NCBI GenBank assembly: GCA_000827205.1
Contig: KN832562.1
Span: 1,324,300-1,365,902 of the forward strand
Direction of reading: 5' to 3'
Origin: Plicaturopsis crispa FD-325 SS-3
Taxonomy: Eukaryota > Basidiomycota > Agaricomycetes > Amylocorticiales > Amylocorticiaceae
DNA: 41,603 nt
Made by a program: the position numbers and the translations under genes. Each line of letters starts with the position of its first letter. Positions within the stretch are counted from its first letter, which is position 1. The notes beneath the pieces are model-generated. The model was not told the origin of the DNA. It worked only from the letters and a program-made list of their open reading frames with translations, and ran no database searches. Below, one piece after another: positions 1 to 41,603 of the stretch.

Positions 1-215
1 TTCGCACCGCGCACCATTCTTTCTTCGCACCGCGCACCACGCACCATGCGTTCTCTGCACCGCGCACCACGCTTTCTCCGCACCGCGCACCATACTTTCC
101 TCGCACCGCGCGCCCCAATCTCTTCGCACCGCGCCCCATTCTTTCTTCGCACCGCGCCCCATTCTTTCCCTTGCACCGCACCAAACTCTTCCTGCACCGC
201 ACACCAGAGCTCACT
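1..215. repeat. 23-bp minisatellite at the window edge
   Basis: About nine imperfect copies of a 23-bp unit beginning with TTCGCACCGCGCACC and ending in TTC run from the first base to about 215. The copies drift toward the right end, with GCGCACC becoming GCGCCCC and then GCACACC. The array may extend to the left of the window. No coding sense is apparent even though one frame stays open; that frame is just the repeat translated. Confidence 0.9.
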
Positions 216-1282
216 TGCACTATCCTATCCTCTCGTCTCGACTACGCCTTTACGAGCTCAGATGTAGGTTCATCTACTGACTACCTGCCTACATTACACC
301 CACTAGCGACTCCTATTGGCCACTGGGTATCACAAATATTGATGCGTCGTCTACGTTTATTGTCTGCCGAACTACTCACCGGTGTTCTTTTACAGCTCAT
401 CCAGCATGTCGCAATTGATTGCCCCATGGCCCCCCCGAAACGGGAACCACAGAGTGGCCAGTCACGGTACCCGGCAGTGCACCAGTGTGGCAACACACTG
501 CAAGTAACCATACTGACCGAACACTGGTAATGCTAACACGGCTTTCAGACTTGCAGCTACCCTTGTGCACCCTCGCGCGGCACCAAACCGAGCTCAGCAC
601 AAGAGGACCGTCAAGATCCTCTGCCCTTCTGCGCCGATTACCCCTACGCAGCTCTGTCCGCACCCTGCGATGGCTACGCCCACCGGACGCGTGGCAGCAG
701 GAAGGACCCGTGATCCGATGACTTCCCCCGCGCTGAACCCTCCTCGCGTGGCGCGACAACTATGCCGCATACGGTCGTGGATAGCACCAAAAGCAGCCAT
801 CAACATGATGTTCCAACCTCGCGCGTCGCCTTCCCACATATTGTGTCTCACTGCGGTCCTCTCGTCCTCTCGCCCTCTCGCATACGACGGAACTTGCTCT
901 ACATGGCCTCCCGCCACCGCGCAATAACGGAGAAACACCCGCAGTGAAGCCCATCATCAACACCAGGTCGCGCGCGCCTCGAACATCACGACTCGGACTC
1001 GGGCGCTCAACATAGGCTGATGGTCTTCTGCGAGGATCCTACCGGCGGTTTTCCTCCGCTACTCCTTTTGGGCCATGATGGCAACACCAGAGTATCTTGG
1101 TTTCCCTACAGGTTTTCAGCGAGCACTACAGACTCCTACTATTCTGGGTATCCGAGGTTCACTCGATGCGTCGTCTTCATCTCCTAATGTGCTGGGATTC
1201 GCAGCTCACCTCGGTTTTCTCTTAGGCCAGGATCTGCACAGCGGGGCCGGAAAGCGCTCGCGCGCTTTCGCCCATCCAGCTC
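216..1282. other. Gene-free stretch
   Basis: Several overlapping short open frames occur on both strands, but none has a recognisable motif, a splice-supported continuation or a clear codon bias. I see no gene, RNA or ordered repeat here. Confidence 0.5.
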
Positions 1283-3293
1283 CATCAGGAAAACCCTGAA
1301 CCGTGAATTTAAACAAATTCATGCAAATTCATTCAAATTCATCCAAATTTACTGAATTCATACGATTTAAAAATCTAGGCAGTCCCCATAAAATTAGTGT
1401 TAAATTCATGGTGAATTCGAGTGAATTTGACAAGATTCATGAAATTCATGTGCAATGTACGACGAATCTATTCTATATTATGGCTGTATTCATGCACATC
1501 TTCATATCATTTGACCATACATCTGTACCATGAACACAAGAAAACATTTTGATTGCATTCAACAAGCTACACACAGTACAATGGCACTATCTATGGAGGG
1601 GATATCCGAGAGAACTCCACTGCAGGGCAAAAGCAACTATGGTATCAGCATGGACTGTAGGTGGAGTATATAAGGATGTAGCTAACAGCTTGCACACATT
1701 ATTGTTAGCAAGTAGTAAATGTGACGAACAACGGAAGCCTACATACCTGCCACTTGCACTGGCACTCGAGGACCGACCATGGTAAAGGAAGCACTGACGA
1801 CGAAATGAATTAGTTTCAGAAAGTTACGATGAGGGAGGAGCACGTCGGCGTACCTCGTATGCCAGCCAGTGATCAGGTACATCCTATCGGGCCTCACGGT
1901 TGTATGCGTGCACACGACACTGAGCAGAAGAGGGGTGTGTTCGTCGAATTTGCTTACCCCGGTAAAATACGCCCACGGATGGTAGCTGGGCAGGGGCAGC
2001 GAGGTGCAGGCCAGTCCGAGATAGGCGCTGCGGCAAGCGCGTAAGCCTGACCATCGCTCGCGGACCGCAGACTGCAAGCCAGAGCGACGCAAACCATGCG
2101 ATATTCAGTTCGTACGGCATTGTTGATGATGCGAATACACTTACCAGGACGTGCGATGCTCCACGTAGTCGGGTTTGATTGTGCTAGCGGACAGACATAG
2201 CGGTGGTGCAGGATGAAGAACGATCGAAGGAAAGGGAGAATATGTCTGCTGAGGTGGCAGTCTTTAAATATGAGGACGGGCGGAGTTTGAATTTTCACGT
2301 TCTCGAGACTTCCGGTCTCGATTCCGTATCTCGGAAATTCTCTGACCACTCTCGACCAGGTCTCGACGTCGAGTCATCGACGAACTTCTGCTAAGTCTCG
2401 CTGTCTTGCCCTCGTAGTATGTACTCTCTGCCTCCTTGATCAAGGCCTTGCGCACATCCCCAGTGCCTAGCGCGATGGCACTGTCCCCACAGGCGGCGAC
2501 GACGATATATTTCGGGGCCCTTGCCATGTCATCTCCAAATAGCCTACGCCATACAAGTCCTCGCACGCCCCCAACAACAACCACGTTCAGCGCCTACCAT
2601 GGCCCCAATGGTGGAAGTGGAGGGGCTGTGTTTGGTCAGACACAAAGACGGTGCGTATGCCCATTGTACCGTATCTTCTATTTACTTACACGCTGTACAC
2701 GCGCCCGGCCCGCATCCAGCATCGAGAAGACGAGACGCCGCATGGCGGCTCGTACCCACCATATTCTTCGCTCGCCACGATTGCCGCATCGGCGAGACGC
2801 AGAGGACAGGACGGCGTCGGTGAGCATCTACGTGCGTGCGCACGATGCATGCCAGGCTCACCACGCCGCTGGGCACGGCGTAGAGTAGCCCTGACGAGGA
2901 GACTGCTCGTCGGGCACCTCTTCTTCACTGCTTACGCATATACATTCTCTCGTGCGTCCCGTAGCGACCGCGTCGGCCAGACCCGGACAATAGGACAAGT
3001 CGGCGAGCGGAGACTCAACGTATGTTGCGTTCTATCACGCACTTCAAGTTATGTGCTCCCCGCGTCAATTGCATTTCAGGTGTGCAGTTGCTTCGGACCT
3101 CAAGATTGAGGGCGCAGCGCCTGCTAAAATTTGAATGTATTATTCGGCCGTCAATGAAATTTGCATAGATCAGAATGGATTCACAGTATTTACAGCGTTT
3201 GTGCAACGTTTAATGGAAATTTATGTGATTTTTTGTGTTCACGGTGATTTACATGAAATTCATGTGAATTCACAATCTGAGGTTTTCCTGATG
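1283..3293. mobile_element. Possible non-autonomous DNA transposon with short terminal inverted repeats
   Basis: The left end reads CATCAGGAAAACC (1283-1295) and the right end is its exact reverse complement (3281-3293). Inside both ends lies AT-rich sequence full of GTGAATT and AAATTCATG motifs (about 1300-1500 and 3130-3275), unlike the GC-rich surroundings. The flanks share only TC next to each end, so no convincing target duplication is visible. No transposase was recognised. The interior (about 1740-2930) carries gene-like fragments. A TIR element is the simplest reading, but a chance short inverted repeat flanking two AT-rich patches cannot be excluded. Confidence 0.45.
1740..2930 (-). 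pseudogene. Gene-like fragments, minus strand, unknown family
   Basis: On the minus strand several short open pieces are joined by good intron signals. One gives MYLITGWHTR at about 1862-1895, followed by a GT..CAG interval and a piece beginning ASFTMVG. Another, at about 2420-2560, contains PKYIVVAACGDSAIALG. The ITG-type motif resembles a motif I recall from unannotated basidiomycete proteins, but I cannot name the family. I could not assemble a continuous start-to-stop model, so this is either a decayed gene or gene fragments carried inside the element at 1283-3293. It could also be a real gene whose introns I failed to resolve. Confidence 0.25.
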
Positions 3294-3610
3294 TCACAGC
3301 GTCGCCGCCCCACTTGATGTGACCTGTTCATGTCAATGGGGCACATGCCACACATTCCCTCTCTTCCTCACCTACTTACATACTTACATCGCGCCTTAGC
3401 GATCACGCAAAGAATGCATTCTAATCATACGAAATGCTAACATGATCGTCTGCACGAACCTGAGCAGTACTTCGACAAGAAGTTCAGCTATTGTCAAGGG
3501 AGCAGCAGGGTAATCACTGTCAATCATGTCATGGCATTCAAGATTTCTGAGACGGAATACAGGTACATCTGTCACCGGGACCCTAGCTACGCAAACGAGG
3601 AGCAGAATCT
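3294..3610. other. Spacer downstream of the small secreted protein gene
   Basis: This lies between the right end of the putative element and the stop of the minus-strand secreted protein gene. It probably holds that gene's 3' UTR. I see no open frame or repeat worth naming. Confidence 0.4.
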
Positions 3611-4274
3611 TCAACTAACGCGGCTACAACAGTCAATCACAATGTCAGTAACCCAGCGTCGAGGCAATAACGCAGGGGACGTACAATGAGCCAAGATCAC
3701 ATCTGCCAGTGAGGAACGGCAGGAAGGGGGTATACAAACAAGAGTAAGAAAGACGTGAGCAGCCAGCACCGACGAACGAGGACGCACCCCTGGGGCGGCA
3801 CATAGCAGTAAGTGCCCTTCTGGAAGCTGGTCTCGCCGCCCGAGCAGCCGATGTTGCAGTACGTCACCACACCCGCTAGCCCATCCATCAGCGCGCGGCA
3901 GCATAGGGCAGATCAGAATTCAGGACGTACAATTGCCGAGGAACTGGTTGTCGATTTCCAGGCGGTTCCAGTCCTTCCCGGTAGGCGCGCTGTAGCACGT
4001 CCCGATCGCCCCGTCGCCGCTGGCGGACGAGGCACTTAGCGCGAGGAGGGGTGACGGGTGGGGCGGGACTTACGCGCTGTGGCCGTTCGCGGGGTACGTG
4101 TCATCCGGGGGCGAAGCGTGGTCGCAGCCGGCGTTGTCGTCTGGAGGCGGTGATTAGCGGCGAGGCGGACATGGGGTAGTGCGCGGGCTCACAGAAACGC
4201 CAGTGAAAGTCCACTGCGGAGACCGTCCCCAAGAGAATGAGGACCACGGCAGAGCGGATGAGGGTAGATGTCAT
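3611..4274 (-). CDS. Small secreted cysteine-rich protein
   Basis: Six exons, complement of 3611-3623, 3685-3702, 3788-3875, 3931-4019, 4074-4140 and 4193-4274, give 118 residues. The first 20 residues are a classic signal peptide (MTSTLIRSAVVLILLGTVSA). The mature part has six cysteines, enough for three disulfides, in the order GC, TC, YCNIGC, YC and QGC, and ends GSFRV followed by one residue. That layout (CYSAPTG..W, then C..GC, then GTYCYV, then GSFRV) resembles a common basidiomycete small-secreted-protein type of unknown function. The last intron is a choice: without it the frame runs on to a stop at 3645 and the C-terminus becomes longer. I prefer the spliced form because of the GSFRV ending. 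A TATA box lies about 60 nt upstream. Role is unknown; an effector-like or cell-wall-associated protein is possible. Confidence 0.75.
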
Positions 4275-4334
4275 TGTGCCTGGGATGAATAGAACGGAGG
4301 GGGAGCACACGGATATTTGCTGGACTTGGGAGGG

Positions 4335-4342
4335 TTTATATA
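4335..4342 (-). promoter_or_regulatory. TATA box of the small secreted protein gene
   Basis: TATATAAA on the minus strand, 61-68 nt upstream of the ATG at 4274. Confidence 0.65.
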
Positions 4343-6704
4343 GGAGTGGACAATAAACAGGGAATAGGGCCAGTGGGGAACACCTGACGAGACGTTTAGC
4401 GTTAACGCCATGATTGAGAATAGAACCCGATTGCCCGCCACTCAGATCGTCGTATACCTTGTCTTGGGCGCAACGGGAGCATATCGTGGGCGTCAAACGA
4501 GACCATACTGAGCTGAAGCTCACACTAGACGCCCAACGGCGCTTAGACAAACAAAAACGATGCACGACGCCTATGAATAGTGTAATACATCCACAAAACG
4601 AGAAGAAAACTCGCCTTGAGTGGGGGCCAACGATCGCGAGCCCTTCGGAGACATGGTACCGGCTCTCGATTGTGACCAACGTGCGCAGAGGAGGGCGGCT
4701 TAGAGGCCACGAACAGGCCGGAAGATGTGACTATGGCCCATTCGGTATTGATTCGCCTCTGAAAACGACAGTCGTCAATCTCCTGCGCGGCAGAGATGAA
4801 GGAGAGGTACGTAACGCACGCGCCCTAGCAGGATTCCTTCGCACGGTGTAAGGTGCTATACGGCATGGCAGGGTCTTAAATGATGGGATTGAATGCATTT
4901 GCACCATTCCGCTGTACGCGGAAAGCCTTGCCAGGGAAAGCAGACGGAGATATGGGGCTGCAGAATGCCATGCTAGGAACCTTTGCTTCTTCAGGTGGGC
5001 TGTCAGCGTAGGTATCGCTGAATGGCGAGGATTACGCGAGGTTCCACGAGAGCATAGAACGGTTAGCCCTATAGAGAAGAGACAGTTGCCACTCGGATCG
5101 TCGTATACCTCGTCTTGTGTACACTGGTGCGTCAAAACGAGACCATAAGGTGAAGCTCGCACTAGACGCCCGTCGGCGCTTAGACAAACAGAACGGTCAT
5201 GAGTAGTGTACTACATCTGCATAATGAGAAAAAAACTCACCGACGATCGCGTGCCCTTCGGAGACATAGGACCAGCACAGGTTGAACCGATGCGGACCGA
5301 GGGCAGCTGTGCGTATACGAACACGCCGAGGAAAAATGCGGACGACCGTGACAGCAATCATCTGTAGTGAACTGCTAGTGGATAGCTTGAGTAAGGAAGC
5401 CGACGGTGCTGAGCGGTGGCAAGCATGAACCGGCTTTGATATTGAGCCTCGTCTGATGTCGATGGAAGCCAGGCGATGTAGAGCAGGCCGGGAGCGGCAC
5501 GCGGAAGAACACCTGGCATGTACAGTGGGACGGTTTCTGGTCTATTGTCTGAAATTAAAATTAAGATCGATTTTGTGCTCGGACGAGGCAAAAAATGAAA
5601 GCTACCCACTAGTACAGAGAAAAACGAGGCCAGATACGGCTACGTCAATGCTAAACCCTCGCCGCGCCACCATCGTAGTCACCTGCACCGTCCGGCGCTT
5701 ACAATCTCGATACAATATAGCAGTGCGCGATATCAAGGTGGAGTGCAACGGGCACCGTAGAAGGGGGAGGCTTCATAGGTAGTAGGTTGTGCATTACGAG
5801 TGCCCTGCCGCGTTCGACGCGCATGAGAGAATGTGTATTGAGGGATGCGGAAGTGCACATCCAGAACCATAAACCGAAGCTCGCAGTAGGCGCCTGAAGG
5901 CGTAAATCGAATAAGTGAGGCGCCAACGGTGGTTATCGGGAAGTACACTGAAAGCTCACCATAGACGCCCGAAGGTTTAGACCGAATATGGCGTTTACGG
6001 TCATGATTGGCGGGTTTGTAGGGAAGCACACCGCAATTCGGGCAGACTCCCTGAGAACTGTACGCCTAATATCAATGGAATTTCCAACCCGTAACGACGC
6101 AGCACACACCTTATATCATTACCACTACGGATGGAGCAGATATCGCGACGAGATCTACGAGGGCGACGCAGGATGGATAACCATGTAGAGAAAAGACGAT
6201 GAGGGAAAGCTTCCAGTAGACGCCCGACGGCGCCTAGGATCAATGATCATGCTCATGAATTGGTAATAGGAAAAAACCTCGCCATCGTGAGTGGGTCGCA
6301 ATGGCTGAGCCTAAGTCTCCCAAGAGTGAGGTTTGAGCTATGCGCATGATTGGCAGTGAGTTATGACTCGGATGTCAAACTTGAAAGAGGCCGGCATGGT
6401 CAAATCATGGTGGTTGGTAGAATAGCGGAGGCCGCAGCCAAACAAGTGCAAACTCCACCTTGCACCTCCCCATCGATTCTCCCTTGCACGTCCTCCTGCC
6501 AATCCTCCTCCTGCAGCAGCTGTTTCTACTTCTTACTGCGGCGACCTCAAGACGACGAGTCCATGCGACCTCCAAGAAGGCTGGAGACTGCTTGCTCTTT
6601 CCTTCCTTCGAGTCAAAGGACGCGTATCTTGACGACTTCTTGCACGGCCTTTGTTCTGGCTCGATTTCCCGTTGAAGCGGCTTCTACGCGTTCTGCTCAA
6701 TGCT
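4343..6704. other. Gene-free, duplicated intergenic region
   Basis: Apart from the 33-bp-core repeats, no supported gene is seen. Open frames around 6350-6720 overlap in several phases; part could be 5' UTR or an upstream exon of the acidic-protein gene that begins at 6705. Confidence 0.4.
4430..6240. repeat. Five-copy dispersed repeat with a 33-bp core
   Basis: A core like AAGCTCNCACTAGACGCCC followed by a GGCGCTTAGAC-type tail recurs at about 4516-4548, 5153-5185, 5877-5909, 5952-5982 and 6207-6238, all in the same orientation. The first two copies sit in a longer duplication (about 4430-4665 and 5085-5275) that shares the GATCGTCGTATACCT block before the core and CGATCGCG..CCCTTCGGAGACAT after it. 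Copies three to five are shorter and more diverged. Nothing coding is conserved between copies. Confidence 0.75.
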
Positions 6705-7927
6705 ATGTCAACACCCCGTGAAAGTCAGGCCCACGCGTCACCGTTACAGCAAGGCCGCAAGGCCAAAGCACCGCCCACTAGCCCCGTTAAAAGGTACGCA
6801 CCCCACTCCTCCCTCCTAATCTACCTGCGAATCATGGCCGACGACCTGCGAATCATGGCCGACGCCGCGCGCACACACAAGAACGACGACAAGATCGCCA
6901 ACAAAGACGAAGATGGACTCCATGATAGTACTAGTAGGCGCACAGACGCCATCGCCCAAGCGTGGACCGCGCTCAACGCGTACCTCTCCGTGCGTCCCCT
7001 TCCCCCTCCCTCCCTCCTTCTCATCCCCCCTCCCCACACACTCACCCGCTGATATACATTTGTTTTTGGTTAAAGGAGCTAGAGCGCCGCGCCACAGAAG
7101 CCCGAGCGTCGTTCGCCAGCGTCGTCCGGAATGGGGGTGGGCTGGTGTTGCCGGGTGTACCGCGGGCGCTGAGTTTTCACGCCGCAGTGGATGGGGGGCG
7201 GTCGCGCATGCCAGCCACTGCCCGAAGACCTCGAACGCGACGATCTAACACGGCTCCGCGGGAGAGATTGCTCGCTAGCTCGGGCGAGGAGATGCTAGAG
7301 CTTGGGGACGACCGTGTGCTAGAGCCCGAGGATGACGAGGACTACGAGCCAAGCGACGAGGACAGCGACGAGAACCAGGAAGACAAGGACGATGACTACG
7401 AGGACGAGGACGAGAGCTTCGACGAGAACCAGGAAGACCACGATGACGAGGATGACGGAAGCTACGAGGACTACGACGAGGCGCTAGAGCACGAGCACAG
7501 CGACAAGAACCACCAGGACCACGATGACGACTCATCGTCTCCACTATCCGAACTATCCGACGAGCACGAGTCCCTCGGTGCAAGCAGCCACGGGCGCGAT
7601 CTGGACGTGTCGATGGACCTGGGGTGTGCATCGACACGGCCCCAAGTAGTTAACGCGGTCTCGGACACGTTCCCGTACGGGTGTGCGACGCCGGAGCGCA
7701 TGCGGAGCCCGTCTCGCCTGGACAAACTGGGATACGAGCAAGATGGCGCGCAACGACCGCAAGACTACGGCGGGCAACTCATGCAAGATGGTGCGCCACT
7801 CGTGCAAGATGCCGCCCAATTTATGCAAGACTATCGCGGGCAGCATGATGTCGGCCAAGATGAGGACGAGGACGCGGATGCGGACGGTATATCCGACGAC
7901 GGGGAGTGGGTCGCCGCGGACGCGTGA
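6705..7927 (+). CDS. Highly acidic low-complexity protein, unknown function
   Basis: Two exons, 6705-6989 and 7076-7927, give 378 residues. The intron has a GTGCGT donor and a pyrimidine-rich tract before TAAAG. Residues of exon 1 are basic and polar (SPVKR motif), then a tandem repeat of DLRIMAD occurs. Exon 2 starts with a short helical piece (ELERRATEARASF) and then a long run rich in Asp and Glu with three imperfect repeats of the type DENQEDxDDxxEDxD. A second repeat, of MQD/VQD with D-Y-G or G-A-P spacers, lies near the C-terminus, and the last residues are again acidic. No domain is recognised. Acidic tails of this kind occur in histone- or ribosome-associated nuclear proteins, but that is only a composition argument. 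The start is uncertain; an in-frame ATG at 6834 is an alternative. Confidence 0.6.
6823..6864 (+). repeat. Exact 21-bp tandem duplication inside exon 1
   Basis: ACCTGCGAATCATGGCCGACG occurs twice back to back, duplicating seven codons in frame. The identity suggests a recent slippage event. Confidence 0.9.
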
Positions 7928-8279
7928 GTGGTTTATTATTGTGTTACTCATTGAAATATCGCGTGTACTCTCTGTATAGATTACGATTATCCGGTGTATC
8001 AATGTTGTGTGTTCGAATGCTAGCTTGTTGTATGGTTGGAGCCCTCCCCGACAGAAAGTGCAAGCGCAGCTTTTCGGTGTCCCGGAGCCACATCTCGTTC
8101 AACTTACATGTTCGCATATCAGGGTGACGTGCAGCTGTGCGGACAGGTCTATAGTATCAGACGAGTGAAATTGCACGATTGCAGTGACGCGTGCTGATAC
8201 CGTGAACGTTGCGAGTACTTCCGATGAATAACGCCAATGAATACAATAGAAACCGCGCTTAGGCTGCACCGTCACTCAC
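7928..8279. other. Convergent spacer
   Basis: 3' flanks of the acidic-protein gene and the DUF6699 gene. No gene or repeat is seen. Confidence 0.5.
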
Positions 8280-9431
8280 CTACTTACTCCTCTTCTTACC
8301 ATTCCTCCCCCCACCCTCCTTCTCCTTCCCCCCTTCCTTCTTCTCCCCACCCTCTTTCGCGGGCCCACCCCTCCAAACATCCGTCCTCAACACCCAATCC
8401 CACGGATTCCCCTCCTCCACCTGCTGAAACCCCCAAAACCCCGTCCGCCCCCCCAACGCATCCGCAACCACATACCCCGACTCCCCACCCTCCTCCCCCC
8501 CCAGCGCGCGATAACACTCGTCCTCCCGCACCACCCCGCCCGTCCGCGCGCTCCACCCCCGCAACACCACCCTCCTTTCCTCCGCGGTGAGCGCGTCATA
8601 CTCGCCGCGGGTGAGCGGCGCGGCGAGGCCGGAGGACAGGCGGAGGAGGACGTCTTCGATGACGAGCCCGCCGGCGGGCTCTTCGGGGGTGAGGAAGAGC
8701 TCGAGGGAGGGGAGGGGGGAGAGGCGGAGGCGCATGAGCGCGAGGGGCGGGTGGGTGATGGGGGTGGCGAATTCTTCGGGGAAGAGCGGGATGGAGGGGG
8801 TTAGTGCGAGGGAGGGCAAGGAAGGGGGGGAGGGGGAGGGGGAGGGGGAGGGGGAGAGGTCCCAGGAGAGCTCGGGGGGCGTGTAGGTGTCGGTGAAGGC
8901 GAAGACGGGGTGCATGCGTGGGTTTTTTAGGTCGCTTGCTGTCTCGGCCCGCAGTTTAGCGTTTGTGTGTAGAGCGTGGGAGGGGGGGGGGAAGGGGGAC
9001 TCACGGTACATGCGCTGCGCGAATCGGTACGCGACGTACGCGGGGTCCAACCTCCCCGCGGGCGGGATCCTTGCAAACATCGGCAGCTTCGGATCGATAT
9101 CGAGCTGCTGGTCCGGACCGCTCGCGAGAGACCGGTGCGCCTCGCGGAGCCGCTCGAGCGTCTCCTCCACGCGCGGCGCGCGGTCGAATTTCGGCACCGG
9201 CCGCAAGTAGGGCATATCGTTCCTTGAGCGGGAGGCCAGCAACTCGGCGATAGCAGCGAGCGTGGCATGGTACTGCGCAGGATCGGGGGCGACGGCGCAG
9301 GTCCAGTCGATGCCGGAGGGGGGCGCGCGGTCGGGGTCGACGGACCACATGTAGGGCGGGATGTAGTATGGCCAGGAGGTGTAGCGCTGGACGCGCGGGG
9401 ACATGGTCATGGGGGGCGGGCTGGGGAACAT
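8280..9431 (-). CDS. DUF6699 family protein
   Basis: Two exons, complement of 8280-8938 and 9005-9431, give 361 residues. A 66-nt intron (GTGAGT..GACAG) is in phase 1 and a multiple of three, so the read-through frame is also open; I infer splicing from the strong signals and from the HPVFAFTDTYTPPELSWDLS block that follows. The C-terminal half has the family pattern: WDLS, then ATPITHPPLALMRLRLSPLP, then a VIEDVLLRL segment, an EYDAL element and a GFWGFQQV ending. DUF6699 is a common domain of unknown function in agaricomycetes. A proline/serine run encoded by a GGGGGA microsatellite (about 8824-8860) lies between WDLS and the rest of the domain. The tail is very rich in Lys, Gly and Glu. 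Start chosen at the ATG at 9431, which has A at -3; the frame stays open further upstream without another ATG. Confidence 0.75.
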   Translation of the reverse strand: MFPSPPPMTMSPRVQRYTSWPYYIPPYMWSVDPDRAPPSGIDWTCAVAPDPAQYHATLAAIAELLASRSRNDMPYLRPVPKFDRAPRVEETLERLREAHRSLASGPDQQLDIDPKLPMFARIPPAGRLDPAYVAYRFAQRMYRESPFPPPSHALHTNAKLRAETASDLKNPRMHPVFAFTDTYTPPELSWDLSPSPSPSPSPPSLPSLALTPSIPLFPEEFATPITHPPLALMRLRLSPLPSLELFLTPEEPAGGLVIEDVLLRLSSGLAAPLTRGEYDALTAEERRVVLRGWSARTGGVVREDECYRALGGEEGGESGYVVADALGGRTGFWGFQQVEEGNPWDWVLRTDVWRGGPAKEGGEKKEGGKEKEGGGRNGKKRSK

Positions 9432-9624
9432 GATTTGGGGGGATCGGGTGGGTGGGTGGGTGGTGGCGAGGTGGGGGAGGGTGTTTTGCACGTACTAGCG
9501 ACGCCTCAAATTGTAAGTCTTCGAGATTGCGATTGTGAGAGGGAGGTGGGTTGGTGTGCGTCACTGGGAAGGTTGTTAGAGCTAGCCCATCGATTGAGAG
9601 ACTGCACACGCACCTCAGTGCACA

Positions 9625-10080
9625 ACTCCTTTGTCGTGTACGATGTCTGCTGCATACATCAGATAGCGGCCTCTTGCATCCTAATTTTGAGGCGGCAGAC
9701 GCGCGGATGACCCACAAGACCAAACTTGTGCAAGTCTTGAGTTCAGCACATACGAGACACTGTGTCGAAATCTGGGGATTCACCATTTGCACTATATTGA
9801 CTTGTCCATCGTACGCGATGACCTTGCCTGGCGTTGACCGCATGTCAGAGTTGGATTTTCGTTTTGCCTTGCCTCGGATGGCGGACGGTGGTGCAGCCAC
9901 CTCCAGTTGATGTGGTCTTGTTTGTTCGTGGCGGCACGGTGATTCGACGTGTCTCTCTCACTGACGACGACGACGCTCAGCACCTACCTCGCCGCCTTCA
10001 TTGCAGACTCTCGGCGCCAAATCGGCGCTCGCTGTTGTCGCGTAAACCGTTCACTGTGTCTCCCCCGATTGATTGTGGCT
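9625..10080 (+). repeat. Dispersed repeat, copy A
   Basis: Homologous to 18350-18892 in the opposite orientation. Shared blocks in order include CCTTTGTCGTGTACRATGTC, ATCARATAGCGGC, CCCACAAGACCAAACT, GGTGGTGCAGCCACC and CGGCACGGTGAWTCGACGTG. Divergence is roughly 15-25 percent with small indels. No coding frame is conserved. Confidence 0.8.
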
Positions 10081-10189
10081 AGTACATAGCCTGGTGACCG
10101 ATTGTCTATGAAGCAAAACTTCTATCGATAGGTTTACCTTCTCATAGACAGGCTCTCTACAGTCTAGCCAGTACACACGGCTACCCGAA

Positions 10190-12380
10190 CGGCAGATGCT
10201 GCGATGGTACTCGGCGGAGGGATGCAATTGCCTCGTACTACTTCTCGATGACGACTCAACTCAGTGCGCATGCATCTCTTTTGTCTCTTTCTCGTCTCTC
10301 CATCCCAACTGTGTTCATCCGCCTGCCGTTCTCGCCCTTATATGTATCCATCCCGTCCTTGGTTCCTTCACCACCTCCCCGGCCTTCGTCCGCGTATCGT
10401 CCTTCATCCCAACGCCTCCAGAATGACACGACCCCATTCGACGCACACTTTCTCCCATGTGGCTTTGCTCTATCGAGCGATGTCACGGGCGTGCCTCTGG
10501 CGGGCAATTCATCTGGAGAGGGCTTGGCTTGGAGGGCCGAAGGTTCAGTATGCTGCAGCCTTTGGTCAGTTCTCCCATATTCTGTTCTTCGGGCGGCACC
10601 TGCACTTCCATTCGTCACGCCTTCCTCATGCGTTACTCGGATCGCGCATAGTCACTTTGAAGGAACTTCTCGCTATGGACCGCATTGTGTGCACTGTATG
10701 CGCGCGTCTCGAGTTACGCTCCGTTGGAGATCCGTGGCAGACGGGTACTACATGCATTCCTGCTCCGCCTTCCCTCGTCTTTCTGCTCATCTCCTTTTTC
10801 CCCGTCGTTTCCCTCATCCCGCAGCTCGCGCCTGAGCACGTCGCATGCACGTGTAGCGCTGTGAAGTCCCATCTAGTGGTACCCACTGCTTCCGCCCTTA
10901 TATCCATCCCGTTATTACTGTCCTTTCCACCTCATCAGCGCCGGTTATTGGCCTCTATCCCACCGCCTCCATATCAAGATCCCTCACCTGGCACACAGGT
11001 CTTCCTGTCTTGCTTAGCTCTATCGAGTGGCATCACGGCCGTGCCTCCATCAACGGGATTGCATATGGAGCCGGTTTAGCTTGGTGGCTCGGTATACTGC
11101 GGCGCTTCGTCCCGTATCTCTTTTACCATTCGTCACGCCTCCTTTGTGAGCTGCTCGAACCGCGCATGGCCTCATCAAAGCTACTCCTCGCGATGGACTG
11201 TATTGTGTGCACTGTATGCGCGTCTCGAGTATGCTCCGTTGAGAGTCGATGACAGATCGTGCGGTATATGTCCTCGCTTCGTCGAACGTCTCCCTTCACC
11301 AGTCTTCTCCTCTAGTGAACACTGTACCGCTCGGGCAGCGACTAGTAGCTTAGCTCAGCCTTGCGCTCTCTCTCGCCCATCCCGTATCGCCCTTCATCCC
11401 ACCGCCTCCAGGATGACATGACCCTCACCCGACGCACATGCTTTCTCGTGCTGCTTAGCTCTATCGAGTGGCGTCACGGCTGTGCCTCTTGGTCATGGAT
11501 TGCATGGACTCCAAGGGTAAGGGCTCGGTGACGGGTGATGATATGGAAACATGACTGTGTCTCGCTCAGCACCATTACCCCGCCGCCATCTGGTACACAC
11601 TCGCGGCGCTCGTTGCTACTGCGTCGTACGGACTTTCCCCGGGGACTGTGGCCCTCCTCGATCGATTGCCTTCCCGGACCGAACGGCAGATGCTGCAATA
11701 GTACTCGACGGAGGAGACGCGATTATCGCGCAGCGCTCCTGGATGACGACTCAACTGTCGCTTGGTGCGTGTCGTCTCGTTCATTCTGTTGGGTCTTTCC
11801 ATGCCACATCGTCCGTTGCCGACGTGTACCGACCTGACTGGTGTCGTCCCCCCGTCGCTCCCACCTTCTGTCTCTCGGTTAATCTTCCTTGCCACCTCGC
11901 CACCTCACCGGCGCTCGCGTATCGCCCTCCATCCCACCGCCTCCATATCACGATCCCTCACCCGACGCACAAATTTCCCGAGCGGCGTCGCTCTATTGGG
12001 CTACGCCACGGGTGTGCCTCTTGGTGAGTGTAGAAGCGTATGGAGCCGGCCTACCTGGGGGCCTCGGTATACCGCAGCGATTTGTCGTGTATCTCTTTTC
12101 CCGCGTCGACTTCCATTCGTCACGCCTCCCTTGTGCGCTACTCGGCCCGCGAATAGTTGCTTTGGGCGAGCTCCTCGAGATGTGCACTGGATGCGCGTCT
12201 CGAGTATGCTCCGATGGGGTATTGGTTGCAGATGGTACCGTATGCATGCTCACTTCGTTGACGTCTCGTCTTTCTGCCTATTTTTTACAGTCGTTTCCCT
12301 CCTCTCGCATCCTGCAGTCGCTCACTACCGGGCCCGTTGCATGCTAGGCTGCAGGGTCGATTTTCTGACGTACTCGTGCT
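10190..12380. repeat. Diverged long tandem repeats, about 470-535 bp per unit
   Basis: Four units can be anchored by the block CGTATCGYCCTTCATCCCACC (first copy about 10393, second about 10945, third 11383, fourth 11918) and by GCTCTATCGAGYGRYGTCACGG (about 10467, 11017, 11457, 11988). A third anchor, TGTGCACTGTATGCGCG, recurs near 10687, 11205 and 12181 but not after the third unit, which is cut short. A leader block (CGAACGGCAGATGCTGC..GATGACGACTCAACT) precedes units one and four only (about 10186 and 11682), so the arrangement is a duplication of a duplication. Confidence 0.8.
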
Positions 12381-12472
12381 GAACACTGTACCGCACTCGG
12401 GTGGTGAGTAACGCCAATGCACAGCTCTGACTGGTTTGCTCGGCTGTCAAGAATCGACGGGGGGGGGCACCC

Positions 12473-12535
12473 ACGTCCACCTGGTGAGCACTCATGTCCA
12501 ACTAGTGAGAACTCATGTCCACCTGGTGAGTCCTG
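12473..12535 (+). repeat. Three 21-bp tandem repeats
   Basis: Three adjacent units of RYGTCCAMCTRGTGAGNACTC type at 12473-12493, 12494-12514 and 12515-12535, immediately after a run of eight or more G. No associated gene. Confidence 0.85.
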
Positions 12536-13628
12536 CCCGTACCTGCAATTTCCAGGTACATCGTCGTCCAGCATTCTACGCACTAGAACCACGGGTAGAG
12601 ACCGCACGCAGCCTGGAGCAGCTAGCCGAGCCGTCGATTATCGCTGTTGCTTCGTTCGGCTCGTCAATTGACAGTCAATGCGCAGATGGTCTGCCACTCT
12701 GCCGTGGCTGACAGTCTCCAACCTTCTTCCGATTGTCATGATCCCAGTACGAAATTCTGTTCAATCTGCTTCGACTGTCCTTCTGCTACTCTGTGTCTGT
12801 TGATCCTGCACAATCTGCTTCGACATCGCAGGCCTAGCCCTCGACTATACGACATCTACGCAGTGCATATGTCTGCTCTCTGTCTGTCCTGGGCAATTTT
12901 CCAGAAATTCATACTGTTGCGCTCAGTGCTCGCGTGACCATCTCACCGACGGCCGTACCGTCCCTGGCGAACGAGATCCAGTGTGCAGCTGGCATCGTAC
13001 CCCTACAGGCAGTATTTTCCCATAGTCGCACGGTAGCACCCTATGGGACCGTGTATATCTCTGTTTATACGCATGGCTGCTCACCGTGCTGACCGACCAC
13101 TGCGATACGAAATTGAAAATACAATGCAGTGCGTCCCTTCCGTTCGTCTCGTGCCCCATACCTGCAACTCAATTATAACAAACTATCTGCAGTACTGCTC
13201 TCTTATCTCGCCGTCCCACGGCGGTACAGTACAGCGCTTCCTCGTCCTCGGATCTCGAACTTCTATGACGTCTGTTAAATTCTGGTCTTCTGGAGGTACA
13301 CAGGTAGAGTGCGAGCCGCCGATATGCCACCACAGCAGTGCAAAGAACGACCGTGCAAAGACTTTCTACACGCTTCTCTGGATGACGCGGCTGCCAAGAC
13401 GAGAAGACACAGTCCTAGTCCTATTAATCGGCGAAGAAAGGTCGACGTTCAAGCGTCCGCCCACCACTGTCCAGTGTCCCAGCTGATCCGTGCGGCAAAA
13501 TGAGAAGCCTCGCCACGCGCTTCGAAGGGCGTTTGTGAGAGGGCGGAAGCCCCGGCCCCGGGCGAATGTACGACTGTTTTCGCCCGTGTATCTATTTTTC
13601 CCGCTTATCGCTCAGCGTATCTCCCACA

Positions 13629-13684
13629 GAAGCTGCGAGTGTGCCCGCAGAAGGCGCAGTGTGCCCACAGAAGCTGCAATGTGC
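13629..13684 (+). repeat. Three copies of a CCCACAGAAGCTGC-type element upstream of the sedolisin gene
   Basis: CCCACAGAAGCTGC recurs as exact, diverged (CCCGCAGAAGGCGC) and exact copies about 20-21 bp apart, each followed by RRTGTG. The last copy continues AATGTGCGAA, matching a single copy upstream of the MFS gene (25189-25212). It lies about 350-400 bp before the ATG at 14031 and may be an upstream regulatory element. Confidence 0.7.
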
Positions 13685-13889
13685 GAACGAACGAGCCTAT
13701 CTGCACGCCCGGCGCATGGGACCATGGAACAGGGCAGTGGGCGCCAAGCGTGTCTCGTATGTTCAGGTCCGACAGGCTTTTTTCTTGCCCTCCGAGAGGC
13801 CCTTGAGCGTCTTTCCGTACGCGTCGTACTGCATGCCTTCCGTGCCGGGGCGTTCTAGATTTGTCGTCCCGCGGTGCGCTGCTTACGGG

Positions 13890-13934
13890 GCTCTGCAGCT
13901 CGACCTGATTCGTGCTCTGCAGTCCGACCTGATT
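13890..13934 (+). repeat. 24-bp direct repeat just upstream of a TATA box
   Basis: GCTCTGCAGCTCGACCTGATT and GCTCTGCAGTCCGACCTGATT are spaced 24 bp apart and end a few bases before the TATAAA of the sedolisin gene. Confidence 0.8.
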
Positions 13935-13940
13935 TGCGGC

Positions 13941-13946
13941 TATAAA
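13941..13946 (+). promoter_or_regulatory. TATA box of the sedolisin gene
   Basis: TATAAA, 85-90 nt upstream of the ATG at 14031. Confidence 0.7.
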
Positions 13947-14030
13947 TGAGGGCGATGCGATGGGCGGTTGGCCTCGAGCCAGCCCCGTTCGTTGGCTTAG
14001 CAGTCCTATCCTATCCTGTCCCGCAGCACG

Positions 14031-16437
14031 ATGGTCTTTCTATCAGTCGCCCTCGCGTCGCTCCTCGCCGTCGCACACGCCAACCCGCTCGCGAGGAATC
14101 TCGTGGTGCACGAGAGCAGGGAGTCCGCGCCTGACGGATTCGTGCACGCCGGCGCGGCGCCTGCGGACACCGTGCTCAACATGCGCATCGCGCTCGTGCA
14201 GAGCGACCCGTCCGGCCTCGAGCAGGCGCTCATGGACGTTAGCACGCCCTCCAGCGCACTCTACGGGCAGCACCTCACCAAGGACGAGGTGAGTACAAGC
14301 CTCAGCCACTTTCAAGTGGTCTCGTGCTATAGCGATTTACGACGATGGTGTAGGTGGAGGCGTTCGTGAAGCCGTCGACGGCGTCTGTGGATGCGGTCAA
14401 CGAGTTTCTGTCCTCGAACGGGGTTTCTGCGACGCCGCTAACGCCTACGGGCGACTGGCTGGGCTTCTCGGTGCCCGTCAGTAAGGCGAACGAGCTCTTC
14501 GACGCGGACTTCTCCGTCTTCACGCACGAGCAGACCGGCACGCAGTCCATCCGCACGCTCGCGTACTCGATCCCCGCGTCCCTCCAGGGCCATGTCGATC
14601 TTGTCCACCCCACCGTGACGTGAGCAAACAAGTTATCATATAATCACGCCATTGCTGCATAGCTGATATGCCCTACAAACGCTGTTAGGTTCCCCAATCC
14701 CCTCTCTGGTCGCCCGTTCATCACCTCGCCTGTGAGCCCTGCGACGAACGTGACCGCGGCAGTCGAGTCGCGTGCGGTGCCCGCGTCGTGCGCGAGGACT
14801 ATTACGCCTACTTGCTTGCAGGATCTGTACGGTATTCCGACTACGGCTGCTACCCAGTCGTCGAATAAGCTCGCTGTCTCTGGCTTCATCGAACAATTCG
14901 CAAATCAGGCCGATCTTAGGGTACGTCCCTCCTCGAACGAATTGTCACCATACTGAAAAAATGCATGGGCACACTAGACGTTCCTCAGTGCGGTGCGTTG
15001 CTTTTTCGCCTGTACGCCGTTCTGTGGTGTGCTGATTCAACCACCATATAGCTGCGTCCAGACATTCCGTCTACGACGACCTTCACCCTGCAAACTCTGG
15101 ACGGCGGAGAGAATCCCCAGTCGGCTAGCGAAGCAGGCGTAGAGGCGAACCTCGACACGCAATACACCGTCGGCATCGCCACTGGCGTCCCCGTCGTATT
15201 CATCTCGGTTGGCGAGGACTTCCAGGACGGTGACCTCGAGGGGTTCTTGGTATGTCTCTCCAGAATATATAAGGTGCGGAGGCTAATAGAGACTATAAAG
15301 GATATCATCAACGCGCTCCTCGCTGAGGACGCGCCTCCCCAAGTCCTCACCACGAGCTATGGGCAGAACGAGAACACCATCTCTCGCGCTTTGGCCAAGT
15401 TCGTCCCTTGCACCCTAAATAAATCAAACTAAGTATGCACATGCTAACACATTCCGTGCGATTGCAGCAACCTCTGCAATGCATACGCACAGCTCGGCGC
15501 GCGCGGCACCTCCATCCTCTTCGCATCCGGCGACGGCGGCGTCTCTGGCTCGCAGTCCGCCTCCTGCCGCACATTCGTGCCCACGTTCCCCTCCGGCTGC
15601 CCCTTGTACGTCGTTCCTCCATATCCCATATCCCTCTCCTCTCCTTTTCGTGCGTGAATGGAATGAATAATAACGCTGATTCGGGGTCGCGTAGCATGAC
15701 GTCTGTGGGCGCGACGACGGGCATAAGCCCAGAGACCGCTGCGGACTTCAGCTCGGGCGGGTTCTCGAACTACTTTGGCACGCCTTCGTACCAGGCGTCG
15801 GCCGTGAGCGCGTACCTCACCGCCATCGGGTCGACGAATTCTGGGAAATTCAACACTAGTGGACGGGTATGCACAGCCATCGCCATTTGACTGGAGGTTC
15901 ACGTTCTAAAATTCGTGGACATTGCAGGCATTCCCGGACGTTTCCGCGCAGGGCGAGAACGTCGAGATCGTGGTCGGGGGTGAGACCGGGACGGTCGCGG
16001 GCACGAGCTGCTCGAGCCCCATCTTCGCGAGCGTCGTCTCGCTGCTGAACGACGAGCTCATCGCGGCTGGGAAGAGCCCTCTCGGGTGTACGTACTACCC
16101 CTTCCTCTCTGCTCGTTGATTGCTCCGACTTAACGGTATGGCAGTCCTCAACCCCTTCCTGTACTCCACCGGCGCGTCGGCGCTTAACGACGTGACGACT
16201 GGTACGTGCACGCGTGTTCTCTATGAACATAGTTTGACGACGCTGACGCCGTTTGTGACACAGGCGACAACCCAGGTTGCAGCACCAACGGATTCTCCGC
16301 GAGAGCTGGCTGGGACCCGGTGCGTCCTTTGCTCTTCATGAATTTCACGTCGGTAATGCTGACCATGTACTTGCATATAGGTCACTGGCCTCGGCACACC
16401 CAACTTCGCCGCGCTCAGAACGGCAGTAGGGCTGTAA
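14031..16437 (+). CDS. Secreted sedolisin (family S53, tripeptidyl peptidase type)
   Basis: Eleven exons: 14031-14288, 14354-14619, 14689-14920, 15052-15249, 15301-15398, 15468-15605, 15695-15866, 15928-16087, 16145-16201, 16264-16319 and 16381-16437; 563 residues, normal for fungal S53 enzymes. Order: signal peptide ([17 protein letters not shown]), an inhibitory propeptide with the usual [13 protein letters not shown] motif, then the catalytic domain. The catalytic set is all present: Glu283 and Asp287 in [10 protein letters not shown], the oxyanion Asp373 in FASGDGG and the nucleophile Ser481 in GTSCSSP. The C-terminal [13 protein letters not shown] calcium-site motif is intact. The family releases tripeptides from protein N-termini in acidic medium, so the likely role is feeding on extracellular protein. 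Splice phase and motif continuity fit throughout; one donor is the less common GTTCGT (exon 5). Confidence 0.93.
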
Positions 16438-16815
16438 TTTCATCTGCATGAAGCATTACGATTATCCACGACATTCTTCTTGTAAGTATCACAGTTGGGC
16501 GTCGCGCATGGTTATTATGGGAATTTGGATGCATAAATCATAAAGCATAAGCATCATAGCATGAATGTGCTGTTACATAGATCGGTCGAATGGAGGAAGA
16601 ACGCGTTCAGCGGTCAAGCAATCACGTCGTCGAAACAGCTTAAGGCCGTTCGGACTGTGGATGATATGCTCCCAGAGATAATTGATTGCAAACGCGAGCA
16701 AATCACGTCCTCGAGCTCACAACCGAATTCGACCGGGACATCTCTATAAACCTCGTCCTACACTCCATACATCAGCTCCCTCTGCCATCAAGCACACCAC
16801 CATCAATACACACAC
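16438..16815. other. Convergent spacer
   Basis: 3' flanks of the sedolisin gene and the proline-rich gene; AT-richer than its neighbours. No gene is seen. Confidence 0.5.
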
Positions 16816-17982
16816 TCACCGCGTATTAGCCATCCTCGCCGCCTCAGCTGGCCTCGGCGGTCCCTTCACTGCACCGATATCATTCCTTTGTGCCAACGTG
16901 CTGACGGTGCTGTTCCGTGACAGCGGCGCAACCACGGGAGGGTTGTTAGCGGGGAATGTTTGCCTCTTACTTGATCTAGAGGTGCTGACTTCGTGAGACT
17001 GGCGGCCCGCATCCCCGTTTGTCGTAGGAGACGAGCCCAATCCGCTACGCCTCGGGGCTTGCTTGGGGGAAATATCCTTCGTCGTCGTAGACGGCTCTTG
17101 AGGCTTTGACCTGAGGAAAAGTACATAAATTAGTTTGTCGCGATCACGCCAATAACCTAGTCCTGCAACTCACACACGCGTAGCTCCATTCCCCACTGTT
17201 CTGGCGCCGTCACCAATATTCGGGGCTGTCGATTTACCATTACCCACACGAGAAACGTTAGGGACCACGACATCCTCGGAAGGCCTGTCATATCCATAAG
17301 GTCCGAAAACAATCGTAGTAGGATTTCGTTGCACTAGCCTGGGCTTCCCCTCTTGTGTCCGCACATTTGGCGGGGGACGTGGAGGTCGGCTTGAAGAGAC
17401 ACCGGCAAGGGGGGCGGCGGCCACGATAGGCGGAGGGGGAGGAGGCCTGTCAGATCCGTAAGGGTAATAGATTATAGTCGGGTTCCGTTGCACTGGCCTG
17501 GGCTTCCCCTCTTCCGCTCGTTCTCGTTCTCGTGCATGCGGCGGCGCACGACTCAGAACAGCCGTTTCTGGGATCGCAGGAAGTCGACTTGGCTCACGAG
17601 AAGGCCCCGCGTGACTCCGGCTCGACGCGCGACTCAGAGCGTCAAAGTCTGGCGGAGCGACAAGCGGACTCAGTGGCGTCGGGATATCCTCGCTGATGAG
17701 CAGCGTTGGGGTAGCTTGGTCTTTCGTACGGCCGGCCTGGGTCCACTGTGGCGGCGGCGGTTTTGTGAGCTTGCCCTTCTTTCGCGCCTTGTAGCGCCAT
17801 GTCTCGTGGCTTTCGATCCACGACAAGACGCGCGCGTTGGCACTGGCACTGGTGCGTGAACTTCCTCGATGTGGCGGTCCGTGGTGTTCCTCCCGACGCT
17901 CGATCAGCGGGTACGTATCCTGTCTGCCAGTGGACGACGGTCGTCGCCTTCTCGAGGCAAATAAAATCGGTCCGCACGCCAT
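16816..17982 (-). CDS. Proline- and serine-rich protein with an internal repeat, unknown function
   Basis: Two exons, complement of 16816-17110 and 17174-17982, give 367 residues. The intron (GTGAGT..CCTCAG) is in phase 2. The N-terminal part has one ordered-looking segment, LSWIESHETWRYKARKKGKL; the rest is rich in Pro, Ser, Arg and Thr and looks disordered. Two copies of a 25-residue motif, EGKPRPVQRNPTIIYYPYG and EGKPRLVQRNPTTIVFGPYG, each followed by a DRP sequence, lie about 60 residues apart. TATATAAG sits 89 nt upstream of the chosen ATG. The N-terminus is uncertain, because an overlapping frame beginning MRTDFICLEKATTVVHWQTG at 17977 also looks protein-like and could be a first exon joined by an unseen intron. 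No family recognised. Confidence 0.6.
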
Positions 17983-18070
17983 GCTCGTACTGTATCGTTC
18001 CAAAGTACTAGGAGGTGACAGACAACGCGGAAAGGGGGACGGGACGCGGGCGGTGGAGCGCAAGAGTCGG

Positions 18071-18078
18071 CTTATATA
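18071..18078 (-). promoter_or_regulatory. TATA box of the proline-rich protein gene
   Basis: TATATAAG on the minus strand, 89-96 nt upstream of the ATG at 17982. Confidence 0.6.
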
Positions 18079-18349
18079 CCTATAATCAGATGTCGACTAC
18101 GCCATTTTGGATTGTTATCACTATTAGAGCCGCCGAGAAGTTTTTGTTGTAACTTGTGGGGGCCATCGTTGTACCACGGGGACGCCTGCGATGGCAACTG
18201 AGAGCCTCGTGTACCGAGCACAATGATTCGGAAACGAGTAAAAGCGAGTTACGAGTGGTTGTCATGGATCTGCATACCCTATACGAATCGCCGAGAGGAT
18301 CCACGCCGGTGTGTGGTGAGGTGGTGTAACGCCGTCCAGGACTCGAATC

Positions 18350-18892
18350 GCGGCTTGACAGTTCGAGAACACAGTGAGAGAACGGCGTCAACGTTTTGCG
18401 CATCGTTCTTTTGAACAGGCTGCAGCAATGAAGGTCAAGCAGCTGGCAAGCTCTCTGAGTGAGATCAACCAAGATTGAAGCAAGACACTGACAGAGCAAG
18501 ACACGTCGATTCACCGTGCCGCCACAAGGAACAAACAGGGCCACATCCCCTGGTGGCTGCACCACCGTAGTATACTTACAACGCAGGTCCAACGTCAACG
18601 AGAGACGAAAAACTTCCTGGTCCCCCCTAGCCAGCCCACACGATATCTACGAAAGACAGTCGTTCCGATACGAAAAACTGAACTCTGACGGCCGGCCAAC
18701 GCAAGGTCAACGATGCACAAATCGATATAGACATGAACAGGGTGAATATCCATATTTCGAACCAATGTCTTGTTGTATACGCTCAAGGACGTGAATTTGA
18801 GGACTTGTGTCAGTTTGGTCTTGTGGGCCCAAAATCAAGGTGCAAGACGCCGCTATTTGATGCACACAGTGGACATTGTACACGACAAAGGA
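18350..18892 (-). repeat. Dispersed repeat, copy B
   Basis: Reverse-orientation counterpart of 9625-10080, about 8.3 kb away. It is about 90 bp longer, mainly in the segment between the GTGGTGCAGCCACC block and the CACTGTG end. It belongs to no gene I can recognise. Confidence 0.8.
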
Positions 18893-19146
18893 TTTGAGGG
18901 TTATTCATGGTATTCTGGTCACTTTGACGTTCGCGCTCAGGAAGGGAACGAGTAATATTAACGAATTATATCCAGGCTGCATCATGATGTCCATGTCTCC
19001 GAGACACCGACCTGTATAAAAAATCGCTCACGATCTCACCGGGGACATCGAAACAAATGCACGTTCATCTCCTTTAACACCATCGACGCGTCTATAATAC
19101 ATAGGGTATATCGCTGCAGACCAGAAACCGCGCGTCCCCGAACCTG

Positions 19147-19485
19147 CTATGCGTACGGGAACCAATGGGGCGGCCTCTGCGTCCTCAGCACCCTCTTCAG
19201 CTTCTCCAAATCCTCCTCCAGTGGCACCACCGGCATCCCTTCCATCGGATCGTTGCACGCAATCGCGATGCACGCGTAGACCGCGCCGTCGTGGTACACT
19301 GCGCGAATTCTACAGCGGCCGAAGGGGATCTTCGCGCACGACATGACGTCGATGGTGGCGGTGTTGAGGAGGATGTGGCGCGCGGCCTCGGTGTCGGTGT
19401 GTGTACCGAGGCCCTTGCGCAGACCCCGGCGGATGAGCCAGTCGTTGTTGAGCAGATAGCCGCAATAATACACTTGGTCGGACAT
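19147..19485 (-). CDS. Hypothetical protein, 112 residues
   Basis: A single uninterrupted frame from the ATG at 19485 to a stop at 19147. The protein begins MSDQVYYCGYLLNNDWL, has a THTDTEAARHILLN segment and a YHDGAVYACIAIAC strand-like segment, and ends in PHWFPYA. It has no signal peptide or membrane segment, five cysteines, and a balanced composition typical of a small folded domain. I do not recognise the family, but the residue composition and clean frame in a region of otherwise poor frames support a real gene. Confidence 0.65.
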   Translation of the reverse strand: MSDQVYYCGYLLNNDWLIRRGLRKGLGTHTDTEAARHILLNTATIDVMSCAKIPFGRCRIRAVYHDGAVYACIAIACNDPMEGMPVVPLEEDLEKLKRVLRTQRPPHWFPYA

Positions 19486-20351
19486 TATCGGTGGTGTTGT
19501 TGTTGTGGGCAGGAAGGGTAGTTCGTGCTACTGCAGGATGTGAGTGCTTAGTGTGGTGCAAGACCGACTGTGTCAAAGCGTGCTTACCTGGGCGTGGCGC
19601 TCGTAGTGTATGCGGGACAAGTAGGTGGGTACAATGAATGCGGAAGGCAAGTTGGTTTTCTCGAGTTCACGAGGTGGCTTTTAAAGATCTGATGTTATCG
19701 ACACGTGGTCGCGTATTCGGCGGTTTTTTGGCGCTCTTTGTCCTCGACTCCTTTGTCCCCAACTGCGGTGTGTCCACATCTTGTCCACATCGATCCGGAT
19801 CCGTTCACCCGGCTGGTCAAAGCGATGAAGTCTGACCCTTTTTGGTTTCTAGGCATCTCCTGGCCGCCTCGAGTCTGCCACAACTGTTAAGGGGTTGGAT
19901 GTGGGTCCTTGTGGGTCCAGTAGATGTGAGCTGTGAATTATGCGGCGACAATTTATTGCCAATATTCATAGCGTACGTCGCATATTTACAGTATTTCCCA
20001 GCCTACGACAGAGGACGCAGTGACCTTGTGACGTTGTGCAGCCAACCGACGATGTGGGCATGCACAGCCCACGCGTGTGCTTTGACTGCTTCGACATTGT
20101 AGAGTCTGGCCGCGCACGCGCTGTACTCGACTAGCAGGAATAAGAAGTGCTGTCTACTCCTTCTTTTCCCTGAAAAGCGCTAACGCTTTGCCCGCACAAA
20201 GGTGCCATGTGAGTGCGCTTTGTTCGTGACGTGACTCTACGCTTTGGCAGATCATAGTTTATAAAGCGGTTCCTTGCTGCCACCGTCCACCATCTTTCCA
20301 CCCACCTCTCACCAACTCCGTCGACAAGCACCCACCACCCAAGACTTTAGC
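19486..20351. other. Divergent intergenic region
   Basis: Lies between two genes transcribed away from each other, so it probably holds both promoters. A TATA box is clear only on the right side (20260). No gene is seen. Confidence 0.5.
20260..20265 (+). promoter_or_regulatory. TATA box of the PD-(D/E)XK-like gene
   Basis: TATAAA, 87-92 nt before the ATG at 20352. Confidence 0.65.
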
Positions 20352-21389
20352 ATGCCACCAGTATCTGACGACGTTTCGCCGGGTGATGTCAGACAGGCCC
20401 TCCTGCGATCTGCAGCATATTCCCGCACACTGAACCCCCGAAACATCGAGCATCTCTGGTACCCTTTATACGACGAAGTCCTCCGCAATCTGATCGGTGA
20501 CATCCCCACACTCGTCGTGGCAGCTCAGTACCCCGTGTGGCTCAACCCTACAGGAGCCAGGGCTGCAGCAGCCCCCGCGAATCTCGGCGCGGAGGAGGAG
20601 GGTCCGCGAGACGGAGATGCCCCCGACGAGGGTTTTCAAGTGTACTTCGGACCGGAACCCCCCACCGCCGATGGCGCGCCCGACGACGGCGACGATGGCG
20701 GCGAGGAGATGATGGAGCCTGGGTCCATCTCCGTTGCGGCCACTGCGCCCGCGCACCGCGGCGCCGCCTTCCCGGACTTCGCCATCGTGCGCCTACTGCC
20801 CGTAGACGCGTCCGACCACTGGCGCTACGAGGGCTGGCGCATCGCGGCCGTCGAACCGCAGATCTTCGTCGAACAGAAACGCTACATTTCTCGCAGCCTT
20901 CCGAACAGTGGTCATGCCGAGGCCTTTCGAGTGCGTTTTCTCGAGGCTGAGATGGATTTGTTGCGCCAGACTTGTATTGCCTTTGTCGAGCACCCGTCTA
21001 CGACAAAGATCATGGGTCTCAGCAGCTCGGGGCCATTCTGGCGGACGGCATGGTTTACCTTTCGTTCCCAGCGCAAGCGCTCCGACCCCAAGCTCGCGAC
21101 GGCCATCCGGGATCAAGACTATACCCAGTTGGCAAAATTCGTGAGGATAGACGGGTGGACAGATGCTGCCAAGATCGGGAGCCAATACTCTGATGAGCGA
21201 TTTCACAGGATCCGCCGACGATTCGAGAAGAAATATGGGGAAGACATGGTTATCGTTGAGAAACACAATGCAAAAGTACGTGAGCGGGAGGAAGCTATCA
21301 GGCAGGCGGAGGAGGAAGCGCGGCAGGCGCAACTAGAAGCGTCCAGGGCGAAGAGACGGCGTACGGGAGGGAAGAATGCGAGGCGGTGA
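20352..21389 (+). CDS. Unknown agaricomycete protein with PD-(D/E)XK nuclease-like motifs
   Basis: Intronless, 345 residues. The N-terminal 65 residues form one predicted helical unit (NIEHLWYPLYDEVL). Residues 66-138 are an acidic, Ala/Gly/Pro-rich linker. The central domain opens with FPDFAIVRLLP (Asp142) and, about 30 residues on, has IFVEQKR (Glu174, Lys176): the spacing and hydrophobic context of a PD-x(n)-E-x-K metal site. A conserved-looking SSSGPFWRTAWFTF follows, then a charged coiled-coil tail (about 295-330) ending in basic residues that could be a nuclear localisation signal (AKRRRTGGKNARR). Similar lineage-specific families exist in mushrooms. Whether the protein is an active nuclease is inference; no second acidic metal ligand was confirmed. 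Confidence 0.7.
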   Translation: MPPVSDDVSPGDVRQALLRSAAYSRTLNPRNIEHLWYPLYDEVLRNLIGDIPTLVVAAQYPVWLNPTGARAAAAPANLGAEEEGPRDGDAPDEGFQVYFGPEPPTADGAPDDGDDGGEEMMEPGSISVAATAPAHRGAAFPDFAIVRLLPVDASDHWRYEGWRIAAVEPQIFVEQKRYISRSLPNSGHAEAFRVRFLEAEMDLLRQTCIAFVEHPSTTKIMGLSSSGPFWRTAWFTFRSQRKRSDPKLATAIRDQDYTQLAKFVRIDGWTDAAKIGSQYSDERFHRIRRRFEKKYGEDMVIVEKHNAKVREREEAIRQAEEEARQAQLEASRAKRRRTGGKNARR

Positions 21390-21870
21390 GATTGAACTCC
21401 ATGTGAGTACTACAAGTATCATATACATATAGTATGAGATATGCATTGGCATAGCACTTTCAATCACTGCAAGGCGCGTCAGACCCGCAGGTTTTGGAGA
21501 ACATCGAATCTTGACTTTTTGGTTTTATTAGACTCGTTCAGCGCGCAGCGTGTAACAGCCTGAGAACGACGCTGCCAGTGGTGAGTCGGCGCAGAGGGTC
21601 AATGTATGTACATGTTTGTTTTCGAGGTCGCTGTCGGCCATACTGTTCCGAGCAAGATGCCGCTCACTACCACCACGAGTCTACGCTCTAGCTCCAAGAT
21701 AATTCAGTGATCATACTGTGATTGAAACCGTCGATTCTTCGCCGAAGAATGAACACTTAACGTGGGTTCACAGCAACACCCAAGCCTGCCCAAGTTCTAA
21801 CCATAGTACTACCTCCGAGTCCCGGATCGGACCAGTGCGGCATCAGTAAACCTCAACCTCCCTGAGTCAT

Positions 21871-21900
21871 CTGAAATCGTCTGAAATCAGACGATTTCAG
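21871..21900. repeat. Perfect hairpin with 14-bp arms
   Basis: CTGAAATCGTCTGA, then AA, then the exact reverse complement TCAGACGATTTCAG. A related half-copy (CTGAGTCATCTGAAATC) precedes it. It lies about 480 bp downstream of the PD-(D/E)XK-like gene; too far to be a simple terminator. Confidence 0.9.
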
Positions 21901-24900
21901 GCAGCCAGGCATTCAGACTGAGCTCTTAATCCAGTAGGTCCACTTTCTGGATTCAGCCCGCTCAGACAATGATTTTCAGAGCTCAGAACTTTCAGATATG
22001 CTTAATCCAGGTCCATTTCAGAAGGGGTCCTCCAATCCGGGATTTTCACTCGCAGCTTTCAGACAAAAAAGGACATGAAACAATGTATTACCAGGAAACA
22101 CTATCAAGTACAACATGTATCCTACTCGTACGAAAGGAACGGCCCTCGCTACAACATCACATCTCCTGTCCACCCTTGCGCGTTTGCGCGCATGCCGGCA
22201 GTCGCGTCGCTGTCTTCATGCGTTGACTCACCCTACGTGCATCTGCCTGTGCAGACCGATTCAGAGATGCAAGACATGCCGAGAATCTACGCATTCACAT
22301 CAGTAAGAGCACAGCATCAATGAAGTGTGGCCGCACCTGATCCTAGCACCGATGGACTCCGCGAATCGTCTATGCAGTAGGACACTGCGAGCCCTTCACA
22401 AGAGGAAGAGGAGTCAGTTATAATTCGAGGATGATAAGAAATAACGTACCGAAAGGATGCCGGCAGCCGGCTGCGATCAGTTTACATCGGTCGCGTTCAC
22501 AACATGAAGGCCGCAGGGGCACGGCGCCCCACACCAGCCCACACCTTGTCCGAATTGAGTCGGACGACTGCCTTGAACATGCTGGACGCATGCACGGCTA
22601 CTGTAAGCTGAGGGCGCCGGCCCCGGGTGGATTTTGACGGTGGTGGGCATGTGAGCTGGGCCAGGAGCAGTTGTGGGTGCCGGATACCGAGACAACGATA
22701 GATCTCGCGCTGGAGCGTCGAGAGGCACTGGAAACCGACGATGGAGTAGAGACTCAGACTAGAGAGAGAATCGAGATGGACGAGAGCTGGACGAGAGACG
22801 ACGTTGAGCGCGGACGTGGCACATCGGTTCAGTTGAAGCGGAGTTTCAATCAGCGCCACAGGCGCGGTGCATGCCCGATGTTTGACTTTAACCGCTCTCA
22901 TTGGAACTTTGCTGTCTACAATGACTATATACATCCTGCTGCTGCACGCTCGTCCCGCGGAGGCCACCCATAGGATCAAATGGCGAGCTTCGTCTAGCTG
23001 ATAGGTACCTGTCGCGGACCGTCGTGTACCCCAAGTCAGAGTGGGCGGGGACAACGCCTAGTGACGTGTTCCCGCAGCCCCGCCATTCAATATCACCCCG
23101 GGCCCCGCCATTATTGTTCAGCACTCCCCGACACCCTGTACTCTGACCACGGACGCCCGGAGCCACTGCTTTCCTGTGACCGGCTTCGTGTGCCTTCGCG
23201 TTGACGCGTTCGTTGGCACCCAGGCCGGAGGTTCTGTACTCAGGAAATAGTGGCATATACTAGTCGCGTCGCACATGTAGCTGTTAAACGGGGATCATCG
23301 GCCTGAAAATCGATAGTGAGTTTTACATGCCTTTCGAATATCTAGACTGTGAGCTAACGTCAAGATCTGCAGTGCAGGCCTTGTATCCAATGCGCTATGC
23401 AGCGTTTTGCGTGGTCGCGAACATCTCGAGAACGTGACTCGTGAAACACGGTTCATGAACCGTTGAACGTGTTTTGGCTTTCCGTCAACACCTGTCGACA
23501 TTTAATATACGAGTCAATACGACTTTCAAGCAATCAAATTCGTTTCGATATTCAGTCATATTCGGGATCGCTATTGAATATTGACCATTAGTAGTTGGCG
23601 GTCACTATTAGTATGTACCGCAAGAGCCATAGATCATCCGACTTTTCTTTTAAGTTCTCCTCTTGAGCATCTCCTGAGATTGCGTGAGTACTCTGGGTTG
23701 CGTCTGGGTTGCCTGGATTTGTTCGACTCTGTGTCGACTCTCTGGGTGACATATGAAAACTCTGAGTTCGAAAGTTGTCAGACCGTTCAGACATTTCCAG
23801 GTGGTCAGGCTCGTCCAGAGAATTTGAGATTTACTGATGGGCGCGCAGCTTTCCTGTTCTTTCTATGTTATCAGCTACTTAAGTAACCTACTACTAGTCG
23901 AATCTAGTGAATCAGAATGCGTAAGATAATTCAGGTATTCCGTCAGTAAGTAGAGGGTAGGAGTTCCTGTTAGCAGTATAAGTTTGGCAAAAAAAAACAA
24001 TGGACTCGGAGGAGGAAGCTGCAAGCAGCGCTCGCGAAGACCGGCACTGGGCGGGCCGGAACCATATCGGGGGCGGGATCATTGCTTCGGGCGCTTGTTG
24101 GAACGTTGGGCGCCTGTACTTACTACTTAGTCTCCACCGAGCGTCTGTCTCTCGACATCTCTTGCTTGCTACTTACCACCACCATCTGGCATTGCTAATC
24201 GCTCGAGACTGGCAATTTGAACGCTCTTTTCCGCTGTACGGGGGACCCGCGAATTTCTAGAACAGCTGTGATCCTCTTAGGCGGACTTTACCTCGACTTC
24301 GGACTCGAGCTCAGACCACTACCGTCGAGGATTAACGAGACGCTCAGAGACAAAGGCGTATACGGTATAGCAGCTTATGCAGCAGCTTCCCCATGGCTCT
24401 CTCTATCTACGAGCGTTGCGAACGGTGCACTCTCGACGTCGCTCGGAGGCGCTCTGGAACTTGCCGTTGACTTATTGCGGTCCGAGCGAGAATGGTGTGG
24501 CAGCGTGGGATGCTGGCCTCGCGCTCCTATAGGCACGTTGCGTGCTAGTGCTTTGGTTGCCTCGCAGATAGTATCTATGCATATGTATACCGCTGTTCAG
24601 CTCGTTGACATCGCACCGTCAAGACCGACTCCATTTTCTCCATAGTATGTGCGTCCGTCTATTCTTCATGCCACAGTGGCTTACAAGATCTAGCCACATA
24701 TCCAGTAGTATAGCGATCTGCGACGCCCCCTCATCTCCACCTCCCACGGAGGTCCCATGCTCCATAGCCTCGAACATCCGACCCTTCAACTGTAGCCTTT
24801 ATGGGGAGGATGCTACGCAGAAAGAGCGGCCCATAGATCGTTATCCGAATCGTTTGCCAGTACCAGTGCAATCCGATGGACGGCGTCCAAATATATCGCA

Positions 24901-25036
24901 CCGGTCCAACCTACGCCAAGCATAGAACACAAAGGAAGAAAACGTCGACCATTCATTCGTGCGTTCTTCGAGACTACGTATAGGGTGACAAGAGAAGCCT
25001 CCCTCGCCAGTGCACCGCTCCAGTGCAACATGACTC

Positions 25037-25075
25037 TGATTCGAGGATGCAACTTGATTCGAGGATGCAACATGA
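25037..25075 (+). repeat. Two copies of an 18-bp repeat
   Basis: TGATTCGAGGATGCAACT and TGATTCGAGGATGCAACA lie next to each other, followed by a decayed third start, TGACTCGAG. Confidence 0.8.
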
Positions 25076-25188
25076 CTCGAGTCGAGCAGGTCTGGGTCCT
25101 CCTCGAAGGTGGATTCATCTGCGAAAGGCTGCGTATGTGCAGCTATGATCGTCTTTGCGGCTCGTCGCTCTGACTAGTACTGCCTCCC

Positions 25189-25212
25189 ACAGAAGCTTCA
25201 ATGTGCGAAACT
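25189..25212 (+). promoter_or_regulatory. Element shared with the sedolisin promoter
   Basis: CCCACAGAAGCTTCAATGTGCGAA matches 13663-13686 upstream of the sedolisin gene at all but one of 24 positions. Both lie 220-400 bp upstream of a start codon in the same orientation. It may be a regulatory site or the edge of a dispersed repeat. Confidence 0.5.
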
Positions 25213-25367
25213 GCGTGTCATCGTACGAACGGGTCGTTTGGTATCGGTGTGTGTGCTCGCCCGACGAGCTTTTTTGTCTCGTACGACAGGGCTTCCTGCT
25301 CCACCAGCAGCGAGTCAAATGAACCCCAGAATACTCGGAGCACAGCAAAAGCATGCATGCCAACCGC

Positions 25368-25374
25368 TATAAAA
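25368..25374 (+). promoter_or_regulatory. TATA box of the MFS transporter gene
   Basis: TATAAAA, 62-68 nt before the ATG at 25436. Confidence 0.7.
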
Positions 25375-25435
25375 CACCCAGTAACGACGATTCTTACCGC
25401 TGTAACTTCCCCCTCCTGTGCGCAATAACACTCAA

Positions 25436-27592
25436 ATGCCCGCTCCTTCCGCAGCGCACGATGAGCCTGCTCCCGTGCAGCTCTCCGAGAAACCCTCGCC
25501 CAGCCCCAAGGACGTTCGGGACAAAGACGCAGACGTCGAAAGCGGCAGCGTCTCCACCGCACCACAGAACGACACCGACCCGTTCCCCGATGGCGGCTAC
25601 GGCTGGGTGTGCGTCCTCTGTTCCTTCATCTACCATTTCTTCGCTATCGGGTAAGTCCCCCCTCCCCCCCTTTCAAATAATGTTTTGGCTGGCACGCACG
25701 GAGCTCAATTATAATTATTCGGCGCAGGATCGAATCGAGCTGGGGCGTCTACCAACGCTATTTCTTCGACTCGGGCGTGTTCCCCGGCGCCTCGAACGCG
25801 CAGCTCGCGTGGGTCGGCTCGTTACAAGCCACGGGCGTGCCCGTAGCCGGCATGTGCGTCCTTCTCCCCATATACTTGATGACTGTGTGGGGACTTTGCG
25901 GCTGATTGAGGGACGGCGGGCACAGATTCGCGGGGGCGGTGACGCAGAGGATCGGGTATCGTCTTACGCTGCTGCTGGGCTCGTGCGTGATGGCGCTCGG
26001 GTTCGTGCTCGCGTCGTTCTCGACGCGTGTGTGGCATCTCTATCTCACGCAGGGTACGTTGGACTCTAAGCTTGTATATTGAACAGGCGTTCATGAATGA
26101 CATGTTTAGGGATTATTTTTGGATTGGGATCGGGTCTGGCGTATATTCCCGCCGTGTCTGTGATTTCTCAGTGGGTGAGCTGCGTTTTTTATTGGTGTTG
26201 GTTGGTGGTGGCTCATGCTTATTTGTGTGGAAATAATAGTTTGATAAACGTCGAGGTCAGCATTTTGCATCCCGTGTACGCATCCACGCACTGAAATTGT
26301 CCAAAAGGGCTAGCAACCGGTATCGCCGTCGGAGGAAGCGGTGCGCCGTTGTTTCGCTCCCATTTGAATGCGCGTTGAGCGAGCTGATCATATGCAGGTG
26401 TCGGAGGCGTCTTCCTCAGTCCTCTCACCCAGCTGTTCATAGACCGCCTGGGATTCCGCTGGGCCCTGCGCATCACCGGTCTCCTATCCCTCTGCGGTAC
26501 GCCTTCACCCTTCCTTCACGCGCGCTCCTCGACAATCACTTACTTACCCTCGCGCCTAGCCTTGTCCCTCGCGGGCCTCTTCGTGCGGACGCGGACTCAA
26601 AAAAGCGGCGGCGCGCAGAAGAAGAGCTGCGACCTGCGGTTAACGAGGGACGTGGTCTTCATATGCCTGTGCTCCGTAGGCGTGTTCAGCGGATTCGGGT
26701 TCTACACGCCGAGTTTCTACGTCCCAGGTCAGTACCCGCTCGTGCATCCGCATCCCTCTCCGCAGACTCACTCACTCACCCCAACTTGAACGCAGACTAC
26801 GCGACGAACAACCTCGGGCTGACCGCCGCCGACGGGGCGACCTCCGTCGCCCTCATTTCCGCGCTCTCCGCCCTCGGACGTGTCGTGCGTCCTCTCCCCC
26901 CTTCCCCCCATCGACGCATCATAGGTATGCTTACTACTACTACTACTGAACGCACAGATACTTGGACTGGTGGGCGACAAGTGCGGACACGTGAACGCGC
27001 TTGCGGTGTGCCAGGGCATGGGGGCCGTCGCGCAGATGGCGGTGTGGCCGTTCGCGCGCGGGCGCGCGGGGTTGATGGGTTTTTGTGCGCTGTATGGGTT
27101 CTTCTCGGGCGGGTTTGTTAGTCTGGTGAGTTCCCTCGCGATATCATACTCTCCATGGTGGACTCGTATCTGACTACGACTATGCAGTATCCGGTCGGTA
27201 AGCGACTTTCGTCGCGTTTCTTTGCATGGAGAGAGTTTGATGGCATTGGTCTGCGTGCAGTTGCGGCGGATATGTACGGCACGGAATACATCGCACACGT
27301 TACGGGGTGGCTATTTTCGGGGTACATCGTACGTCTCGCCCGTATTCACACACCGGTCAATCGTCGCTCACCACCTCCCCTTCGCTGTCTTGTATTTTGT
27401 CGATGATTTCAGCCAGGTACCCTGACCGCACCCCCGATAGCCGGCGCCCTGCTCGACAAGTACACGACGCACCCGGGCGGGCACATTAACTTCGTGCCAG
27501 CGCAGATGCTGAGCGGAGGGGCCATGGCGGCGGCTGCCTCGATGGCGGTGGTAGCGAAGTTGCTGCATGCACGCCGAGGTAGTTCGCGGTAG
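25436..27592 (+). CDS. MFS transporter, monocarboxylate (MCT/SLC16-like) type
   Basis: Thirteen exons: 25436-25650, 25728-25853, 25926-26053, 26110-26174, 26240-26255, 26308-26340, 26398-26496, 26560-26727, 26796-26884, 26958-27125, 27188-27197, 27261-27328 and 27413-27592; 454 residues, usual for the family. After a disordered acidic N-terminus comes the family signature DPFPDGGYGWVCVLCSF, starting the first membrane helix. Then follow SSWGVYQRYFF, a helix pair, GLGSGLAYIPAVSVISQWF, the charged loop DKRRGLATGIAVGGSG, and the second half starting near DLRLTRDVVFICLCS. Fungal members carry monocarboxylates, riboflavin, nicotinate-type acids or unknown solutes at the plasma membrane; the substrate cannot be read from sequence. 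Two exons are only 16 and 10 nt, yet the frame and family motif hold only if both are included. It converges with the beta-mannosidase gene. Confidence 0.88.
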
Positions 27593-27968
27593 AGCTCGAG
27601 AATGAGCAGGGCAAAGTTTCAACGGACTATCCTGGAGGACTGTTTTCAGTGGCTATCGCGTGGGCAGGCTTGGGGACATTAGCAATGTTGGACACGTCGG
27701 ACACTGCACGGACTTGGCACGGACAATGCGTACGGCACGAGCCAGCCCTCTTGCTGCTCCGCATGCCGTACTCCAATTATTTGGGACATTTGACACGCAT
27801 GTACATGCAGCCCTCTCCAAGCTCGAAGCTCACTCACCCCGAGTCAGCGTCTTGGTCGGAAGGTTTTTGCACCAATGAGCATGACAAGTCCTCATTAATT
27901 TTACACGCTGGCGTAAAGTAAGTACAGAAGAACGGACGAATACATGCTCGTAACACTTTCTCGAGCGA
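27593..27968. other. Convergent spacer
   Basis: 3' flanks of the MFS and beta-mannosidase genes. No gene is seen. Confidence 0.5.
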
Positions 27969-30900
27969 TCAGTGCGTGTTATTCCACAATGATCTGACCA
28001 CAAACTTCGACGAATCCGCCGCTACCGACGATGTCGCCGCATCCAACACGAACTTTACTGTCGAACACGATCCGTGAGCCGCGTGGAAAGTAGACGGTGA
28101 AAAATGAACTTACATGTACGGTCCATGCCAGGGACGAGGTAGAACCCATTCGACGGCAAACCGGTGATACTGTCGACAAAATACCCGATAGTCCCGTTCG
28201 GATGGTCGAGCCACGTCCACGGCGCAACGCCGCCCCGCGCAGAGAGCGTGAAGCTAAGATCGTCTGCCGCCTTCATGGTGATTTGGGGATCTAACAAGGT
28301 GGCATTGGCCAGGGAAGTCGGCGTGAACTACAAGCATGTCAGGAACTAGGCGAGGTGGAACAAGGATACTAAACGCACATATTGCTCGTTTACCATCGTC
28401 CCGCCCTTCGCTTTTGCGGTGACGTTCAGGTGCAGCCACACCTCGCTCGCATTCTTCCCCGAAGGAAGGATAGTGCTAAGGCCAGACGCTTCGTAGATCG
28501 CAGAATTATTGAGCGCCGGAACGGTGAACCCGTGCTTGCTGCTATTCAACGGCGTCCCCTTCCAGTCGTACCACGTCAGCTGCGCCACTCCCTGCGTCGC
28601 CACCAGCTCGTCTGACGACACCAGCACCTCTAGCGTCTCGTTATTCGGGTACCAGAACGGGCTAATCACCACCGGCTGGTACGCGCGCGCGATCCCGTAC
28701 TGCATCACCTTCCAGCGCCCGGAGTACTCGATCGCGGACCAGCTGACGCCCTGCCAGATGTCGTTGAGCTGCCACACGATGCTGCCGAGGTTGTGCTCGC
28801 CGCGCCCCGCGCCGCGGCGGTACCACGCGATCTGCGCGGTCGTCGTCATCGACTGGAATATCTGTGTGCTCCAGCACCACTGCGCGAAGGTGCGGTAGGA
28901 GTCGCTGGTGGAGGGCGTGGGTAGCCAGAGGGAGACGGCGTCCGTCATCTGCGACTGGCCCTGCCATGCGTTTGGGTTTGGGTACGTCAGGCCCCCGGCG
29001 GCGGGGTGGTGGTCTCGCGCTGCTACTGCGGTGGAGTTGAAGCTGAAGTCGCTAGGGTTCTCGAGGACGTCCGCCCAGCTGTATATTGAGGGCATCGAAT
29101 GAAATCTGGCGTGCAGAAGTCAGCATACACTTCGTGGGCTAGTGTATAGTCGTGACGAACCCGAATTCATTGACAAATCTGTGAGACGCGATCAGTCAAT
29201 GCGATGGTAAGAAGAGACATAATGCATACCGAGCTACTGGATATGAGCTGAGGTTGAACGCCTGCGTAGCGTCGTAGTTGTACCGCTCTTCCCTGGGAGA
29301 TAAGCACGCCGTCGACGGGGAGGCAAGGGCACGTACCGGCGTTCCCATAAAGCTCGCCTGGCGTGCCATTGTTGAACCGCAGCTCGTACGGGTCCAGGCT
29401 CAGCACGCCCTTCGTCGTCGAGCAGTCCGTGTACGCCACCTAAGGCCCCGAAAATTAGCATGCACCGAATGCGCAAGGAATCAAAACTCACTGAGTGTGT
29501 TTCCGACACGACGATATCGTGCAAGAAATCTCTGTACAGCGTCACGAACTACGAAAGGTCAGCACCCGCACACCACTCCGCCCCGCGGTCTCACTTACCT
29601 CATCGACCCAATGTTGCCCGTTCGGCACGAGGCCCGAATCATTCACATACAGCGCGATCGCCTCGTTCTCGTTTCCGCCCGCCCACTGCACATTGCTCGG
29701 GTGCCTGTTCACCCGTCGCACGTTCTGCCTTACCTCGGGCTCGATGGTCGCGAGGAGCCAGTCGTTCACAGGGTACAGCGCATCCGCAAAGATGAACTCG
29801 CTCCACGCAAGGATGCCCAGCTCGTCGCACAGACTATAAAAGTCATACCCGCCCCCCGCGGTGCCCGCGTCCGATGGCTGGTATATCCCCCCGCCCCACA
29901 CGCGCACCTACAGCCACGCGCGTGAGTAACGATAATCAACGACGGCTCGCGCGGGAGGCACGCACCATGTTCTGCCCGGACTTCTGGGCACTCTCGAGCA
30001 CCCAGCGCACCTTCCCCGGGTCGACGCGCGCGTAGAACGGGTCGAACGGGATCACGTTCGTGCCCTTCGTGTAGAACGCGACGCCGTTCACCTCGAAATG
30101 CCACTGGTCGCCCGGCGTGATCCCGCGCGCCGCCACCTCGTCCTTTCTGTACGGCGTCTGCACGAGCGACACCGTGCGGAAGCCCGTCGTTGTGTCGAAC
30201 TTCACCACGGCGCCTTGGGAGAGGGAGAGCGTGGTGGTGAGGTTGTACAGCTTTGGCGCGCCGAGGGTGTGTGGCCACCACCGCTCCTTCACTTTATTGT
30301 CCGCAAACGTCCATTCCACGCTCACCCGCTGCGTGCTGGGGGCGATGGGCGGGATCGCGAACTGCGTGCTCAGGCCGAGCTCGGGGAAGGCGAGCGCGAG
30401 CTTCGGGGCGCGCCACGTCGAAGCAGAGCGCACGTCGAACGTGACATTGACGACCCAGTCCGCAGACTCGACGGGCGGGCGCGCGAAGGACTGCCCGCGC
30501 TTGTAAATCTCGAGCGAGAAGTCGTCGATGAATACGGGAGCGGGCGGGGTGGTGGTGGAGCTATGGGGAGGGGAGATGGGCGGCGTGGCAGTGTCGGATG
30601 GGGATGGGGATGAAGAAGAGGAGTTTGAGCCGGATATGGTGACGAGGTATGCGGCTTTGAATATGCCGCTTGGGACGAATGCTGGGCCCTGCGGGGTAAG
30701 GCATGTTAGCGTCAGAGCATGGACTAATGGCAGGGAGTTCAACTGACCCAATCCCACCCGAAATCTGAGGAGGTTTTCCGAATCCATTGACGGACGTCGG
30801 GATACTCAAACTGCAAGAACAATATCAGTCACAGTTGCAGATGTCAACACAAGATACTTACGGCGTCCAGAGGGTTCAAAGGGTCAGCTTCTGCGTCAGG

Positions 30901-31505
30901 CCGAGTTGTCACGTTCTTTCCGTAGGTCCAGGCCGACTCAAACACGACGGTCAAGTTATTGTCCCCTCCAGAAGGCGAAGCGAGGGCGGCAGACACGTCG
31001 AAAACGTGCTGCTGGAATTGATTGTTTACCCATGCGACTGGATGGCCAGCCAAAGTCTGGACGGAACGCGGTCAATGGGATTCGATGATAGCACGCGTCA
31101 ATATCGCGACGCACGATGTTAGCGACGGTGTCAAGCCCGTAGAACACCAAAAGAGTCTTGTCCGAGGAATTCTGCGCGTGTTTGCTGGTGAAGGGAGACA
31201 GGTCTGCGGTATACGTCCAGTCGTGATCGGTGATCCACCTCTGCTTGAAATCTACCGCAGAAACGACGCGTCGTGAGTCGTGTCCAGTGCTGAGCGGGTT
31301 CGTGCTTACCGTTAATGCCTCGTAATGGGTCCTCGATCACGCCTGCACGCCATAGATCCAGGTGCGTTTGGGAGGGCACGCGTCCGGGCACGGTGATGGA
31401 GCCGTCTTCGTTCCGCAGCGTCCACTGCAGGTCTGAGAGCGAAAACGTGCTCGCCAGCCCGAGCACCGGGAGAGAGCAGACGAACAATGCACGGGGGAGC
31501 AGCAT
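27969..31505 (-). CDS. Secreted beta-mannosidase (glycoside hydrolase family 2)
   Basis: Thirteen exons, complement of 27969-28057, 28114-28327, 28379-29105, 29161-29178, 29230-29287, 29337-29439, 29492-29548, 29599-29907, 29966-30688, 30748-30810, 30862-31056, 31115-31251 and 31310-31505; 962 residues. A signal peptide (MLLPRALFVCSLPVLGLAS) is followed by the sugar-binding jelly-roll domain (DLQWTLRNEDGSITVPGRVP, WDWGPAFVPSGIF), an immunoglobulin-like domain and the TIM barrel. The barrel shows MVRVWGGGIY, CDELGILAWSEF, the acid/base Glu518 in WAGGNENE and the nucleophile Glu618 in FVNEFGFHSMPS; then LNDIWQG and C-terminal beta domains. Family enzymes remove terminal beta-mannose from mannan and manno-oligosaccharides. 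Oddities are a Ser/Pro/Thr low-complexity insertion (about residues 215-250) and an 18-nt exon that encodes the nucleophile itself. Many N-glycosylation sites (NNS, NAT, NNT) agree with secretion. Confidence 0.93.
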
Positions 31506-31542
31506 CGCGAAGAAGGCGGAGACATGATCGTGGTGGGATGTC

Positions 31543-31548
31543 TATATA
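31543..31548 (-). promoter_or_regulatory. TATA box of the beta-mannosidase gene
   Basis: TATATA on the minus strand, only about 38-43 nt upstream of the ATG at 31505, which implies a very short 5' UTR or a different start site. Confidence 0.5.
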
Positions 31549-31698
31549 ATGTATTTTACCCCGCATTTGTGGCGGATGATGGATCCGGGGCGCATGACCT
31601 GGAGTAACGGACGCTGCGAATCATTGAAAAGATGCCAACACTCACGAGACCTTCTTGTTGCCTTCTTGAGTACAAATTATCGCGCTAAGACACTCGAG

Positions 31699-31724
31699 CG
31701 ATCGGTACTGGTCGGTACCGATCG
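31699..31724. promoter_or_regulatory. Inverted repeat in the beta-mannosidase upstream region
   Basis: CGATCGGTAC, six bases, GTACCGATCG: perfect 10-bp arms, with CACTCG and CGAGTG further out on the two sides. About 195-220 bp upstream of the mannosidase ATG. It has the shape of a site for a dimeric DNA-binding protein, but no specific factor is implied. Confidence 0.45.
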
Positions 31725-32285
31725 TCGCGGGCCCGAGTGTAGATCGATAGCACTCGGCTCTAAGTACTTGGCTAAGTATCTTGCCATCGAGGTGGAATGG
31801 CACGAATGCTCGATATGCACTGACATATTTGCGTTTCACATGTCGGAAATAATGCGAGTACGACGCGCGGAGCAGAAGAGAAGGGCTTGCTCGTAGCAGG
31901 CGGGCCCTACAGTACGCAATGTCCGCGCTAAGTCCGTGCTAAGTCCGTGCATTCCAGCGGTGTTCCACGCGTGCGGCGTCCAGCAGTATGGATCCGTAGC
32001 CAAGTCGAGGATGCCAATAGTGGCAGTTGAAGAGAGGATGAGAGCTTCCAGACCTCTGGCTGTGGTACAGGTTCGACAAACAAACGACTCAGAGTTGAGT
32101 CGGAGGAAGCAGCAGCGGGGACATGTACTCGCTGCCGCTCAGTCTGCCATGGAAAGACATGCACACGCACCTAGTAACATTTCAAATCAGTCCGCATCCA
32201 GAGTAAGCACAAGGGTGACAGTAAGTAAATATACCAGATTAAATAAATAAACAAACATGCCGCGATACTTTTAACACCATGTCCA

Positions 32286-35183
32286 CTAATCGTACCCGTC
32301 GTCGAACCGATCCTCCACACCAGCGCGGACGTCCGGATCCTCCACGGCATTCTGCGTGTCGCCGAGATACAGGTTCGGCATAACGAGGGCAAGGATGATG
32401 GGGACGACGCTGAGGCACGTCGCGACGATGATCATCACCTTCATAGTATCGTCGTACGCTGTGACCACACACTACGTCAGCCTAGCCCACCAACTACAAG
32501 CGACAACGAGAAAGAGAATGACGACGTACCGAGGATGACACCCTCACGCGTGGGGTCCCCGCGCGGTATCGCCGCTACGGACGCGATGCTGCCGTACAGC
32601 TCTGCTCGCGCAGAATCTGAAAGCGTCGGGAGGTATTTAGCGAGGTTCGCAGGCATCGTGTTCGCCCATATCGCGCCCGCTGCACGCATCAGCATCAACC
32701 AAACAACCATTATTTTCAGTGTCGAGTCCAGTGCATGCAAAGGTACGTATAGGGAGGCGCCTCACCGATAGCCGTCCCCACCGCGCCCCCAATCTCCACC
32801 AGCAACAGAACCACCGCGGTGACCGTGGCGACGTCCGCGTGCGCGACGGCGGCCTGCGCGCCGACCTGCAGCGCCGTCGCCGCGAAGCCGCCGCCCATGC
32901 CCTGCAGCACCTGCGCCATCACGATCTCTGCGGTCGACGCGTTCGCGCCGCGCGAGTGGATCATTAGGCCTACGCCTCTAAGGAGGGTGATTTGGTGTTA
33001 GCGGGAGACATAGGGAAAGGGGTGGAGAGGAGAAGTGAGGGGACGTACAGGAGGCGGATACAGAGACCGCCGACTAGGACGTACTGCGGCGGTAGGGATC
33101 AGACATGTGTATCATGCATGGCCGGGCAACGATCACTACCTTATACCGCCGTAGAATCCGTAATGCAAGCCCAGCAATTATGCCGAAGAATGTCAATGCG
33201 ACGGTTTGCGTCTGCACAAAATATGTCGTGTTCACGAGGGACCTACAGGTATCGTCAGCCCCGTATACACAGTCGAGGAGGTGACGGGCGGTATACCATG
33301 GTTTGACGATTAGTATGAAGGAAAACAAATAAGTGAAGGTTAGATAGAATGACACCTTTGTTTGTGCGGTGAGAGTCAGCACACTACATATATAAAGGAT
33401 TTATGCACGAGCACTAGACGCACAAAATCAAAAAACCCAATGAGCGACGCGCCCACGACAGCGCGGTTCTCGAAATAATGCGCCGGTATGACGGGACGCT
33501 TCGCCACGCGCAGATCCCACACGGCGAAGACGCCCAGCAGCACGAGGCCCACGACTAGCATCGCCACTATCGAGCCTGCCCCCCAAATCCCCCAACACCA
33601 CGTCAAGTACCAATCAATCAATTAACTATTCATTCAAAGATATGCAGTAACAGGGACGGCGCACCGTTCTTCCAGCCCGCGTGCACCGTCTGGCTGAGCG
33701 TCAGCGGGAGGAGGATCAGCGCGACCGCAGCGCCGAGGAGGATCAGGCCGACGAGGTCGAGCTGCTCGGCCAGCGTTTGGAGCCGGCTGCCCAGCGTTGG
33801 TCTAAGCCCGCCGGTGGTCGAATCCTCAGCGCCGTCCCGCTCGCGCTGGAGCGCGGCCTCGAGGAGGCCCAGCTTCTTCGCTTTGTTCTCCGCCCAGAGC
33901 AGGACTGTTATGAGCGGGAAGAGCGACACGGGGACGAGGATCGCGAACATGCCGTCTGCGAGGGGGAGTGCATTACCCAGTTAGCGAAATGTGGATGCCG
34001 TAGCGTGACAGGAGGACGAGGGGAAAAGGAGGAGGAAAAGGAAAAGGAGGAGGAAAAGGAAAAGGAAAAGGAGGAGGGAGAGGGGAGGAAGAGGACGTAC
34101 ATCCCCATCTCCACCCGGCATGGCCGAGGACTGCGGTGGATATGTTAGCGCCGACGAACGCGTTGATGAGGAAGGGCGCGGAGACGAGCGACGAGACGAG
34201 CCCGCGCCATTTGAGCGTCGTGATGTCCGCGATGATGATCTGCGTCAGGAGCTGCAGGCCGCTGCATCGCGTGATGCGCGTGTGTGAGACCCGTATGGAG
34301 CAAATAGGGGACGGGAACTGACGTGTATCCACTGAGTCGCGCATGAGATGTTAGAGCGGCCACAGTGGGGGTAGGAAGGGGATGCTCACTCACACTGCGT
34401 ATATGACGATTCCGCCTGCTATCGTGCCGATGCTGTGGGCAGACGCGATCACGATATAGCCTAGAGGTACAGAGTCAACGCGGCTCCGGGGCATGACAGG
34501 TGCCATAATCGATAATCGGATCGGTATGTATGGACGCACCAACAACATAGAATATCACTGTCACCCTATTAACTCTGTGTGACACCGTTCATATGACCGG
34601 TTCGCTGAGACTCACAAACACCCAGGTATGCCGTTCCTCTAGAGGATACGTCTGCGGTTTTGGCGATGACGGGTTTGCCCACCGCAACTGCGAGTGCGAA
34701 TTGGGGATGCCAGTCAGCGCGTGTGCGCGAAGACACGAGACTCCGCGTGTGAATGAAGTGTGAAACGCACTGATGATAGACTGCGCCACCTGGATCGAGG
34801 ATATCAGGCTGTGCTTCCCAAAGCTCGAGGTCGCAAAGGCGAGGTAGTAGGACGTCGTGGAGCTGTCCAGCGAGTATATGTACGCGGCCAGGCCAAGACT
34901 GTGCACACGGGCGAATAAGCAGCAGTTTCATATCGAGTCAGTAAGTAGCCGGGACCGACACGGAAACACGCACGCACCTTCCAAAGAGAGCCCACTTGGA
35001 GTACCGCCCATACACTTTCTGCGCCAGCGCGACTTTCGCGACGCCAATATGCGCATCGTCCTCCGCGCGCACCGTAAACGAGCCCGAGCCGGAGAGGCGG
35101 CGCTGCCTGTGTGCGTGCTCCGCGTCGGTGAACGACGACGCGCTCGAGGGCTGGTCGTCTTTTTTGGGGGGCATCGAAAGCAT
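32286..35183 (-). CDS. Siderophore-iron MFS transporter (ARN/SIT family)
   Basis: Fifteen exons, complement of 32286-32458, 32530-32679, 32766-32977, 33049-33083, 33140-33242, 33297-33355, 33424-33575, 33665-33955, 34101-34261, 34323-34331, 34394-34460, 34540-34557, 34616-34687, 34771-34898 and 34978-35183; 611 residues. Fourteen membrane segments are expected. Family landmarks read through the splices: VYGRYSKWALFGSLGLAAYI, YLAFATSSFG, QSIIIAVGKPVIAKTADVSS, RGTAYLGVLIFYVVGYIVIA, QLLTQIIIADITTLKWRG and GWRWGYGMFAILVP. The second half has SFYLTFTYLFSFI, an outward loop with NTTYFVQTQTV, and a hydrophilic C-terminus. The family brings ferric siderophores into the cell by proton symport; which siderophore cannot be told. 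Two exons are only 18 and 9 nt. The promoter carries iron-GATA sites. An alternative start ATG lies at 35174. Confidence 0.9.
33956..34100 (-). other. Long polypyrimidine intron of the siderophore transporter gene
   Basis: At 145 nt this is the longest intron of the gene. On the coding strand 34020-34085 is almost pure C and T (CCTCC and TTTTCC units), seen on the plus strand as GGAGGAAAAGG repeats. It looks like a microsatellite expansion inside an ordinary intron. Confidence 0.8.
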
Positions 35184-35359
35184 GGAAAAATGAAAACGAA
35201 AGTGAGAGTAAGAAGAAAGAAAGGAACAGATTAATACGGGGAATGCGGATACCTGACGGAGCTTGCTCTATAAGTTCATAGGCGACATATGGGTGGCTCG
35301 ACATGAGAGGCGGCTGCTCTCGGAACACACGCCCCGAATCCTTCGTGGCATCACGATTT

Positions 35360-35368
35360 ATCTGATAA
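35360..35368 (+). promoter_or_regulatory. Iron-responsive GATA-factor site
   Basis: ATCTGATAA is an exact match to ATCWGATAA, the extended site of fungal iron-repressing GATA factors (SreA, Sre1, Urbs1 family). It lies about 177 bp upstream of the siderophore transporter ATG. The only gene that starts from this spacer is the transporter. Confidence 0.7.
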
Positions 35369-35399
35369 ACTTTACTCGTGGATCACGGAAGACTTTCAT

Positions 35400-35408
35400 A
35401 TCTGATAC
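35400..35408 (+). promoter_or_regulatory. Second, imperfect GATA site
   Basis: ATCTGATAC differs from the iron-GATA consensus only in the last base and lies 40 bp from the perfect site in the same orientation. Iron-GATA promoters often hold two sites. Confidence 0.5.
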
Positions 35409-35530
35409 ACCAACCCCCGCGTTGTAAACACGAACACTTACACGCACAGATAAATACAGTACAGTAGATAGAAATTGAAATATCCAAGCTCGGAGGACGT
35501 GCTCCTCGACGGGAGGAAACACCTTCCGAC

Positions 35531-36932
35531 TCACTCATCGCCGCTAAGCTCCTCGTCCGAGTCCCAGTCGCTCCCCGCAACGTCGTCGTCCTCATCTTCC
35601 AACTCCTCCTCTGACACATCTGCAGGCTGCCACACACCGTCAACCGCGTGTGCATGCCCGTACACATCTTCATCGTCCTCCTCGTCCAGGTCCGGGTCGT
35701 CCTCGGTCGTATCATACCGATCCTCAAAAAGTACAGGCCCACTTGGCTCAGCACGATGCTGGTGCTCCAGCAACGCGTCGAGGATCCTGTACCTGCCGGG
35801 ATGTGCGTGTGGATTTCCGGGGATTGCAGCCCCGTCGAGGGCAGCCCAATCCGTTTCCCCGAGCCAGTCCTCCTCGTTGTCTAGGTCCAGCCCGACGTCC
35901 TCGTCCAGCGCGTCCCGTTCAGACGATCCCGTGGAGCCCCCGTCATCGTCGTAGTCCTCTCGCGTCGCTTCGGTGTCCGCATCGGGCTGCGTAACCCACA
36001 CCCGGCCAGCAGTCAACACAGTCACCCACTCAATATGTCTCAGGCCCTCCCCCCGCCGGCCTTTGACAGCAAAGAACAACGCGTCCTCTAGTAGACCTTC
36101 CATAAACTCCCCGCCATCCTCGTCGCCCGCATCAAGCGCGATCCTCCGCCCGAGGCGGATCGCCCACTGGTCGCCGTCGAGCATGCCCGGGCCGGAGAAC
36201 GTCTCGAAGAGCGCGTCGTCGGCCCACGCCGTGATCCCCGTGTGCGCGGAGTACTCCAGCGCGAAGGCCTCGGACATGGCGCGCGTGGCCCCGCGCGCGA
36301 GGAGCTGGAAGTACTCCTCCGAGCGATGCGAGTACTGCGCGGGGATGGAGGCTAGGTAGCGCGGGACGTCTAGGAGCGGCGTCGTGGAGCGCGGGCCGAG
36401 GACTCTGTCTGCTGAGAGCGCTTCGTTGTCTGTACTTACGCCTTGGTAGTCCAGTTCGGGTCCGGTCTGCGAAGCGTTGAGGCAGATGAACTACAATGTG
36501 ACTGAGCCACTCACAGTATAAGTGCACCCGCACCCCGCACACACACCGTCGGCAACCTCCCATCCACAGTCCGGGTCTGGACACAGATATATAAATCCAT
36601 CGTTAACTGCCTGTCGTGGCGCGTCGCCCTCGTCCTCCGCTTCCGAGGGAGATTCCTGCGCGTCACTGTCCTCCTCGGCGAAATCCTCGTCGTCCGAGTA
36701 CGTAGAGTCCATCGTGTCGTCGTAAGGATCACTCTTCTCCAGGAGAACCTTGACAGCAGCCTTGAGGGACGCGATTTCCGTGCGCTGGCTGGATATTTTC
36801 TGTCCATAAACGCGTCAACATGGCTTCAATGTATAATATGATCAGCGACCTGGAGCGAGTGCTACGCACCTGCCTATACGCTCTTTGTCGAGACTTGAGA
36901 TTCTCTACCTCTCGTCGCGCGCTTGCATTCAT
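35531..36932 (-). CDS. DUF8191-like protein with coiled coil and possible zinc ribbon
   Basis: Three exons, complement of 35531-36490, 36515-36799 and 36870-36932, give 435 residues. The N-terminus is a charged heptad-like helix (REVENLKSRQRAYRQKISSQ, continuing to about residue 45). A long acidic stretch follows, then a cysteine motif CPDPDCGWEVADGVCAGCGC (C-x4-C-x8-C-x2-C), a likely zinc ribbon. The main domain has the family-like run YFQLLARGATRAMSEAFALE, then GITAWADDALFETFSGPGML, then GDQWAIRLGRRIALDAGDED, FMEGLLEDALFF and GRVWVTQP. The last 150 residues are very acidic. I assign the family from memory of related mushroom proteins, so the number is less certain than the relationship. A 24-nt gap between exons 2 and 3 is unusually short for an intron; the true splice may differ slightly there. 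Function unknown. Confidence 0.65.
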
Positions 36933-37693
36933 GATTGTCGATGAATAAAAGATGATAAATGAAATAGAAAGTGAGCCACTGGGAGTTCAAAGTTAGAAAC
37001 GCGAGAAAACGCGTCCACGACGCGTCGATGAGAGTGAAACAAAAGGCTGCGGAATTTGAACTTCTCGGCAAAGTGGCATCGCAGCAGCGCGCGCGCGCTT
37101 CCCGGACTTCATTTTTATTTCGCTTCAAGTTTCTCCTGTTTCCTCAGCCTGTTCCTTCGACCAGTACCGTCTTGCTGCTCTCAACCACGTCGGGACCTAT
37201 TCTCGTCCTGTTGCGCTCGATTATCATATGGCTTGCACGTCAAGAACAAGTGTCACCAAATCCGGACAAGAGAGTAGGACTTACGCCCTTGTAATGCCGA
37301 ATGCTACCAGGACGTACAATATCACGAATGCATCTCCGGACGGTTTCGTGAACACTGCAGCCCGTGAGTGGCCAGTATTTTCCTCGTATAGCCTACTCGA
37401 ATACTGACGAAGGTCGTGGAACTGTCCGCAGCATCGATACTAGTACTCGCTCGAGCGGTTGATCGTTATCGCCAACAAGCGCCCACATATCGTCCAGCCT
37501 CGTGTTTCCGGCGTGGAGAGAACGAGAACAAATCCTTCCCCTCCGGCCGATTTCCTGCATGTTCTCGGCTTAGACGGACGCTGCTAAGTACTTACCTCGC
37601 TGACGTGTACACGCACCCTTCGCACCTCGATCTGTCATTCAACTCGCTATCGCGCAGTCTCATAATCTATACGCTTAATCTCGCGCACCATCA
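36933..37693. other. Divergent intergenic region
   Basis: Separates the DUF8191-like gene from the first RBR-family gene, transcribed away from each other, so it should hold both promoters. No gene is seen. Confidence 0.5.
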
Positions 37694-39032
37694 ATGACGT
37701 TCGCCCCGACCAAGCTATTCCACCTCTCAGATGACACCCTCGATGTGATCACCGAGCGCAACACCCGGCAGAACGCCGTGGCGGCGTACGACCAATCCCC
37801 CGCCTCCCGCCCGCGCTATGATTTCTCTGACTTCATAGACCCCCCGACGGCGGATCTCATCTCGAGGCTGCTGCAGCAGGATGCAGAGGAGCTCGAGGCG
37901 TCGTTTCATTCCAAGCGAGCCCCGCCACAATCGGCACCTCGAATACCTCCTCCTGCCAGTGCAAAGCCGCCTCCATCTTCGAAATCCCAGTCCCAGAATG
38001 GTGCCGCGCCCACGAACAGCACCCTGGTCGATATCTCAAGTCTGGACCGAGAGTTCGCGCGCGCGCTGGCGCTGCAGCACAGGGCTGAGGAGGAGGACCG
38101 CGCCATGGCGCTCGCGATCTCGGAGGGGCGGACGCCTCCCCCGCCTTCCTTCGCGCAGATGTATGTCAGCAGCCAGCCCGTCGTTGGGAGACAGGCTCCA
38201 CCGCCGTGCGTGCTCTTGTGATAATGTGTTCACTATATATGTGCTGATTTGATTTCGACCTGCGGCATGAAGTAAGGCTATGAGGCGGGCTACTACCTCT
38301 CAGGCTACGAGTGCTGTGTTGCAGGGAAAGCTGCAGACTCAGATCCCAGTCCGTCCGCCGGACACGCAGCCCAAGACCTTAAATGCAATTTCCGACAAGA
38401 CAATGCCTCGTCCCATCACCAGGCAGACGCGCTCTCACTCAATGCCCCTTCCCGTCGCTGGTCCCAGTGCGGGGAACAGGAGCTCGGCAAAGCCCTTCAC
38501 TCGAAAGCGCACACCTTCCCCGCCACCCATTGCGGGGCCAAGTCAACCCCCGAGGTAAACACACTCTGCATGCCCTGGTATATACAGAACTAATGGCGAC
38601 TGGTGCCACAGGTTCCGATGTGCCATCTGCAAACTGACCCTCCCCCGCCCACACGAGACCTTCCAAGCCCCCTGCGGCCACCGCTACTGCAAATGGTGCC
38701 TCACCCGCCTCGCCACCACCTCCCTCCCCAGCACCCGCATGCACTGCTGCCCCCGCGCCCTCGAGGACCTCGACTCGCTCGCGCCCTTCCTAGAGCCTAG
38801 CGTCCTCGCGCGCCTGCGCAAGCGGTGCTTCGAGGCGGGCATCCCGCGTGCTTTTAGGGCGCATTGTGCTGACGTGCGGTGTGCGGCATTCATTGGGCCG
38901 TCGGCGTCGCCGACGACGCTAGTGTGTCCGCAGTGTGGGACGGTGACGAAGTTCCAGCCTGGGGGTTCGAAGGATTCGAGGCCGCGGTTGACAATCGAGC
39001 GGCCAGGGCACGCTAGGACGGCTGGACGGTGA
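37694..39032 (+). CDS. Truncated RBR-family protein: RING1 and partial IBR only
   Basis: Three exons, 37694-38205, 38273-38554 and 38612-39032, give 404 residues. Exon 1 holds the N-terminal region of this family (DFIDPPTADLISRLLQQDAE, LDREFARALALQHRAEEED). Exon 2 is a Pro/Ser/Arg-rich linker. Exon 3 starts the RING1: CAIC, then APCGHRYCKWC, then HCC. The in-between-RING part begins HCADVRCAAFIGP and has one more pair, CPQC, but stops about 25 residues later. The second half of the IBR and the whole RING2, including the catalytic cysteine, are absent. The neighbour 540 bp downstream is the full-length form with the same order, so this is a tandem duplicate that lost or never had the catalytic part. 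It cannot act as a transthiolating ligase; it might still bind E2 or compete. Confidence 0.8.
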
Positions 39033-39574
39033 GCCTTCTTGGTGGGTGCCAGACGACGAGTCTTGAAATATTCGTGGTCTCGTGGTGGTTTCTGCGCGCG
39101 TGTTCTACTTTCTTCTTCGGTTTTCCGCCGTTTCTCTCTCTCTCCGATATCGTTGCCCTCGTCCTCGATTGACTGTGCACGTCGCGTGTCGTAATGCAGC
39201 ATCGATTCTCTGTCGTACGTCTCCTGCAGCAGCAGCCCTACCCAATCATCTCGCGATCCTGTAACCTTGTCGATGATGCCTAACGTTATCGACCACGCTC
39301 GTCGACTGCGGCAGCACGTTCATAGCCAGGTATGCAGATGAGACTATCGGAAAAAACATATGTTAAACGAATTGCCTTTACAGATGGATCACCATAGGAT
39401 TCGTGATGGTCCGCAGCTGCAATTTGAGTTTGGGGCGGTTGTGCGGTGCTTCGGTGTCAGCAGTCAACAATAGATATATTCACCATCTCCTGCAAGTGTT
39501 CTACCGTCGTGCGTCTACCCGTTTCTCCAAACCCCAACGTGTCCCTGGCCCCCATCTCCATCGTTCGAAACGCT
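39033..39574. other. Spacer between the two RBR-family genes
   Basis: I searched for the missing RING2 pieces (CPGC, HITC or FCYLC-type motifs) in the plus-strand frames and saw none. The right half is the likely promoter of the second gene. Confidence 0.5.
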
Positions 39575-41112
39575 ATGACCGACTTCCTCCAGGACGTGGA
39601 CCTCGAGACCGCACGGCTCATCTCCTCACTCCTCCTCGACGACCTCGCAGACGTCGAGGCGACCTCCAAAGGCAAACGCCGCGCCGACGCGACCCCGCCG
39701 GACGCCGAGCTCGCCCTCCGCGCCCAGTCCGAGAGCCTGCGCAGTGAGCTCATGATGTTCGAAGACTATTGCTTGGCGAAGAGTCTGGATGCGGCGCTGC
39801 AGCGGGATCGTGGGGTGCTGGAGACGCTGTGTACGGTCGACCAGGCTGAGCACGATGACCATGCTGCTGCGGATGCGCTGTCCCGTGGTCAGGCTCTTCC
39901 CCCGCTGACTGCTTCTCAGCGACGCATGGAGGAAATCGTGATATCGCCCGACAGGTCAGCCAAAACGAGAACGATTATTGTCTCACCAAATGCTGACGAT
40001 TTCCCGACGATGTTAGTGATGATGATGATCTCTCCGACTCCGGCGAGGAGTCCTCCAACGAACGAGCTGAAGGCGCACAGCATCGTATGGGCACTGGCAA
40101 CAGGCATCCCTCTTCTTCCAAAATTCGACCGTCCGGTACGAAGTCGAGAGCGCTACCCAGGTACATAGCATCTCTCAAACGAGTCTGTACATCGCTTAAA
40201 ACGCCCTATCTAGGGTTGACTGTGTTATCTGCACTGATTCCTTGCCTATGGCAAAGTCGTTTCGCGCACCTTGCGGTCACTACTATTGCCGTAAATGTCT
40301 CGTCAGCTTGGTCGAAGCCGCCACACGCGACGAGTCACTGTTTCCCGTCCGTTGCTGTCAGCAGAACATTCCCACAGACGCCGTCTCCCTCTTTGCGAGG
40401 TCCCCGACGCTCATGAAGCTTTTCCAAGAGAGGTGCGTAGAATTCGGCACGCCATCCTCCGAGCGCCTGTACTGCGCGAAGGCGTCCTGTTCTGCATTTA
40501 TCGGCCCCGCCCCAAATCTGGAAGCCAACGTCGTATGCGCGAAATGCGAGACCATCGTCTGCTCTCTGTGCAAAGATATCGCCCATCCGAATCAACCGTG
40601 CGGTGAAAACGCAGCGACTCTCGAGGTGCGCGCCCTCGCAACGGCTGAGCATTGGCAAACTTGCCCAGGATGCCACGCCCTCGTAGAGCTACATTCGGGC
40701 TGCTATCATATCACCTGTCGCTGCAGAAAGCAGTTCTGCTACTTGTGCGCCGCGGACTGGAAGACGTGCGGCTGCGTCCAGTGGGATGAGCCTCGCTTGC
40801 TTGTGGCTGCTGAGCGTCAGGTCGTCAACCAGTTCGGCGCGCGTGCTGCGCAGGCTCGGCCTGAGGCCCACGCAGAGCGTGTCAGGCACCGGGCGGCCGA
40901 CCTTCGTGTCGACCACGAATGCGTCAGGCACAACTTCGTGTATAGGCATGGTGGAGGAATGTGCGAGCTGTGCGGCGACACTTTGCCCTTGTACATGATA
41001 GTATGCACCCTAACGCTCGAGGCTTCTTACATTGATACTGATAAAACAATGACAGCGGTGCACAAATTGCCAAACACTTGCTTGCAGAAGATGCGCACAA
41101 AATCGTCTTTGA
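39575..41112 (+). CDS. RBR-type E3 ubiquitin ligase (RING1-IBR-RING2)
   Basis: Four exons, 39575-39954, 40017-40160, 40214-41000 and 41056-41112, give 455 residues. Residues 1-125 are the family's N-terminal helical part (DLETARLISSLLLDDL, CLAKSLDAALQRD); 126-175 an acidic then basic linker. RING1 (about 177-225) has CVIC, APCGHYYCRKC and CC. The IBR (about 260-300) has YCAKASCSAFIGP, VVCAKC and VCSLC. RING2 (about 325-365) has CPGCHALVELHSGCYHITCR and FCYLCAADWKTCGC, with the catalytic cysteine in HITC. The last exon completes a final zinc site with RCTNCQTLACRRCAQNRL, the usual ending in these proteins. The family passes ubiquitin from E2 to its own cysteine and then to substrate. Substrate unknown. 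Without the last 55-nt intron the frame would run on to 41270, but then the closing cysteines are lost. Confidence 0.9.
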
Positions 41113-41603
41113 TGGGTTTCCTTCGAAGCCTCAAGGGGAAAATGCGCATGTCAGACGAGCTCAGACGAGACATGGTTTATATCTTGACCGCTGCCCTGTA
41201 CGAACGGTGGCAGTCCTCGATTGTTTTCACCAAATACAAGACGTTTTCCTCGCGAGCGCGGTCCTCATAGCATTCGGACGATCAACATACGCAGTATCGC
41301 CTCCTCGTTGTATGTGTATTCTGTATGGGCGATATACTGTAAAAAAATTATTTGCAAAACAAGTCGTAAAACGAGGTATTTTTTTCACAAGTTCACGCAT
41401 ACCTGCTTGTCACCTTCAACAAGTGTGTTTTAAGGCTTCTCATGCTCTGCGTACCTGCGAGCTCAGAAAAACACATGTTGCTGGTAAGGATACTGTTTTT
41501 ACCGCATGTAGCAGCAGTGCACTGACGTGAATACACAAGGCGCTGGAGATGCTACTAGCTGCCCAAGGGACGGCGGCGGCGCCGCCCTAGGCGCGCTGTG
41601 GCA
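41113..41603. other. 3' flank of the RBR gene to the window end
   Basis: AT-richer sequence, probably 3' UTR and terminator, ending in a GC-rich GGCGGCGGCGCCGCC run at the right edge. No gene is seen. Confidence 0.5.

Follow-up and report, generated by a model that had tools for sequence, protein, structure and literature searches.

Animal neuronal micro-exons are short, often frame-neutral, regulated cassette exons. Micro-exons are also found in fungi, and in the basidiomycete Phanerochaete chrysosporium, where introns of 45-55 bp are frequent, 41 P450 genes carry exons of 29 bp or less (PMC1184071), and in CYP5141A1 an exon of 8 nt lies in the AGHETT motif of the I-helix (PMC12940212). The authors of the P450 work hold that micro-exons promote alternative splicing, as reportedly observed for CYP63 (PMC1184071, excerpt). 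The Fusarium gene CYP621A has a one-nucleotide exon that is spliced accurately under several growth conditions according to SRA data (PMC12940212). The nearest precedent for regulation is Xlr2, where a 20-nt micro-exon is used at low glucose in Trichoderma virens according to RNA-seq, and one intron is retained in a sugar-dependent manner in T. reesei; in the excerpted text, the authors find no reads joining the exons beside the micro-exon (PMC11121469). Further cases of conditional splicing are the light-dependent completion of splicing of corA in a mushroom and the substrate-dependent splicing of a Phanerochaete exocellobiohydrolase gene cited in the discussion of the same paper (PMC9603100, excerpt).

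Skipped exons made up 3% of alternative splicing events in 23 informative fungi (PMC3925392), 12 of 193 events in Ustilago maydis (PMC2219887) and 1% of coding-region events in Schizophyllum commune (PMC5034255), as far as the available parts of these surveys go. Failed splice-site recognition in fungi mostly results in intron retention (PMC3925392, PMC2219887), the commonest event at 61% (PMC3925392). On the other side, Cryptococcus neoformans is said to show numerous skipped exons (PMC2219887) and a looser junction analysis of S. commune counted 1,527 cases of skipping within coding regions (PMC5034255).

Here we describe an 18-nt exon in a beta-mannosidase gene of Plicaturopsis crispa FD-325 SS-3, located in a stretch of 41,603 nucleotides of contig KN832562.1 (hereafter the window). 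As in the Phanerochaete P450 genes, a tiny exon falls in a strictly conserved enzyme motif, albeit in another enzyme family and with a frame-neutral length, which the 8 nt of CYP5141A1 are not (PMC12940212, PMC1184071). CYP621A likewise needs an ultra-short exon to complete a conserved motif, although there it is a single nucleotide in a P450 of an ascomycete (PMC12940212). With Xlr2 the locus shares a fungal micro-exon encoding essential residues in the context of carbohydrate breakdown; however, Xlr2 is a transcription factor controlling that process, its micro-exon is not frame-neutral and its conditional inclusion is known from RNA-seq, whereas the exon described here is known from genomic sequence alone (PMC11121469, excerpt). 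A limited literature search found no report of a micro-exon in a beta-mannosidase gene among the matches listed, which does not prove absence; in the available text of PMC3990503 and PMC4014442, micro-exons appear solely as a read-mapping setting.

Gene model and catalytic residues

The spliced model places the gene and the features around its active site as follows (window coordinates):

27969..31505, minus strand: GH2 beta-mannosidase gene, 13 exons, 962 aa
29599..29907, minus strand: exon 6, 309 nt, carrying the acid/base Glu518 (GGNENE)
29288..29336, minus strand: intron 8, 49 nt, GTACGT...CCCAGGGAAG
29230..29287, minus strand: exon 9, 58 nt, upstream of the micro-exon, of equal length in both paralogs
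29179..29229, minus strand: intron 9, 51 nt, GTATGC...CACAG, phase 2, same position in both paralogs
29161..29178, minus strand: exon 10 (micro-exon), 18 nt, ATTTGTCAATGAATTCGG, encoding (R)FVNEFG with the predicted nucleophile Glu618
29106..29160, minus strand: intron 10, 55 nt, GTTCGT...GCCAG, phase 2, same position in both paralogs
28379..29105, minus strand: exon 11, 727 nt, following the micro-exon

The predicted product matches Pfam PF22666 (163.7 bits), PF17786 (39.1) and PF17753 (52.4), all above the cut-off, and thus shows the domain series of a GH2 exo-beta-mannosidase with a sugar-binding N domain, Mannosidase_ig and Ig_mannosidase. For the barrel no Pfam match was reported, yet this region aligns with PDB 4cvu, the best solved relative (E=4.5e-170). 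We take 4cvu/4uoj to be the beta-mannosidase of Trichoderma harzianum; it is a near full-length homologue in which RFVNEFGFHSMPS aligns with RFANEFGFISMPS, the comparison being one of protein sequence and not of gene structure. The N-terminus likely holds a signal peptide, MLLPRALFVCSLPVLGLAS, judged by eye. The Pfam, PDB and same-genome searches were run on a first gene model of 965 aa, while alignments with 4cvu, 2je8 and the bacterial relatives used the revised model of 962 aa. The first model, with a 40-nt intron 8 (donor GTGCCC) and the nucleophile at Glu621, was dropped, the paralogs fixing intron 8 at 29336-29288.

Exon 9 ends with CG at 29230 and exon 11 starts with A at 29105, so that both terminal codons of the micro-exon are split and the junctions read CG/A TTT GTC AAT GAA TTC GG/A, or R-FVNEFG. 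Coding exons of about 30 nt or less with consensus splice sites count as micro-exons; this one has 18 nt and GT-AG introns on both sides. In the alignment, RFVNEFGFHSMP of the product matches RFANEFGFISMP of 4cvu and RFMSEFGFQSFP of the 2je8 chain, and by manual count Glu518 and Glu618 face positions 439 and 532 of the latter. We take 2je8 to be the Bacteroides enzyme and its catalytic residues to be those numbered E462 and E555, from which the aligned positions are both 23 lower. Neither E555 nor E462 is named in the accessible text of PMC8790593. Thirty-three bacterial relatives were fetched and the 31 with a reading frame of >600 residues were used; each catalytic column holds Glu in 30 of these 31, and in the lone exception, L038, the wrong frame seems to have been chosen. 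By alignment, Glu618 is the predicted nucleophile and Glu518 the predicted acid/base, in keeping with a GH2 exo-beta-mannosidase, where the acid/base Glu sits in an N-E motif and the nucleophile Glu closes strand beta-7; such an enzyme would hydrolyse beta-mannosides. A preliminary description of the locus had given the same coordinates, size and split codons for the micro-exon, and all were reproduced by the spliced model on the minus strand. Its residue number, Glu618, was likewise correct once intron 8 had been set from the paralogs, and its proposal that the nucleophile depends on a single 18-nt exon is borne out by the alignment of Glu618 with the nucleophiles of solved beta-mannosidases.

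Conservation of the micro-exon in paralogs

The search of the same genome yielded two paralogs (A and B), both on contig C3, and each carries an 18-nt exon at the same place, in phase 2/2 and with GT-AG sites (ATTCGTCAATGAATTCGG and GTTTGTCAATGAATTCGG). The three proteins are 73-79% identical, the last part of paralog B being mis-modelled, and spliced alignment recovers 12 of the 12 intron positions of the window gene in paralog A and securely 11 of 12 in paralog B. Internal exon lengths of 137, 195, 63, 57, 103, 58 and 18 nt are identical across all three genes. A degenerate pattern of the exon with its flanking AG and GT (YAGRTTYGTNAAYGARTTYGGGT) has three matches in the 33.2-Mb genome, one per gene, compared with none for the reversed control pattern. 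Given the same place and phase in both paralogs and the three matches against zero, the micro-exon is not a chance AG-N18-GT. Since phase-2 introns flank the hexapeptide in all three genes, the arrangement appears as old as their common ancestor, and most simply the exon structure would predate the duplications that gave rise to them.

Exon 12 of paralog B is broken by an insertion of ~470 bp (L029, about 690-1150 in + coordinates) with 70-nt inverted arms near its ends that are 74% complementary; the insertion is MITE-like and disrupts the C-terminal domain. Because the spliced alignment is wrong behind the insertion, intron 12 of paralog B was left out of the splice-site score set, although it was kept in the paralog comparison tables.

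Intron length, splice-site strength and sequence constraint

The introns of the three genes span 46-67 nt (n=35 scored), or 40-70 nt when a fourth GH2 gene, L030, is added (n=51, some L030 introns being doubtful); the script's length limits of 90 nt for the paralogs and 110 nt for L030 allowed nothing longer in those models, while the window gene was modelled by eye with no limit. Skipping of the micro-exon would need a single intron of 124 nt in the window gene, and of 147 and 129 nt in the paralogs.

Splice sites were scored leave-one-gene-out from a small training set in which some L030 introns are doubtful (1743-1782, of 40 nt, and 2213-2270), and the scores are read as ranks only. On this scale, none of the 12 donors of the window gene scores lower than the 5' splice site of exon 10 (the intron 10 donor GTTCGT, 5.5 bits), whose counterparts in the paralogs come 5th from the bottom of 12 and 8th from the bottom of 11. 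The intron 10 acceptor is 4th weakest of 12 in the window gene. The 3' splice site of exon 10 (the intron 9 acceptor) comes 7th weakest of 12 and, in the paralogs, 8th of 12 and 10th of 11.

The lowest acceptor score of the gene, -0.3 bits (lowest of 12, again as a rank), belongs to the AAG of intron 8, and a CAG 5 nt before it competes. Were that CAG paired with a second donor, 4 nt downstream of the first, the reading frame would be kept and the product lengthened by three residues, perhaps a likelier alternative isoform than one with exon 10 skipped.

Introns 9 and 10 are not unusually alike between the paralogs, ranking 4th and 5th of 12 in similarity by z-score averaged over the three pairs (~1.7 and 1.5), within the range of the remaining introns (-0.9 to 2.8). 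No 5- or 6-mer inside introns 9 and 10 is common to all three genes, and the same holds for 5-mers in six of nine other introns. As a test this has little power: 8 of 11 introns lack any shared 5-mer, and short degenerate elements would escape it. The likeness to animal neuronal micro-exons extends to shortness and frame neutrality, whereas those are regulated cassettes and here, by the same weak test, no conserved regulatory element was found. Frame neutrality itself is no sign of regulation, as 6 of the 11 internal exons of the window gene, the micro-exon included, have a length that is a multiple of three. Synonymous constraint was considered as a possible trace of a splicing enhancer: the three genes use the same codons at 616-619, but this applies to 14 of 197 comparable four-codon windows (the present one counted), and among 600 conserved degenerate codons 210 do not differ between the genes. 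Glu618 is encoded by GAA in every paralog, GAA being the minority Glu codon in each; of 24 conserved Glu columns, no other has GAA throughout. This use of GAA might hint at a splicing enhancer, a hint that is weak on its own.

Tiny exons in a fourth GH2 gene

L030, a GH2 gene on contig C1 of the same genome, contains exons of 9, 15 and 20 nt. It was modelled with four of the 31 bacterial proteins as guides:

L030 1427-1446, plus strand: 20-nt exon, found with 4 of 4 guide proteins
L030 2735-2743, plus strand: 9-nt exon, found with 4 of 4 guide proteins
L030 3047-3061, plus strand: 15-nt exon encoding A-G-N-N-E of the acid/base motif, found with 2 of 4 guides (L037, L041)
L030 3391-3469, plus strand: 79-nt exon carrying the nucleophile

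The 15-nt exon is preceded by a GC-AG intron of 70 nt (GCAAGT...CTCAG); with the other two guides, L044 and L040, the alignment ran on through the GC donor and the acid/base Glu was missing from the model. Together with the exon shared by the window gene and its paralogs, these exons indicate that tiny exons in catalytic motifs recur in this GH2 family in this genome. The intron that follows the nucleophile motif in L030 has the phase of intron 10 in the window gene but is shifted downstream by one codon, an offset consistent with either intron sliding or independent gain.

Probable constitutive inclusion and its alternatives

Structure and conservation at the sequence level suggest that the 18-nt exon is most likely a conserved micro-exon, included constitutively, in a fungal GH2 beta-mannosidase gene dense in introns. 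Introns 9 and 10 would each be recognised singly by intron definition and removed separately, by which the micro-exon would be included by default, and purifying selection on the active-site strand may fix both exon length and peptide. Mis-splicing would then lead mainly to intron retention with premature stops and seldom to skipping, and any protein made from a skipped transcript, deprived of barrel strand beta-7, would probably be unable to fold. Several observations sit less comfortably with constitutive inclusion, namely the weakest donor of the window gene at intron 10, the opinion of the Phanerochaete P450 authors on micro-exons (PMC1184071), the numerous skipped exons attributed to Cryptococcus neoformans (PMC2219887), the looser S. 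commune count (PMC5034255) and the carbon-source-dependent use of the Xlr2 micro-exon (PMC11121469).

Among the alternatives, the one that survives best, though unlikely, is that poor removal of intron 9 or 10 sets enzyme output by introducing a premature stop near the active site, probably acting via nonsense-mediated decay. Were intron 9 or 10 retained, translation would stop after residue 624 or 626, short of the full 962, and the weak intron 10 donor, the prevalence of retention among fungal events (PMC3925392) and the precedents of corA (PMC9603100) and of the sugar-dependently retained Xlr2 intron of T. reesei (PMC11121469), as excerpted, fit such a gate. However, the weak donor is not common to the paralogs, and while a premature stop arises in five of six cases (two introns in three genes), the exception is intron 10 of paralog B, whose retention gives no stop.

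A broader proposal draws on L030: the catalytic Glu pair would have reached frame-neutral micro-exons in separate gene lineages, the nucleophile in the 18-nt exon of the three paralogs and the acid/base in the 15-nt exon of L030, and splicing could gate activity post-transcriptionally. We regard this as very improbable.

Very improbable, too, in our view is regulated skipping, in which exon 9 would be joined to exon 11 to give a secreted, inactive protein of 956 aa serving as a decoy or an activity off-switch. The preliminary description had considered such a switch plausible. Its structural premise stands, as the nucleophile does reside in one 18-nt exon whose removal deletes six residues in frame (...ARFHSMP...); the switch itself is poorly supported, given the 124-nt intron it needs (up to 147 nt in paralog A or B) against the 46-67 nt of these genes. 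In-frame loss of the nucleophile, the glucose-dependent use of the Xlr2 micro-exon (PMC11121469), a documented skipped exon in A. niger rtnA and the weakest donor of the gene at intron 10 would suit skipping, but the paralogs do not share that donor weakness, introns 9 and 10 show no conserved element by the weak test above, and skipping accounts for few of the alternative splicing events counted in fungi (PMC3925392, PMC2219887, PMC5034255). Even in Xlr2, the excerpted account has no reads joining the flanking exons (PMC11121469).

The predicted fold also speaks against a stable skipped product. In a confident AlphaFold model of the bacterial homologue L037 (mean pLDDT 90.3, 16 sequences), the barrel region has strands at 320-325, 354-357, 378-382, 417-421, 468-470, 491-494, 515-518 and 603-606, which we read in the model as beta-1 to beta-8. 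Residues F514-G519, the match of the micro-exon residues, contain the whole seventh strand (515-518). The skipped form had been expected to be full-length, secreted and catalytically dead; because the six residues hold all of beta-7, the deleted protein would, judging from the bacterial model, probably misfold and fail to fold or be secreted.

Finally, there is a negligible probability that a faulty gene model or a pseudogene accounts for the hexapeptide: so tiny an exon is of a kind frequently mis-annotated, but without it three genes would lose their nucleophile, its conservation in the three paralogs is exact, the pattern matches three times against zero for the control, and the nucleophile column is occupied by Glu in 30 of 31 bacterial relatives.

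Implications

Regulated skipping, if it occurred, would be a new way of turning an enzyme off; the evidence does not lead there, and the locus looks like ordinary gene architecture, not an on/off switch. Its practical consequence lies in annotation, where automatic gene finders can drop such an exon, which would leave annotated or cloned enzymes without their nucleophile.
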